64,000 bases of DNA, taken from the NCBI RefSeq assembly GCF_013306565.1, contig NZ_PZPO01000001.1, forward strand, positions 868,001 to 932,000. The letters are read 5' to 3'. Positions within the stretch are counted from its first letter, which is position 1. Every line of letters starts with the position of its first letter. Source of the stretch: Hyphomicrobium sulfonivorans (GTDB lineage: Bacteria > Pseudomonadota > Alphaproteobacteria > Rhizobiales > Hyphomicrobiaceae). The position numbers were made by a program, and so were the translations under genes. The notes beneath the pieces are model-generated. The model was not told where the DNA came from, did not search any database, and was given only the letters and a program-made list of their open reading frames with translations. Shown here one piece after another: positions 1-64,000 of the stretch.

Positions 1-1
1 G

Positions 2-1330
2 ATGGCGGCGACATTCGCCATTGCACTGGCGCTGGCCGGGTTTGCGCTGCTGACATCGGATTCAACGCGCATCGCGTTTTCGTTTATCGGCGGGCTGATC
101 GTGGTGTTCGCGGTGTTCCATGCACAGGGCGTTGCGATTACGTGGGCCGCGCGGCGTGTACGTCGTCCACGGCAGCCGGAGCTGGCGCTGGCGATTGCGA
201 ACATCGGTGCGCCGGGTGGTCTGACGCGTTCGGTGGTGCTGTCACTGGGTGCGGGTCTGTCGCTGCTGGTGGCGGTGGCGCTGGCGGATGCATCGCTGGT
301 GCGCGAGCTGCAGGATGGTTTGCCGACGCGGGCGCCGGATTATTTCATGATCGACGTGCCGAAGGACGACATGGCGGCGGTGGATGCGCTGCTGAAGGAA
401 AATCTGCCGGGAACGGTGGTGGATGCAGAACCGATGTTGCGCGGGCGGCTGGTGCGGCTGAAGGACAAGCCGGTCGAGGAGTTCAAGCTTGCGCCCGAAG
501 ACGAATGGGTGCTGAACGGCGATCGCGGGCTTTCCTATTCGGAGGAAGTGCCGAAGGGCTCGCGGCTGGTGGATGGCGAGTGGTGGCCAAAGGATTACGC
601 GGGCGAACCGCTGGTTTCATTCGAAGCGCGGCTGGCTGAGAAGCTGGGGCTGAAGATCGGCGATGAAGTTACGGTCAACGTGCTGGGCCGCAACGTGACC
701 GCCAAGATCGCCAGCACCCGTGCGGTGAAATGGGAAAATCTGTCGATCAACTTCGTGATGGTGTTCTCGCCCAATACACTGGCGGGTGCGCCGCATAACC
801 TGCTGGCGACGGTGACGCTGCCGGAAAATACCTCGCCGGCGGCTGAAAACGCGGCGATGCGGGCGATGGGGCATGACTACCCGTCAGTGACGGCCATCCG
901 CGTGAAGGACATGCTGTCCAAGGTGGGGTCGATCTTCACCCAGGTGATGACAGCGGTGCGCGGCGCGGGCAGTCTGACGCTGCTGGCCGGTGCGCTGGTG
1001 CTGGCGGGCGCTTTGGCGACGGCTCAGCGGCGGCGCATCCTTGAAGCGGTGATCCTGAAAACGCTGGGTGCTACTCGCCGGCGCATTCTGACCGCTCACT
1101 TCGCCGAATATCTGGTGCTGGCCACGGTGACGGCGCTGGTGGCGGCTGTTGTTGGCAGTATTGCCGCCGCACTGGTTGTGACTCAGATCATGAAAGTGAG
1201 TTTCAGCTTCTCGCTGGGTGCTGTCGGGCTGGCGCTGGGATTGTCGATGGCGCTGGTGTTTATCTTCGGCAGCGCAGGCACTTGGGCGGTACTGAGAGCA
1301 CCGCCTGTGCCTTACCTCAGGTCCGAGTAA
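2..1330 (+). CDS. FtsX-like ABC transporter permease (YbbP type), C-terminal part
   Basis: Incomplete at the left edge: the frame is open from the first bases and the first Met is probably internal, since full YbbP-type permeases are about 800-850 residues. The visible 442 residues show two hydrophobic segments (about 1-50 and 75-95), a large soluble periplasmic MacB-like domain (about 100-300, with the phrase SFEARLAEKLGLKIGDEV) and a C-terminal FtsX domain with three membrane segments (about 320-430). The cytoplasmic loop reads RRRILEAVILKTLGATRRRIL, the usual coupling site for an ABC ATPase. The family exports lipophilic cargo or extracts membrane lipids and lipoproteins; the substrate here cannot be told. 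The partner ATPase would lie upstream, outside the window. Confidence 0.85.
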   Translation: MAATFAIALALAGFALLTSDSTRIAFSFIGGLIVVFAVFHAQGVAITWAARRVRRPRQPELALAIANIGAPGGLTRSVVLSLGAGLSLLVAVALADASLVRELQDGLPTRAPDYFMIDVPKDDMAAVDALLKENLPGTVVDAEPMLRGRLVRLKDKPVEEFKLAPEDEWVLNGDRGLSYSEEVPKGSRLVDGEWWPKDYAGEPLVSFEARLAEKLGLKIGDEVTVNVLGRNVTAKIASTRAVKWENLSINFVMVFSPNTLAGAPHNLLATVTLPENTSPAAENAAMRAMGHDYPSVTAIRVKDMLSKVGSIFTQVMTAVRGAGSLTLLAGALVLAGALATAQRRRILEAVILKTLGATRRRILTAHFAEYLVLATVTALVAAVVGSIAAALVVTQIMKVSFSFSLGAVGLALGLSMALVFIFGSAGTWAVLRAPPVPYLRSE

Positions 1331-1332
1331 AG

Positions 1333-1348
1333 ACTTGATGAATATCAA
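1333..1348. repeat. Short inverted repeat after the permease
   Basis: Perfect palindromic arms CTTGAT and ATCAAG around a 4-nt loop, three bases after the permease stop codon. There is no U-run, so it may be a weak 3'-end hairpin or an operator. Confidence 0.35.
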
Positions 1349-1403
1349 GTAATATCGGTGCTGATAAATTCTTCGTCAGCGGGCTGCTGAACCCATTGCA
1401 TGT

Positions 1404-1434
1404 CTTGAAAGAGACGCGTTGACAGAGCATATTT
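1404..1434 (+). promoter_or_regulatory. Candidate heat-shock (RpoH-type) promoter of the Bax-inhibitor gene
   Basis: CTTGAAA (1404-1410) is followed after exactly 17 bases by CATATTT (1428-1434). This resembles alphaproteobacterial sigma-32 promoters (CTTGAA, 17 bases, C-A/T-rich -10). A start near 1441 would leave a leader of about 50 bases before the ATG at 1490. An overlapping TTGACA at 1419 could serve as a sigma-70 -35 box, so the assignment is inferred. Confidence 0.35.
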
Positions 1435-1489
1435 CGAAACAGGATTTGGCTAAAATCGCCAGATCAGACGAATCTTCAGGGATATACAT

Positions 1490-2233
1490 ATGGCTCAGCT
1501 CGACAACAGGTACGCGACATCCGGCTATTCCGCCCAGAACCGGGCCGGCATAGACGAAGGCCTGCGCTCCTACATGCTCGGCGTCTACAACTATATGGCG
1601 GCGGGCGTGGCGCTGACGGGCATCGCGGCCTACCTCACTTACTCGCTCGCCGTTTCCGGCGGCCAGCTCACCCCGCTCGGTCAGGCGCTTTATGCTTCGC
1701 CGCTGAAGTGGGTTGTGATGCTTGCTCCGCTCGCGTTCGTCTTCTTCCTCTCCTTCCGGGTTGAGAAGATGAGCGTTGGTGCAGCTCAGGCCACGTTCTG
1801 GCTGTTCGCAGCTGTGATGGGTGTTTCTCTGTCGTCGATCTTTCTGGTCTTCACCGGCCAGTCGATCACGCAGATCTTCTTCATCACCGCAGCGACGTTC
1901 GGCGCGCTCAGCCTGTGGGGCTACACGACGAAGCGTGACATCTCCGGCTGGGGCTCCTTCCTGTTCATGGGCCTCATCGGTATCATTCTCGCGTCGATCG
2001 TGAACATCTTCCTGCAGTCCAGCGCGCTTCAGTTCGCTGTGTCTGCGATCGGTGTTCTCGTGTTCGCCGGCCTCACCGCCTATGACACTCAGCGCATCAA
2101 GGACACCTACTTCCAGGTTGCCGGCAATGCCGAGCTTGCGGCCAAGAGCGCCATCATGGGCGCGCTGAGCCTCTACCTCGACTTCATCAACATGTTCATG
2201 ATGCTTCTGAACCTGTTCGGTAACCGCGAGTAA
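1490..2233 (+). CDS. Bax inhibitor-1 / YccA family membrane protein
   Basis: 247 residues, the usual size of bacterial BI-1 proteins. About 30 polar N-terminal residues are followed by seven hydrophobic helices (from YNYMAAGVALTGIAAYL onward). The conserved family segments are visible in AYDTQRIK and, near the C-terminus, in GALSLYLDFINMFMMLL. Family members are inner-membrane proteins; E. coli YccA modulates the FtsH protease, and homologues leak calcium or protons. The gene stands alone: a possible heat-shock promoter lies upstream and a strong terminator downstream (2287-2320). If the promoter is real, heat control would fit a link to FtsH. The fold assignment is strong; the physiological role is not known from the sequence. 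Confidence 0.93.
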   Translation: MAQLDNRYATSGYSAQNRAGIDEGLRSYMLGVYNYMAAGVALTGIAAYLTYSLAVSGGQLTPLGQALYASPLKWVVMLAPLAFVFFLSFRVEKMSVGAAQATFWLFAAVMGVSLSSIFLVFTGQSITQIFFITAATFGALSLWGYTTKRDISGWGSFLFMGLIGIILASIVNIFLQSSALQFAVSAIGVLVFAGLTAYDTQRIKDTYFQVAGNAELAAKSAIMGALSLYLDFINMFMMLLNLFGNRE

Positions 2234-2286
2234 TAGTTGGCCGCGGCCGGCTCCCCGCTGGGGAGTCGCGGCTAACAAATAAAATG

Positions 2287-2320
2287 AGGGCCTCGGAGCG
2301 ATCCGGGGCCCTTTTTGTTT
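2287..2320 (+). terminator. Rho-independent terminator after the Bax-inhibitor gene
   Basis: Arms AGGGCC-CGGA and TCCG-GGCCCT form a GC-rich hairpin followed by TTTTTGTTTT. It lies about 55 bases downstream of the stop codon. Confidence 0.8.
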
Positions 2321-2480
2321 TGGGGGAAGGGTCGGCACGGTGTCGGTCGTCGTGCCGGCGCAGGCCGACATCCCGCCAGCCGCCGCGCAATGAGCTGATG
2401 TTTGTTCCGCGCAACGTTGCGTGGTTCCCGACCTTCGTCGGGATGACGTTGGATGATTACTTCAGAATCTGCGCGACCGA

Positions 2481-2870
2481 TTAGGCGATCACCAACCGTG
2501 GTTTGCTCTCCAGCACCGCCAGCACGCGCTTCAGTTCGTGGCCGCGCTTCAGGATGAGGCCGGTGGCTGCGATGACGCTGTAAGCGCCCTGCTTGCGCGC
2601 CAGCTTCGGATTTTTCTCGATGCGATAGATCGGCACTTCGCTGGAACGGCGGAAGACGCTAAACACCGCCATGTCGCGCCCCAGATCGATCGCGTAGTCG
2701 CGCCATTCGCCTGAGGCGACCTTGCGGCCGTAGACGTCGAGAATGGCGGTAAGTTCCTGGCGGGTGAAAACGGTGTGGCGCTGGGCATCGGTGCTTTGGC
2801 TCGCACCCTGAGGCCCACGCGCAGAGCCCGCGCGCGGCGGGCTGAAAACTATCGGTTCAGAATCGCTCAA
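2481..2870 (-). CDS. DUF2794 family protein
   Basis: 129 residues starting at TTG (2870), chosen because a GGGAGG ribosome site sits five bases upstream; no ATG is available. The conserved core (about residues 34-129) contains FTRQELTAILDVYGRKVASG, WRDYAIDLGRDMAVFSVFRR and RIEKNPKLARKQGAY, typical of DUF2794, a family essentially restricted to alphaproteobacteria. The N-terminal 30 residues are low-complexity and Ser/Ala/Pro-rich. There is no signal peptide or membrane segment, so it is probably cytoplasmic. No function is established. It is transcribed alone, facing the Bax-inhibitor gene. Confidence 0.85.
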   Translation of the reverse strand: MSDSEPIVFSPPRAGSARGPQGASQSTDAQRHTVFTRQELTAILDVYGRKVASGEWRDYAIDLGRDMAVFSVFRRSSEVPIYRIEKNPKLARKQGAYSVIAATGLILKRGHELKRVLAVLESKPRLVIA

Positions 2871-3576
2871 TGGAGCCTCCCTGTCACGATAGTTTCATGA
2901 TTGCCCCGACTGCAGACGATTTCAAGCGTCACAAGGTTCAAATTGTCTGCGATGGGCAGCATTGGTGCCGCAGGAAGGCTGCACCGGTACTCATGCATGC
3001 TCCGCGCGACGCGTGGGCAACGGAGGGGCAGAGCTCTATAGGGCAAGACCTGCGGGGGAACCGGCCGTGGTTGTTTGTTGCGCTCGGCGACTTTTCTGCG
3101 GAGAGCTGGCCGCCGAGCGCGTTGCTTCTGCGCCGTCGCCAGCATGGTCTCGAGCAGTGCACCGCTTGCGGGCGGCGTTCGTCGGCATCGGTGCAGCCAC
3201 GCGTTGGCATCGAAATTCCACGACATGGTCAAATTCGCTCCGCGCGATGGTCAACGATCCGCCCCAAACCGAAGCGATATTGAAAACCGTAGCCGACGGG
3301 CCCGATCCCAGTGGAGCTGAACGGAACAGCCCCCCATCTCCCCGGGAAGTTCTAAGGATCGGGTTCAAGGCGCACGCTTCCGTAGCACTTTGTCTCTCCC
3401 CAATTCAGGGCCGGTTCCCCCAACCGGCCCTATTTTTTTGTGCGCGCTATCCGGATGGCGGCGCGGCACGGTGAAGCCGTTCGGGCCGCTGATTGAGCCG
3501 GTGACTGGACGTTAGCGCGCGCATGCTTACGTTAGCTTCAGCGTATGCAGTGGGCGCGTGAACCGGAGCGGACAAA
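2871..3576. other. 706-base intergenic region ending in a plus-strand terminator
   Basis: No open frame here has family-like sequence or a credible ribosome site, although several shadow frames of 60-170 codons exist on both strands. The only clear element is a strong plus-strand terminator (3407-3439), which implies a transcript initiating within this gap, because the nearest upstream plus-strand gene already has its own terminator at 2287. I looked for hallmarks of RNase P RNA, tmRNA, SRP RNA and 6S RNA and did not recognise any. Confidence 0.5.
3407..3439 (+). terminator. Strong rho-independent terminator without an assigned gene
   Basis: Perfect 10-bp stem AGGGCCGGTT / AACCGGCCCT with a five-C loop, then A and seven T. 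No protein gene on the plus strand precedes it within 1.1 kb. Confidence 0.85.
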
Positions 3577-5808
3577 GTGGCGAAAACGGCTGGCAAGGCG
3601 ACGACGAAGAAAAAGGGCGCGGCGCTGAAGGTGAAAGCGACCGCCAAGCGGATCGCAAAGGTGGCGGGCAAGTCTGCAACGGGTGAGAGCGCAACCGCAC
3701 GCGTGAAGGTCAAGCCGGTTTCAAAGCGCCATGTTCTGGCGGGCAAGGGTGACAAGGTTGGTTCAAAGCCGCGGGCAAATCCGCTGTTGTCGCGCTGGGG
3801 CGGTGCTTATGAGTTGCCGCCGTTCGGCAAGATTACGCCGGAGGATTTCCGGCCTGCATTCGCCGTCGCGCTGAAGGAACACAAGGCTGAGATCGCGCGC
3901 ATCGCGGATCAGACGGCGAAGCCGACATTCGCAAATACGGTGCTGGCGCTGGAGAAGGCGGGGCGCACACTCTCGCGCGTCGCATCGGTTTTCTACAATC
4001 TCGCCGGCGCCGATACGAACGACGCGCTGCAGGAAATAGAACGCGAGATGGCGCCGAAGCTGGCGGCGCATGAATCCGCGATCATGCTCAACGGCAAGCT
4101 GTTCAAGCGGATTGAAGAGCTGCACGAGCGGCGCGATGCATTGAAACTCGATGATGAGCAGCGCCGCATTCTGGAGCTGCATTACAAGTGGCTGGTGCGT
4201 TCGGGCGCGAAGCTGAACGGCAAGCAGAAGAAGCGCGTGGCGGAAATAAATGGCCGTCTGGCGACGCTGGCGACGCAGTTCTCGCAGAACGTGCTGAAGG
4301 ACGAGCAGTCCTGGCGCATGGTGCTGGACGAGAAGGATCTGGATGGTCTTTCGAATGAACTGCGCGATGCAGCGGCGCGCGCGGCGGTGGATGCGGGGTT
4401 GCCCGGCAAGTACGTGATCACGCTGTCGCGTTCATCCGTTGAGCCGTTCCTGCAATTTTCAGCGCGCCGCGATCTGCGCGAGCAGGCGTTCAACGCATGG
4501 ATCCGTCGTGGTGAGATGGGCGAGAAAACCGACAATCGCGCCATCACCGCTGAGATCATCGCGCTGCGGACGGAATTTGCGAAGCTGCTCGGATATCAAA
4601 CGTACGCTGACTATAGCCTTGAATCGACGATGGCGAAGACGCCGGACAGCGTGCGCAATCTGCTGACGGCGGTGTGGGAACCGGCGGTGAAGCGTGCGGG
4701 CGATGAACGCGATGCATTGCAAGAGCGCGCGCGCGCCGAAGGCAGCAACATCGAAATTGCGCCGTGGGATTGGCGCTATTACTCGGAGAAGGAGCGCAAG
4801 GCGCGCTTCGACGTGGATGAATCGGCGACGCGGCCCTACTTCGCGCTCGATAACGTGATTGCGGCGGCGTTCGATACGGCGGGCAAGCTGTTCGGTCTGA
4901 AGTTCAAGGAGCTGAAGGACGCGCCGCGTTATCATGCCGACGTGCGCGTGTGGGAAGTGACCAACCGGCGTGGCGAGCATGTCGGCATGTTCCTGGGCGA
5001 TTACTTCGCGCGGCCGTCCAAGCGTTCGGGCGCGTGGATGTCGGCGTTCCGTTCGCAGTCACGCGTGGCGGGCGATGTGCGCCCGATCATCGTCAACGTG
5101 ATGAACTTCGCCAAGGGCGAGGAAGGCCAGCCGAGCCTGCTGTCGCTGGACGATGCGCGCACTCTGTTCCACGAGTTTGGCCACGGGCTGCATGGCCTGT
5201 TGTCGGATGTGACGTATCCGTCGATTTCCGGCACGGCGGTGACGCGCGATTTCGTCGAGCTGCCATCGCAGCTTTATGAGCACTGGCTGATGGTGCCCGA
5301 AACGCTGGAGAAGTATGCGACGCATCACGCTACCGGCAAGCCGATGCCGAAGGCGCTGCTGAAGCGCATCAAGAGCGCGCGCAACTTCAACCAGGGCTTC
5401 TCGACGGTGGAATATCTGGCGTCGGCGTTCGTTGATATGGATCTGCACGCCGTCGATGCCGAGAGCAATGAAATGCTGGATGTGGCTGCGTTTGAGGAAA
5501 GCACATTGCAGCGTCTTGGCATGCCGAACGAGATCGTGGCACGCCATCGCATTCCGCACTTCCTGCACATCATGGGCGGCTACGCGGCGGGCTATTACAG
5601 CTATCTGTGGTCGGAAGTTATGGATGCGGACGCGTTTGCGGCGTTCGAAGAAACTGGCAACGCGTTCGACCGCAAGACGGCGAACAAGCTGCACAAGTTC
5701 ATCTATTCCGGCGGCAACCGTCGCGATCCGCTTGAGGCTTACGTAGCGTTCCGTGGTCGCCCGCCGGAGATCACAGGGCTGCTGAAAAAGCGCGGACTGG
5801 CGGGATAA
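3577..5808 (+). CDS. dcp: M3 family oligopeptidase / peptidyl-dipeptidase (Dcp-like)
   Basis: 743 residues from a GTG start. The zinc site HEFGH (in TLFHEFGHGLHGLL, about residue 530) identifies a thimet-type M3 metallopeptidase. Downstream YPSISGTAVTRDFVELPSQ fits the peptidyl-dipeptidase Dcp subgroup, which releases C-terminal dipeptides from oligopeptides in the cytoplasm or periplasm. The M3 core starts near residue 68 (NPLLSRWGGAYELPPFG). The first 67 residues are an Ala/Lys-rich, basic extension (KTAGKATTKKKGAALK...) absent from typical Dcp (about 680 residues) and resembling a nucleic-acid-binding tail. No signal peptide is seen, so a cytosolic location is likely. It is a single gene, convergent with the DUF1223 gene. 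M3 membership is certain; Dcp versus OpdA specificity is an inference. Confidence 0.9.
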   Translation: MAKTAGKATTKKKGAALKVKATAKRIAKVAGKSATGESATARVKVKPVSKRHVLAGKGDKVGSKPRANPLLSRWGGAYELPPFGKITPEDFRPAFAVALKEHKAEIARIADQTAKPTFANTVLALEKAGRTLSRVASVFYNLAGADTNDALQEIEREMAPKLAAHESAIMLNGKLFKRIEELHERRDALKLDDEQRRILELHYKWLVRSGAKLNGKQKKRVAEINGRLATLATQFSQNVLKDEQSWRMVLDEKDLDGLSNELRDAAARAAVDAGLPGKYVITLSRSSVEPFLQFSARRDLREQAFNAWIRRGEMGEKTDNRAITAEIIALRTEFAKLLGYQTYADYSLESTMAKTPDSVRNLLTAVWEPAVKRAGDERDALQERARAEGSNIEIAPWDWRYYSEKERKARFDVDESATRPYFALDNVIAAAFDTAGKLFGLKFKELKDAPRYHADVRVWEVTNRRGEHVGMFLGDYFARPSKRSGAWMSAFRSQSRVAGDVRPIIVNVMNFAKGEEGQPSLLSLDDARTLFHEFGHGLHGLLSDVTYPSISGTAVTRDFVELPSQLYEHWLMVPETLEKYATHHATGKPMPKALLKRIKSARNFNQGFSTVEYLASAFVDMDLHAVDAESNEMLDVAAFEESTLQRLGMPNEIVARHRIPHFLHIMGGYAAGYYSYLWSEVMDADAFAAFEETGNAFDRKTANKLHKFIYSGGNRRDPLEAYVAFRGRPPEITGLLKKRGLAG

Positions 5809-5868
5809 AAATCGGGGTGTCCGGCTGCTTGCCATGCGCGAGTCGCCGGACGCCGACCAATAAAGACG

Positions 5869-6642
5869 CTACCAAAGCCCCATCCAGGCGGCGCCGATGA
5901 TGGGGCCAGCCTTGCCCTCCTGCAGCAGCACAACGGCGGCGTCGGTTTCCGGACGCATCACGGCTGTGCGTGTTAGCTGCAGGCTGAGCGCTTCGCCGTT
6001 CCACGATCCCACCGGCAGCATCTCACGCACGATGTTGGTGTAGACAATCGTTTTGCCTTTGTTTTCGCCCTGCTCAATCGGCACCTCAGCGCGCTTCTGA
6101 ATGACGGCGAACCAGACGGTCGCTTCCTTATAGCGATGACCTGCGGGCGCGGCGGCGGCTTCGACCTTCAGCGTGTTGCGGTCGTGCCAGAAGCGGACGG
6201 GAATGCGCGCGCCATAGAGCGCCTGATTGGTGATGCTGACGGCCTGTTCGACAGCGCGGGCATCGGAACCCATCACGCCGATCATGCCGTTGACGATAAT
6301 CTGCGGTGTGTAGATGGCGCCGTCGCCGCGCGTCTTCGCATAGACGCGCTGACGCTCGGAATTTTTCTCCGATGCGAGGGTGTCTTTCCAGCCGAGGTAG
6401 TCCCAGATGTCGACCGGCATGGTGAGCGCGATGACGTTTGGCCGTTCGGCAAATTTGCTCAGCACATCGTCGGCGGGGGGACAGCTATCGCAGCCCTGAC
6501 TGGTGAACAGCTCCAGCACATCAATGGCGGGGCGCGACTGGGCCGAGGGTGTGTCGGCGGGGGCGGAAGCCTCTTCAGGCATCACCGGCCCGGTCGTCAG
6601 CAGCAGCGCCGTGGAAAGCGAGATGATGGAAGCCAGCCGCAT
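5869..6642 (-). CDS. DUF1223 secreted thioredoxin-fold protein
   Basis: 257 residues with a signal peptide (MRLASIISLSTALLLTTG...). A low-complexity linker is followed by the DUF1223 core opening with VLELFTSQGCDSCPPADDVL. The CxxC motif in a thioredoxin-like position suggests periplasmic thiol-disulfide chemistry, and WDYLGWKDTLAS is also typical of the family. DUF1223 proteins are common in alphaproteobacteria and have no confirmed substrate. The gene faces the M3 peptidase with about 60 bases between their 3' ends. The family call is firm; the redox role is inferred from the fold and CxxC. Confidence 0.88.
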   Translation of the reverse strand: MRLASIISLSTALLLTTGPVMPEEASAPADTPSAQSRPAIDVLELFTSQGCDSCPPADDVLSKFAERPNVIALTMPVDIWDYLGWKDTLASEKNSERQRVYAKTRGDGAIYTPQIIVNGMIGVMGSDARAVEQAVSITNQALYGARIPVRFWHDRNTLKVEAAAAPAGHRYKEATVWFAVIQKRAEVPIEQGENKGKTIVYTNIVREMLPVGSWNGEALSLQLTRTAVMRPETDAAVVLLQEGKAGPIIGAAWMGLW

Positions 6643-6949
6643 GCGCGCAATATACCGCCTGAAAGTTCGCCCGGAGCCGTAAGTTTAGGCGGGGCTGCGG
6701 CGCGCGACAACCGAGCTCACGAAAGAGTGTAAGGCCGGGAGCGTTCAACGTGCGGGCGAAAAAAGCCGGCAGTCAGAGCTACATAGCGGGTGTGCGGCTG
6801 CAACTTGCGTGGTCCCGACCTGCACCGAGATGACGGCAGGGAAGCCCGGTGCGCCGGGGTTTGACGTGGCCAAATACAAAAGGAGAACGCCCGGCAGGCG
6901 CGTGGCTTGCCGGGCGTTTGAATGTTGGTCAGTGCAACCTGGGGACGGA
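6643..6949. other. Intergenic region between the DUF1223 and aconitase genes
   Basis: 307 bases without a supported gene. It holds the promoter side of the DUF1223 gene, the aconitase terminator, and a short stretch (about 6803-6837, GCGTGGTCCCGACCT then GAGATGAC) that also occurs in degenerate form near 2420-2447, suggesting an eroded dispersed repeat. Confidence 0.4.
6874..6919 (-). terminator. Terminator of the aconitase gene
   Basis: On the minus strand the arms AACGCCCGGCA and TGCCGGGCGTT form an 11-bp stem; after it the minus strand reads CTCCTTTTG, a partial U-run. Confidence 0.7.
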
Positions 6950-9667
<2,718 letters not shown>

Positions 9668-9916
9668 AATACTTCTCCAGTTCTCTTGCAGTCGACCGCT
9701 GCAAAGCAAGAAGCGGCCGCACCCCCCAGTCGTCAACCCTGCCGCAGGCGTGGCAGAGGACGGCGCAGTTTTATGCTGATATGCTGGCGGCGTCGGAAGC
9801 GAATGCCATTGGCTCGCAGGAGCGTCCGGCCCCAGCCCAGCGCGCTTGCACCGCTATTCTGCGGGATTTCAGTATCGTTTCGCTAGCGCATTCTGCCACA
9901 CGGATGATGAAGCCCA

Positions 9917-10573
9917 GTGCAGCTTGTTGCTGAAAACTTGGTCTTGGAGCGCGGCAATCGCAAGGTTGCGAATGACGTTTCCTTCACGCTTGAGGGTGGG
10001 TCGGGCTTAGTCCTGACAGGCCCGAATGGGTCGGGAAAATCGACACTTCTGCGTGCACTGGCCGGATATCTTCGCCCAGCTTCGGGCTCAGTTCGGATTC
10101 TGGACGTTTCGGGCTCGAATGGTGGCACTGGTGAATCCTGCGAAGTGGGGGAGGTGTGCCACTTTGTCGGACACCTGGACGGAATAAAGAGCCATCTGAC
10201 GGCCGCTGAGAACCTGACCTTTTGGGCAACCTACCTTTCCGACAAGGCTGATTCGGGCCATTCGGTCGCACATCGCGTGTATGACGCGCTGGAAGTTTTC
10301 GCGCTCGATGCACTCGCCGACATCCCCGCCGGCTATATGTCTGCAGGCCAGAAACGCCGCCTAGGGCTGGCGCGTCTGCTGGTGGCGCATCGCCCGCTGT
10401 GGCTGCTCGATGAGCCGACCGTGTCGCTCGACACCGGCTCGGCCGACATTCTGGTCAAAGCCATCAATCGGCATCTTCGCGACGGCGGCATGGCCATCGT
10501 TGCCACCCATTTGCCGCTCGCTATCGAACCGGCGCGCGGTATTTCGCTGGTGCGAAAGGAGGCGCAGGCGTGA
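9917..10573 (+). CDS. ccmA: Haem exporter ATP-binding protein CcmA
   Basis: 218 residues from a GTG start. ABC ATPase: Walker A TGPNGSGKST (about residue 35), signature MSAGQKRRLGLARLLV, Walker B PLWLLDEPTVSLD, and the switch His in ATHLPL. The short length and the variant signature MSAGQ are typical of CcmA. With CcmB, CcmC and CcmD it forms the complex that releases holo-CcmE (haem chaperone) for periplasmic cytochrome c maturation (system I). It is the first gene of ccmABCDG; its last four bases overlap the GTG of ccmB, indicating translational coupling. ccmE, ccmF and ccmH are not in this window. Confidence 0.95.
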   Translation: MQLVAENLVLERGNRKVANDVSFTLEGGSGLVLTGPNGSGKSTLLRALAGYLRPASGSVRILDVSGSNGGTGESCEVGEVCHFVGHLDGIKSHLTAAENLTFWATYLSDKADSGHSVAHRVYDALEVFALDALADIPAGYMSAGQKRRLGLARLLVAHRPLWLLDEPTVSLDTGSADILVKAINRHLRDGGMAIVATHLPLAIEPARGISLVRKEAQA

Positions 10574-11235
10574 GCGCGTTCCTGGCACTGCTGAAACGTG
10601 ATCTGATGCTGAGCGTCCGCCAGGGCGGCGCGCTGGGCACGGCGCTGGGCTTCTATATGCTGGTGGTGACGCTGCTGCCGCTGGGGCTCGGACAGGATCT
10701 CAACCTGCTGTCGCGTATTGCGCCGGGAATCCTGTGGATCGCACTGCTGCTGGCGGCGCTGCTCTCGCTGGGCCGGGTGTTTTCATCGGATCACGAGGAC
10801 GGCACGCTGGATGTGCTGGCCACCGGGCGGATGCCGCTGGAGATGGTGGTCGGCGCAAAAGCACTGGCGCACTGGATCTCGACCGGCATTCCATTGGCGC
10901 TGACGGCACCGGTGCTGGGCCTGATGCTTAACCTTGATATCGCGGTCTATCCGCTGCTGATGGCGACGATGCTTGTGGGCACGCCTGCGGTGAGCTTTAT
11001 CGGCGCGGTCGGCGCGGCGCTGACGCTGCGGTCCTATCGCGGCGGGCTGCTGATCGCTCTGCTGGTGCTGCCGCTTTACGTGCCAACGCTGATCTTCGGC
11101 ATGGCGGCGGTAAACGGGCTGCTTGGGGTGTCGGGCACTTCGGCCGCGATGCTCATTCTTGCGGCGCTTTCGCTGACTTCGGTGGTGCTGTGTCCGTTTG
11201 CGGCCGCAGCGGCCCTGCGCGTGCAAATGCAGTAG
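10570..11235 (+). CDS. ccmB: Haem exporter membrane protein CcmB
   Basis: 221 residues, six predicted membrane helices, typical CcmB length. The start GTG overlaps the ccmA stop (GTGA). The segment ILWIALLLAALLSLGRVFSSDHEDGTLD is the conserved CcmB cytoplasmic region expected to contact CcmA, and PLLMATMLVGTPAVSFIGAVGAALTL follows as a membrane segment. It is the permease partner of CcmA in the CcmABCD haem-handling complex of the inner membrane. There is a 130-base gap to ccmC without a terminator, so co-transcription is plausible but a secondary promoter cannot be excluded. Confidence 0.93.
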   Translation: MSAFLALLKRDLMLSVRQGGALGTALGFYMLVVTLLPLGLGQDLNLLSRIAPGILWIALLLAALLSLGRVFSSDHEDGTLDVLATGRMPLEMVVGAKALAHWISTGIPLALTAPVLGLMLNLDIAVYPLLMATMLVGTPAVSFIGAVGAALTLRSYRGGLLIALLVLPLYVPTLIFGMAAVNGLLGVSGTSAAMLILAALSLTSVVLCPFAAAAALRVQMQ

Positions 11236-11365
11236 CGAATACAGTAGCGAATGCAGTGGACGGACCGGGGCGGAAAGGCGCAAATATGACGGGTCGTGAA
11301 AGAACATGCCGTTGGGACAGCTTGTTCATTTGCGCTTCAGGCTCCCCTAGATTAGATCAATTCTG

Positions 11366-12127
11366 ATGCAGACGCTGACACAACGCTTGGCCAACCCGAC
11401 CCGCTTCATGGAGCTTTCCGGTTCCGTGCTGCCGTGGATTGCCGGTGCTGCCGCCGTGGTGATCGCATACGGGCTGTACCTCGCATTCTACGTCGCCCCG
11501 CCGGACTACCAGCAGGGCGAAACGGCACGCATCATGTACATCCACGTGCCGTGCGCATGGCTGGCGATGGCGGTTTACGCCATGGTCGCAATGTCGGCCT
11601 TCGGGTTCCTGGTGTTCCGGCATCCGCTGGCCGATGTCTCGGCCAAAACCGCGGTGCCGCTGGGCGCAGCCTTCACGTTTCTGGCGTTGGTGACGGGCTC
11701 GCTGTGGGGCCGACCGACGTGGGGCACATACTGGGTGTGGGACGCGCGGCTCACCTCGGTGCTGATCCTGTTTTTCCTGTATCTGGGCCTGATGGCGCTG
11801 CGATCTTCCATTGAGGATGACTCGCTGGCCTCGAAGCTGACCGCCATTCTGGCGCTGGTCGGCATCGTGATGCTGCCCATCATCAAGTTCTCGGTCGATT
11901 TCGGTAATACGCTGCACCAGCCTGCAAGTGTGCTGCGCGTCGGCGGCCCGACCATCGACACCGCCATGCTGACGCCGCTGCTGGTGATGGCGCTGGGCTT
12001 TACGCTGATGTTTGTGGCGATGCACTTCAAGGCGATGCGCAACGAGATCCTGCGCCGCCGCGTGCGTGCACTGCAGTTGGCTCAGGTCGAGAAGGCTCAG
12101 GCATCGCAACTAGCGGCGGCGGAGTAG
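11366..12127 (+). CDS. ccmC: Haem exporter protein CcmC
   Basis: 253 residues with six membrane helices. The haem-handling-protein tryptophan-rich motif is present as WGRPTWGTYWVWDARLTS (about residues 115-132). Histidines in the periplasmic loops before (MYIHVPCAW) and after it (GNTLHQPAS) match the haem-ligand positions of CcmC. The protein delivers haem to CcmE at the periplasmic face of the inner membrane. The C-terminal tail is basic and Ala/Gln-rich. ccmD follows after four bases. Confidence 0.96.
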   Translation: MQTLTQRLANPTRFMELSGSVLPWIAGAAAVVIAYGLYLAFYVAPPDYQQGETARIMYIHVPCAWLAMAVYAMVAMSAFGFLVFRHPLADVSAKTAVPLGAAFTFLALVTGSLWGRPTWGTYWVWDARLTSVLILFFLYLGLMALRSSIEDDSLASKLTAILALVGIVMLPIIKFSVDFGNTLHQPASVLRVGGPTIDTAMLTPLLVMALGFTLMFVAMHFKAMRNEILRRRVRALQLAQVEKAQASQLAAAE

Positions 12128-12131
12128 GCTT

Positions 12132-12317
12132 ATGGAACTGCTGCTCGGCATCGATCTTGGTCCGCACGCCAGCTTTATCTGGGCGGCTTATGGGGCGGTC
12201 GTTGCGGTGATCGGTGGCCTCATCGCCTGGCTTTACATTGACGGACGCATCCAGCAGCGGAAGCTGGCTGTTCTGGCTGAACGGGGCGTGCGCCGCCGCT
12301 CGGCACGCCGCGCCTGA
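12132..12317 (+). CDS. ccmD: Haem exporter accessory protein CcmD
   Basis: 61 residues: a short N-terminus (MELLLGIDLGPHASFI), one membrane helix (about residues 13-33, ending WLYIDGR) and a basic C-terminal tail ending RRRSARRA. This is the CcmD architecture; the protein is needed to release holo-CcmE from the CcmABC complex. It sits four bases after ccmC and about 35 bases before ccmG. Confidence 0.88.
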   Translation: MELLLGIDLGPHASFIWAAYGAVVAVIGGLIAWLYIDGRIQQRKLAVLAERGVRRRSARRA

Positions 12318-12351
12318 TAACCGATAGATCCTCTCAGCACACCGGAAGACT

Positions 12352-13044
12352 ATGCAACCGGACCCCGCGACCAACGCCAATACATCTTCCCAGCAGCCTG
12401 CTCCGCGCCGCCGCAAGACCGGCGCCGTGCTTGCGCCGCTGATCGTTTTTGCGGTTCTCGTGGCGGTGTTCGGCTTTGCGCTGAAAACTGGCGATCCTTC
12501 CAAGCTTCCCTCAGCGCTGATCGGCAAACCCGCGCCGCAGACTGAGTTTGCGCCGTTGCCCGGGCTGGCAACCGATGGGCAGGCGGTGCCCGGTTTTTCC
12601 AGCGCCGAGCTGGCCAACGGCAAGCCGGTTGTCGTGAATTTCTGGGCTTCGTGGTGCGTGCCGTGCGCCGAGGAACAGCCGCTGCTGGTGAAGCTGCAGC
12701 AGCGCACCGGCGTGGCGCTGTATGGCGTCAACTACAAGGACGATCCGGTTTCGGCGCGACGCTTTCTGGGCCGGTTCGGCAATCCGTTCGCGGCCGTCGG
12801 CGTCGATCCGAACGGTCGCGGCGCCATCGAGTGGGGCGTTTACGGGATGCCGGAAACGTTCGTGCTGAACGGCAAGGGTGAGATCATTTACAAGCACGTT
12901 GGTCCGGTATCGGCGCAGAGCCTGGCTGAAAAGGTGGAACCGATGATCGTCGAGGCGCAGAAGGCGGCTGCCGTAGGCAATGCGGCATCGACTGCCCCGG
13001 CTTCGTCCGCTGCTCCGGCCTCGGGTGCGACGCAGCCGAACTGA
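12352..13044 (+). CDS. ccmG: Thiol:disulfide interchange protein CcmG/DsbE
   Basis: 230 residues: a cytoplasmic N-terminus of about 22 residues, a membrane anchor (about 24-42, VLAPLIVFAVLVAVFGFAL) and a periplasmic thioredoxin fold with active site WCVPC (about 101) and the cis-Pro loop GVYGMPETFVLNGKGEI. CcmG reduces apocytochrome c or CcmH before haem attachment. After the fold there is an Ala/Ser/Pro-rich tail of about 25 residues not needed for the family. Last gene of ccmABCDG; a bidirectional terminator follows at 13115-13158. Confidence 0.95.
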   Translation: MQPDPATNANTSSQQPAPRRRKTGAVLAPLIVFAVLVAVFGFALKTGDPSKLPSALIGKPAPQTEFAPLPGLATDGQAVPGFSSAELANGKPVVVNFWASWCVPCAEEQPLLVKLQQRTGVALYGVNYKDDPVSARRFLGRFGNPFAAVGVDPNGRGAIEWGVYGMPETFVLNGKGEIIYKHVGPVSAQSLAEKVEPMIVEAQKAAAVGNAASTAPASSAAPASGATQPN

Positions 13045-13114
13045 GCGCTGCTCGTTGCGGCACTGCTCGGTCCGCCGGGCTTCCTATCCGTCCCGCAACA
13101 CTACGGAACACAAA

Positions 13115-13158
13115 CAAAAAGGGCGAAGGCGCTGAATGCGGCCTCCGCCCTGATTTTG
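13115..13158. terminator. Bidirectional terminator between ccmG and carbonic anhydrase
   Basis: AGGGCG-A-AGGC pairs with GCCT-CCGCCCT; CAAAAA lies on the left and GATTTTG on the right, so it can serve both converging transcripts. Confidence 0.65.
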
Positions 13159-13177
13159 ATCGCTGACCGAACTCTGG

Positions 13178-13816
13178 TTACAGCGGGAAGAACTCGCCGC
13201 GCGAATGATTGAGCACCGTCAGCGTGCCGGTTGAGATGTCGAAATAGCAACCGTGCAGCGCCAGACGCCCGCGATTTTCCGCATCGGAAACGAATGGGAA
13301 GGTGCGCAGGTTGGTGATCGAGTTCTTGATGCCTTCCTTCTCCAGCGCCGCCTGCTTTTCGGCCTGCGGGCAGTCGTGGTGGGTTTCCAGCACCTTGGTG
13401 CGAGCATCATCGAGCATCGACATCCAGCGCGAGATGAACTGCGCCTCGGTCTGAATGGCGGCGCTCTGGTTCAGGGCGGCTTTGACGCCACCGCAACCGG
13501 AATGCCCCATGATGATGAGGTGCTTGATGCGCAAATTGAGGATGGCGAACTCGATCGCCGAGCTGACACCGTGGAACCGGCCGCCGGTTTCGTAGGGCGG
13601 CACAAGGTTGGCCACGTTGCGCACGACGAACAATTCGCCCGGCATGGCGCTGAAGATCGTTTCCGGATCGACGCGGCTGTCGGAGCAGGAAATGATCATC
13701 GCCTCGGGCTTCTGCCCGTAGGTTGCCAATTCCTCATAGTCCTCCGCGCGTGGCAGGAAGTGACGCTTGTGGAAGCGGCGATAGCGGTCGGCCAGTGTTT
13801 CTGGAAAGCTGCTCAT
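13178..13816 (-). CDS. Beta-class carbonic anhydrase
   Basis: 212 residues. The zinc site is complete: Cys44, Asp46 and Arg48 in CSDSRVDP, His105 and Cys108 in MGHSGCGG. It interconverts CO2 and bicarbonate in the cytoplasm, supplying bicarbonate to carboxylases. It is transcribed divergently from a SulP transporter across a 229-base region, a pairing known in bacteria where SulP proteins import bicarbonate (some are even fused to carbonic anhydrase). With ethylmalonyl-CoA-pathway genes 3 kb away, a bicarbonate-supplying role for crotonyl-CoA or propionyl-CoA carboxylation is plausible but inferred. Confidence 0.95.
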   Translation of the reverse strand: MSSFPETLADRYRRFHKRHFLPRAEDYEELATYGQKPEAMIISCSDSRVDPETIFSAMPGELFVVRNVANLVPPYETGGRFHGVSSAIEFAILNLRIKHLIIMGHSGCGGVKAALNQSAAIQTEAQFISRWMSMLDDARTKVLETHHDCPQAEKQAALEKEGIKNSITNLRTFPFVSDAENRGRLALHGCYFDISTGTLTVLNHSRGEFFPL

Positions 13817-14045
13817 GGAATTTCCATGCCTGTTTCTTGGTTCAGTGCGTAGGCGGCAAATCGTCCGGGTAACGAGTGATCGGCAGAGCGCCGTTTAACC
13901 GTTGCCGAGGGCGTCGGGTAGGGGAAACTTGCCGCGTGGCAACGCGCGGTTTATCGTCCGCAGCGCCGGGGGAAGCGGCAAATGGTCGTCAATTCAATGC
14001 CATCGCGCGCCTGGCGGCGAGCTGGCACAGCAGGACTATAACCTT

Positions 14046-15635
14046 ATGAATGCGCCCTATTCATCCGCGGCTTTTGGCCGTGATTTCATGGCGTCTATAG
14101 TTGTTTTTCTAGTCGCACTGCCACTTTGCATGGGCGTTGCGCTGGCTTCGGGCATGCCCCCGATGGCTGGCATCATCACGGGTATCATTGGCGGCATCGT
14201 TGTCGGGTTCCTTGCCGGTTCGCCGCTGCAGGTGAGCGGTCCGGCTGCCGGGTTGACAGTGCTGGTGTGGCAGTATGTGCAGGATTTCGGCGTCGAGATG
14301 CTTGGCGTCATGGTGCTTTTCGCCGGTCTGATCCAGCTGGTCTCTGGAATGCTCAAGCTGGGTCAATGGTTCCGCGCAGTTTCGCCGGCGGTCATTCACG
14401 GCATGCTGGCCGGTATCGGTGTGCTGATTCTGGCCTCGCAGTTCCACGTCATGATGGATGCCAAGCCGCTGGGCGGCGGCATCGAGAATCTGGTGGGTAT
14501 CCCGAGCGCTCTGATGAACGCGTTTCGCACGGGCGATTCCCATTTCACCGCGCTGCTGATTGGCCTGCTGACCATCGCCGTGATTTTCGGCTGGAGCGCG
14601 ATTGCGCCGAAGCGCCTGCGCCTTGTGCCGGCACCGCTGGTTGCGGTTCTGGTGGCCATTGCGGTGGCGGCTGCACTCAATCTGAAGGTCGATTATGTCA
14701 GCGTGCCGGAGAACATCTGGGCGGTTACGGTGTTTCCGACGACCGACAACATTATGCGCATCCTGGAGACGCCCATTCTGATCGGTGCCATCTCGATTGC
14801 CTTCATCGCCAGCGCCGAAACGCTGCTGTGCGCCACGGCGGTGGATCAGATGCACCGCGGCCCGCGCACCAAGTATGACCGCGAGCTGTCGGCCCAGGGC
14901 ATAGGCAACGCGATCTGCGGCGCGCTGGGTGTGCTGCCGATGACGGGTGTGATCGTTCGCTCCAGCGCCAACGTTGAGGCGGGTGCCGAGACGCGCAACT
15001 CCGCCATCCTGCACGGCGTCTGGCTGCTGGTGTTCGTGGCGCTGCTGCCGTTCACGCTGGCCTATATTCCGATTTCGGCGCTGGCCGCGATCCTGGTCTA
15101 CACCGGCTATAAGCTGGCCTATCCGAAGATCGTGCCGACGCTGCGCAAGTATGGCCGTGGCGAAGTGGTGATCTTCTTCGTCACCGTCATCATGATCGTG
15201 GCCACCAACCTGCTGGAAGGCGTGCTGGTGGGTCTGGCGCTGTCGCTCATCAAGCTGCTGTACGCATTCTCGCACCTCGATGTGCGCAAGGAAGAAGCGG
15301 CGGACGGCAAGCGCGTCGACCTGCACCTCAGTGGCTCTGCAACTCTCATCCGTCTGCCGAAGCTGGCTTCGGAGCTTGAGACGCTGCCGCGCGGATCACA
15401 GGTTCACGTGCACATCGCCAACCTGGAATACATCGATCACGCGTGCCTTGACCTGCTGACGAACTGGGATCGCCAGCACGCGGCGACGGGCGGATCGCTG
15501 ACGATCGAGTGGGATCAGCTTTCGCAGAAGTATCACCAGCGCCGTATCTCAAGCCGCAAGGCAGCGCGGGAGGCAGCCAAAGCTGGTGCGTGGTCGGGCC
15601 CGACGCCGACGCCGGAAAACGCATCCCGTTCTTGA
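14046..15635 (+). CDS. SulP family anion (bicarbonate/sulfate) transporter with STAS domain
   Basis: 529 residues from ATG 14046; the frame extends 48 codons upstream, but that stretch is polar and unrelated to the family. The N-terminal Sulfate_transp domain has 10-12 membrane helices beginning DFMASIVVFLVALPLCMGVALASG, with SGPAAGLTVLVWQYV and GVLPMTGVIVRSSANVEAGA conserved. A C-terminal STAS domain occupies about 420-500 (LSGSATLIRLPKLASEL, HIANLEYIDHACLDLL). SulP proteins exchange or co-transport bicarbonate, sulfate or dicarboxylates. The divergent carbonic anhydrase argues for bicarbonate. A terminator follows at 15686-15719. Confidence 0.92.
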   Translation: MNAPYSSAAFGRDFMASIVVFLVALPLCMGVALASGMPPMAGIITGIIGGIVVGFLAGSPLQVSGPAAGLTVLVWQYVQDFGVEMLGVMVLFAGLIQLVSGMLKLGQWFRAVSPAVIHGMLAGIGVLILASQFHVMMDAKPLGGGIENLVGIPSALMNAFRTGDSHFTALLIGLLTIAVIFGWSAIAPKRLRLVPAPLVAVLVAIAVAAALNLKVDYVSVPENIWAVTVFPTTDNIMRILETPILIGAISIAFIASAETLLCATAVDQMHRGPRTKYDRELSAQGIGNAICGALGVLPMTGVIVRSSANVEAGAETRNSAILHGVWLLVFVALLPFTLAYIPISALAAILVYTGYKLAYPKIVPTLRKYGRGEVVIFFVTVIMIVATNLLEGVLVGLALSLIKLLYAFSHLDVRKEEAADGKRVDLHLSGSATLIRLPKLASELETLPRGSQVHVHIANLEYIDHACLDLLTNWDRQHAATGGSLTIEWDQLSQKYHQRRISSRKAAREAAKAGAWSGPTPTPENASRS

Positions 15636-15685
15636 GGGGTTGCTGACTGATCCGGCTCTGCGCAAACGGCGCGGATGAAAAATCG

Positions 15686-15719
15686 AAGGGCGGTTCGTGG
15701 AAAACGGGCCGCCCTTTTT
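15686..15719 (+). terminator. Rho-independent terminator after the SulP gene
   Basis: AAGGGCGG / CCGCCCTT stem with a 15-base loop, followed by five T. Confidence 0.75.
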
Positions 15720-15796
15720 CGTGACTGGAAGGAGTTGCGGACCGATGAAGTTTTGACCGGTCGGATCGGCAGCAGCGGATGTGTGCCGTTGCGCGA

Positions 15797-16621
15797 TCAG
15801 ACGGCGCTGACCGGCAGCGCCTTGGCTGACGCCCATAGCGCCGCCGCACCTGCCAGCGGCAGTTCCTCCAGCCCGTGCGCGGCGGTCACGCTGGCATCCA
15901 CGGCCGAGGCAGCGGCACTGAGGCAATCGGCCGGGGCGTTGCCGTTCAGAAGCTGGCCGAGGAACATGGCGCACAGCATGTCGCCGGTGCCGTGCGGCGC
16001 GTCCTCACGTAGCTTCACGCTGCAGGCGAGCGCCTCTTCGCGCGTGACCAGCACATTTGCCAGCCGGTTATCGCCATCGGGCACGGAGGTGGCGAGCAGC
16101 ATCGGAACGGCGAGCTTGCGGGCCGCGTCGCGCGCTTCGACGGGATTACCGACCGACGCCTTCGCCAGCCACGAAAGCTCGAAACTGTTGGGCGTGGCGA
16201 GATCCGCCAGCGGCATGAGTTCGGTGGCGATGGCAGTTGCGACGGCTTCGGGCAGATAAAGCCCGCCGGGTTCGTCGCCGAACACCGGATCGCACAGATA
16301 GCGCGCGGCAGGATTGGCGGCGCGCACCATCGCCACGGCGGCCCGAGCAGCGGAAACATGATCGCGGGTCGGCAGATAGCCGGTGACCACGGCGTCGGTT
16401 CCGGCCAGCCAGCCGTTTGCGGCCAGTGCTTCGGCAATCGCGACGATGCGATCGGCGGGTACGGCGTCGCCAGCAAAGTGCGGATAGGCCGGATTGCACG
16501 ACAGCACCACGGTCGGCAGAGGCATCACCTCATGGCCGAGCCAATGCAGCGCCGGCACGATGGAGGCGAGACCCACCGAGCCGTAAGCGACGTGGGAGGA
16601 GATGGCGAGCACGCGGGCCAT
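15797..16621 (-). CDS. pdxY: Pyridoxal kinase PdxY
   Basis: 274 residues, ribokinase-like fold. N-terminal AISSHVAYGSVGLASIVPALHWLGHEV is typical of PdxY/PdxK; DPVFGD and LATPNSFELSWL line the substrate and nucleotide sites; APHGTGDMLCAMFLG carries the GTGD anion-hole/catalytic Asp motif. It phosphorylates pyridoxal in the B6 salvage pathway in the cytoplasm. Single gene, convergent with the SulP gene, divergent from the malyl-CoA thioesterase gene. Confidence 0.93.
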   Translation of the reverse strand: MARVLAISSHVAYGSVGLASIVPALHWLGHEVMPLPTVVLSCNPAYPHFAGDAVPADRIVAIAEALAANGWLAGTDAVVTGYLPTRDHVSAARAAVAMVRAANPAARYLCDPVFGDEPGGLYLPEAVATAIATELMPLADLATPNSFELSWLAKASVGNPVEARDAARKLAVPMLLATSVPDGDNRLANVLVTREEALACSVKLREDAPHGTGDMLCAMFLGQLLNGNAPADCLSAAASAVDASVTAAHGLEELPLAGAAALWASAKALPVSAV

Positions 16622-16957
16622 GGCTTGTTCCGGGATTGGGCTGTTGTGGTGCGGGATGTGGACGTGAGGGCGGAGTGTGCAGCTAAGCGCGCAGGATGAA
16701 AGCCCAAATGACTGCGGGCGGACAGAAGAAAGTCTGAGTGGAGCTTAAAGGCTTGGGCAAGGGCTGGCTCGCTGCGCCGTGTAGGACATTGGTAGATGGG
16801 ACAGATCGCACTTGCGAAAGGCAACATGCAGCCCTTCCGGATTCGCTCGCTGAACCAGCAAATGCTTTTTCTACAGGCGCTTGCAGCGGCGTGATCGTTA
16901 ATCGCCAAGCCATCTAATCCCGCTAGAATTGTGCAGCGCACATGAGAGGGCCTTGCC
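16622..16957. other. Divergent regulatory region between pdxY and the malyl-CoA thioesterase gene
   Basis: 336 bases with no supported gene. Near the plus-strand gene there is a small inverted repeat TGTGC-AGC-GCACA (about 16931-16943), 15 bases upstream of the ATG, at a position suitable for an operator or an RNA hairpin overlapping the ribosome site. Otherwise I see nothing. Confidence 0.35.
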
Positions 16958-17857
16958 ATGACCGTCCGTCCGCGACGCAGCGTGCTTTATATGCCGGGCG
17001 CCAATACGCGCGCGCTGGAGAAGGCGAAGGTTCTGCCGGCGGACGCGCTGATCCTCGACCTTGAAGATTCGGTCGCGCCGGAAGCGAAGGCCGAGGCGCG
17101 CGAGAACGTGTGCGAAGCGGTGCACGGCGGTGGTTATGGTCGGCGCGAGCTTGTCATTCGCGTCAACGCCATCGAAACCGCGTGGGGCATGGACGATCTG
17201 CGTGCCGCCGCCAGCGTCGAGCCCGATGCGATCCTCGTGCCCAAGGTTTCGAGCCCGGGCGATATCGTCACCGTGGCCAAGGTGCTGGACGCCATCAACG
17301 CGCCATCCAGAGTGCGGGTGTGGGCGATGATGGAAACGCCGAGCTCCATTCTCAATGCGCGCGAGATCGCAGCGCTGGGGGCCGATCCGGAGACGCGGCT
17401 GTCGTGTCTGGTGATGGGCACTAACGATCTGCTGAAGGAAAGCCGCGCCCGCGCCCTGCACGATCGCGTGGCCGTGGTGCCGTGGCTGGCGATGGCGATC
17501 GTGGCCGCCCGCGCCTACGGGCTCGATATTCTGGATGGCGTCTACAACGATTTCCGCGACGAGGTCGGCTTCCGGGCCGAATGCGAGCATGGCCGCACGC
17601 TGGGCATGGACGGTAAGACGCTGATCCACCCCTCGCAGGTGGGACCATGCAACGAAATCTTCTCGCCGACCGTTGAAGAGGTTTCGTGGGCCAGAAAAGT
17701 CATTGCCGCCTTTGAGGAACCCGCCAATCGCCAGAAGGGCGTCATCACGCTGGAAGGCCGGATGGTCGAGCGCCTGCATCTGGTGATGGCGCGGCGGACT
17801 GTGGCCATCGCCGATGCCATTGAGGCCATGCGGCGAACCGAAGAAGAGTGGTTCTGA
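16958..17857 (+). CDS. mcl2: CitE-like CoA ester lyase, probable (3S)-malyl-CoA thioesterase (Mcl2)
   Basis: 299 residues, HpcH/HpaI aldolase fold. RSVLYMPGANTRALEKA, LILDLEDSVAPEAK (Mg/CoA site), WAMMETPSSILNAREIA and the stretch VMGTNDLLKE ... FRAECEHGRTLGMDGKTLIHPSQV resemble the CitE-like Rhodobacter Mcl2 rather than the longer Mcl1 lyase (about 320 residues). Mcl2 hydrolyses (3S)-malyl-CoA to malate, the last step of the ethylmalonyl-CoA pathway. The next gene is mesaconyl-CoA hydratase of the same pathway, which supports the call over a generic citrate-lyase beta subunit. The gap to mch is about 100 bases. Confidence 0.82.
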   Translation: MTVRPRRSVLYMPGANTRALEKAKVLPADALILDLEDSVAPEAKAEARENVCEAVHGGGYGRRELVIRVNAIETAWGMDDLRAAASVEPDAILVPKVSSPGDIVTVAKVLDAINAPSRVRVWAMMETPSSILNAREIAALGADPETRLSCLVMGTNDLLKESRARALHDRVAVVPWLAMAIVAARAYGLDILDGVYNDFRDEVGFRAECEHGRTLGMDGKTLIHPSQVGPCNEIFSPTVEEVSWARKVIAAFEEPANRQKGVITLEGRMVERLHLVMARRTVAIADAIEAMRRTEEEWF

Positions 17858-17954
17858 GGGGCGTTTCCGGGTCAAAGCGGCGAAAAGGCAGTCGACAGAG
17901 CCTGTCTTTGTGGACTATTCGGCCCTTGCGCCCAAGGAAAGGACCAGCTCAGCG

Positions 17955-19013
17955 ATGACTTCGACCAAGACCAATCCCGGCAATTATTTCGAGGATTTCA
18001 AGTTCGGGCAGGTGATCGTGCACCCGACGCCGCGCACGGTGTCGGTGGGCGATGTGGCGCTCTATACAAGTCTTTACGGCACCCGCTTCGCGGTACAGTC
18101 GTCGGATGCGTTCGCCAAGGCCATCGGCTATCCGCAGTCGCCGCTTGATGATCTGCTGACGTTCCACGTCGTGTTCGGCAAGACGACGCCTGAGATCTCG
18201 CTGAATGCGATTGCCAATCTCGGCTATGCCAACTGCCGCTTCCTGAAGCCGGTTTATCCGGGCGACACGCTGTCCTCGACCTCCGAGGTTATCGGCCTGA
18301 AGGAAAACTCCAACGGCGAGACCGGCACCGTTTATGTGCGCTCGACCGGGCGCAACCAGAACGGCGAAATCGTGCTCGACTATGTGCGCTGGGTGATGGT
18401 GCGCAAGCGGGACAAGGCTGCGCCGGCGCCGGAAGCCATCGTACCGAACCTGCCGCCGCGGGTCGATCCGTCCGAGCTGGGCGCCGCTGTGCCGCCGCTC
18501 AACACCAGCCAGTATGACTATGCGCTGGCCGGTTCGCCCTATCGCTGGGGCGATTATGAGGTGGGCGAGAAGATCGCGCACGTCGACGGCATGACGCTGG
18601 AAGAGGCCGAGCACCAGATCGCGACGCGGCTTTATCAGAACACGGCCAAGGTGCATTTCAACCAGCACACCGAGGCCAAGGGCCGCTTCGGCAAGCGCAT
18701 CGTCTATGGCGGTGTGGTGATCTCGCTGGCGCGCGCGCTGTCTTTCAACGGCCTGAACAACGCGTTCCATCTGGCTGCGATCAACGGTGGGCGGCATGTG
18801 TCGCCGTGCTTCGCGGGCGACACCGTTTATGCGTGGTCGGAAGTGCTGGAGAAGGTGGAAGTGCCGGGCCGCACTGACCTTGGCGCCCTGCGCACCCGCC
18901 TCGTGGCAGTGAAGAACAATGACTGTTCGGATTTTCCGCTCAAGGATGCAGACGGCAAGTACGCCGATGGCGTGATGCTCGACCTGGATACCTGGGTGCT
19001 GCTGCCGCGCTGA
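17955..19013 (+). CDS. mch: Mesaconyl-CoA hydratase (2-methylfumaryl-CoA hydratase)
   Basis: 352 residues from ATG 17955, preceded by AAGGAAAGGA; the frame runs 47 codons further up without family sequence. Two tandem MaoC/hot-dog domains. GQVIVHPTPRTVSVGDVALYTSLYGTRFAVQSSDAFAKA and LDDLLTFHVVFGKTTPEISLNA are characteristic of Mch. The second half carries KVHFNQHTEAKGRFGKRIVYGG, resembling the hydratase-2 motif. It hydrates mesaconyl-C1-CoA to beta-methylmalyl-CoA in the ethylmalonyl-CoA pathway of acetyl-CoA assimilation. Downstream of mcl2, with a probable terminator at 19040-19085. Confidence 0.92.
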   Translation: MTSTKTNPGNYFEDFKFGQVIVHPTPRTVSVGDVALYTSLYGTRFAVQSSDAFAKAIGYPQSPLDDLLTFHVVFGKTTPEISLNAIANLGYANCRFLKPVYPGDTLSSTSEVIGLKENSNGETGTVYVRSTGRNQNGEIVLDYVRWVMVRKRDKAAPAPEAIVPNLPPRVDPSELGAAVPPLNTSQYDYALAGSPYRWGDYEVGEKIAHVDGMTLEEAEHQIATRLYQNTAKVHFNQHTEAKGRFGKRIVYGGVVISLARALSFNGLNNAFHLAAINGGRHVSPCFAGDTVYAWSEVLEKVEVPGRTDLGALRTRLVAVKNNDCSDFPLKDADGKYADGVMLDLDTWVLLPR

Positions 19014-19039
19014 TCGGCGCAGCTGCCAGACCAAACAGG

Positions 19040-19085
19040 CGCCCGTCAATCCTCTCGCCAATTGCGGGGTGGCTGGCGGGCGTTT
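19040..19085 (+). terminator. Probable terminator after mch
   Basis: CGCCCGTCA pairs with TGGCGGGCG across a 25-base loop, followed by TTTCTC. Confidence 0.5.
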
Positions 19086-19321
19086 CTCTATGCTGGCGAT
19101 CAGGGGAGGAAAGTCGGTCCGGGCCGCCAGTTATACTTTAGCAGGCCAAGACTGTAAGGCCCGCGCAGCTTCGCAAGATTTGCAGGCCGGAATCGCAAAC
19201 TTTTACGGAATTCACAGGGGTTAGCGCTGCTTGCAAATGTGCAGATGTGGCGTTTGGCGGTTTGCCGCGGACCGTTCTGCGCGTTAAAACGAATCTAAGA
19301 CCCAACAGTGAGGCAATCTCC

Positions 19322-19750
19322 ATGGCCGGGGTGACAACCGAAAAGCGGTCGCGCGCGCGGCCGCTATCGCCGCATCTGCAGATCTACCGTCCCATGATCA
19401 ACATGGTGATGTCGATCCTGCATCGCATTTCCGGAGCAGCGCTGTATTTCGGCTCGCTGCTGCTGGCGGTGTGGCTGCTCGCGGCGGCGACGGGGCCGGA
19501 TCAGTTCCAGTTCGTCAACTGGCTGTTCTCGACCTGGCCCGGCATCGTCGTGCTGGTTGGATATTCCTGGGCGCTGATCCTGCACATGCTGGGTGGCCTG
19601 CGCCATTTCATCTGGGACACCGGCCGGGGCTTTGATATCGGCACGGTCGATCTGCTGGGCTGGGCCACCGCAATTCTCTCGGTGCTGCTGACGGCGGCGC
19701 TGTGGATCTACATCGCCAGCCAGCAGGGATGGTTCGCGGCATGGGCATGA
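19322..19750 (+). CDS. sdhC: Succinate dehydrogenase cytochrome b556 subunit SdhC
   Basis: 142 residues from ATG 19322. N-terminal RPLSPHLQIYRPMINMVMSILHRISGAALYFG is the conserved SdhC signature (quinone-site Ser and Arg), and HMLGGLRHFIWDTGRGFD carries the haem-ligand His. Three membrane helices. With SdhD it anchors the flavoprotein and iron-sulfur subunits to the inner membrane and passes electrons to ubiquinone. First gene of sdhCDA; its TGA overlaps the sdhD start. Confidence 0.95.
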   Translation: MAGVTTEKRSRARPLSPHLQIYRPMINMVMSILHRISGAALYFGSLLLAVWLLAAATGPDQFQFVNWLFSTWPGIVVLVGYSWALILHMLGGLRHFIWDTGRGFDIGTVDLLGWATAILSVLLTAALWIYIASQQGWFAAWA

Positions 19751-20121
19751 CAACGCCATTGAAGCGCGCACGCGGGCTTGGCTCCGCGCATGAGGGCGCT
19801 GACCATTTCATCAAGCAGCGCGTTACCGGCGCGATCATCGTTGTGTTGTCGGCGTTCGCGATCGGCATGATCGTGCACCTGGCGGGCGCTGATCTTGCTA
19901 GGGTGAAAGCGACGTTCGCCAATCCGCTGGTTGCCGCGGCGCTGATCGCGCTGATCCTGGCGACGGCGGTGCATATGCGGCTGGGCATGCAGGTCATCAT
20001 CGAAGATTACGTCCACGGCGAATTTTCAAAGATGCTGCTGTTGCTGGCTAACACGGTGTTTTCGGGAGCCATTGCGTTGGTCTCGGTTTTCGCCGTCCTG
20101 AAATTGAGCTTCGGGGGCTAG
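19747..20121 (+). CDS. sdhD: Succinate dehydrogenase membrane anchor subunit SdhD
   Basis: 124 residues from the ATG overlapping the sdhC stop (ATGA); an ATG at 19741 would add two residues. The N-terminus [24 protein letters not shown] is typical of alphaproteobacterial SdhD. Three membrane helices; [19 protein letters not shown] carries the haem/quinone-site His and Tyr. sdhA starts four bases after the stop. Confidence 0.93.
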
Positions 20122-20125
20122 CTCG

Positions 20126-21991
20126 ATGGCGCAGAACAAAAAGAATGGTGCGGCCAATGCCGCTGCGAAGAAGCCGGCACCGGCGCCGCTGATCGCTGGC
20201 CACGCCTATCCGATCCACGACCACACCTATGATGTGGTTGTTGTCGGCGCGGGCGGAGCAGGTTTGCGTGCAACGCTCGGCTGCGCTGAGGCCGGCCTCA
20301 AGACGGCGTGCGTAACGAAGGTGTTCCCGACGCGCTCGCACACCGTGGCTGCGCAGGGTGGCGTTGCGGCGTCGCTGGGCAACATGGGCCCAGATAACTG
20401 GCGCTGGCACATGTACGACACCGTCAAAGGGTCGGACTGGCTGGGCGATCAGGACGCGATTGAATATCTGTGCCGCAATGCTCCGGCCGCCGTTTATGAA
20501 ATGGAGCACTACGGCGTTCCGTTCAGCCGCACCGAGGATGGCCGCATCTATCAGCGTCCGTTCGGCGGCATGACGACCGAGTTCGGCGAAGGCCCGCCCG
20601 CGCAGCGCACGTGCGCCGCTGCCGATCGCACCGGCCACGCCATGCTGCACACGCTGTACGGTCAGGCGCTGCGCTATTCGGCTGAGTTCTTCATCGAGTA
20701 TTTCGCGCTTGATCTGCTGATGGACGAAGATGGCGTCTGTCGCGGTCTGCTGGCGCTGTGCCTCGATGATGGCACGATCCATCGCTTCCGGGCCAAGCGC
20801 ACCATTCTCGCCACCGGCGGTTATGGCCGCGCTTACTTCTCGTGCACCTCGGCGCACACCTGCACGGGCGACGGCAACGCGATGCTGCTGCGCGCAGGTC
20901 TGCCGCTGCAGGACATGGAGTTCGTGCAGTTCCACCCCACCGGCATTTACGGCGCGGGTGTTCTGATCACGGAAGGTGCGCGCGGCGAAGGCGGCTATCT
21001 GACCAACGCCAACGGCGAGCGCTTCATGGAGCGCTATGCGCCGAGCGCGAAGGATCTGGCATCACGCGATGTCGTTTCGCGTTCGATGACGGTTGAGATC
21101 CGCGAAGGACGCGGCGTTGGCCCGGATGGCGATCACATCTTCCTGCATCTGGATCACCTCGATCCGGCCATTCTGGCGGAGCGTCTGCCGGGCATCACCG
21201 AAAGCGCGAAGGTGTTTGCGGGCGTTGATCTGCGGCGCGAGCCGATCCCCGTCATTCCGACTGTGCACTACAACATGGGCGGCATCCCGACGAACTATCA
21301 CGGCGAGGTGCTGACGCTGAAGGACGGCGATCCGAACGCGATCGTCCCGGGGCTGATGGCCATCGGTGAAGCTGCGTGCGTTTCCGTACACGGCGCCAAT
21401 CGTCTGGGTTCAAACTCGCTGATCGACCTTGTGGTGTTTGGTCGTGCTGCCGGTCTGCGGTGCGCTGAAGCGCTGGAGTCGGGAACGGCGCAGCCGGATC
21501 TTCCGGCCGAGGCAACCGACCGTGCGCTGGCCCGTCTGGACAAGTTCCGTTACGCCAAGGGCTCAACGCCGACGGCGGATCTGCGTTTGCAGATGCAGCG
21601 CTCGATGCAGTCGCACTGCGCCGTGTTCCGCGATGGCCCGGTGATGGCGGAAGGCGTGAAGCAGATCCATGAGATCTGGAATGCCTCCGGCGATATCGGC
21701 ATCAACGACCGCTCGCTGATCTGGAACTCCGATCTGGTCGAGGCGCTGGAATACGACAACCTGATCGCGCAGGCTGCGGTGACGGTTGTCGGTGCGTTGA
21801 ACCGCGAGGAAAGCCGCGGCGCCCACGCACGCGAGGACTTCCCCAACCGCGATGATACCAACTGGATGAAGCACACGCTGGCCTGGGCGGATTATGCGTC
21901 GAAGTCGGTGAAGCTGGATTATCGTCCGGTGCACACATACACGATGACGAACGAGATCAGCTACATTGAGCCCAAGGCGCGCGTTTACTGA
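20126..21991 (+). CDS. sdhA: Succinate dehydrogenase flavoprotein subunit SdhA
   Basis: 621 residues. FAD-binding [16 protein letters not shown], covalent FAD attachment in [18 protein letters not shown], active-site segments [25 protein letters not shown] and [11 protein letters not shown]-terminal [22 protein letters not shown]. It has an Ala/Lys/Pro-rich N-terminal extension of about 20 residues before the usual start. It oxidises succinate to fumarate at the cytoplasmic face of complex II. In most relatives sdhB follows closely; here sdhB is about 6.7 kb downstream. Confidence 0.97.
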
Positions 21992-22035
21992 TGCGCGCTA
22001 CGAGAATGGCGGGCTGATAAGCGGGCCGAAAGGGG

Positions 22036-22437
22036 ATGGACGGGATGCTCAAATCCGGAATGATCCCCAGCCTCAGGGCCCGCGACCTCGGCGCAACGAT
22101 CGACTTCTATCAGCGGCTTGGCTTTGCCCTGAAGGGCATCGAGCCTTGCGGGGGCCCGCCGCAATGGTGCGCCGTTGGCCGCGATGAGGCGGTGCTGCAT
22201 TTCCATGTGATGGATCTCGACGGGCAGTCGCGGGAACCGGCGCTGTCGGGCACGCTTTACATCCCGGTTGATGATGTCGACAGGCTGGCCAGCGAGTGGG
22301 CCGGTTTAACCCCTCTCCTCTGGGGCCCTCAAGACATGCCCTATGGCTGGCGCGAGTTCGCAATTTGCGATCCCAACGGCTATACACTCGGCTTCTTTCA
22401 AAAGGCGCACGGCCAACCGGCCAGCCCAGAGGCTTAA
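22036..22437 (+). CDS. VOC (glyoxalase/bleomycin-resistance) family protein
   Basis: 133 residues (124 if started at an internal Met). The VOC fold is visible in IPSLRARDLGATIDFYQRLGF, GRDEAVLHFHVMD and WREFAICDPNGYTLGFFQKA; His/Glu-type metal ligands may be present (LHFHV), but the substrate is unknown. Family members include dioxygenases, antibiotic-binding proteins and isomerases. It lies 45 bases after sdhA and about 40 bases before an SDR gene, so it could be expressed from the sdh promoter. Confidence 0.82.
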   Translation: MDGMLKSGMIPSLRARDLGATIDFYQRLGFALKGIEPCGGPPQWCAVGRDEAVLHFHVMDLDGQSREPALSGTLYIPVDDVDRLASEWAGLTPLLWGPQDMPYGWREFAICDPNGYTLGFFQKAHGQPASPEA

Positions 22438-22474
22438 TCCGGCCTATAACAAGCGCCGCCGCAGGGATGTGAGA

Positions 22475-23329
22475 ATGAGCAAGCGTACTGTGCTGATCAC
22501 CGGGACGTCGGCCGGGTTTGGGATGCTGGCGGCCGTCGAACTGGCGAAGCGTGGCTGGCACGTGATCGCGACCATGCGCAATCTGGAGCGGCGCGGCCGT
22601 CTCGATGCCGCCATCGCGGAAGCGGGCGTCGCCTCAAGCGTGGATCTGGTGCAGCTCGACGTGACCGACCCGGCTTCCATTGCTCGCGGTGTTGCCGACA
22701 CGCTGGCGCTGACAGGCGGCAAGCTGGATGCGGTGGTGAACAACGCTGGCGTGGCTGCGGGCGGCGCATTTGAGGATATTCCGGACGCAGATCTGCGCCG
22801 CGTGATCGAAACCAACTTCTTCGGCGTGCTGGGTCTGACGCGTGCGCTGCTGCCGACATTCCGCAAGCAACGTGCGGGCCGCATCGTTTTCATATCCAGT
22901 GAGGCAGGTTTCAACGGCCAGCCGGCAAACTCGATCTATGTGGCTTCGAAGTGGGCGCTGGAAGGTTGGGTTGAATCCGTCGCTTACGAGCTGGAGCAGT
23001 TCGGCATCGAGCTGGTGCTGGTGGAGCCAGGCCCTTACGTGACCGACATTTGGCAGTCATCATCGCGCGTTGCACCAGCCGACAGCCCTTATCGGCGCTG
23101 GACAGAGAACGCCTTCCGTGCCGGCGATGCGCATGTCGCGGCCGATGGTGGCGATCCGCAGGATGTGGCGGTAAAGATTGCCAAGGTGCTGGAAGTAAAG
23201 CATCCGCGCTTCAGAAATCCGGTGCACCGCACGGCCCATTACATGCACATCGTGCGTGGAAAGCTTCCCAGCCGCTGGATCAAGCGCGGTGTTGAGGCGT
23301 ATCTCGGCCTGCGCAAAGTGCGGCTCTGA
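22475..23329 (+). CDS. Short-chain dehydrogenase/reductase (SDR)
   Basis: 284 residues from ATG 22475; the frame extends 44 codons upstream into the VOC gene without family sequence. Classical SDR: TGTSAGFG cofactor loop (TGxxxGxG), NNAGVA, catalytic Ser in FISSEAGFNG and YVASK (Tyr-x-x-x-Lys). An oxidoreductase using NAD(P)H with unknown substrate. It probably shares a transcript with the VOC gene. Confidence 0.9.
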   Translation: MSKRTVLITGTSAGFGMLAAVELAKRGWHVIATMRNLERRGRLDAAIAEAGVASSVDLVQLDVTDPASIARGVADTLALTGGKLDAVVNNAGVAAGGAFEDIPDADLRRVIETNFFGVLGLTRALLPTFRKQRAGRIVFISSEAGFNGQPANSIYVASKWALEGWVESVAYELEQFGIELVLVEPGPYVTDIWQSSSRVAPADSPYRRWTENAFRAGDAHVAADGGDPQDVAVKIAKVLEVKHPRFRNPVHRTAHYMHIVRGKLPSRWIKRGVEAYLGLRKVRL

Positions 23330-23538
23330 TCGCGTTGCGGTGATGTCGATGCTGCGCGGGTGGAATTGAACGATGCTCGTTATGCGAGTCTGTATCTGGC
23401 CCGCCACGCCTGTGCTGTCACTTGATGCCAGTGGTGCGCTGAAGCCGCAAAAGCCGCTCAATTACGTGTAAGTGTGCGCAGCCTCCAGCCGCATTCCGGT
23501 AGAGGCGTGCATACGCTCAGCTATCAGGAAACGAGCAG

Positions 23539-24102
23539 ATGATTAGCAAATTTTGCGTCCGGCTGGCTTTTGTAGCCGCCGCTTTTTCAGTTCTGACCGT
23601 AGCGCCCGCTGCGGCAGCAGAAGAATGCAAAGACCCGGTGACGGCTGCCGGTGCGCCGGCAACGCTGCGTGACCTTGGCGCCTATCCCAATTCGCTGTTC
23701 GCCTGGCGCGCCGCCGTGAAGGAGAAGTATGGCCACGAATTCAACTCCTGGCGCTACTCCAAGGAGCGCAACGTGGATTGCAAGGAGTCCGGCGGCAAGT
23801 GGACCTGCACCCGCACCGCCGTTCCGTGCATCGACAAGCTGCACCAGCTGACCGGCGCGGCCAAGGAAGCGATCAAGAAAAAAGAATGCAAGACTGAGTC
23901 GCTGAGCTCCTACGGTGCGCGCAAGAAGTACCGCATGGAGGCCGAAAAGCAGGCGATCTATGGTTGGGAAATCGACGTGCGCCAAAAGCACGGCAAGGAA
24001 TGGGCTGTCTGGGCCAATGCCGTGGATGCCGATATCGATTGCCGCGGGCTGAAGGGCGGCAATACGCAGTGCATCGCGCTGGCGACGGCCTGCCTGCCCT
24101 GA
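23539..24102 (+). CDS. Secreted cysteine-containing protein with two tandem repeats
   Basis: 187 residues, not a family I recognise. A signal peptide ends near AAAA/EECKD (residues 26-30). The mature part contains two related modules of about 60 residues: one around KEKYGHEFNSWRYSKE..DC and a second around RQKHGKEWAVWANAVD..DC. Each has the pattern W-x(3)-V-(K/R)-x-K-(Y/H)-G-x-E-(F/W)-x-x-W, a D-C pair about ten residues later and a terminal C-x(3)-A-x-x-C. Paired cysteines in each copy suggest disulfide-stabilised periplasmic modules. Terminator at 24191-24219. Confidence 0.7.
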   Translation: MISKFCVRLAFVAAAFSVLTVAPAAAAEECKDPVTAAGAPATLRDLGAYPNSLFAWRAAVKEKYGHEFNSWRYSKERNVDCKESGGKWTCTRTAVPCIDKLHQLTGAAKEAIKKKECKTESLSSYGARKKYRMEAEKQAIYGWEIDVRQKHGKEWAVWANAVDADIDCRGLKGGNTQCIALATACLP

Positions 24103-24131
24103 TCGGCGGCACGTTGATTGATTGAATTGGA

Positions 24132-24174
24132 GTGCTTCCGGAAAAGTGGGAACCGGTTTTCCGACAAGAAGCAC
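24132..24174 (+). repeat. Dispersed palindromic repeat, copy 1
   Basis: 43 bases beginning GTGCTTCCGGAAAA and ending TTTTCCG..AGAAGCAC, able to form a long hairpin around GTGGGAACCGG. A copy in reverse orientation at 60142-60184 matches at 40 of 43 positions. The flank ACAAAC(A/G)TCT is also shared, so the unit may be near 60 bases. This looks like one of the short intergenic palindromic repeats common in Hyphomicrobiales genomes. Confidence 0.75.
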
Positions 24175-24190
24175 GACAAACAAACATCTC

Positions 24191-24219
24191 GGGCCGTTCC
24201 GGTTGGGGCGGCCCTTTTT
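24191..24219 (+). terminator. Terminator after the two-module secreted protein
   Basis: GGGCCG / CGGCCC stem with a 12-base loop followed by five T. Confidence 0.65.
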
Positions 24220-24269
24220 CGTATCCGGCTTTTGTTGCGCTCAGCGGGTCACGCGGTGGAGAGGTGGCC

Positions 24270-24307
24270 CCAAAAAGAAAGCGGCGGCCGAGTGTCCGGC
24301 CGCCGCT
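24270..24307 (-). terminator. Terminator of pqqA
   Basis: Perfect 11-bp stem AGCGGCGGCCG / CGGCCGCCGCT with a six-base loop. On the minus strand it is followed by TTCTTTTTGG. It lies 29 bases past the pqqA stop. Confidence 0.85.
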
Positions 24308-24335
24308 CAAAATCTGTCAGCTAATTCGGATCGAA

Positions 24336-24425
24336 TTAGATGATGTCGATCTCTGCCGGCATGTAGGAGGTGACCTCAAGGCCAACTTCCTGCTCGCGAA
24401 CGGCTGGCTTGCTCCAAACCTTCAT
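24336..24425 (-). CDS. pqqA: PQQ precursor peptide PqqA (orphan)
   Basis: A 29-codon gene too short for usual gene calling. The product starts MKVWSKPAVREQEVGLEV and ends TSYMPAEIDII. Glu17 and Tyr21 lie in the E-V-T-S-Y motif, the Glu-x-x-x-Tyr pair that PqqE cross-links and that becomes pyrroloquinoline quinone. GLEVTSY and the acidic tail closely resemble methylotroph PqqA peptides. A perfect AGGAGG ribosome site sits seven bases upstream of the ATG, and a strong terminator follows, so it is a one-gene transcription unit. No pqqBCDE genes are in this window; they must be encoded elsewhere if PQQ is made. PQQ is the cofactor of periplasmic methanol and other alcohol or sugar dehydrogenases. 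Confidence 0.9.
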   Translation of the reverse strand: MKVWSKPAVREQEVGLEVTSYMPAEIDII

Positions 24426-24901
24426 TGTCTTTCCTCCTGCTAAAGCCTTGGCGGCGGGTACCGCCTGCCTGATGGACAATATGTAGCAACTTCACGCGAT
24501 AAACAGAAATCGCAATTGCGTGATGACGCGATAAGGGAATCTGATCGGCTCGATAAGATCGGCGCGTCATTTAATATAGTTGTTTTTCAATGGCTTGATA
24601 AATATCGACCCGATGGTCGGTTGTTGTGGTGCGCTTGTTCCGTGGTGCGCAGCACGGCTGGTATCACGGGAGGCGTGCGAATCGCGCGGTCCTGAGGGGG
24701 CCCCCACCCATCACTGTGGGGAGGCCGCTTCGCGATCCCCTCTGGCTTCTCCCTGCCGCAGATCCTTACAAGCCGTTTTTCCAATCGGAAGAATTTGCGC
24801 AAAACCTGCACGCCCGATTTTGCGGGCTTCTCAGGCAATTGCGTTAGCCTCCCTGCTGTAGCCGGAGTATCCGGCCCGCAGATACAACAGGGGCTTTTTG
24901 C
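24426..24901. other. Intergenic region upstream of pqqA
   Basis: 476 bases. The first 150 are unusually AT-rich for this genome and contain the spaced inverted repeat TCACGC ... GCGTGA (about 24492-24523) and GATAA-rich stretches, plausible operator or promoter DNA for the leftward pqqA. The right part contains a short hairpin (GCCCG-ATTTTG-CGGGC, about 24811-24826) followed by TTCTC. No supported gene. Confidence 0.4.
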
Positions 24902-25309
24902 ATGCCGTCCATTCTTGTCATCGTGGCCTCATCAATCGCCGCCCTTGTGTCTGTGTCTACGGCCGATACGGCGCCCGCTTCGTGTGTCGAGGGGCTTTCC
25001 CGGATCGCGCAGCAGATGCGCATCGCTGAGATCGGCGCCAGCAACGTTCAGACCACCGTCACATCGCAGCCGATGCGGGTGGCTGAAATCGAAACGCAGC
25101 AGGAAAATCTGGATGCGGATGTTCATCATCCGGGTCAGAAGGGCGATGAGGCTGAAGCGATCCTGAAGGAATCGAAGGATAGCTTCAAAGTCACGCATCA
25201 GAGTTTCGAAGACTGCATGAAGGATTGGGGCCCTTCAACGCAGATGAGCAAAGAAGAGTGGGCGCAAAGCTGCCGCTCGACGCTCAAGTATTTCCCGGAA
25301 GGCAAGTAA
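24902..25309 (+). CDS. Small secreted protein of unknown function
   Basis: 135 residues, start ATG 24902 with AGGGG about seven bases upstream. The N-terminus SILVIVASSIAALVSVSTADTA looks like a signal peptide cleaved before APASC. There is an internal echo: QQMRIAEIG and QPMRVAEIE occur 25 residues apart. The rest is charged and helical (GQKGDEAEAILKESKDSFKV) with Cys in the C-terminal half. No family recognised. Confidence 0.55.
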   Translation: MPSILVIVASSIAALVSVSTADTAPASCVEGLSRIAQQMRIAEIGASNVQTTVTSQPMRVAEIETQQENLDADVHHPGQKGDEAEAILKESKDSFKVTHQSFEDCMKDWGPSTQMSKEEWAQSCRSTLKYFPEGK

Positions 25310-25396
25310 CAGCGGCTCGGGGATAGGGTCCGCGGGGGAGGGGGCGTCTGCTCGCGAGGGCAAGGCGCACTTCGCTTTCACATTACGAGGTAAAAG

Positions 25397-26518
25397 ATGA
25401 AACACACCCTGCTGCGGCGCGCCGTGGCCACGCTTTGCGCTGGCCTGATGGCATCGACACCCGCTCTCGCCTGCACCGACGTGCGCCTGATGGCGAAGGA
25501 TGGCTCCGCGTTCAGTTCGCGGACGATGGACTTCGGCATGGACCTCGAAAGCGCGCTGCTGATCGTGCCGCGCGGCAATGAGGTGGTTTCGCCTGCTCCG
25601 AAGGGCAACGGTCTGACGTGGAAGGGCAAGTACGGCTACGTCGGCATGAATGCGTTCAACCTATCGATGATGGCCGATGGCATGAACGAAAAGGGCCTTG
25701 GCTTCGGCGCGCTCTATCTGCCGGGCGAGACGAAGTATCAGGACGTGCCGGCCGATGGCAGCGCGAAGGCGCTTTCGAACGCGCTGTTTGGCGACTGGGT
25801 GCTGAGCAACTTCGAAACGGTTGAGGAAGTGAAAGCAGCGCTCAATGGTGTGACCGTCTGGGGCGAGAGCATGCCGCAGTTCGGTTCGTTCATTCCGCTG
25901 CACTTCACGATTCACGACGCAACCGGCAAGAGCATCGTGATCGAGTATGTGGGCGGCGCTGCGAAGGTCTACGACAACACCGTCGGCGTGCTGACCAACT
26001 CGCCCACCTATGACTGGCACATTCAGAACCTGCGCAACTACGTTTATCTGTCGCCGCTGAACGCCGGGCCTGAGAAGATTGGCAACGTGACCTATACGGG
26101 AACGGGCCAGGGCTCGGGGCTTTACGGCCTGCCAGGTGATCCGACCCCGCCGTCGCGCTTCATCATGGCCGTGGCCTCGTCGCACCTCGCCATTCAGCCG
26201 GCCAATTCAGCTGAGGCGCTGACGCAGGCGCAGCACATCATGAACCGCGTGGACATTCCGAGAGGCATGGTGCGCGACTACTCGAAGACGACCAAGGGAC
26301 CGGTTGCCGGCGACTACACGCTCTGGACGGTTTTCCGCGACCACGCCAATCTGGTCTACTACTGGAAGACGTATGACCACCCCAACCTGCGCGCTATCGA
26401 TCTGACGAAGATCGATTTCAGCAAAGGGCAGTCAATTCGTCAGTGGGCTATTACAACTTCGCAGCCTGCGGCTGAGATGATCGACTCCAAGGATCTCAAG
26501 CCGGCCAAGCTGCAATGA
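25397..26518 (+). CDS. Choloylglycine hydrolase family Ntn-hydrolase (linear amide C-N hydrolase), secreted
   Basis: 373 residues. The signal peptide ends ...STPALA directly before CTDVRLMAKDGSAFSSRTMDF, so cleavage exposes the N-terminal Cys nucleophile of the bile-salt-hydrolase/penicillin V acylase family. Supporting motifs: ADGMNEKGLGFGALYLPG, NSPTYDWHIQNLRNY (catalytic Asn region) and LWTVFRDHANLVYYW. The family cleaves linear amides such as penicillin V, conjugated bile salts or N-acyl homoserine lactones. In an environmental alphaproteobacterium an acyl-amide or quorum-signal substrate is more likely than bile salts, but this is inferred. ATG 25397 has GAGG upstream. Confidence 0.9.
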   Translation: MKHTLLRRAVATLCAGLMASTPALACTDVRLMAKDGSAFSSRTMDFGMDLESALLIVPRGNEVVSPAPKGNGLTWKGKYGYVGMNAFNLSMMADGMNEKGLGFGALYLPGETKYQDVPADGSAKALSNALFGDWVLSNFETVEEVKAALNGVTVWGESMPQFGSFIPLHFTIHDATGKSIVIEYVGGAAKVYDNTVGVLTNSPTYDWHIQNLRNYVYLSPLNAGPEKIGNVTYTGTGQGSGLYGLPGDPTPPSRFIMAVASSHLAIQPANSAEALTQAQHIMNRVDIPRGMVRDYSKTTKGPVAGDYTLWTVFRDHANLVYYWKTYDHPNLRAIDLTKIDFSKGQSIRQWAITTSQPAAEMIDSKDLKPAKLQ

Positions 26519-26659
26519 TTGGCGACAGACCATGATCGCTTCGGACCCTATCAGTCGGAAGCGTGAATCATCGGTCTAAGAATAAAGGGTAGAGCCGATC
26601 GGCCGAAGGTGATTCGGAGAAAAGCGATCGCGCTCGGGACTTGCTTCGCAGTAGACGCC

Positions 26660-26688
26660 GGAGGGCAACAGTAGCGCTGTTGCCCTCC
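26660..26688. repeat. Perfect 12-bp hairpin downstream of the Ntn hydrolase
   Basis: GGAGGGCAACAG and CTGTTGCCCTCC around a five-base loop. No U-run follows on either strand, so it may be an mRNA 3' stabiliser, a protein-binding palindrome or an atypical terminator. Confidence 0.6.
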
Positions 26689-26798
26689 AGGTGTGCTGTT
26701 GCACCCGTTCCCTTGCCGTCCAAACGCCTCTAAATTCGATTGCGAATCACTGGCAGCGGTTTTCCTGCCGGAGACAAGCGCTTTCCGGAGGTGTCTGT

Positions 26799-27119
26799 AT
26801 GAAGGCTCTGCGGCTCAGACTGGCCGTTGCTGCAGCGGCATTTTTCATCGTGACGCCGATGGCGATGCCGGCAAACGCAGCTATCAAATGCCGTGACGGC
26901 AACCAGAACATCTCCGGCAACTGGACGCCGACGCCCTATTGTCAGGACAAGCTGCTGTTTGAAGTGGCCAACTCGCGCGGCTTCAAAACCTCGTTCGCGG
27001 CGATCCGCAACAATCCCAACCACAAGAAAGAGCTTTGCCGCTTTCTGTTCACCGATATTCGCGTCGAGATGACGTGCCTGGACGCAGGTGTGCCGGGCTT
27101 CATTGGCGGCGGACGCTGA
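26799..27119 (+). CDS. Small secreted protein of unknown function
   Basis: 106 residues, ATG 26799 with GGAGG eight bases upstream. The signal peptide is clear (AVAAAAFFIVTPMAMPANA/AIKC). The mature part of about 78 residues has four cysteines (KCRD, PYCQD, ELCRF, MTCLD), compatible with two disulfides, and a Gly-rich end. No family recognised. Like the two other secreted proteins in this block it is small and monocistronic. Confidence 0.65.
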   Translation: MKALRLRLAVAAAAFFIVTPMAMPANAAIKCRDGNQNISGNWTPTPYCQDKLLFEVANSRGFKTSFAAIRNNPNHKKELCRFLFTDIRVEMTCLDAGVPGFIGGGR

Positions 27120-27187
27120 ATCCGGACGAATGCGTTGAACCAATTCGCCCATTGATCATTGCTGCATGGCGCATCGACGTGCCGCGG

Positions 27188-27634
27188 TTATCGCTCCGGT
27201 TCCGAGTTAGTTGATGGCCCCTGAAGCAGCAGGCGTTCGGCATCTGAAATGATCTGAGCGTGATCGAAGGCGAGCTGCAGTTCGCGCCAATTCGCAACCC
27301 ACTCGGCACTGGCGGCATCATCGCCGCCCTTCACGGGTGTGTTTCTTGTCTGGGTGAGGTAGGCGACCGAGCAGGTATGCCCGCGCGGGTCGCGCTTCGG
27401 ATCGGAATAGACACCGACCAGACGTAGCTGGTCGACAGGGATCTCAAGGCCCGTTTCTTCGTGTAGTTCGCGGCGGCACGCATCATCGACACGCTCGCCG
27501 ATGTCGACGAAGCCGCCGGGAAGCGCATATCCACCACGGAACGGTTCGTTGGCGCGTTGAATTAGAAGAACGCGTCGCTGGTCGTCAAAAACGACACAAT
27601 CGGTCGTCAGAGCGGGTGTCGCGGGGAAAGCCAT
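27188..27634 (-). CDS. Nudix hydrolase
   Basis: 148 residues from ATG 27634; a TTG ten codons upstream is possible. A complete Nudix box is visible, GGFVDIGERVDDACRRELHEETGLEI (G-x5-E-x7-REUxEExGU), after the strand LLIQRANEPFRGGYALPGG. Sequences of this type are often ADP-ribose or NADH pyrophosphatase-like. Cytoplasmic housecleaning or NAD metabolism is likely. Its 5' end overlaps the putative start of the next, divergent gene. Confidence 0.88.
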   Translation of the reverse strand: MAFPATPALTTDCVVFDDQRRVLLIQRANEPFRGGYALPGGFVDIGERVDDACRRELHEETGLEIPVDQLRLVGVYSDPKRDPRGHTCSVAYLTQTRNTPVKGGDDAASAEWVANWRELQLAFDHAQIISDAERLLLQGPSTNSEPER

Positions 27635-28524
27635 TGGTCGATACTCTTTCAAGAAGCGGGTCAAAAGGCGGTTTCTGGCTGTTTCGCGGTGACAGGCAGC
27701 AGCCCGATCCCAATTCTACCTTGCCGCAGATTGGCGGGCGTGACGGAAGCTTGTCCCTGCTGCGTCGGGCTGTTCCCACTTTGCCTAAGGCGCTGCGGCA
27801 TTTAAAAAAGGGCAGCGTTCAAGAGGAAGCTGCAGCGCGTGAGACAGAACAAGACCTACCGATCCGGGCCCCGGCCGTGAAGACGCCTGATGAACCGAAG
27901 GCTGTCGCAGCCGAAGTCGCCGTCGAACCGCAGGCTCAGCCACGCCCTGCTGAGGCCGCTAGCGAAACGCGGCTGGCACCTGATCCGTTCACAGCGGTGC
28001 TACCGGCGCTGGCTGCACTGGGCGCAATTGCTTCCATTGCCACGATCAACTGGGCGGCGCAGGAGCGCACACCGGATCGCAGCCGTTCCAAGCGCAAGGC
28101 GGCCACCGCGTTGCGGGATCTTGAAACCTGCTGTCTTGGGCTGCTGGAGATCTTTCGGCGCTTCCAACGCAATCCGCGCCTTTTCGCGGGCGAAGGCGCC
28201 CCGGCATCTTCACCGTTGAAGTTCGGTGTGCATGGACCGCGCGTTGGCCCCGATGCGGCACGGCTTTTTCAGCAGCTCATCAATGATGTGGCATCGATGC
28301 TGGTGCTGGCTTCCCAGAACGCCTTTGACGTGATGTCGGCGGTTGAGGATGGAGAGATCGAGGCACCGGAAGAGCTGTTCTATGGCTTCGGTGAACAGCA
28401 GGATCGGCTTAATCAGCTGATCCAATCGCGCGCGACGCTGAAGACGTCGGTGGACACCGGTGCCGACGTGGCTGCGCGGCTGACGCTTCTGGTGCGTGAA
28501 CTGAAGCGCTGCCGGCCGGAATAG
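27616..28524 (+). CDS. Hypothetical protein upstream of sdhB
   Basis: 302 residues if started at GTG 27616, which overlaps the Nudix gene head to head by 19 bases; the true start may be later. The first 150 residues are Pro/Ala/Glu-rich and probably disordered. A hydrophobic stretch (about 120-140, AVLPALAALGAIASIATINWAA) could be a membrane anchor. The C-terminal half (about 160-300) is helical and compact, with RDLETCCLGLLEIFRRFQRN and LFQQLINDVASMLVLASQNAFDV. No family recognised. It lies about 130 bases before sdhB in the same direction. Coding status is supported by length and the amino-acid pattern of the second half. Confidence 0.6.
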   Translation: MSRGKPLVDTLSRSGSKGGFWLFRGDRQQPDPNSTLPQIGGRDGSLSLLRRAVPTLPKALRHLKKGSVQEEAAARETEQDLPIRAPAVKTPDEPKAVAAEVAVEPQAQPRPAEAASETRLAPDPFTAVLPALAALGAIASIATINWAAQERTPDRSRSKRKAATALRDLETCCLGLLEIFRRFQRNPRLFAGEGAPASSPLKFGVHGPRVGPDAARLFQQLINDVASMLVLASQNAFDVMSAVEDGEIEAPEELFYGFGEQQDRLNQLIQSRATLKTSVDTGADVAARLTLLVRELKRCRPE

Positions 28525-28651
28525 CCAACTCTGCGGGTCAGGTTTTTGCTACTAAAACGCGACGCCAGCGAGCGTTGACATCAGCGTTTGCGGTGCGTCA
28601 TGTGGGGCTGACGGGTGTGGCATTTGCCGACAGCAGGAAAGCCCCAATAAT

Positions 28652-29431
28652 ATGGTCCACTTCACACTCCCCAGAAACTCCAAGGTCCAGCGCGGAAAGA
28701 CCTGGAACCAGCCGGAAGGCGAGGGGTCGTGGAAGGAGTTCCAAATCTATCGCTGGAACCCGGATGACGACGAGAACCCGCGGGTCGACACCTATTGGGT
28801 GGACACCGACCGCTGCGGTCCGATGGTGCTCGACGCACTTATCAAGATCAAGAACGAGATCGATTCCACGCTGACCTTCCGGCGCTCGTGCCGTGAGGGC
28901 ATTTGCGGTTCGTGCTCGATGAATATCGACGGCACCAACACGCTTGCGTGCCTCAAGGGGTATGACGACGTCAAAGGTCCGGTGCGCGTCTACCCGCTGC
29001 CGCATATGGAAGTGGTGAAGGATCTCATCCCGGATCTGACCAACTTCTACGCGCAGCACCGGCTGATCGAACCGTGGCTGCAGACCGATACTCCGGCGCC
29101 GCCCAAGGAGTGGCGTCAGTCGCATGCCGATCGGCAGAAGCTTGACGGTCTGTACGAGTGCATCCTGTGCGCGTGCTGCTCAACGTCGTGCCCAAGCTAT
29201 TGGTGGAACCAGGATCGCTATCTCGGTCCGGCCGCGCTTTTGCAGGCATTCCGCTGGGTTCAGGACTCGCGCGATGAGGCGACCGGCGAGCGGCTGGACA
29301 ATCTGGAAGATCCATTCCGGCTCTATCGCTGCCACACGATTTTGAACTGCACCAAGGCTTGCCCGAAGGGTCTCAACCCCGCCAAGGCGATTGCGGAGCT
29401 GAAGAAGCTGATGGTCGAGCGTCGCGTCTGA
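28652..29431 (+). CDS. sdhB: Succinate dehydrogenase iron-sulfur subunit SdhB
   Basis: 259 residues. The 2Fe-2S ligands are in [24 protein letters not shown]; the 4Fe-4S and 3Fe-4S ligands in [16 protein letters not shown] and [17 protein letters not shown]. It conducts electrons from SdhA FAD to ubiquinone at SdhC/D. It is separated from sdhCDA by about 6.7 kb that includes minus-strand genes and terminators, so it must have its own promoter or use one near the hypothetical gene upstream. Confidence 0.97.
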
Positions 29432-29483
29432 TAGTCAGGCGGTACGCGCCTTTTCTTTATTCCTCGCGCCCACCATCGCGAGC

Positions 29484-29514
29484 AGGCAGTAGCCGCAAGG
29501 CTGCTGCCTTTTTT
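29484..29514 (+). terminator. Terminator of sdhB
   Basis: AGGCAGTAGCC / GGCTGCTGCCT stem (one G-U pair) capped by a GCAA tetraloop and followed by six T. Confidence 0.85.
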
Positions 29515-30039
29515 GTTGGCGGCATGCATGTGCGCAGTCGGGCCGCGATCCGTGATGGCGCGCATCATCACGCGCGCAGCGCCTGCATGCCGACTGGCCG
29601 CCGACGCGGACAGCAACAGCCGCAGGGAAAGCGCGGTGGTCGGATGGTCAGTCAGCGCACCCGCGGGCGCGGCCTGTGTGTTGGCGCTCCTTCGCTGCCG
29701 GAATGGCTGAACCTGGCCGCAAAGCCTTAGTTTTCGGCGTTTTTGCTCGCTATCTTGGTCGATATTGCAGCGCAGCATAGGGGCATTTCTGCGGGCCATT
29801 TCGGCCTCAGCGCCCCTTCAATCGCCCGCCTATTTCAGGCCAATTCAAGTCCATACGAGAATGGCAAAAGGGGGCTTTTCGCCGGCCGTAAGAATGGCTG
29901 AAACGGCTATTGCCGGTTAATGGCGCAATGGGCCGATGTTTCAATGATGGTTAATGCAACTTAATTGTGTTTTGAGCGGCTTTTCCGCAGCTGACGGCGC
30001 GGCCGTCCATGGAGCTGGCCCGGCGATATCCCGATCGGC

Positions 30040-30080
30040 AAAAAAATAAGACCGGAGCAGCGGGTGCTGCCACCGGTCTT
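30040..30080 (-). terminator. Terminator of the H1-like gene
   Basis: On the minus strand AAGACCGG pairs with CCGGTCTT, with an inner GCAG/CTGC stem; the transcript then runs into ATTTTTTTG. Confidence 0.8.
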
Positions 30081-30177
30081 TGACAGGTGTTGAAGGCTGA
30101 GGTCGGCTTGTTGGCCAAGCCTTCACCTTCGCGCGGTACGAGGGGAACTGGCGCGTATTCCTTGTCTGATGCCTGAA

Positions 30178-30591
30178 TTAGGCAGCAGCAGCGGCCCGAC
30201 GGGTCTTCTTGGCAGCAGCCGGCTTGCGGGCAGCGGTCGTCTTACGGGCAGTGGTCTTGCGAGCAGCAGCAGCAGGCTTACGAGCTGCAGCGGCCTTGCG
30301 GACAGCCGGCTTGCGAGCGGTGGTTGCCTTAGCAGCAGCCGGCTTACGGGCAGCAGCCGTCTTGCGAGCAGCGGCGGGCTTACGGGCAGCAGCCGTCTTG
30401 CGGGCGGCGGCGGGCTTACGGGCGGCAGCCGTCTTGCGAGCAGCGGCGGGCTTACGGGCGGCAGCCGTCTTGCGGGCAGTGGCGGATGCCTTGCGAGCCG
30501 TCGTCTTGCGGGCTGCGGCTGGCTTCTTCGCTGCAGCGGTGCGAGCGGCAGGAGCCTTCTTCACTTTGCGAGTAACTGCTTTCTTGACCAT
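30178..30591 (-). CDS. Histone H1-like Lys/Ala/Arg-rich protein
   Basis: 137 residues made almost entirely of Ala, Lys, Arg, Pro and Thr. The N-terminus is MVKKAVTRKVKKAPAART and the centre is a tandem repeat of the 12-residue unit KTAAARKPAAAR. It resembles eukaryotic H1 tails, bacterial H1-like/Hc proteins and the AlgP family, and probably binds DNA non-specifically to compact or regulate the nucleoid. No globular domain is present. The repeats could also allow length variation. It has its own terminator and an AT-rich upstream region. Coding is supported by a Met start, strong bias and the repeat being maintained in frame. Confidence 0.82.
   Translation of the reverse strand: MVKKAVTRKVKKAPAARTAAAKKPAAARKTTARKASATARKTAAARKPAAARKTAAARKPAAARKTAAARKPAAARKTAAARKPAAAKATTARKPAVRKAAAARKPAAAARKTTARKTTAARKPAAAKKTRRAAAAA
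30340..30480. repeat. 36-base tandem repeat inside the H1-like gene
   Basis: About four near-identical 36-base units, each containing GGGCTTACGGGC and GCAGCCGTCTTGCG on the plus strand, with differences mostly at third codon positions. Encodes the 12-residue K/A/P repeat. Confidence 0.8.
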
Positions 30592-30848
30592 TGGAGTTCT
30601 CTCTATCTGGCGTCGTTGTTTCTATCTCTCTCAGTCCGAATCACTCGAACTAAAAAAATCATGTGCAAGTTCGAACATTTTGTTGACACGAAATTGCAAA
30701 TTGAAAGCTAACGCATGCGCATTCAATCGCATGTGTTGCGTGAAATCATCATTTTTCTCGTATTTCGAATGCCATGCGCCATTGAGTGAAGACTCTTGTT
30801 GCAGTTTTCGTCGTGCAAACGCTTCGCGCTTCGACAACACAATGCGCA
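30592..30848. promoter_or_regulatory. AT-rich regulatory region upstream of the H1-like gene
   Basis: 257 bases much richer in A/T than the surroundings, with runs such as AACTAAAAAAATCATG and ATCATCATTTTTCTCG. It carries the leftward promoter of the H1-like gene and the 3' end of the GNAT gene. The exact promoter boxes are not clear; an open frame of 73 codons on the minus strand is probably chance. Confidence 0.45.
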
Positions 30849-31451
30849 TCAAATGACGTCGCGCCGACGCAGATCGGTGTTTGTTTTGACGATGCGTGAT
30901 TGCAGGTCGAGCACCGCCATCATGAAGCCGAAGCGATCGTCGACCGCCTCCGCAAGCAGTGAAAAATAGTTCGGGCTGCGAGGAACAATCTCGCCAACGA
31001 TCTCGCCGTACTCGAACCGAAGGTCAGCGTCGTAGTGTTTGGCGATGGATCGCATCTTGGCGTTGTCGGCGAGGCAGACCAGACGCAGGTTTCTAACGCC
31101 GCGGTTGCGGGCGGCGCGGATCACGCGTCCCATCAGTTCGGTGCCGATGCCGTGTTCCTGTAGAGGTTGTTCGACGGAGAATGCCGCTTCGGCATCGAGA
31201 CCCCAGACAGAGCCTATCGTCTTCAGTTCGGCGGCCGCCCTCACCTCGTCGCCGTCGAACAGGCCATAAACGACGTTCCCAACATCGCCGATGTCGTGTG
31301 CGTACTTCTCGATGAATGAGTCCGATACCGCATGGGCAAAGCGCATATGGCGGCTGGCAGCGTCGAGCCGCAGCAGATGATCGCGGAACTTACGCGCCTC
31401 GCTGGGCCACAGTTTACGGATGGTGCCTGGGTTTACTCGGCCGGTTTCCAT
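30849..31451 (-). CDS. GNAT family N-acetyltransferase
   Basis: 200 residues from ATG 31451, chosen for the GAGG about eight bases upstream; the frame extends 75 codons further without family sequence. GNAT features: VVYGLFDGDEVRAAAELKTIG, the acetyl-CoA loop EQPLQEHGIGTELMGRVIRAARNRGVRNLRLVCLADNAKM and the C-terminal strand. The N-terminal TIRKLWPSEARKFRDHLLRLDAASRHMRF resembles the acetyltransferase-like domains seen in Pat-type protein acetylases. The acceptor is unknown. Confidence 0.85.
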   Translation of the reverse strand: METGRVNPGTIRKLWPSEARKFRDHLLRLDAASRHMRFAHAVSDSFIEKYAHDIGDVGNVVYGLFDGDEVRAAAELKTIGSVWGLDAEAAFSVEQPLQEHGIGTELMGRVIRAARNRGVRNLRLVCLADNAKMRSIAKHYDADLRFEYGEIVGEIVPRSPNYFSLLAEAVDDRFGFMMAVLDLQSRIVKTNTDLRRRDVI

Positions 31452-31713
31452 CACACTACCTCTGCTCCAATGCGTGCAGGTTCTGAAGGTCATAGCGGTT
31501 TCGCAAATCCGGTATGCTGCCGGATGACTTGATTTACGCGCCGTCGACGCTTCTACTGCGCCGCACAAATATGCGATCGATGATGGTGTTTTTCCATTCC
31601 TGCCCGTTAGCCAGATCTGGTGGGGCCCCGTGTTATCGATCAAATCGGCTTGGTGACATTCCGACGCGGCGCGCAATTTCGCGCCGCTCGTGGATGCGGA
31701 GAATTTGAGGCGA

Positions 31714-32853
31714 ATGACCGCTTTTCCGTTGGAGCAACTGCAGGCGAAGGTTCGTGCGGGCTTGTTGGAGGCCGATCCGGCGCAACTTGCCGTTGCCGAA
31801 CTACTGGACCGGCTTGCGCGCCAATTGCGGGACTGGAAGCCGGAGCGCCGCGGGCCGTTGGCGTTTCTCCGGCGCGGGAAGCAGGCGTCGCCGCCGCGCG
31901 GGCTCTATGTCCACGGCGAGGTCGGGCGCGGCAAGACGATGCTGATGGACCTGTTCTATAATTCCGTCAGCTTCGCACCCAAGCGGCGCAGCCACTTCCA
32001 TGAGTTCATGGCGGACGTACATGAGCGCATTGCGGTGGCGCGGCGTACGCATCCGGGCGACCCGATGCCTGTGGTGGCCGAAAGCATCGTCAGCGAGGCG
32101 CGGCTGCTGTGTTTCGACGAGCTGCAGGTAACTGACATTGCAGATGCCATGATCCTGGGCCGTCTGTTCGAACATCTGTTCGCCAGCGGTATCGTCGTCG
32201 TCGCCACATCGAACTCAACGCCCGCAACCCTCTATGAGAGGGGCCTGAACCGCCAGCTGTTCCTGCCGTTCATCGCCTCGGTTGAAGCGCATATGGATGT
32301 TGCGGAGCTACAATCGGCCCGCGATTACCGGCTGGAGCGACTTGCGGGACTGCCGCTGTACTTCTGTCCTGCCGACGATCGCGCATCGGCGGAGCTCGAT
32401 GCCCATTGGGATCGGCTGACGGGGCATCAGTGCGGGTGTGCTGAAACGCTGGACGTGAAGGGACGGCAGCTCCGGGTGCCGCAGGCGGCCATGGGCATCG
32501 CCCGGTTTTCGTTCCACGACCTGTGCGAAGCGCCGTTGGGTACGGTGGACTATCTTCGGCTGGCGCACACGTATCACACGGTGGTGGTGGACGGCATTCC
32601 GAGGCTGGATCGGGACCGGCGCGAGGTTTCCCGACGCTTCATCAATCTGATCGACACGCTGTACGACAATAAGGTGTGCCTGATCGCGTCGGCTGCGGCA
32701 GAGCCCGAGGCCCTGTGTGAAGACCCGGTCACCGCCAAGGTTTTTGAGCGGACGGTTTCCCGCCTGATGGAGATGCGAAGCGCCGACTATGTCGCTTCGC
32801 GGGGCGCGACGCGGGATGGCGATGGCATTGCAGCGGGCCAGGCCGAGGGCTGA
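31714..32853 (+). CDS. zapE: Cell division protein ZapE (AFG1-like ATPase)
   Basis: 379 residues from ATG 31714 (GAGG just upstream); a GTG at 31690 would add eight. AFG1/ZapE P-loop: LYVHGEVGRGKTMLMDLFY, Walker B LLCFDELQVTDIADAMILGRLF, sensor VVATSNSTPATLYERGLNRQLFLPFI. The family modulates FtsZ ring dynamics in bacteria and helps degrade mitochondrial complex IV subunits in eukaryotes. In many alphaproteobacteria it sits just upstream of mdh-sucCDAB, as here, with only a minus-strand protease gene between. Confidence 0.93.
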   Translation: MTAFPLEQLQAKVRAGLLEADPAQLAVAELLDRLARQLRDWKPERRGPLAFLRRGKQASPPRGLYVHGEVGRGKTMLMDLFYNSVSFAPKRRSHFHEFMADVHERIAVARRTHPGDPMPVVAESIVSEARLLCFDELQVTDIADAMILGRLFEHLFASGIVVVATSNSTPATLYERGLNRQLFLPFIASVEAHMDVAELQSARDYRLERLAGLPLYFCPADDRASAELDAHWDRLTGHQCGCAETLDVKGRQLRVPQAAMGIARFSFHDLCEAPLGTVDYLRLAHTYHTVVVDGIPRLDRDRREVSRRFINLIDTLYDNKVCLIASAAAEPEALCEDPVTAKVFERTVSRLMEMRSADYVASRGATRDGDGIAAGQAEG

Positions 32854-32964
32854 GACGGCGAATGGCCCCTTCGCTCTCGTGCAGGCGGTTGGGGTGAGGG
32901 AGCTGTCAGCGGACGACGGGACCATCAGGCAACGCAGGCCGTCGGATGCATGCCCGCAGGATGA

Positions 32965-33891
32965 TCAGCGTGCCTTGTTGTCTGGCTCAGGCTCCGCTGC
33001 CGGTGCGATCGGCGTAATGGAGCCCGTCTCCGGCGGTGCCGCCGCTACAGTGTCGCCAATGCCGAACGTCCGCCCGTTTTCCGCATCGGGCGCCACTTCA
33101 GCTTGGGTTGAACTGTCCGTGTTGGCATAAACTTCGGTTGCCGGCCGCGCGCCATATAGTGTGACCGCGCCTTCAATGTCGCCCGGTTGCAGGCCCTGGT
33201 GACGCTCATCATAGCGATAGGACATGAGCTGGCCGGAAGCGCTCGGATGGTCGAGCCCGATCGCATGGCCGATTTCGTGGGCCATGGTGTAGCGCAGGTC
33301 ATAAACCTGAAGACGGCCATCGAAGCCGATCTTCCACGGCTGCTCCGGGTTGAGGCAAATGAGCGAACGGCCGATGGTTTTGTTGGTGGCCGGTTGATCT
33401 GCGTCGCCTGAGCTGCCGCTTGCCGCTGCGGATGCCGTTGTCAGGCCGCCATTGTCCGTCGCGCTGGCTTTCAGCGCCACGTTGGTGAAAGCGCGGCCGA
33501 CGGGGTCGGCCTGTGCGCCGATGAGAATGTTGGCTTCGGCAGGATCGCTGGTTTCGCGGAACGTGAGGTTGGCAACCTTCTCCCACATGCGGAAGGCTTC
33601 AGCGGTTTCGTTGCGGAAGTCGCGCTCGGCGATGCCCGAGTGTGCATAGGCGACGGCAGCCGGCTGCATGCGCGCGCAGTTTCGTGCGCCCTCGGAGGTG
33701 ATCGGCTCGGTGACGAAGGCGTAGGTGATCGTTGCACCACTGCCGAGCACCGGCGTGTGCCATCGCACCGACTTCTGCTCCATGTCGAGCAGGCGGAAGC
33801 CAAGATATGTCGAGCCGTCTCCGGCAAAAGCGGACGCTGCGACGAGCAGCGCCGTGCCGCCGGACAACGCGCCAATAAATGACGGTCGCAA
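32965..33891 (-). CDS. Matrixin-like (M10/M57) secreted zinc metalloprotease
   Basis: 308 residues with a TTG start at 33891, supported by GGGAGGGG five bases upstream and a signal peptide (RPSFIGALSGGTALLVAASAFAG); an alternative ATG at 33975 would bury this signal. Zinc site HEIGHAIGLDHPSASGQLM (HExxHxxGxxH plus Met-turn SYRYDE), preceded by YDLRYTMA. Predicted mature enzyme about 285 residues with a long insertion (about 165-200, Ser/Gly/Ala-rich) and a Pro/Ala/Glu-rich C-terminal tail ending TGSITPIAPAAEPEPDNKAR. Extracellular or periplasmic protein degradation is likely; substrate unknown. Convergent with zapE. Confidence 0.85.
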   Translation of the reverse strand: MRPSFIGALSGGTALLVAASAFAGDGSTYLGFRLLDMEQKSVRWHTPVLGSGATITYAFVTEPITSEGARNCARMQPAAVAYAHSGIAERDFRNETAEAFRMWEKVANLTFRETSDPAEANILIGAQADPVGRAFTNVALKASATDNGGLTTASAAASGSSGDADQPATNKTIGRSLICLNPEQPWKIGFDGRLQVYDLRYTMAHEIGHAIGLDHPSASGQLMSYRYDERHQGLQPGDIEGAVTLYGARPATEVYANTDSSTQAEVAPDAENGRTFGIGDTVAAAPPETGSITPIAPAAEPEPDNKAR

Positions 33892-34111
33892 TTCCCCTCC
33901 CAATCCAGTGCAGCGCACTGGCTCAGGTTCCTCCAAAGACCAGGAAAAGCTTCCGCCAGCTTTTTTGCGGCGCACCCAAAAAGTACTGGGAAGCTTAGCT
34001 AATGTCGGGCTTTCCCTGCTCTGAGGCCTAGTCTAAACGTACTCGTGACGGAGTTGTGGCGTCCCGTTGGCACTGCGGGTGTTCGCCACACAAATCAATT
34101 TCCTAAGATAA

Positions 34112-35095
<984 letters not shown>

Positions 35096-35140
35096 GCTCC
35101 AAGCAGGCTTTAATATTATAACGCGACGCAGGACTATCGA

Positions 35141-36340
35141 ATGAACATCCATGAGCATCAGGCCAAAGAACTGCTGGAGCAGTTTGGCATTCCGGCACCC
35201 AAAGGCTTCGTTGCCTTCAACGTGAAAGAGGCAGGCGAGGCTGTGCAGCGCCTTCCCGGTCCGGTTTACGTCATCAAGGCACAGATCCACGCCGGTGGAC
35301 GCGGCAAAGGCCGTTTCAAGGAAGCTTCGGCTGGCGAAAAGGGCGGTGTGCGCATCGCCAAGTCGCGCGAGGAAATCGAGCAGGCCGCCGAGCAGATGCT
35401 GGGCGCCACGCTGGTGACCGAGCAGACCGGCGCTGACGGCCGCGTCGTCAACCGCGTCTACGTGACGGAAGGCGTCGACATCGACCGCGAGCTTTATCTC
35501 TCGGCGCTGGTCGATCGCGCCACCTCGCGCATCGCGTTCATCGCCAGCTCTGCCGGCGGTATGGACATCGAGCAGGTCGCGCACGATACGCCCGAGAAGA
35601 TCATCTCGGTGTCGATCGACCCGGCCAGCGGCTATCAGGCATTCCACGGCCGCCGCATCGCCTTCGCGCTTGGCCTTGAAGGCAAGCAGGTCGGCCAGTG
35701 CGTGAAGCTGATCGGTGATCTCTACAAGCTGGTGCTCGACAAGGACATGAGCATGCTGGAGATCAACCCGCTGATCGTTACCAAGGGTGGCGAGCTTTCA
35801 TGTCTCGACGCCAAGTTCAGCTTCGATTCCAATGCGCTCTACCGTCACCCCGACGTGATGGAAATGCGCGACCTGACGGAAGAAGATCCGGCCGAGGTCG
35901 AGGCTTCGAAGTATGACCTCTCCTATGTGAAGCTCGACGGTTCGATCGGCTGCATGGTCAACGGTGCCGGTCTCGCCATGGCGACGATGGACATCATCAA
36001 GCTGTGCGGCGAGGAGCCCGCGAACTTCCTCGACGTCGGTGGCGGCGCCTCCAAGGAAAAGGTGCAGGCCGCATTCAAGATCATCCTTTCGGACCCGTCC
36101 GTGAAGGGCATCCTGGTCAACATCTTCGGCGGCATCATGCGCTGCGATATCATCGCGGAAGGCGTTGTGGCAGCTGCCCGCGAGATGGAAATCACGGTGC
36201 CGCTCGTTGTGCGCCTTGAGGGCACCAACGTTGAGCTGGGCAAGAAGATCCTGGCCGAGAGCGGCCTCAAGATCACCCCTGCCGACAACCTGGGCGACGC
36301 GGCGGAGAAGATCACCGCTGCAGTCAAGGAAGCCGCTTGA
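35141..36340 (+). CDS. sucC: Succinyl-CoA synthetase beta subunit
   Basis: 399 residues. ATP-grasp N-terminal domain ([37 protein letters not shown]), [21 protein letters not shown] metal/ATP site, C-terminal CoA-ligase domain with [19 protein letters not shown] and [17 protein letters not shown]. With SucD it converts succinyl-CoA to succinate with substrate-level phosphorylation. sucD lies 150 bases downstream, a longer gap than usual. Confidence 0.98.
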
Positions 36341-36491
36341 AATCGAACGGTTGAGCCGGGGCGCGGGTCATCTGCGCCTCAGTTCGATTGAGCTAATCGC
36401 CCAGATAAGTCTGTCTCAATGCAGAGAGAATATGGGCCTTAAACAGGGCGGCAGAGCGCAGTAGAGCTCGGTCGCAACAGGCGACGACGAC

Positions 36492-37391
36492 ATGGCAATT
36501 CTTGTAGACAAAAACACCAAAGTCATCTGTCAGGGCATTACCGGTGCCCAGGGCACGTTCCACACCAAGCAGGCGAAAGCCTACGGCACGCAGATCGTTG
36601 GCGGCGTAACGCCCGGCAAGGGCGGCTCGAAGCATCCCGACGCCGAGCTGGCCGATGTGCCGATGTTCAACTCGGCCGCCGAGGCTCGCGCGGTCACCGG
36701 CGCTGACGCGACATCTATATATGTGCCGCCGCCGTTCGCGGCTGACGCCATCCTTGAAGCCATCGATGCGGGCTTCCCGTTCATCGTCGCCATCACCGAG
36801 GGCATCCCGGTGCTGGACATGGTCAAGGTGAAGCGTGCGCTGACGGGTTCGGGCTCGCGCCTGCTCGGTCCGAACTGCCCCGGCATCCTGACGCCGAACC
36901 AGTGCAAGATCGGCATCATGCCAGGCAACATCTTCAAGCCAGGCCGCGTCGGCATCGTGTCGCGCTCCGGCACGCTGACCTATGAGGCGGTGAAGCAGAC
37001 GTCCGACGTCGATCTCGGCCAGTCCACGGCCGTTGGCATCGGCGGCGATCCGGTGAAGGGCCTTGAGTTTATCGAGGTGCTGGAGCTGTTCCTCGGCGAT
37101 CCCGATACGGACTCGATCATCTTGATCGGTGAAATCGGTGGCTCGGCTGAAGAAGAAGCCGCTGAGTTCATCAAGTCGGAAGCCAAGAAGGGCCGTTCCA
37201 AGCCGATGGCTGGCTTTATCGCCGGTTCGACCGCACCTCCGGGACGCCGCATGGGCCACGCAGGCGCCATCATCTCGGGCGGCAAGGGCAAGGCTGAAGA
37301 CAAGTTCGAAGCAATGCGCTCGGCAGGCATAGCGATTGCGCCGAGTCCATCCGCCCTTGGTACGACGCTTCTGGGCGCGATCAAAGGCTGA
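36492..37391 (+). CDS. sucD: Succinyl-CoA synthetase alpha subunit
   Basis: 299 residues. CoA-binding N-terminus ([24 protein letters not shown]), [14 protein letters not shown], and the phospho-His loop [20 protein letters not shown] near residue 250. It partners SucC. Followed by a compound inverted repeat (37413-37462) before sucA. Confidence 0.98.
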
Positions 37392-37412
37392 TCGAGCTGG
37401 AAAGCCTCTAGA

Positions 37413-37462
37413 ATTGGCGTATGCTGCACTGCATATAATTTGTCAGTGCAGCCGGCGCCAAT
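37413..37462. repeat. Compound inverted repeat between sucD and sucA
   Basis: ATTGGCG-TAT-GCTGCACTG then a 12-base AT-rich loop, then CAGTGCAGC-CGG-CGCCAAT. Sixteen base pairs interrupted by one symmetric 3x3 internal loop; no U-run. A second small palindrome, TTGGC-ATTGCGC-GCCAA, lies 15 bases further (about 37475-37491). Confidence 0.8.
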
Positions 37463-37523
37463 AACCTTGAATTTGGCATTGCGCGCCAACCTATGCTGCA
37501 TCGACAGTTGTTGAGAGCAGCAA

Positions 37524-40493
37524 ATGGCGCGCAATCCACTCAATGAAGCTTTTCTGCGGACATCCTTCCTCGGCGGCGCAAACGCGGCCTATGTGGAGGA
37601 GATGCAGGCCGAGTACGAGCGTAACCCCGGCTCGGTAAGTGATGAGTGGCGGCACTTTTTCGATAGCCTCAAGGAAGAGCACGCCGGCGCCCGCGAGGCC
37701 GAGCGTGGTCCTTCGTGGGGGCTGCCAGCACCGGAGCTGCTGGAAAACGGCAGCGATGAACTCGTCAGTGCGCTAGCCGGCGAGTACGAGGCGACCGAGC
37801 GCTCCATCCGCAACGGTATCCAGGCCAAGGCCCATCAGATGGGCTTTGAGATGTCTCCGGCCGCTTCGTTGCGGGCGACGCAGGATTCCATCCGCGCCCT
37901 GCAGCTGATCCGCGCTTACCGCGTGATGGGCCATCTGGCCGCCGACCTCGATCCGCTGGGGCTGGCCGACCGCAAGGTGCACCGCGACCTCAAGCCGGAA
38001 ACATACGGTTTCACTGACGCCGATCTCGACCGGCCGATCTTCATCGATCGCGTGCTGGGCCTTGAGACAGCAACGATGCGCCAGATCCTGCGCATCCTGC
38101 GCCGCACCTACTGCCGGCACATCGGCGTGCAGTACATGCACATCACCAGCCCGACGCAGCGGGCATGGATCCAGAACCGCATTGAGGGCGACGAGAAGGA
38201 CATCCGCTTCACGCCCGAGGGCAAGCGCGCCATTCTCAACAAGCTGATCGAGGCCGAGACCTTCGAGAAGTTCTGCGAGGTGAAATACACCGGCACCAAG
38301 CGCTTCGGCATCGACGGCGGCGAGGCGATCGCGCCGGCGCTGGAGCAGATCATCAAGCGCGGCGGCCAGCTCGGGGTGAAGGAAATCATCATCGGCATGG
38401 CCCATCGCGGCCGGCTCAACGTGCTCGGCAACGTGATGGCCAAGCCGCATCGCGCCATTTTCCATGAGTTCAAGGGCGGTTCGTTCAAGCCTGACGACGT
38501 GGAAGGCTCGGGCGACGTCAAATACCACCTCGGCGCGTCGTCGGATCGTTCGTTCGACGGCAACGACGTGCATCTTTCGCTGACCGCCAACCCCTCGCAT
38601 CTTGAGATCGTCGATCCTGTGGTGCTGGGCAAGGTGCGCGCCAAGCAGGATCAGCGCGGCTGCAAGACCGGCGAACGTACGCCTGTGATGCCGTTGCTCA
38701 TCCATGGCGACGCAGCGTTCGCGGGGCAGGGCGTGGTGGCCGAATGCTTCGGGCTATCCGGACTGAAGGGGCACCGCACCGGCGGCTCGATCCATTTCAT
38801 CATCAACAATCAGATCGGCTTCACTACCAATCCACGCCACTCGCGCTCATCGCCCTATTGCTCGGATGTGGCGAAGATCATCGAAGCGCCGATCTTTCAC
38901 GTGAACGGCGATGACCCTGAAGCGGTGGTGCATGTCGCCAAGATCGCGACCGAGTTCCGGCAGAAGTTCCAGAAGCCGGTTGTCATCGACATGTTCTGCT
39001 ATCGGCGCTACGGCCACAACGAGGCCGACGAGCCGATGTTCACACAGCCGTTGATGTACAAGGCGATCAAGGGACATCCGACCGTCACGGAAATCTACGC
39101 CAACAAGCTGGACGAGGAAGGCGTTGTTCCGCGCGAGGAAAGTCAGCAGATGCAGGCTGCCTTCCGCACCCATCTGGAGCAGGAATTCGCAACCGCTGAC
39201 GGCTTTCTGCCTAACAAGGCGGATTGGCTGGATGGCCGCTGGTCGGGCATGGGCGTTGCGGGCGATGACGAACGTCGCGGCGAAACCGGCGTTGATCTTG
39301 AGCGTCTGCGCATCATCGGCCGGCGCATCACATCTATTCCGCCCGACTTCAACGCCCACAAGGTGGTGCGCCGTCTGCTGGATCGCCGTCGGGAGATGGT
39401 CGACAGCGGCACCGGCATCGATTGGGCAATGGCGGAGCATCTGGCGTTCGGCTCGCTGCTGAATGAGGGTGTCCCCGTACGTCTTTCGGGGCAGGATTCA
39501 GAGCGCGGCACGTTCTCGCAACGCCATTCGGTGCTGATCGATCAGGACACCGAGCGCCGCTGGACGCCGCTGAAGCATGTGGCGAACGATCAGGCCAGGT
39601 TTGAAGTCATCAACTCGATGCTGTCCGAAGAAGCGGTGCTAGGCTTCGAGTACGGCTATTCGCTGGCTGAGCCGAATGCGCTGGTGATGTGGGAAGCGCA
39701 GTTCGGCGATTTCGCCAACGGCGCGCAGGTGGTGTTCGATCAGTTCATTTCGTCGGCCGAGCGCAAGTGGCTGCGTATGTCCGGCCTCGTGTGTCTGCTG
39801 CCGCATGGCTATGAAGGTCAGGGGCCAGAGCATTCTTCCGCGCGGCTGGAGCGCTATCTGCAACTTTGCGCCGAAGACAACTGGCAGGTGGCTAACGTCA
39901 CGACGCCTGCAAACTACTTCCATATTCTGCGCCGGCAGATGAAGCGCAAGTTCCGCAAGCCGCTGATTCTGATGACGCCGAAGTCATTGCTGCGCCACAA
40001 GCGCGTGGTGTCGAACCTTGATGAGATGGGGCCGGGCACCAGCTTCCATCGCCTGCTGTGGGACGATGCGCAGCGCGCGCATGATGGAAAGATCAAGCTG
40101 GTGCCGGACAACAAGATCCGGCGCGTGGTGATGAGCACGGGCAAAGTCTATTACGACCTTTACGATGCGCGTGAGGCGCAAGGCATCGATGATGTCTATC
40201 TGCTGCGGGTGGAGCAGCTCTATCCGTTCCCGGCGCGCGCGCTGATGAATGAGCTTGGCCGCTTCCCGAACGCGGAGTTTGTGTGGTGTCAGGAAGAGCC
40301 GCGCAACATGGGCGCGTGGAGCTTCATCGAACCGAATATCGAGTGGGTGCTGGAGCGGATCGAGGCGCAGCATCGTCGCCCGACATACGCAGGGCGACCA
40401 GCGTCAGCATCGACGGCGACAGGGCAGCTTTCCAAGCACCTCAACGAACAGAAGACACTGGTGCAGGCGGCATTGACGGGCGGCTCAAGCTGA
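37524..40493 (+). CDS. sucA: 2-oxoglutarate dehydrogenase E1 component
   Basis: 989 residues, as expected for E1. N-terminal E2-binding stretch NEAFLRTSFLGGANAAYVEEMQAEYERNP, thiamine-diphosphate domain with MAHRGRLNVLGNVMAKP, HGDAAFAGQGVVAECFGLS and NNQIGFTT, then the transketolase-like pyrimidine domain (FGYEYGYSLAEP-type segment, GFEYGYSLAEPNALVMWEAQFGDFANGAQVVFDQF) and the C-terminal domain with LYPFPARALMNELGRFPNAEFVWCQEEP. It decarboxylates 2-oxoglutarate and transfers succinyl to the lipoyl arm of SucB. Starts 132 bases after sucD. Confidence 0.98.
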   Translation: MARNPLNEAFLRTSFLGGANAAYVEEMQAEYERNPGSVSDEWRHFFDSLKEEHAGAREAERGPSWGLPAPELLENGSDELVSALAGEYEATERSIRNGIQAKAHQMGFEMSPAASLRATQDSIRALQLIRAYRVMGHLAADLDPLGLADRKVHRDLKPETYGFTDADLDRPIFIDRVLGLETATMRQILRILRRTYCRHIGVQYMHITSPTQRAWIQNRIEGDEKDIRFTPEGKRAILNKLIEAETFEKFCEVKYTGTKRFGIDGGEAIAPALEQIIKRGGQLGVKEIIIGMAHRGRLNVLGNVMAKPHRAIFHEFKGGSFKPDDVEGSGDVKYHLGASSDRSFDGNDVHLSLTANPSHLEIVDPVVLGKVRAKQDQRGCKTGERTPVMPLLIHGDAAFAGQGVVAECFGLSGLKGHRTGGSIHFIINNQIGFTTNPRHSRSSPYCSDVAKIIEAPIFHVNGDDPEAVVHVAKIATEFRQKFQKPVVIDMFCYRRYGHNEADEPMFTQPLMYKAIKGHPTVTEIYANKLDEEGVVPREESQQMQAAFRTHLEQEFATADGFLPNKADWLDGRWSGMGVAGDDERRGETGVDLERLRIIGRRITSIPPDFNAHKVVRRLLDRRREMVDSGTGIDWAMAEHLAFGSLLNEGVPVRLSGQDSERGTFSQRHSVLIDQDTERRWTPLKHVANDQARFEVINSMLSEEAVLGFEYGYSLAEPNALVMWEAQFGDFANGAQVVFDQFISSAERKWLRMSGLVCLLPHGYEGQGPEHSSARLERYLQLCAEDNWQVANVTTPANYFHILRRQMKRKFRKPLILMTPKSLLRHKRVVSNLDEMGPGTSFHRLLWDDAQRAHDGKIKLVPDNKIRRVVMSTGKVYYDLYDAREAQGIDDVYLLRVEQLYPFPARALMNELGRFPNAEFVWCQEEPRNMGAWSFIEPNIEWVLERIEAQHRRPTYAGRPASASTATGQLSKHLNEQKTLVQAALTGGSS

Positions 40494-40597
40494 GCGGCCG
40501 TTATGCTAATGATGGATCGCGCCTAGCCTGCCGATGCGTTTATTCTGAGCAAAGAAATCACATCGGGCGCGGCGCCCGGAATTAAGCGAGAGGGACG

Positions 40598-41932
40598 ATG
40601 GCAACGGAAATTCGTGTTCCGGCTCTGGGCGAGAGCGTAACCGAGGCTATCGTCGGCAAGTGGTTCAAGAAGCCGGGCGACGCGGTGAAAGTTGACGAGC
40701 CGCTGGTTGAGCTTGAGACCGACAAGGTAACGGTTGAGGTTCCCGCGCCGACGGCCGGAGTGCTGGGCGATCACGCCGCGAAGGAAGGCGAGACGGTTGC
40801 GGTTGGCGCGTTGCTCGGTCTGATCGGTGAAGGCGCCGGGGCGTCGGCCGCCGAGACGAAGAGCGAGCCCAAGAAAGAGAAAAAGGACAAGCCTGCTCCG
40901 GCTGCAGCGGCGTCAAATGGTGGCGCCGAGCCGAGCAGGTCATCTGAAGGCGCTGCGCCGCCTAGCCCGGCCGCGCGCAAGCATCTTGCTGAAGCCGGTA
41001 TCGACGCTGCTGACGTAGCAGGCAGCGGCAAGCGCGGCCAGGTTCTGAAGGAAGACGCTGTGAAGGCTGCGTCGACGGCCGCGGCGGCCCCCGGCACTTC
41101 ATCGCAAGGCGATATTAAAGCTTCTGCTGCGCCGGCGTTCCAATCCAGCCCCGGACTGGCTCCATCGCGTGCATTTGCGCCGATGCCGGTGCCGGCTCAG
41201 AACCTGCGCATCCCATCCACAGCCAACGATGCGGCGCGCGAAGAACGCGTGCGGATGACGCGTTTGCGCCAGACCATCGCGCAGCGGCTGAAGGATGCGC
41301 AGAACACCGCTGCAATGCTCACGACATTCAATGATGTCGACATGGGCGCGGTTATGGAGCTGCGCGCGCGCTACAAGGATCTGTTCGAGAAGCGGCACGG
41401 CGTGAAGTTGGGCTTCATGGGCTTCTTCGTGAAGGCGTGTTTGCAGGCGCTGAAGGAAATTCCTGCCGTCAACGCCGAGATCGACGGCGATGAGATCATC
41501 TACAAAAATTACTACCATATCGGCGTTGCGGTCGGCACCGACCGCGGCCTTGTGGTGCCGGTGGTGCGTGAAGCAGATCGCATGAGCTTCGCTGAGATCG
41601 AGGCGCAGATTTCCGATTTCGGTAAGCGCGCGCGCGACGGCAAGCTCTCCATCGATGAAATGCAGGGCGGCACCTTCACCATCACCAACGGCGGGGTTTA
41701 TGGCTCGATGATGTCGACGCCGATCCTCAATGCGCCGCAGTCGGGCATTCTCGGTATGCACCGCATCGAGGAGCGCGCGGTGGTGCGCGATGGCCAGATT
41801 GTGGCGCGGCCGATGATGTATCTGGCGCTAAGCTACGATCACCGCATTGTTGACGGCAAAGAGGCCGTGGCTTTCCTTGTTCGTGTCAAAGAGTGCCTCG
41901 AAGATCCGCAGCGTTTTCTGTTGGAGCTTTAG
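40598..41932 (+). CDS. sucB: 2-oxoglutarate dehydrogenase E2 (dihydrolipoyl succinyltransferase)
   Basis: 444 residues: one lipoyl domain (1-80, lipoyl Lys in [15 protein letters not shown]), an Ala/Pro/Lys-rich linker, an E3-binding domain ([30 protein letters not shown], about 125-155), another flexible linker and the catalytic domain with active-site [13 protein letters not shown] near the C-terminus. It transfers succinyl from E1 to CoA. An additional VOC gene separates it from lpdA. Confidence 0.97.
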
Positions 41933-41980
41933 AAGCTATTTCGGCAACGGAACGGCTCTGGAGTCGTGGGAGCTCCCGGC

Positions 41981-42409
41981 ATGGCGGAGGAAGGCACGAT
42001 TTCTTCGATTGAAGTTTATCTCACGGTGGCAGATGCCAGCGCGGCGCTGGCGTTTTACGAGAAGGCCTTCAGTGCCAAAGTCACCTACAGGGAAATGGCC
42101 GAAGATGGCGCGCGTGTGCAGCACGCTGCGCTGTCGGTATTCGGCGGCCACTTCATGCTGTCCGATCATTTCCCCGAGTTCATCTCGGATGTCGCGCCCG
42201 GCGCTGCCGAAGCGATGGGCTGCGTGACGGTGCAAGTCAATCTTTCATCGCCGCTGGAAGTGGACGGCGCGGTTGCGCGCGCGGTTGCCGCCGGTGCTGT
42301 CGTTACCGCACCGCCCGCCGACACATTCTGGGTGATGCGCTATGCGCGGGTGCGCGATCCATTCGGATACGTATGGGCTTTCAGCGCGCCGCTATCGCTT
42401 GGTTCTTGA
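41981..42409 (+). CDS. VOC / PhnB-like glyoxalase family protein
   Basis: 142 residues from ATG 41981 (GGGAG eight bases upstream; a GTG at 41966 is also possible). Fold features: SIEVYLTVADASAALAFYEKAFSAKV, HAALSVFGGHFMLSDHFPEF, RDPFGYVWAFSAPL. PhnB-like members have no agreed substrate. It is embedded between sucB and lpdA with gaps of 48 and 13 bases, so it is almost certainly co-transcribed with the oxoglutarate dehydrogenase genes; detoxification of a reactive dicarbonyl or carbonyl by-product is a guess. Confidence 0.85.
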   Translation: MAEEGTISSIEVYLTVADASAALAFYEKAFSAKVTYREMAEDGARVQHAALSVFGGHFMLSDHFPEFISDVAPGAAEAMGCVTVQVNLSSPLEVDGAVARAVAAGAVVTAPPADTFWVMRYARVRDPFGYVWAFSAPLSLGS

Positions 42410-42422
42410 ACGGAGAAGTGCC

Positions 42423-43823
42423 GTGGCAACCTATGATCTGATCGTGATCGGAGCAGGGCCGGGCGGCTACGTGTGCGCCATTCGCGCCAGCCAGCTTGGA
42501 ATGAAAGTGGCCATCGTTGAAAAGCGTCCGCGCTTCGGCGGCACGTGTCTCAATGTCGGCTGCATTCCATCGAAGGCGCTGCTGCATGCGTCGGAGCTTT
42601 ACGACGAGGCCGGACACGCCTTTGCGGACATGGGCATTGAGGTGAAGCCGAAGCTGAATCTGGCTCAGATGCTGGCCTTCAAGGACGACGCGGTGAAGGG
42701 CAACACCGAAGGCGTCGCCTATCTGATGCGCAAGAACAAGATCGATCATTTCCACGGCACGGGACGCATCCTCGGCGCCGGCCGTGTCGAGGTGACATTC
42801 ATCAACGGCGAGCAGCAGGAGGTCGACGCGACGTCGATCGTCATCGCGACCGGTTCGGATGTCGCGCAGCTGCCCGGCATCGAGATCGACGAGAAGGCAA
42901 TCGTGTCATCCACCGGCGCGCTGTCGCTGGAAAAGGTGCCGAAGCGTCTGGTGGTTATCGGAGCGGGCGTGATCGGGCTGGAGCTTGGTTCGGTGTGGCG
43001 GCGACTCGGTTCGGAAGTGACGGTGGTTGAATATCTCGATCGCATTCTGCCGGGGAACGATCTGGAGGTGGCAAAGCAGCTGCAGCGTCTTCTGGAAAAG
43101 CAGGGCATGGCGTTCAGGCTGGGCCACAAGGTGACCGGCGTGAAGAAGAACGGCGCGGCGCAGCTCGTGAGCATTGAGCCGGCTGATGGCGGCGACGTCG
43201 ACACGCTGGCGGCTGATGTCGTGCTGGTGGCGATCGGGCGCGTGCCATACACGCGCGGGCTGGGCCTGAGTGAAGCGGGCGTGCAGCTGGATAAGCGCGG
43301 CCGTGTCGAGGTGGATGCGCATTATCAATCGAATGTGCTCGGCATCTACGCGATTGGCGACGTCATCAAGGGGCCGATGCTGGCGCACAAGGCCGAGGAT
43401 GAAGGCGTCGCGCTGGCGGAACTACTCGCCGGTGAGGCAGGCCATGTGAACTACGGCATCATCCCGGCCGTGGTGTACACCTCACCGGAGGTGGCGAGCG
43501 TCGGCAAGTCCGAGGAGGAGCTGAAAGCCGAGGGCGTTGCCTACAACGTTGGCAAGTTCCCGTTCACCGCCAACGGTCGCGCGAAGGCCAACAAGCAGAC
43601 GGACGGTTTCGTGAAGGTGTTGGCGGACGCGGCAACGGACCGGGTGCTGGGTGTGCACATGGTGGGCGCCAACGCGTCGGAGATCATTGCTGAAGCTGCG
43701 GTGCTAATGGAGTTCGGCGGCTCGGCTGAGGATCTGGCGCGCACCTGTCATGCGCATCCGACGCTAACGGAAGCTGTGAAGGAAGCAGCGCTGGCGGTGG
43801 AAAAGCGCGCGATCCACATGTGA
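42423..43823 (+). CDS. lpdA: Dihydrolipoamide dehydrogenase (E3)
   Basis: 466 residues from GTG 42423 with GGAGAAG upstream; the frame opens 27 codons earlier inside the VOC gene. FAD motif DLIVIGAGPGGYVCAIRASQLG, redox-active disulfide GGTCLNVGCIPSKALL, NAD motif VVIGAGVIGLELGSVW, and C-terminal catalytic His in CHAHPTLTEAVKEAAL. It reoxidises lipoyl groups of E2 with NAD. Last gene of the cluster that begins with mdh. Confidence 0.97.
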   Translation: MATYDLIVIGAGPGGYVCAIRASQLGMKVAIVEKRPRFGGTCLNVGCIPSKALLHASELYDEAGHAFADMGIEVKPKLNLAQMLAFKDDAVKGNTEGVAYLMRKNKIDHFHGTGRILGAGRVEVTFINGEQQEVDATSIVIATGSDVAQLPGIEIDEKAIVSSTGALSLEKVPKRLVVIGAGVIGLELGSVWRRLGSEVTVVEYLDRILPGNDLEVAKQLQRLLEKQGMAFRLGHKVTGVKKNGAAQLVSIEPADGGDVDTLAADVVLVAIGRVPYTRGLGLSEAGVQLDKRGRVEVDAHYQSNVLGIYAIGDVIKGPMLAHKAEDEGVALAELLAGEAGHVNYGIIPAVVYTSPEVASVGKSEEELKAEGVAYNVGKFPFTANGRAKANKQTDGFVKVLADAATDRVLGVHMVGANASEIIAEAAVLMEFGGSAEDLARTCHAHPTLTEAVKEAALAVEKRAIHM

Positions 43824-43899
43824 TCGCCCATTTTTGTTCTAGATATGTTCCTTGTATGTGCTAGGCTGTTATCCGTAATCTGAGTGTTACGGGGGTTTT

Positions 43900-44265
43900 A
43901 TGGGACTGCAAGGCTTTGCTCCGCAAAAGAATGTTGAGCGCATCCCGGCTGTGTATTGGCCGGGCGTGAGCGGGGCGCTTCATTTGCACTGGGCGTTTTC
44001 GTGTCTGGAGCTGCCGCCTTTCGCGGCTGGGCATTTCAACTACGTGTTCGTCCGCAGTATGCCGGATGGAGAGCGCGCGCCGCTTTTCATCGGTGAAACG
44101 GCAAATTTCATCGAGCGGATGCAGAATCACGAGCAGTGGCGAAACGCGATCTGCATGGGCATGAATGAGGTGCACGTCAATCTGTCGGCCGACAGTTTCT
44201 GGGGCCGACGATTGATCGAGAGCGATCTGCTGCAGACGCACAGACCACCCTTGAACCGAGGCTGA
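43900..44265 (+). CDS. Diverged GIY-YIG-like nuclease-fold protein
   Basis: 121 residues. After a 45-residue N-terminal extension, NYVFVRS ... RAPLFIGETANFIERMQNHEQW aligns with the GIY-YIG core: GIY is replaced by NYV, YIG by FIG, the catalytic Arg is in ERM, the conserved Glu in RRLIESDLL and the Asn in PPLNRG. Most active-site positions are therefore retained, but the second Tyr is Phe. Family members include UvrC-like and homing-type nucleases; the small stand-alone forms have unknown roles. ATG 43900 follows ACGGGGG. Monocistronic. Confidence 0.6.
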   Translation: MGLQGFAPQKNVERIPAVYWPGVSGALHLHWAFSCLELPPFAAGHFNYVFVRSMPDGERAPLFIGETANFIERMQNHEQWRNAICMGMNEVHVNLSADSFWGRRLIESDLLQTHRPPLNRG

Positions 44266-44271
44266 TCGGAT

Positions 44272-44290
44272 ATGCTGCGCTGCGCAGCAT
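44272..44290. repeat. Perfect 19-base palindrome after the GIY-YIG-like gene
   Basis: ATGCTGCGC-T-GCGCAGCAT: a 9-bp perfect inverted repeat with a one-base centre, too tight for an RNA hairpin loop of full length but well suited to a dimeric DNA-binding protein. Confidence 0.55.
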
Positions 44291-44443
44291 GTCAGACGCA
44301 TTGACGCCGGAGCGGGGGCTCGCGCGCGATTGCGCGTCCCCTAACCGGCACTTGCGGCCAGGTGCGGTGAGGAGAACCCGCGATGAGCCGCAGGACGTCG
44401 AGCGCGAAGCAGCGCCCGCGAATGGGTACAGGGCTGCTTTGGG

Positions 44444-45472
44444 CTACTCGACCTTGGTGACGGTGTAGCCATTGCGGCGCAGGATCTCGACGAAGCCGTC
44501 ATCGCCGGGAAGGTGCAGCGCGCCAATAGCAACGAACAGCCCGCCCTTTTCCAGCAGCGGTTCGGCAACGGCGTGCATCTTCTGGTTCCGCTCGACGATG
44601 AGCTTCTGCTGGAAGCCGGCGAAGGCTTCATCGCCAATGCCTGCTTCGCGCGCCATCGCGATCTGGAACGGCAGGGCGGCTGCAATCTTGCGCTTGAGAT
44701 AGAGCTGCACCAGCGTTTCCATCATGTCGTCGGTGCGGTCGGCGAATTTCAGGCTGGCGCGCAGCATGTCGATTTGCTGCTGCTCGGGCACCGATGCCAG
44801 CGATTCAATTTGTGCCGGGATGGTCTCCAGACCTACCACGTCAAGACCGGCCTTCTTGCCGATCTCTGCGATCTTCATGTCGAGCACACGCTCGCCCTTC
44901 TGCACCTTCTCGCGCTCGCAGTCCGAAACGGAAAGGATCATGGTCACGATCCACGGCTTGAACATCGCGGCGAGATCGCCGGGAAGGCCGGTGCGTCCCA
45001 TGACGGACTTCACTGTCTCGTATTCGTCCGGTGAGATGAGGCCGTCGAGGCGGCGGCCGTCGGTGTACATCACCAGCGGCGCGGACTGCGCGATCACCGA
45101 TGCAATTGCGGTCTCGGAAAGATCAGATACTTCAAGCGCAACTTGCTTGGAGGATTTGATTGCCTTCATCACTTTGGGCGACAGATCGTTCACGCGCTTG
45201 TCGGTCAGATGCACAGTCCCGAAAAGGTACGAGGCCGGGCGCCCCTCCTTCTCGACCTTCCAAAGCAGACCATCGGCGTTCTTGATATTGGCGGCTTGCG
45301 ACATCACCCGCTGATGAAGCGTAGGATTTTGCGTCGCTGCTTCGGCAAGCATATCGGTGCCGGCACACTGACCTGGTGCAACAGTGGCGGCTGGTTTCTC
45401 AGCGGCGCTGGCAAAGGTCAGCATGGCCGAGGTGGCCAGCATGGCGATAGAAGTTAATAGACGGGCGCGCAT
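44444..45472 (-). CDS. TraB/GumN family protein, secreted
   Basis: 342 residues from ATG 45472. Signal peptide LLTSIAMLATSAMLTFASAA. The TraB/GumN fold shows SYLFGTVHLTDKRVNDL near the N-terminus of the mature part and VAIGALHLPGDDGFVEILRRNGYTV near the C-terminus: two conserved GxxH motifs proposed to form a metalloprotease-like (Tiki-type) active site. The bacterial role is unknown. Transcribed leftward, apart from xerC by about 130 bases. Confidence 0.88.
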   Translation of the reverse strand: MRARLLTSIAMLATSAMLTFASAAEKPAATVAPGQCAGTDMLAEAATQNPTLHQRVMSQAANIKNADGLLWKVEKEGRPASYLFGTVHLTDKRVNDLSPKVMKAIKSSKQVALEVSDLSETAIASVIAQSAPLVMYTDGRRLDGLISPDEYETVKSVMGRTGLPGDLAAMFKPWIVTMILSVSDCEREKVQKGERVLDMKIAEIGKKAGLDVVGLETIPAQIESLASVPEQQQIDMLRASLKFADRTDDMMETLVQLYLKRKIAAALPFQIAMAREAGIGDEAFAGFQQKLIVERNQKMHAVAEPLLEKGGLFVAIGALHLPGDDGFVEILRRNGYTVTKVE

Positions 45473-45602
45473 GGGGTTTCCCAGATACTGCAAACGATTG
45501 GCGGGTCTAGACCCCGCCCTCGCATGGCGAGCCGCAGAATAAAAGAGGCAACATTAGGTCGTTGGGTCTGTTGGTTAGCGCTCCGGCCCCAAAAATCGGG
45601 CT

Positions 45603-46568
45603 TTAGGCGCGCGGATGTGCGACATCGTAGACCGCAAGAAGGCGGTCGCGGTCGACTTCCGTATATGCCTGCGTCGTCGATAGCGATGCGTGCCCCAGCA
45701 ACTCCTGGATCTGCCGCAGATCGCCGCCCGCTGAGAGCAGATGCGTGGCAAACGAATGGCGCAGCGCGTGCGGTGTCGCCGTGGCAGGAAGATCCATTGT
45801 CTCGCGCATCCTCTGCATGGCGAGCTGAATGATGCGCGGTGAAAGCGGGCCGCCTTTCGCGCCACGGAACATCGGTTCGTCAGCGGCCAGAGGATAGGGG
45901 CAAAGCGCAACGTAACGCGCAATCGCCTCGCGGATCGCTGGCAAAACCGGCACCAGCCGTTCCTTGCTGCCCTTGCCGACGATGCGGATGACTTCGCGCT
46001 CGGGCGTTGGCGCATCGCGCGGCGTCAAGCTCAGCGCTTCCGAAATGCGCAATCCGCACCCATACAACATGAGCAGCACCGCAGCATCGCGCGCGAGCAC
46101 CCAATCGAGTTCGGCCGAAGCACCGGGCTGCACCACTTCGGCAGCCTTCGCCACAGTGAGCGGCTTGGGTACTGAGTGTGGAACCTTCGGCATTGCGAGC
46201 TGAAGGATGGCGCGATTTTGCAGCAGCTTGCGTGCTTCCATCCAGCGGAAAAGCTGCCGGAGCGCCGACAGCGAACGTGCGAGCGAGCGACTGACCGTGC
46301 CATTGCGGCGGCGCGCAGCCAGGAAGCCGCGAAACACCTTCAGATCCAGATGCTGCAGATCAGCAATGCAGGGCGGATGCCCAAGCCGATGCGCCAGAAA
46401 GTTCAAAAACTGGCGCACATCGCGTGCGTAGGCCTCGATTGTTTTGTCGGATGCATCGCGACCATGACGCAGATGCGTCAGCCAGTCGGCAACGGCGCGT
46501 TCAAGGTCGGCACCGAGCGGGAGTTCCGGCGCGATAGTTTCGGCGCTGATATCGGGTGGTGACGTCAT
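45603..46568 (-). CDS. xerC: Tyrosine recombinase XerC
   Basis: 321 residues from ATG 46568; the frame opens 37 codons earlier without family sequence. N-terminal SAM-like DNA-binding domain (ADWLTHLRHGRDASDKTIEAYARDVRQFLNFLAHRLG), catalytic Arg in LMLYGCGLRISEALSL, then HALRHSFATHLLSAGGDLRQIQELLGHASLSTTQAYTEVD with the HxxR, His and nucleophile Tyr. With XerD it resolves chromosome dimers at dif before division. Its usual neighbourhood next to priA is preserved. Confidence 0.95.
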   Translation of the reverse strand: MTSPPDISAETIAPELPLGADLERAVADWLTHLRHGRDASDKTIEAYARDVRQFLNFLAHRLGHPPCIADLQHLDLKVFRGFLAARRRNGTVSRSLARSLSALRQLFRWMEARKLLQNRAILQLAMPKVPHSVPKPLTVAKAAEVVQPGASAELDWVLARDAAVLLMLYGCGLRISEALSLTPRDAPTPEREVIRIVGKGSKERLVPVLPAIREAIARYVALCPYPLAADEPMFRGAKGGPLSPRIIQLAMQRMRETMDLPATATPHALRHSFATHLLSAGGDLRQIQELLGHASLSTTQAYTEVDRDRLLAVYDVAHPRA

Positions 46569-46719
46569 CAGGGTGTGATCGCTCGCTGCGGCCGACCGAG
46601 CCGCGTGATTTTCCACGCGGTGAAAACTAGCCGATTCGGACCGCAAACGGATGCCTGCGGTCCGTCGCCGGAGGGTCAATGCGGCGGCGTCTCAGTCGAG
46701 CGAAACGCCGCGCCGCTTC

Positions 46720-47055
46720 TCAATCATCGTCGTGGTCATGCAGTTCCGGCCGTACGGAAGCGGCGCGCAGACGCGATTCCAGATTGTCGATACGATCAAG
46801 CAGCTGCAACGCCAGCGCGATGCCGGGCACGTTGACGCCCAGGTCGCTCTGCAGGCGTTGTGCCTTTTGAATGCGCACGATGCTGGTGGCGGAAAACCGC
46901 CATTGCGGGCCGGCATGGCTGCGCGGTTCGATGACGCCTTCGTCGACCAGCTCCATCACCCATTCGGTGCGAACGCGGCAGGTGCGAGTAAGATCGGCGA
47001 GCGTGATCTCTTCCTCGTCGAGAACAATCACGGACTGTTTTTGCTGTTCTGCCAT
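46720..47055 (-). CDS. cbpM: Chaperone modulator CbpM
   Basis: 111 residues, MerR-like winged-helix fold: EEITLADLTRTCRVRTEWVMELVDEGVIEPRS, then RFSATSIVRIQKAQRLQSDLGVNVPGIALALQLLDRIDNLE. CbpM binds the J-domain of CbpA and inhibits its co-chaperone and DNA-binding activity. The gene starts three bases after cbpA ends, confirming an operon. Confidence 0.9.
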   Translation of the reverse strand: MAEQQKQSVIVLDEEEITLADLTRTCRVRTEWVMELVDEGVIEPRSHAGPQWRFSATSIVRIQKAQRLQSDLGVNVPGIALALQLLDRIDNLESRLRAASVRPELHDHDDD

Positions 47056-47058
47056 CGA

Positions 47059-48048
47059 TCAGACTCCCAGACTTGCGCGGGGATTGAACGGAAGCTCGCG
47101 TTCCATCTCTTTATACAGCTCCTTCGCCTTGTCGCTGTCGGCGGCGGGCGTTTCAATCTTCAGCACCGCGTGCATGTCACCCGGCGGGTTGGACGGGATG
47201 CCTTTGCCCTTCAGCCGCATCGTGCGTCCCTTGGTGGAGCCGGGCGGAATCTTCAGCATCACCGCGCCTTCCGGGGTCGGCACCTTGATGCTTGCGCCCA
47301 ATGCCGCTTCCCACGGCGTGATCGGCAGATCGAGGTAGACATCCTTGCCCTCGACGCGGAAGTGCGGATCCGGTGCAAAGGCAATCTCCAGATAAAGATC
47401 GCCGGGCTGGCCCTTACCCATGCCGGGAGATCCCTGTCCCGCAAGGCGAATGCTCTGGCCCTCACGAATGCCCTTCGGGATGGTGATGCTGAGCGTGCGA
47501 TCTTTCACGGTAACGTGGCCGGTATCATCCAGTTCCGGCACGCGCAGGGTTATCTCGCGCTTGGCGCCGGTGTAGGCGTCGCGCAAATTGATGACCACCT
47601 TGGCGTGGTGATCCTCGCCGGGCATATGAAACTCGCGGCGCTGATAGCCGCCGCGGCCCGCACCTGCTCCGGCGCCGCCTGCACCGCCGCGACCTGTGCC
47701 GCGCATGCGTTCGCCGAACAGTCCTTCAAAGAAATCGGAGAACTGCGACGGGTCGGCATCGGTGTAGCCGCCGCCGGAAAATTCGAATCCTGCATCCCAG
47801 TTTGGCGGCGGGCGGAACTGCTGCCCCTGCTGCCAGTTGGCGCCCAGTTCGTTATATGCTGCGCGCTTCTCGGGGTCTTTCAGGACCTCGTAGGCTTCGC
47901 CGGCATCCTTGAACTTGGTCTCGGCATCGGGCTCCTTGTTCACATCGGGATGATAGGTGCGCGCCAGCTTGCGATACGCGCGCTTGATTTCATCCTGGGT
48001 GGCGGTGCGCTCGACACCGAGGATTTTGTAGTAGTCTTTGTATTCCAT
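47059..48048 (-). CDS. cbpA: DnaJ-like co-chaperone / nucleoid protein CbpA
   Basis: 329 residues. N-terminal J-domain (MEYKDYYKILGVERTATQDEIKRAYRKLARTYHPDVN with the HPD motif near residue 33), Gly/Phe-like linker with a Gly-Ala-rich stretch, and two DnaJ C-terminal beta domains, without the zinc finger of DnaJ. It is a DnaK co-chaperone and in E. coli also a curved-DNA-binding protein. A GGAGGAAG ribosome site precedes the ATG. Paired with cbpM. Confidence 0.95.
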   Translation of the reverse strand: MEYKDYYKILGVERTATQDEIKRAYRKLARTYHPDVNKEPDAETKFKDAGEAYEVLKDPEKRAAYNELGANWQQGQQFRPPPNWDAGFEFSGGGYTDADPSQFSDFFEGLFGERMRGTGRGGAGGAGAGAGRGGYQRREFHMPGEDHHAKVVINLRDAYTGAKREITLRVPELDDTGHVTVKDRTLSITIPKGIREGQSIRLAGQGSPGMGKGQPGDLYLEIAFAPDPHFRVEGKDVYLDLPITPWEAALGASIKVPTPEGAVMLKIPPGSTKGRTMRLKGKGIPSNPPGDMHAVLKIETPAADSDKAKELYKEMERELPFNPRASLGV

Positions 48049-48284
48049 GGAGCCGGTGCTTCCTCCGCGACCTCGACGCAGGGCCGCAGCATAGCTGCCG
48101 CCTCTCGCTCAGCGGTTAATCTGTGGTATCGACAAGCATTATTTCCGTCGCTGCGGCTCTGAAACCCGGCGACAGAGAAATGCGCGGCCTTTCTCTCGCG
48201 ACGCCTTGGGTGTGCCGCCGTTGTTGTTTAGGTAATCGAAAGCTTTGCACCGCGCGCCTTTCGATGGGGGTTCTTGTCGCGCCT

Positions 48285-50510
48285 ATGGACAGTCTGTTTG
48301 CGCCTCTTGATGACGAGCCGCGCGGCGCGCCGGTGACGGTGCCCGTGGTGATGGCTGTCGCGCTGGATCAGACTTACGACTACATCGTGCCCGAAGGCGT
48401 CGAGGTTGAGCCCGGTTGCTTCGTGCTGGTGCCGTTCGGGCCGCAAACCCGCACCGGTGTGGTGTGGGATCGTCCGGTGGGCGAACCAGGCAAGCCCGTC
48501 GATCCGAAAAAGCTGAAAGCTGTCGTTGCGCGGCTCGATGTGCCGCCGCTGCCGGAAATCACGCTGCGCTTCGCGGAGTGGATCGCGAAATATACGCTGG
48601 CCCCGCTTGGCATGACGGTGCGCATGATGATGAGCGCGCGCGCTGCGTTCGAGCCGGTGAAGCCGCGCTTTGGCGTTACGGTTGTTGAAGGCGCTGCCGA
48701 TCCGGGGCGCATGACGCCCGCCCGCCGTAAGGCGCTGGATATCGCGGGCGATGGCGCCATTCGCGCCAAGTCGGCGCTGGCGCAGGAAGCGGGCTGTTCG
48801 ACTGGTGTTGTCGACGGGCTGGTAGCTTCCGGCAATCTGGTGGAAGTGGCAATTCCGGAAAAGCGCCCGCCGCTGCCCGATCCGCATCATCGCGAGATGG
48901 AATTCACGCCGGAGCAGCATCAGGCAGTGCATGCGCTGCGCGCTTCTGTCGATGCGCAGAACTTTTCCGTTACGCTGCTGGATGGCGTCACCGGGTCGGG
49001 TAAGACGGAGGTTTATTTCGAGGCCGTTGCGCGTGCGCTGGAGCATGGCCGTCAGGCGGTTATCATGCTGCCGGAAATCGCGCTGACGGATCAGTTCATG
49101 CGCCGGTTCCATTCGCGCTTCGGCTGCGCGCCGGTGGAGTGGCATTCGGCATTGTCGGGGCCGGAGCGTGGGCGCGTTTGGCGACAGGCGGCGACGGGTG
49201 AAGCGCGCGTTATTGTCGGTGCGCGTTCGGCGCTGTTTCTGCCGTTCAGCGATCTGGGCCTTATCATCGTCGATGAAGAGCACGACGCGGGCTACAAGCA
49301 GGACGACCGCGTGCACTATCAGGCGCGCGACATGGCGGTGGTGCGCGGCAACCTCGGCGGCTTTCCGGTGCTGCTTGCATCCGCCACGCCCTCGATCGAA
49401 ACGCACGTCAACGCGCGTACGGGTCGCTATCGGCATGTGGTGCTGCCGGGGAGATATTCCGGTGCATCGCTTCCCGATATAACGGCAATCGATCTGAAGA
49501 CAACGCCGCCGGACAAAGGCCGCTGGCTTGCGCCGCCGCTGGTGGAAGCGGTGGCGAATACGCTTGCCGACGGTCAGCAAACACTGCTGTTCCTCAACCG
49601 GCGTGGTTATGCGCCACTTACGCTGTGCCGGACGTGCGGGCATCGCATCGAATGTCCGCAGTGCACGGCGTGGCTGGTGGAGCACCGCTTTCGTGGGCGG
49701 CTGCATTGCCACCACTGCGGCTTTTCAATTCCGCTACCTGAGAAATGTCCGAAGTGTTCCGAACCCGGATCGCTGGTTGCGTGCGGGCCCGGTGTCGAGC
49801 GCGTTGCGGAAGAGGTGGCGGAGCGTTTCCCGGATGCGCGCGTGGCGCTGCTTTCATCGGATCTCGTTCCAGGTCTGACGGAAATGCGCGAGATTATTCG
49901 CAGCATTGAAGCAGGCGGCATCGATATTGTTATCGGCACGCAGATGGTTGCCAAAGGCCATCACTTCCCGAACCTCGCAACGGTTGGCATCGTCGATGGC
50001 GATCTTGGTTTGGCGCAAGGTGCTGATCCGCGCGCGGGCGAACGCACATTCCAGCTTTTGCATCAGGTGACGGGCCGCGCCGGCCGTGCGCTCACCGAGG
50101 GGCGCGGTCTGGTGCAAACGCATATGCCGGAGCATCCTGTGATGGCGGCAATTATTTCGGGCGACCGCGAAGCATTTTTGAATCACGAGATTGCAACGCG
50201 CCGCAAAGGTCTGTTGCCGCCGTTTGGGCGCCTGGTAGCGCTCGTCGTTGCAGCGCGCGAGAAGGACGTGGCGCAACAGGTGGCGCGGGAAATTACGCGC
50301 CGCGCGCCGCGTTCAGAAAAAATCGAGGTTCTGGGTCCGGCTGAAGCTCCGTTGTCGATCATTCGCGGCAGGCATCGCTGGCGCATTCTGGTGAAGGCGC
50401 CGCGCGAGCTGGATGTGCAGGGCTATTTGCGCGCGTGGATGGCGGAGGTGCCGCCGCTGAAGGGTGACGTTCGCGTCTCGATTGACATCGATCCCTACAG
50501 CTTTCTTTGA
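48285..50510 (+). CDS. priA: Primosomal replication helicase PriA
   Basis: 741 residues from ATG 48285 (ATG 48264 also possible). N-terminal 3'-DNA-binding domain (VVMAVALDQTYDYIVPEGVEVEPGCFVLVPFG), helicase Walker A TLLDGVTGSGKTEVYFE, DEEH in LIIVDEEHDAGYKQDD, SATPSIE, and the zinc-binding insertion with CRTCGHRIECPQCTAW ... CHHCGF ... CPKCSEPG. It reloads DnaB at stalled forks. Transcribed divergently from cbpA and followed after 76 bases by an S41 peptidase. Confidence 0.97.
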   Translation: MDSLFAPLDDEPRGAPVTVPVVMAVALDQTYDYIVPEGVEVEPGCFVLVPFGPQTRTGVVWDRPVGEPGKPVDPKKLKAVVARLDVPPLPEITLRFAEWIAKYTLAPLGMTVRMMMSARAAFEPVKPRFGVTVVEGAADPGRMTPARRKALDIAGDGAIRAKSALAQEAGCSTGVVDGLVASGNLVEVAIPEKRPPLPDPHHREMEFTPEQHQAVHALRASVDAQNFSVTLLDGVTGSGKTEVYFEAVARALEHGRQAVIMLPEIALTDQFMRRFHSRFGCAPVEWHSALSGPERGRVWRQAATGEARVIVGARSALFLPFSDLGLIIVDEEHDAGYKQDDRVHYQARDMAVVRGNLGGFPVLLASATPSIETHVNARTGRYRHVVLPGRYSGASLPDITAIDLKTTPPDKGRWLAPPLVEAVANTLADGQQTLLFLNRRGYAPLTLCRTCGHRIECPQCTAWLVEHRFRGRLHCHHCGFSIPLPEKCPKCSEPGSLVACGPGVERVAEEVAERFPDARVALLSSDLVPGLTEMREIIRSIEAGGIDIVIGTQMVAKGHHFPNLATVGIVDGDLGLAQGADPRAGERTFQLLHQVTGRAGRALTEGRGLVQTHMPEHPVMAAIISGDREAFLNHEIATRRKGLLPPFGRLVALVVAAREKDVAQQVAREITRRAPRSEKIEVLGPAEAPLSIIRGRHRWRILVKAPRELDVQGYLRAWMAEVPPLKGDVRVSIDIDPYSFL

Positions 50511-50586
50511 CCTGACTGGATTGGCCGTCAAAAAAAGTCGGCATAGTCGCACTCCGATATTTGAAACTCTTATCAGGAACTACAGC

Positions 50587-51576
50587 ATGGGAAGCCTTCA
50601 GGTGCTGCGCCGGTTTGCGTTCATTGGGACGCTTGCGGTTCTATTTGTCGACGCGCAGGCGGCCGCTCTTGAGCACCGCAGTTCCGCGCCAAATGCAGCA
50701 TTGACGTCAGAGACAATCAGCAAGGTCGTCAATGCAATCGCGACTGAGTTGCGCGAGGCGTATGTATTTCCTGACAAGGGTACGCAGGCCGCCAACGCAT
50801 TGGAAAAATCTCTGGCTGCTGGCGCATATGCGGGAGTGACAGACCCTGCCAAGTTCGCAGCGCAAGTTACAGAGCAACTTAGGGCCGTTACTGAAGACAG
50901 CCATATGCGCATGGTGTTCGGATCACCGTTCGGCAACCAGCAACCGTTGGATGGAGCGGCGTTCGAAACGAAACTGCTCGATGGCAATATCGGCTATCTT
51001 CGCCTGGCAAAATTTGTTCCGCCCGATGAATTCAAGCCGATGGCGGACAAATCAATGCGTGGCTTGGCCGAAACGCGAGCTCTGCTTGTCGATATGCGTG
51101 GCAACGGCGGCGGTCATCCGGCATCGGTGGCCTATCTAGCTAGTTTTTTCTTTGAGCCTGAAACAGCGGTGCCGATGAGCAGCCTCATCTGGCGCGATCG
51201 AGGCAAGGCAACATTCCGGACGGAGGAATTTCATACCTCACCGACACCTGTTCGATATGTCGGCAAGCCTGTCTACATACTCGTCGATGCAAAAACCTAT
51301 TCCGCAGCGGAAGCTTTTGCGTACGACATGCAGACATTGCGGCGTGCGGTCATTGTCGGTGAAAAGACGCGAGGCGGAGCGAATGCGGGCGGCCTGACCG
51401 AACTAGACGCCGATCTGTTTGTTGTTGTGCCGGTTGGCAGAGCCGAAAACCCGATCACGCGTAGCAACTGGGGCAATGTGGGAGTGCGTCCGGATGTTGC
51501 GGCGGCGGCTGAGGTCGCGGAAGCCACTGCGCTTGCTCTGGCAATGACATCGAAAGATGAACGGCATCAGCCGTGA
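50587..51576 (+). CDS. S41 family peptidase (IRBP/tricorn-type), secreted
   Basis: 329 residues from ATG 50587. Signal peptide (RRFAFIGTLAVLFVDAQAAA), then an IRBP-like N-terminal helical domain (TSETISKVVNAIATELREAYVFPDKG) and the S41 core: LDGNIGYLRLAKFVPPDEF, RALLVDMRGNGGGHPASVAYLASFFF, catalytic Ser in KTYSAAEAFAYDMQ and VGEKTRGGANAG. No PDZ domain is evident, unlike CtpA. Substrate unknown. It has GC content and codon use slightly lower than its neighbours, hinting at a different history. Confidence 0.87.
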   Translation: MGSLQVLRRFAFIGTLAVLFVDAQAAALEHRSSAPNAALTSETISKVVNAIATELREAYVFPDKGTQAANALEKSLAAGAYAGVTDPAKFAAQVTEQLRAVTEDSHMRMVFGSPFGNQQPLDGAAFETKLLDGNIGYLRLAKFVPPDEFKPMADKSMRGLAETRALLVDMRGNGGGHPASVAYLASFFFEPETAVPMSSLIWRDRGKATFRTEEFHTSPTPVRYVGKPVYILVDAKTYSAAEAFAYDMQTLRRAVIVGEKTRGGANAGGLTELDADLFVVVPVGRAENPITRSNWGNVGVRPDVAAAAEVAEATALALAMTSKDERHQP

Positions 51577-51885
51577 TCGGCGGGAGCCAAAAAAAAGAAA
51601 TGGCCGGACCTTGGGGGGAAAGGTCCGGCCGGGACTGAGCGCGAGGGTGGCAGCGCCCAGTCGCAATTATCGTTTCATCGTCATGCTTGGACCGATGATT
51701 CACGCTGCGGACAGTTAGGATCCGAAGCGATCATGGTCTGGGTCTTGAAACTCGTACGAACGCTGAAACGCATTTCTCCGTGGGGGCGTCGGGTCGTGTT
51801 TGAGGGGTGTTAGCTAAGTACGTAAGTACGGGAGCGAAGTTGCCGGGGGCCGAAACCCCCGGCTCGGAGGAGACGTCGCGGATGG
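51577..51885. other. Intergenic region between S41 peptidase and the Gly/His-rich gene
   Basis: 309 bases with a strong terminator (51589-51630) and a second hairpin, GCCGGGGG-CCGAAA-CCCCCGGC (about 51842-51863), close to the stop of the minus-strand gene. A 26-codon frame at 51733-51813 (MVWVLKLVRT...) has no ribosome site. Nothing else supported. Confidence 0.45.
51589..51630 (-). terminator. Terminator between the converging S41 and Gly/His-rich genes
   Basis: GGCCGGACCTT / AAGGTCCGGCC perfect 11-bp stem. The minus-strand transcript continues into TTTCTTTTTTTTGG, so it mainly stops leftward transcripts. Confidence 0.8.
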
Positions 51886-52182
51886 CTAGCGACGCGAAGC
51901 CTCCGAAGCGATGACACCGAGCATCAGAGCGGCGGCACCGATTGCGATGTACTTTCCGGTGTTGTCCTTCTTGCGGTAGTGGCGGTGATGGTTGTGGCCA
52001 TAGCCGCGACCGCGATTGTAGTGACCGTGGCCGTAGCCCGGACCGCCGTGGCTGTAGTGCTTGCCACCGCCGTATCCGCCGTGGCGGGGGCCGGCTTCAG
52101 CGGCGGTCGTCAGGGTGCCCAGGCTGCCGATGGCGATAGCGGCTGCAGTGGCGACGGCGGTGAACTTGCGAGCGATGGTCAT
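51886..52182 (-). CDS. Secreted Gly/His/Tyr-rich small protein
   Basis: 98 residues from ATG 52182. Signal peptide (KFTAVATAAAIAIGSLGTLTTAAEA) followed by a low-complexity Gly/His/Tyr-rich stretch (HGGYGGGKHYSHGGPGYGHG..), a basic segment HHRHYRKKDN and a C-terminal hydrophobic helix (KYIAIGAAALMLGVIASEAS). The many histidines could bind metal ions; the final helix suggests a membrane-tethered periplasmic protein. Such proteins are common in Hyphomicrobiales and uncharacterised. Transcribed divergently from the ATP synthase operon. Confidence 0.72.
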   Translation of the reverse strand: MTIARKFTAVATAAAIAIGSLGTLTTAAEAGPRHGGYGGGKHYSHGGPGYGHGHYNRGRGYGHNHHRHYRKKDNTGKYIAIGAAALMLGVIASEASRR

Positions 52183-52534
52183 TGTCTTTCCCCTTTGGCC
52201 TTCTGGCCTTTGATCTCGGTGCCGGCTGTCCCGCCGACCATGGAAAGCATTCAACACTTTCCGGGCTGAACCCTCTCTGAAGGTGGCATGCAGGTTCTGT
52301 TCATCTTGTTCAGGGGGCCAATTGATCGCCAAATGCGGCATTCGGGCGCCTATCCCCCGTTGAAGGGTGGCCCGGTGCATGTTAGAGAACCCGCGCACTT
52401 TACAGGTGTGCTGGGGCACGACGTGCTTGCGGCCGCCTACGGTGCGAACTGAATTTCCTCAAAACGGGGGAGGGTGTGGCTGGCCATTTGGCCTGATTGC
52501 CCCCGTTTTTGGCTGCCGGCGAGAGCGTTTTCAC
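52183..52534 (+). promoter_or_regulatory. Divergent control region and leader of the F1 ATP synthase operon
   Basis: 352 bases between a minus-strand secreted-protein gene and atpH. It contains a terminator-like hairpin (52461-52510) 25 bases before the atpH start. Promoter boxes are not obvious. Confidence 0.5.
52461..52510 (+). terminator. Terminator-like hairpin (possible attenuator) upstream of atpH
   Basis: AAAACGGGGG pairs with CCCCCGTTTT over 10 perfect base pairs; the transcript ends in TTTTTGG. The 29-base loop contains a small inner GGCC-ATTT-GGCC hairpin. No protein gene lies immediately upstream on this strand. Confidence 0.6.
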
Positions 52535-53092
52535 GTGGCAACGGACAATCATATGACGTCAGGTGTTGCGGGGCGCTATGCCTCGGCGCTGTTTGAATTA
52601 GCGCGGGAGCAGGGCGAACTCGACGGTGTCGATGCCGATCTCTCCAAGTTTCAGGGTCTGCTCAACGGGAGCGAAGACCTCAAGCGGTTGGTTAACAGCC
52701 CCGCTTTTGCGGCCGAAGATCAGGAGCGCGCCTTGAAGGCGGTGCTCGATTGGGCCTCTGTCGGTGCTACAACCGGCAATTTCCTCAAGGTGGTGGCGCG
52801 CAATCGGCGCCTGTCAGCCGCTGAGGACATCATCAAGAATTTCCGCCAGCAGCTTGCCCTTCACCGGGGTGAGATGACGGCCGAAGTACAGTCGGCGGTT
52901 CAGCTCAGCGATGAGCAGCTCGCCGAGCTGAAGAATACGCTGAAGGCGTCCTACGGTAAGGATGTGCGGCTGGAAACCAAGATTGACCCCTCGCTGCTTG
53001 GCGGCCTGGTGGTCAAAGTTGGCAGCCGTATGTTTGATTCCTCGCTGCGGACGAAGCTCTCAAATCTAAAGGTCGTGCTTAAGGGCGCCTGA
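52535..53092 (+). CDS. atpH: ATP synthase F1 delta subunit
   Basis: 185 residues from GTG 52535; an ATG at 52553 would give 179. Typical length is about 186. N-terminal VAGRYASALFELAREQGELDGV and C-terminal VRLETKIDPSLLGGLVVKVGSRMFDSSLRTKLSNL are diagnostic. It links F1 to the peripheral stalk. First gene of the F1 operon; the F0 genes are elsewhere, as usual in alphaproteobacteria. Confidence 0.96.
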   Translation: MATDNHMTSGVAGRYASALFELAREQGELDGVDADLSKFQGLLNGSEDLKRLVNSPAFAAEDQERALKAVLDWASVGATTGNFLKVVARNRRLSAAEDIIKNFRQQLALHRGEMTAEVQSAVQLSDEQLAELKNTLKASYGKDVRLETKIDPSLLGGLVVKVGSRMFDSSLRTKLSNLKVVLKGA

Positions 53093-53197
53093 TCGGGGAG
53101 ACAGGCTGCGGGATTTCCCTGCGGCCGCTCCTGGAAAAGGGCTCCGGCGCCGCTGGCGCCAGCACGTAACGAAGCGCTGTAAGGGAAGAGGCAAGTG

Positions 53198-54733
53198 ATG
53201 GACATCCGGGCCGCAGAGATCTCCTCGATCCTCAAGGACCAGATCAAGAATTTCGGCAAGGAAGCCGAGGTCTCAGAAATCGGCCAGGTGCTGTCGGTTG
53301 GCGACGGTATTGCCCGTGTTTACGGGCTCGACAACGTCCAGGCGGGCGAAATGGTCGAGTTTCCCGGCGGCATTCGCGGCATGGCTCTGAACCTTGAGGC
53401 TGACAACGTCGGTATCGTTATTTTCGGCGACGACCGTGGCATCAAGGAAGGCGATACGGTCAAGCGTACCGGCGCCATCGTGGAAGTGCCGGTCGGCAAG
53501 GGTCTGCTGGGCCGCGTCGTTGACGCTCTCGGTAACCCGATCGACGGCAAGGGCCCGATCGAGTTCACCGAGAAGAAGCGCGTCGACGTTAAGGCGCCTG
53601 GCATTCTGCCCCGCAAGTCGGTGCACGAGCCGATGGCAACCGGCCTCAAGGCCGTTGACGCACTGATCCCCGTTGGCCGTGGCCAGCGCGAGCTGATCAT
53701 CGGCGATCGCCAGACCGGCAAGACCGCCATCATTCTCGACACCATCCTGAACCAGAAGGCGATCAACGCTGCAGCCAAGAGCGACAAGGACAAGCTTTAT
53801 TGCGTGTACGTCGCTATCGGCCAGAAGCGTTCGACCGTTGCCCAGTTCGTGAAGGTTCTGGAAGAGCAGGGCGCGCTGGAATACTCGATCGTCGTCGCCG
53901 CTACCGCTTCGGAGCCCGCTCCGCTGCAGTATCTCGCACCGTTCACCGGCTGCACGATGGGCGAATACTTCCGCGACAACGGCATGCATGCTGTGATCGC
54001 CTATGACGACCTCTCCAAGCAGGCCGTTGCTTACCGTCAGATGTCGCTGCTGCTGCGTCGTCCGCCGGGCCGCGAAGCTTATCCGGGTGACGTGTTCTAT
54101 CTCCACTCTCGCCTGCTTGAGCGCGCTGCGAAGCTGAACGACGACCACGGCGCCGGTTCGCTGACCGCACTTCCGGTCATCGAGACCCAGGCAAACGACG
54201 TGTCGGCCTACATTCCGACCAACGTGATCTCGATCACCGACGGTCAGATCTTCCTTGAAACCGACCTCTTCTATCAGGGTATCCGTCCGGCCGTTAACGT
54301 CGGTCTGTCGGTGTCGCGTGTTGGCTCGGCAGCCCAGACGAAGGCGATGAAGCAGGTCGCTGGCAAGATCAAGGGTGAGCTGGCGCAGTACCGCGAAATG
54401 GCGGCCTTCGCTCAGTTCGGCTCGGATCTCGACGCCGCAACCCAGAAGATGCTTGCCCGTGGTGCACGTCTGACCGAACTCCTGAAGCAGCCGCAGTTCT
54501 CGCCGCTGCAGATGGAAGAGCAGGTTTGCGTGATCTTCGCCGGTACGCGCGGTTACCTCGATAACCTGCCGGTTAGCTCGGTTGGCAAGTTCGAGGAGGA
54601 TCTGCTCCGCCTGCTGCGCACCGACGGCAAGGATATCCTTGAGGACATCCGCTCCAAGAAGGCGCTCTCTGAAGACACCGAGAAGAAGCTTGTCGCATTC
54701 GTCGACAAGTTCTCCAAGGGCTTCACCGCCTAA
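53198..54733 (+). CDS. atpA: ATP synthase F1 alpha subunit
   Basis: 511 residues from ATG 53198 (a GTG one codon upstream is possible; AAGGGAAGAGG precedes). Walker [11 protein letters not shown] near residue 170, [11 protein letters not shown]-type segment ([16 protein letters not shown]), arginine-finger region [13 protein letters not shown]. Non-catalytic nucleotide-binding subunit of F1. Confidence 0.98.
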
Positions 54734-54805
54734 TTATCGATTGTGATCCGGGCGCGCCATTAGGGCGCCCCGGGGCCAGCAGGATAAGAAGGAAGGCGCC
54801 GCCCG

Positions 54806-55687
54806 ATGGCGAGCTTGAAAGACCTCAGAAATCGCATCTCCTCAGTGAAGGCGACGCGTAAAATCACCAAAGCGATGCAGATGGTTGCCGCGGCGAAGCT
54901 TCGCCGTGCGCAGGAAGTTGCAACCGCCGCCCGTCCCTACGCCGAGCGTATGGACCAGATGATCGCCAACCTCGGTTCGCGCGTCACTGATAAGGGTTCG
55001 GCGCCGCTCCTGGCCGGCACCGGCCGCGATAACGTCCATCTGATGGTTGTGATGACCGGCGAGCGTGGTCTCGCCGGTGGTTTCAACGGCAACATCTCCA
55101 AGCTTGCCCGTCAGGACGCACAGCGTCTCCTCGCTGCCGGCAAGACCGTGAAGATGATCATGGTGGGCCGTAAGGGTGCTGAAGCACTGAAGCGCGAGCT
55201 GGGCGAGCATTATATTGATCGCATCGATCTGCGCGCTGTGCGCCAGATTGCATTCGCCAACGCCGATGAGATCGCGCAGAAGCTGCTGCGCCTCTACGAA
55301 GCGGGCGAGTTTGATGTCGCGACACTGTACTTCTCGGAGTTCAAGTCGGTCATCAAGCAGGTGCCGACCGCACTGCAGCTCATCCCCGCCAAGCTGCCCG
55401 AGGGCAAGGCTGAGGCAGCGGGTGGCGCTGAGGCAATCCACCAGTACGAGCCGAGCGAGGAAGAAGTTCTTGGTGACCTGGTCACCTTGAATATCTCGAC
55501 TCAGATCTTCCGCGGCCTGCTGGAGAACGTTGCTTCGTTCTATGGCGCGCAGATGAGCGCGATGGATTCCGCAACGCGCAACGCTGGCGAGATGATCAAC
55601 AAGCTGACGCTTACGTACAACCGTACCCGTCAGGCAATGATCACCAAGGAACTCATCGAGATTATCTCGGGCGCTGAGGCCGTATAA
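54806..55687 (+). CDS. atpG: ATP synthase F1 gamma subunit
   Basis: 293 residues. Coiled-coil termini: [36 protein letters not shown] and [42 protein letters not shown]. Central rotor stalk. Normally followed directly by atpD; here an ohr gene intervenes after 32 bases. Confidence 0.98.
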
Positions 55688-55719
55688 GCGGCTGGCGGGA
55701 AGGGATCTGGGGAAACGTC

Positions 55720-57580
<1,861 letters not shown>

Positions 57581-57591
57581 TAATTTAACCG

Positions 57592-57616
57592 GGGCCCCGG
57601 CAATCGATCGGGGCCC
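57592..57616 (+). repeat. Intercistronic hairpin between atpD and the CxxC gene
   Basis: GGGCCCCG pairs with CGGGGCCC across a nine-base loop; no U-run, so it is more likely an mRNA-stabilising or processing structure than a terminator. Confidence 0.55.
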
Positions 57617-57634
57617 GATTCAAGGACGACCGTT

Positions 57635-57910
57635 ATGGCCGTTGGAACTTCAGGCGTGCATGAGTTCGGCACCTGCTGCGTTGACCTGCAGGATGCTATG
57701 AGCGGCGAGGAGTTCGAACCACTCCTCACCGTGGGCGAGGACGGCGTGCTCTACATGTCCGTTGGCCTGATCGACCTCGACGAAGAGGACGATGACGCCG
57801 GCATGGTGGATCATCCGATGTTCTTCTGCCCGTTCTGTGGAACGAAGCTGCAGACCGTCGAAGACGTGCGCGCCAAGACCGGCGATGTCGACGAAGACGA
57901 CGAGGACTGA
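57635..57910 (+). CDS. Acidic CxxC protein inside the ATP synthase operon
   Basis: 91 residues, not a family I recognise. N-terminal HEFGTCCVDLQDAMSGEEFEPLL has two cysteines, and FFCPFCGTKLQT has a CPFCG knuckle; together the four cysteines could bind zinc as a split zinc ribbon. The C-terminal end is very acidic (VEDVRAKTGDVDEDDED). It starts 54 bases after atpD and ends 14 bases before atpC, in the same direction. Soluble, predicted cytoplasmic. Confidence 0.8.
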   Translation: MAVGTSGVHEFGTCCVDLQDAMSGEEFEPLLTVGEDGVLYMSVGLIDLDEEDDDAGMVDHPMFFCPFCGTKLQTVEDVRAKTGDVDEDDED

Positions 57911-57924
57911 GGACAGTTTGAACG

Positions 57925-58320
57925 ATGGCAGCGACTTTCAATTTTGAGCTGGTGACGCCTGAGCGCCTTCTGTTTTCAGGTCAGGTTGAGCAGGTTGTGG
58001 TCCCCGGTGCCGAAGGTGACTTCGCTGTACTGGCTGGGCACTCTCCGTTCATCTCCACCATTCGTCCGGGCCTTCTTGAGGTGACCTCGCCGGAAGGGCG
58101 CCAGCAGCTTCTGGTCAAGAAGGGCGTTGCCGAAGCCGATCCCGATCGCCTGACCATCCTGGCGCAGTCGGCGGTATCGGTTGAGGACTTGCGGGGCGAT
58201 CGCCTCGCTAACGAACTCAAGGCCGCTGAGGCTCAGCTTGCTGAGGCAAAGGACGATCATGCTCGCATGACGGCTGAGGGTCTGATTGACCTGTTGAAGC
58301 GCATTCAGCTTAAGGCTTGA
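57925..58320 (+). CDS. atpC: ATP synthase F1 epsilon subunit
   Basis: 131 residues. N-terminal beta-sandwich MAATFNFELVTPERLLFSGQVEQVVVPGAEGDFAVLAGHSPFISTIRPG and the C-terminal helical hairpin (AAEAQLAEAKDDHARMTAEGLIDLLKRIQLKA). Rotor and inhibitory subunit of F1. Last gene of the operon; terminator at 58380-58417. Confidence 0.97.
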   Translation: MAATFNFELVTPERLLFSGQVEQVVVPGAEGDFAVLAGHSPFISTIRPGLLEVTSPEGRQQLLVKKGVAEADPDRLTILAQSAVSVEDLRGDRLANELKAAEAQLAEAKDDHARMTAEGLIDLLKRIQLKA

Positions 58321-58818
58321 GCCACGAGAACGGGTGAAACCGTCGACGTTGAATAGGCTTTCTGCCGCTGAAAAATCACAAGGCCCGCATGTCGTGAGAC
58401 AGCGGGCCTTAGTTTTTCTGGGCAATGTTGTGTGTGAGTGAGGAGAGCAGAATCAGAACCTGGGCGCGAAGGGCGGCCTGAGACGCCGCGTCAAAGACAG
58501 CCGCTGCGGCTGCAGAAGGAAGCGCAGTCGTGCACCTGCCCGCGGTGGCGATGAGGGCTATGGTTGGCAATAGCCTCCGCGTACCAGTGTTCCGCCTAGA
58601 TCGGGGCAAAGCTGGCTTACCGGGAACCCGCTCCGACATGGCATTGGCTAGCAGCCATGCAACAGCGCCGGCGCAGAGCGTTGTTGTAGATCGAGGCCAC
58701 GCATGAACGCGTGACGGGACGATCACAGATCGTTGACATTGGAAGTTTAAGCGGGCAACGGCAGCCATAGCAGCGGCGCGCATACCGTAGCGACTGCCGA
58801 CGTGCCGACGGGCGCGCG
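58321..58818. other. Intergenic region after atpC
   Basis: Contains the operon terminator and then about 400 bases with no supported gene. A 124-codon minus-strand frame (58409-58783) has no ribosome site, begins in Ala-rich random sequence and its end overlaps the atp terminator. Confidence 0.5.
58380..58417 (+). terminator. Terminator of the ATP synthase operon
   Basis: AAGGCCCGC-A-TGTC / GACA-GCGGGCCTT stem with a GTGA tetraloop, followed by AGTTTTT. Confidence 0.85.
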
Positions 58819-59385
58819 TTACTCGGCTGCGACAGCCATGGCGGCAGGCGATCCGAAACGCGCGAACTCACGCGCAACTTCCTCGTACACTGGGCGGCGA
58901 TAGCCGATGGCCAGCGACGGCACCTCCTGCAGGGGCACCCAACGCCATTCCTCGAACTCGGGCTTGCTCGCGCCGCCCTTCGGCGTGATGTCGATCTCGC
59001 TGTCCAGACCGTCGAAACGCATTGCATACCAACGCAGGCGATGCCCGGCGTAGCGGCCCTTGAGGGCGATGCCCATCAACTCCGGCGGCAGGTGATACGT
59101 CAGCCAGGTGGGGATCTCGCCGATGAGCGTCGCATTGGTAACGCCGGTTTCTTCCCACAGCTCGCGGAAAGCAGCTTCACGCGAAGGCTCCATCGGCTCA
59201 ATGCCGCCCTGCGGCAGTTGCCAGACGGTTTCGCTGCCCGCCGCGATGGCGGCGTTGCCCGTGGCCCACTTCGGGCGGTGTTTGCCCATCCATACGTGTC
59301 CATCCCGATTGAACAGCACAACACCTACGCACGGCCGCATGGGCAGGGCGGTGGTCGAAGCATTGGATGAGCGCGAAGTGGACAT
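58819..59385 (-). CDS. rppH: RppH-like RNA pyrophosphohydrolase (Nudix), copy 1
   Basis: 188 residues. RPCVGVVLFNRDGHVWMG, Nudix box GGIEPMEPSREAAFRELWEETGVTNATLIGEIP, LPPELMGIALKGRYAGHRLRWYAMRF and EFEEWRWVPLQEV. RppH removes pyrophosphate from 5'-triphosphorylated mRNA and starts decay, or hydrolyses diadenosine polyphosphates. Next to a second, related gene. Confidence 0.9.
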   Translation of the reverse strand: MSTSRSSNASTTALPMRPCVGVVLFNRDGHVWMGKHRPKWATGNAAIAAGSETVWQLPQGGIEPMEPSREAAFRELWEETGVTNATLIGEIPTWLTYHLPPELMGIALKGRYAGHRLRWYAMRFDGLDSEIDITPKGGASKPEFEEWRWVPLQEVPSLAIGYRRPVYEEVAREFARFGSPAAMAVAAE

Positions 59386-59502
59386 GTGTGGCCAGCTATC
59401 AACAGTACGAGTGCGAGAAAACTGATTCTATCCGACTTTGCCGCGAAAATTAAGCTATTCTATGACGTTAACAAAAATGTGCACCGATGCATCGGTGTGG
59501 CG

Positions 59503-60021
59503 TCATCGCAGCGGTCGTGCGTGCGCTGCAAACGCCGATACAACCTGCTGATATACCGAGCGTTTGAACGGAACGATGAGATCCGCGACCTGATCCAGCG
59601 GGTTCCAGCGCCAGTGGGAAAACTCGGCCTTGTGGCCTGCCGGAGCAGCGATGTTGATCTCGCTGTCATCGCCATCGAAGCGCATCGCGAACCATTTTTG
59701 TGCCTGCCCGCGATACTTCCCCTGCCAGGCCTTGCCGATCAGCTCCGGCGGCAGATCGTATCGAAGCCAGTCATCGGTCTCGCCGATGATGGTGGCCGAG
59801 CGAATGCTGGTTTCCTCGTACAGCTCACGCAGCGCCGCCTCGGCAGGATCCTCGCCCTTGTCGATGCCGCCCTGGGGCATCTGCCACCATGCGCCCGGGC
59901 CCTCCGGCTCGCCCGGAGCGTCGGCGCGTCGCCCGATCCAGACGAGCCCGTCGCGATTGAACAGCGCGATGCCTACACAGGGGCGATAGTCGGTCGGGAT
60001 GGAGTGGTGTGATTTGCTCAT
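59503..60021 (-). CDS. rppH: RppH-like RNA pyrophosphohydrolase (Nudix), copy 2
   Basis: 172 residues, closer in length to E. coli RppH (176). [101 protein letters not shown]. It shares the order and much of the sequence of copy 1, so the two derive from a tandem duplication. This copy is the more likely true RppH. Confidence 0.92.
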
Positions 60022-60141
60022 TGGATCGACGTCTCGGTTGTTAGGAGGCTGTTCGGCGCGACCCGCCGCCGGACCTGCGCGGATCTAGAGTCTTTCTGCG
60101 TTTCGTTGAATCGCGAAAAGACACTAGACGTTTGTTTCTAC

Positions 60142-60184
60142 GTGCTTCTCGTCGGAAAATCGGTTCCCACTTTTTCGGAAGCAC
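60142..60184 (-). repeat. Dispersed palindromic repeat, copy 2
   Basis: Reverse-orientation copy of the element at 24132-24174, 40 of 43 bases identical, with the same outer arms GTGCTTC / GAAGCAC and inner CGGAAAA / TTTTCCG-type pairing. Confidence 0.75.
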
Positions 60185-60375
60185 TCTGAGAAAGCCAGCT
60201 TAGCACTAGCGGACTTGTGTGGCAGGTGGTGAGGCGGCGGTCACATACCGCAGAAAGCCCTAACCCGGTCTGCCATCCAGCGCGCCCGCCATGTGATCGG
60301 CTCCGCGAACAGATCGCCGGCATGCTCCTGTCTGCGACGCTCCGCCGATGCTCATTCAAGTTCGGCGCCGCGAAC

Positions 60376-60409
60376 GAAAACAGCCGGACCGCAGTTTGCG
60401 ATCCGGCTG
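60376..60409 (-). terminator. Terminator of the envC-ctpA operon
   Basis: CAGCCGGA / TCCGGCTG stem with inner CGCA / TGCG pairing; the minus-strand transcript continues with TTTTCG. Confidence 0.75.
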
Positions 60410-60442
60410 GTTGTCAGCGTCAGAAACTGAAGCTTTGGAACC

Positions 60443-61831
60443 TCAGTTCTTGGCCTTTTCCTTGGCGCCTTCCGGCAGAGCCTTCTGTGCGGTCTGGCTA
60501 TCCGTGGCCGTGCCGCGCAGGAACGAAAGCGCATACTGGAGCTGCGTGTCCTTCTCGGCTTCCTTGGGCACATAGGCCGACGAGCCGGAGGATTCCTTGG
60601 CAGGTTCTGCGCCTTCTTCTTCCTTGCCGGTTTCCGGATTGCGCAGATGGCCGCGCAGCGAAGCCTCGCCGCGTGAGCTGTCGGCGGCGGAGACGGTCTT
60701 CTTCTTCAGCTCATCCGGCAGTTCCTGTTCGATCACGATGTCAGGGTCGATGCCCTTGGCCTGGATCGAGCGGTTGGAAGGGGTGTAGTAACGGGCAGTC
60801 GTCAGGCGGATGGCGCCGTTTGCACCCAGCGGAATGATGGTCTGCACCGAGCCCTTACCGAACGAACGCGTGCCGATGACGGTGGCGCGCTTGTGGTCCT
60901 GCAGAGCGCCGGCAACGATTTCAGACGCCGAAGCCGAGCCACCGTTGATGAGCACGACAACCTTCTTGCCGTCGGTCAGATCGCCAGGGTTCGCCTGTGC
61001 GCGCTGAGTTTCCTCGTTGTTGCGACCCTTGGTGAGAACCACGGCACCGCGATCGAGGAAGTCATCGGACACAGCAATCGCCTGATCCAGCAAACCACCG
61101 GGGTTGTTGCGCAGATCGATGATGTAGCCCTTGAGGTTCTTGCCCAGTTCCTTCTTGGCAGTCTCGATCGCCTTCACGAGGTTGGCGTGGGTCTGCTCGT
61201 TGAAGGTGGTGACCTTGATGTAGGCGATGTCGTCACCCTCGTTGCGGGCTTTGACGGCATTGATGCGGATGATGTCGCGCGTCACCTTCACGTCGAAGGG
61301 ATCGTCGGTGCCCTTACGCACGATCGTCAGGCTGATCGGCGTGTTGACCGGTCCGCGCATTTTCTCAACCGCCTGCTCGAGCGTCAGACCGACGATCTGC
61401 TCACCGTCAAGGTGGGTGATCAGGTCGTTCGCCTGCAGTCCGGCCTTGTATGCGGGTGTGTCGTCGATCGGCGACACGACCTTCACGACGCCGTTCTCCA
61501 TCGTCACTTCGATGCCGAGGCCGCCGAACTCACCGCGCGTCTGCACCTGCATGTCGCGATAGTTCTTCGGGCTCAGATAGGACGAGTGCGGGTCGAGAGC
61601 CGTGAGCATGCCGTTGATGGCCGACTCGATCAGCATCGTGTCGTCCGGCTTGTCGACATAGTCGGCGCGAACGCGCTCAAGCACGTCGCCGAACAGATCG
61701 AGCTGACGATACAGTTCTGAATTCTGCGAGGCCGAAGCCGAGTAGGTGCGCGTAACGTTGAGGAGGGTCGTCGCTCCGGCGAGGCCCGTCATCAGCAGGA
61801 ACGTCCAGAAGGCGAATTCCGTCTTGCGCAT
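60443..61831 (-). CDS. ctpA: Carboxy-terminal processing protease CtpA (S41, PDZ)
   Basis: 462 residues from ATG 61831. N-terminal membrane/signal segment (FAFWTFLLMTGLAGATTLL), PDZ domain (about 95-175, RGEFGGLGIEVTMENGVVKVV), S41 core with the Ser301/Lys326 dyad (NGGSASASEIVAGAL and RSFGKGSVQ). The C-terminal tail is Lys/Glu/Ala-rich. CtpA trims periplasmic proteins, including peptidoglycan hydrolases, in other proteobacteria. Its ATG overlaps the stop codon of the upstream envC-like gene (TAATG), so the two are translationally coupled. Confidence 0.95.
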   Translation of the reverse strand: MRKTEFAFWTFLLMTGLAGATTLLNVTRTYSASASQNSELYRQLDLFGDVLERVRADYVDKPDDTMLIESAINGMLTALDPHSSYLSPKNYRDMQVQTRGEFGGLGIEVTMENGVVKVVSPIDDTPAYKAGLQANDLITHLDGEQIVGLTLEQAVEKMRGPVNTPISLTIVRKGTDDPFDVKVTRDIIRINAVKARNEGDDIAYIKVTTFNEQTHANLVKAIETAKKELGKNLKGYIIDLRNNPGGLLDQAIAVSDDFLDRGAVVLTKGRNNEETQRAQANPGDLTDGKKVVVLINGGSASASEIVAGALQDHKRATVIGTRSFGKGSVQTIIPLGANGAIRLTTARYYTPSNRSIQAKGIDPDIVIEQELPDELKKKTVSAADSSRGEASLRGHLRNPETGKEEEGAEPAKESSGSSAYVPKEAEKDTQLQYALSFLRGTATDSQTAQKALPEGAKEKAKN

Positions 61832-63279
61832 TATCCTTGCACCTTTCGATCCCTCGCGGCCCACCATGGGTCGGGGTTTACAGGCCTTCCGTCCTTACGA
61901 AACTCCACGTACAGGACGGGGGCACTATTAGCGGCAACGGGGCGTGTCTGTTGCGACCAGCCACTCATAGTTCCGATGGGCTCAGCCGCGAGCACGAACT
62001 GTCCCGGCTGAACGTCGATCTGAGAGAGGCCGGCTAGCAGAACATGATAGCCGTCGCCGGCATTGATTATCAAGAGTTGGCCGTAGCTGCGAAACTCACC
62101 AGCGTAAACGATCCAGCCATCGCACGGTGAGGTGACCTGAGCGCCCTGACGGGTCTCAAAAACGATGCCTTTGGACTGTCCGCCGTATTGCGTCTTGTCG
62201 CCGAAGTTGAGCACCTTCCGGCCTTGTGCAGGAAGCGGCAAAAGCCCTTTTGCCTTGATAAATTCGACCTCAGGCTCAATTCGGCCGGGTCGTCCAAGGG
62301 CTGTGCTCGGCGCCAGTTCGACGACATTAAATTCCTTCTCGGCGCTCTTCGCGGAGGCTGCCTTTACATCGGCTGCCGGCGCTGCGGGAGGGGTATCGAT
62401 AGGGGTAGGTGCGTCACTGGCGGAAGATGAATTCGGCGTAATGTTGGGCTTTTCTCGCGCTCGCTGGGCCTCATACGCCCCCAGTCCGGTGTTTGTCTGC
62501 ACCGCCTTGTCGAGCTGGACGATGAGGTCGTTGAGGTTGTTGACGTTGCGCGAGATGTCAGCAGCAGCCGTGCGCATCTGCTTCAGTTCGGACTGGCGCT
62601 CGTCGAGGGCGACGCTTTTTTCCTGCATCAGACCTGACAGGCGCACGCGGGCGTCGCTGAAGTGGGCCATCTCGCTGCGCAGCTTGTCGCGCTGGCTGCG
62701 GATGTCGCCAGTCACGCGGGCGAGTTCATTCAGGCGGGTCAGCAGCGCTTGCGCCTGATTGCCGAGTTCAGGAAACGCAGCCGACAACAGCATCGCGCTG
62801 CGCACCATCTCCAGCGCATCTTCGCGCTCGGTGATGATTGCCGGCGGCGGGTTGCGGCCCATGCGCTGGAGTGCACCCAGCAACTTGGCAATCTGGTCGT
62901 TACGCTGGCTGAGTGAGCCGCGCAGTATGCGTTCCTGGCTCTCCAGTTCTTCAAGCCGGGATTCGATGTCGGTCAGCTTGCCTTCGCTGTCCTTGATGAT
63001 CTTGGCAGTGTCCATTAACTGCGTATTCAGGCGTTCCCGCTCGGCTGCGAGGCCATCAACGTCGCCCTCAAGAGACTTGGCGCGCTGCTGGACGTTCTGT
63101 AGTTCCTGCTGCTTATGCTCAAGCCGATTCTTTGCTTCTTCCGCTGAGGCAGGCTTTGAGCGTTCCTGAGCGGCGGCGGTCGATAGGCACACCGGCGCTG
63201 CGACGCCGGTGATGGCCAGAACGGCGGCCAGCAGGCGAGAACGGTGGTGGGTGGAAAGGGTCAGGCGTGCCCGCGTCAA
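61831..63279 (-). CDS. EnvC-like murein hydrolase activator (degenerate LytM/M23)
   Basis: 482 residues. Signal peptide (LLAAVLAITGVAAPVCLSTAAAQ), long coiled coil (about 45-265, EEAKNRLEHKQQELQNVQQRAKSLEG...), Pro/Ala linker and a C-terminal LytM domain (about 355-480). The zinc ligands of active M23 enzymes are missing: the first His is replaced (FGDKTQYGG) and the HxH pair reads YVEFR, as in EnvC and other activators of amidases. It probably controls septal peptidoglycan splitting. Operon with ctpA, which may degrade or limit it. Confidence 0.9.
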   Translation of the reverse strand: MTRARLTLSTHHRSRLLAAVLAITGVAAPVCLSTAAAQERSKPASAEEAKNRLEHKQQELQNVQQRAKSLEGDVDGLAAERERLNTQLMDTAKIIKDSEGKLTDIESRLEELESQERILRGSLSQRNDQIAKLLGALQRMGRNPPPAIITEREDALEMVRSAMLLSAAFPELGNQAQALLTRLNELARVTGDIRSQRDKLRSEMAHFSDARVRLSGLMQEKSVALDERQSELKQMRTAAADISRNVNNLNDLIVQLDKAVQTNTGLGAYEAQRAREKPNITPNSSSASDAPTPIDTPPAAPAADVKAASAKSAEKEFNVVELAPSTALGRPGRIEPEVEFIKAKGLLPLPAQGRKVLNFGDKTQYGGQSKGIVFETRQGAQVTSPCDGWIVYAGEFRSYGQLLIINAGDGYHVLLAGLSQIDVQPGQFVLAAEPIGTMSGWSQQTRPVAANSAPVLYVEFRKDGRPVNPDPWWAARDRKVQG

Positions 63280-63462
63280 AGGCCGGTTGCTCCGAATAAT
63301 ATGGCTGAGTCTCTACTGAGGCTGGAAATACGGCAATTATGGCGCGCAGGCCTTGCCATAGGGTTGCGGCGGTTGGCTTCAGCGTTGGCCGCCAGCAGAT
63401 ACGGTTTGCGGGCCGTAGTTCAAAGGCCTAATGAATGGGCCAGCAAACAGGGATCGAATACG

Positions 63463-63654
63463 ATGGAAACAGTGCTCTACCACATGACCACAATCGCGGT
63501 AGTGGCGGTGGCTATCGTGCTCTTTCTGGGCATTATGACGATTGGGCAGGGCAGACCCAACCTCAGCCAGAAGCTGATGCGCTGGCGCGTTGGCCTGCAG
63601 GCGCTGGCAATTGCCATCATTGTGCTCTACGCGGTCGTTCATACCTACGCTTAA
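63463..63654 (+). CDS. Twin transmembrane protein (HIG1-like)
   Basis: 63 residues with two membrane helices (VAVAIVLFLGIMTIGQ and LQALAIAIIVLYAVVHTYA) separated by a conserved short loop RPNLSQKLMRWRVG. This loop is the signature of the small alphaproteobacterial twin-TM family related to HIG1/Rcf proteins, which modulate respiratory oxidases. It often precedes the cobalamin adenosyltransferase gene, as here. Confidence 0.82.
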   Translation: METVLYHMTTIAVVAVAIVLFLGIMTIGQGRPNLSQKLMRWRVGLQALAIAIIVLYAVVHTYA

Positions 63655-63727
63655 AGGCGCCAGCTGCGGCGGTCGCCATCCGGATCGGCGAAGTCTCAGG
63701 CTCGGCACTACGGGATCGGCAAGTCGA

Positions 63728-64000
63728 ATGGTTGTACTCAGCAAGATTTATACGCGCACCGGCGATAAAGGCACCACCGCGCTGGGAAGCGGCGAGCGGG
63801 TGCTCAAGCACGATCTGCGGATCGCGGCTTACGGTACGGTGGACGAGACCAACGCCAGCATCGGCATGGTGCGGGTGCATCTGGGTTCGGGCCATCCCGG
63901 CGTCGACGCCAAGCTGGTGCGGGTTCAGAACGATCTGTTCGACCTTGGCGCCGATCTGTGCGTGCCTGATCGCGGCCAGAAGATGGAATATGAGCCGCTG
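63728..64000 (+). CDS. PduO-type cob(I)alamin adenosyltransferase, N-terminal part
   Basis: Cut off by the right edge; 91 residues visible. VVLSKIYTRTGDKGTTALGSGERVLKHDLRIAAYGTVDETNASIG is the ATP-binding N-terminal region of PduO/EutT-like ATP:corrinoid adenosyltransferases. It makes adenosylcobalamin, the cofactor of methylmalonyl- and ethylmalonyl-CoA mutases, which fits the ethylmalonyl-CoA genes at 17 kb. Confidence 0.93.
   Translation, partial: MVVLSKIYTRTGDKGTTALGSGERVLKHDLRIAAYGTVDETNASIGMVRVHLGSGHPGVDAKLVRVQNDLFDLGADLCVPDRGQKMEYEPL

Follow-up and report, generated by a model that had tools for sequence, protein, structure and literature searches.

Genomes with several pqqA genes, solitary pqqA genes and the idea that the dose of the precursor is controlled separately are already in print, as passages of PMC9851590, PMC11317620 and PMC4109929 make clear. 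The closest described case is Hyphomicrobium denitrificans FJNU-6/FJNU-A26, for which five pqqA genes are reported, two in operons and three separate, with expression of pqqA1 (operon) and pqqA3 (separate) far above that of the other copies (passages of PMC9851590); second pqqAED clusters in this species are perhaps for anaerobic PQQ synthesis, according to a passage of PMC12423496. In Methylorubrum extorquens AM1, expression of the orphan genes pqqA2 and pqqA3 changes apart from that of the other pqq genes (passages of PMC11317620 and PMC6520949). The direction of their response to neodymium is worded differently in the results and in the discussion of PMC11317620, where PqqA is also suggested as a possible part of an alternative lanthanide uptake system. 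Methylophilaceae carry 3–12 pqqA copies and usually a single set of the remaining pqq genes (PMC4109929, in part), strain RH AL1 has three pqqA (PMC10848612, in part), and in Methylosinus trichosporium OB3b the transcript of a solitary pqqA was far above that of pqqE (11857 versus 166 in one column; passages of PMC3615186).

The pqqA gene described here lies in the window, the whole stretch of 64,000 nucleotides that was analyzed. It resembles the H. denitrificans case in genus name and in that one pqqA heads pqqABCDE and the others stand alone, but its genome holds four copies and one strong PqqE instead of five copies and a second pqqADE operon; the H. denitrificans passages of PMC9851590 mention no shared promoter element. 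The AM1 genes pqqA2 and pqqA3 are likewise stand-alone precursor genes, but belong to another genus (passages of PMC11317620 and PMC6520949), while Methylophilaceae are betaproteobacterial and the passages of PMC4109929 give copy counts rather than regulation. As in the window, the OB3b gene lies apart from pqqBCDE, and it had been missed by annotation, but it is the only pqqA described in the passages of PMC3615186, whereas the window gene is an additional copy. The arrangement of the genes is thus of a known kind, and what appears to be the previously unlooked-for part, worth following, is a putative promoter element upstream of many solitary copies. We found no report of such a shared element, in a literature search that left most subscription journals uncovered and does not establish its absence from print.

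The window gene and its counterparts in the genus

The first-pass annotation had proposed a 29-codon minus-strand gene for a PqqA peptide carrying the Glu17/Tyr21 pair in EVTSY, preceded by a perfect AGGAGG and followed, 29 bases after the stop, by a strong terminator. Coordinates, strand and peptide proved correct (Table 1): the frame translates as MKVWSKPAVREQEVGLEVTSYMPAEIDII, ends in TAA at 24338–24336, and scored above the cut-offs of both curated models, TIGR02107 (30.4 bits, cut-off 20; E = 2.4e-7) and PF08042 (30.6 bits, cut-off 21.1; E = 3.2e-7). The cross-link pair is present at E-x3-Y spacing and the AGGAGG is where it had been placed. A terminator-like hairpin was also found, although it starts 27 nt after the stop. 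The fold z-score at the gene was -3.41; a structured RNA in place of a peptide gene was rejected, since the longest stem in the predicted structure is the terminator hairpin and no Rfam family reached its gathering score.

Table 1. Features of the window pqqA locus
Feature	Position	Strand	Basis or detail
pqqA coding sequence, 29 residues, E17-V-T-S-Y21	24336..24425	-	frame translation; TIGR02107 and PF08042 matches
AGGAGG ribosome-binding site, 7 nt before ATG	24433..24438	-	read from sequence
Intrinsic-terminator-like hairpin and T tail	24279..24308	-	13 pairs, then TCTTTTT
-10-like TACATA; predicted transcript start near 24473	24480..24485	-	orthologs mostly TATATT-like in alignment
Putative solitary-copy promoter element ATMAG-N5-CTTAT-N17-GCGATT-N5-TTAT, 47 bp, exact match	24499..24545	-	conserved block in orthologs
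TTATCG, just upstream of the element	24551..24556	-	invariant in eight orthologs

Two further features were observed around the gene. A GGCGG...CCGCC hairpin occupies the leader just 5' of the ribosome site (24440–24470, minus strand), where it may serve as a stabilizer of a short mRNA, and G+C-rich repeats similar to it occur in several orthologs. At 24107–24196 (plus strand) lies a palindrome-rich, intergenic stretch, GGAAAACCGGTTCCCACTTTTCC, which has the look of a dispersed alphaproteobacterial repeat; Rfam BASRCI408 matches part of it at 36.4 bits, well below the gathering score of 398.

The genome of the window (3.55 Mb, 14 contigs) was searched for pqqBCDE and for other pqqA copies, as had been proposed, and four strong pqqA matches were obtained: one on contig C6 (the window), one on C9 and two on C8; the next match (E = 2.03) was dismissed as noise. 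The C9 copy heads pqqA-B-C-D-E, where TIGR02108, TIGR02111, TIGR03859 and TIGR02109 all exceeded their cut-offs, and the only PqqE of the genome to do so lies there, adjoining pqqBCD. The other three copies are solitary, those on C8 lying just after polA and beside the ileS-lspA neighborhood; we refer to the four loci as W (window), OP (operon), P (polA side) and Q (lspA side). Peptides are near-identical across the four loci, and that of W is one residue apart from that of OP. The first-pass annotation was right on the PqqA identity, on the stand-alone layout and, to judge by the one strong PqqE match lying on another contig beside pqqBCD, on the lack of pqqBCDE genes nearby, but 'orphan' is misleading for one of four copies, and a lone orphan in a PQQ-less genome is ruled out by pqqBCDE, with pqqD and pqqE among them, and three more pqqA. 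A neighboring protein of 187 residues is 98% identical to a protein of Hyphomicrobium sp. D-2, and the source organism is, to judge by its sequence, close to that strain.

We fetched 28 loci from other members of the genus, representing seven genomes besides that of the window. A positional counterpart of W, with sdhA adjoining, was present in all seven, OP in seven, P in six and Q in five; the contig carrying W in G007 ends early, and G004 and G007 are without several of the small neighbors. Glu17 and Tyr21, whose lack of conservation in close relatives had been named, like an absence of pqqE/pqqD from the genome, as refuting the proposal, are kept in 7/7 orthologs of W, the peptide being identical to that of the window in five and differing only at residue 22 (Leu22) in the other two. 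Where the residue is unchanged, codons of the W orthologs deviate from those of the window copy at 3–6 of 26 positions in six genomes, with 1 of 26 for the near twin G001; for the adjacent sdhA, silent divergence is 38–51% (13% for G001). Against sdhA these differences are low. The coding sequence thus seems to be constrained at silent sites as well, as would be fitting for a gene expressed at a very high level. The counterparts in all seven genomes and their near-invariant peptide argue that the window pqqA is old and has been kept beyond chance. In G007, a stretch that we read as a degenerate pqqA (L071, 1907–1730, minus strand) retains the solitary-copy element with 3 mismatches, which suggests that the group loses copies in addition to gaining them.

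Within a six-genome clade, residue 22, which adjoins the cross-linked tyrosine, is Met in 24/25 copies, across the four loci. The 66 copies outside the clade all have Leu, among them those of G004 and G007 that correspond to W, OP and P. A single copy inside the clade has Leu22 (L063); it is the fifth copy of G005 and has a second pqqE of its own nearby. Gene conversion, or co-adaptation with the one PqqE that serves the copies, would explain this pattern. The silent-site signal for gene conversion is weak: within-genome paralogs were not closer at silent codons than between-genome orthologs (mean divergence 0.27 over 40 pairs versus 0.19 over 88 pairs), and the paralog divergence, which was matched by as low a value in 14 of 1000 shufflings of genome labels, could also arise from shared codon habits. 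Within-genome uniformity is not general, since residue 28 is mixed within G016, G092, G098 and G005; residue 25 is mixed within G027.

Expression signals and copy number across the family

We recovered 91 copies of the family from loci fetched in 23 chosen, non-random genomes (78 family genomes have pqqA). Of the 84 loci, 82 contributed and two (L058, L071) yielded no copy by the recovery motif; this motif required an E/D-x-T-x-Y core, so that the retention of E17/Y21 in 91/91 copies is largely by construction. GGAG occurs at positions -16 to -4 in 89/91 copies versus 6/90 in a control stretch, and a terminator-like hairpin with a T-rich tail follows 82/91 (shuffled mean 7.9; upstream control 5/90), the hairpin and T tail of the window locus being kept in alignment across eight genus orthologs. 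Most family copies, those heading operons included, thus look like self-contained units. At the eight OP loci, pqqA is separated from the downstream operon genes by a conserved pair of hairpins, through which the precursor could exceed the enzymes even there.

Tandem arrays of three or four pqqA genes with identical peptides were seen in L072 (G019), L076 (G029) and L096 (G116), and nearly every gene in them has a ribosome site and a terminator-like hairpin to itself. Divergent pqqA genes near an additional pqqE, in L063 (G005) and L058 (G004), resemble the pqqAED clusters described in passages of PMC12423496.

When 103 family genomes were searched, 81 gave a PqqE match (E ≤ 1e-60), 78 a pqqA match (E ≤ 0.001) and 75 a PQQ alcohol dehydrogenase match (E ≤ 1e-40). 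Two or more pqqA were found in 64 of the 77 genomes having both pqqA and pqqE matches, and pqqA outnumbers pqqE in 59/77, four being the commonest pqqA count; these counts carry no completeness filter and come from a single-peptide search, in which divergent copies were possibly missed. G098 (71% complete) gave a pqqA match and none for PqqE, and four genomes have PqqE without a pqqA match, the query peptide being perhaps too distant. The number of pqqA correlates with that of PQQ dehydrogenases, for which only 12 candidates were scored in some genomes: rho is 0.66 across 77 genomes and 0.61 (p = 0.009) across the means of 17 genera. Among the 21 genomes of the largest genus no correlation was seen (rho -0.14). 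A rule of precursor dosage is thus only partly borne out, between genera and not inside the largest one.

An upstream element of many solitary copies

When upstream DNA was aligned by locus, the conserved block differed at each locus. W and P share the element layout at fixed spacing, followed by a -10-like sequence, and when W and P of the same genome were anchored on the element, 18–20 of the 20 core positions agreed, compared to 13–31 of 88 flanking positions (seven genomes). The element was derived from W and P, which therefore offer no independent test, and was scored as the best match in the 250 nt upstream of each copy. At up to 5 mismatches it precedes 48/91 copies, starting 81–145 nt before the ATG (median 117); over 20 shuffling rounds no sequence reached 5 mismatches and 0.27% reached 6.

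The element is present before 44/63 solitary copies versus 0/22 operon-head copies, a division that leaves out L074 (short upstream sequence) and counts in neither column the four tandem copies of L072, which are operon-adjacent and each carry the element, and L075, which is of unsure context and lacks it. The same contrast holds in the source genus (15/21 versus 0/9; Fisher 7e-4) and in other genera (29/42 versus 0/13; Fisher 7e-6), the relatedness of the genomes being ignored in both tests. The 19 solitary copies without it include all six Q-locus copies of the genus. Among the operon-head copies, L120 has a match with 6 mismatches.

Scanning both strands of 414,581 nt of fetched loci, which were chosen for holding pqqA and do not amount to a whole-genome test, returned 40 sites at up to 4 mismatches and none for the reversed pattern. 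Thirty-nine lie 60–170 nt before a recovered pqqA start and the fortieth lies 87 nt before the degenerate stretch of G007; the window holds a single such site, that of Table 1. Within these loci the specificity of the element is thus good. Exact matches in the window's own genome are those of the window copy and the P copy. A third site there, at 2 mismatches (L128 1501–1547, plus strand; G000:C8:104763-104809), has no evident small gene or pqqA beside it; on the opposite strand, a LysR-like frame begins in the region that it overlaps. Two other candidates were set aside: a wider operator built on the 20-base block ATTGCGATTTCTGTTTATCG, which has two sites in the genome (one exact, one at 3 mismatches) versus one for the reversed control, and a consensus promoter at 24601–24573, which in the alignment is confined to the window genome and the near twin G001.

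Precursor supply and its proposed control

We estimate at about 0.85 the probability that the window pqqA is a functional, vertically kept solitary copy with its own promoter, which feeds a distant PqqE. RNA polymerase would start as predicted from TACATA and give a short mRNA of about 195 nt, with one strong ribosome site and the PqqA frame, ending at the hairpin. The single PqqE of the distant C9 operon, together with PqqD, would then cross-link the peptide at Glu17/Tyr21, and the window copy would add precursor, of which one is consumed per PQQ. Measured from the putative -10, the center of the dyad would fall near -65 and GCGATT at about the expected position of a -35 box, a placement that would suit a putative activator upstream of the polymerase. 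Transcription, translation and processing of the gene, and binding of a regulator at the element, are steps that we infer from the DNA.

The gene had been interpreted either as a second copy boosting PQQ supply or as a precursor whose dose is regulated separately. These two meanings are not exclusive, although the presence of the element before solitary and not operon-head copies favors separate control, as solitary copies could through it have their precursor output set apart from the enzymes. The sequence pattern supports a precursor dose regulated apart from the enzymes. We regard as an even bet the broader proposal that many solitary pqqA of the family form a precursor regulon, with one regulator that recognizes the ATMAG-N5-CTTAT dyad and GCGATT-N5-TTAT and turns on the supply of precursor while leaving out the pqqABCDE enzymes, and that the dispersed copies also evolve together.

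Plain redundancy of gene dosage, in which the copy only raises total PqqA from a promoter that is not specially regulated, is a tentative and less probable account. It would fit the near-identical peptides of all four loci and the tracking of dehydrogenase number by pqqA number across genomes; in Methylovorus MP688, moreover, one pqqA copy is said, by the title of Ge 2015 as cited, to dominate PQQ synthesis. However, the loci of one genome differ in upstream sequence and conserved blocks, and 22/22 operon-head copies are without the element. A second role for the solitary-copy PqqA, such as lanthanide handling, in place of feeding PQQ synthesis could be imagined from the response of the Methylorubrum orphans pqqA2 and pqqA3 to the form of neodymium (passages of PMC11317620), but is improbable for a peptide that keeps the cross-link pair and the tail and is a single residue off the operon peptide. 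That the window gene is a decaying duplicate without function, a fate illustrated by the G007 stretch with its retained upstream site, is very improbable, given a place kept in 7/7 genus genomes, an intact peptide, low silent divergence and a conserved promoter block.

The element is relevant to PQQ production, as H. denitrificans is an industrial producer according to passages of PMC9851590. Being common to solitary copies and lacking from operon-head copies, it also makes it directly testable why methylotrophs retain additional precursor genes.
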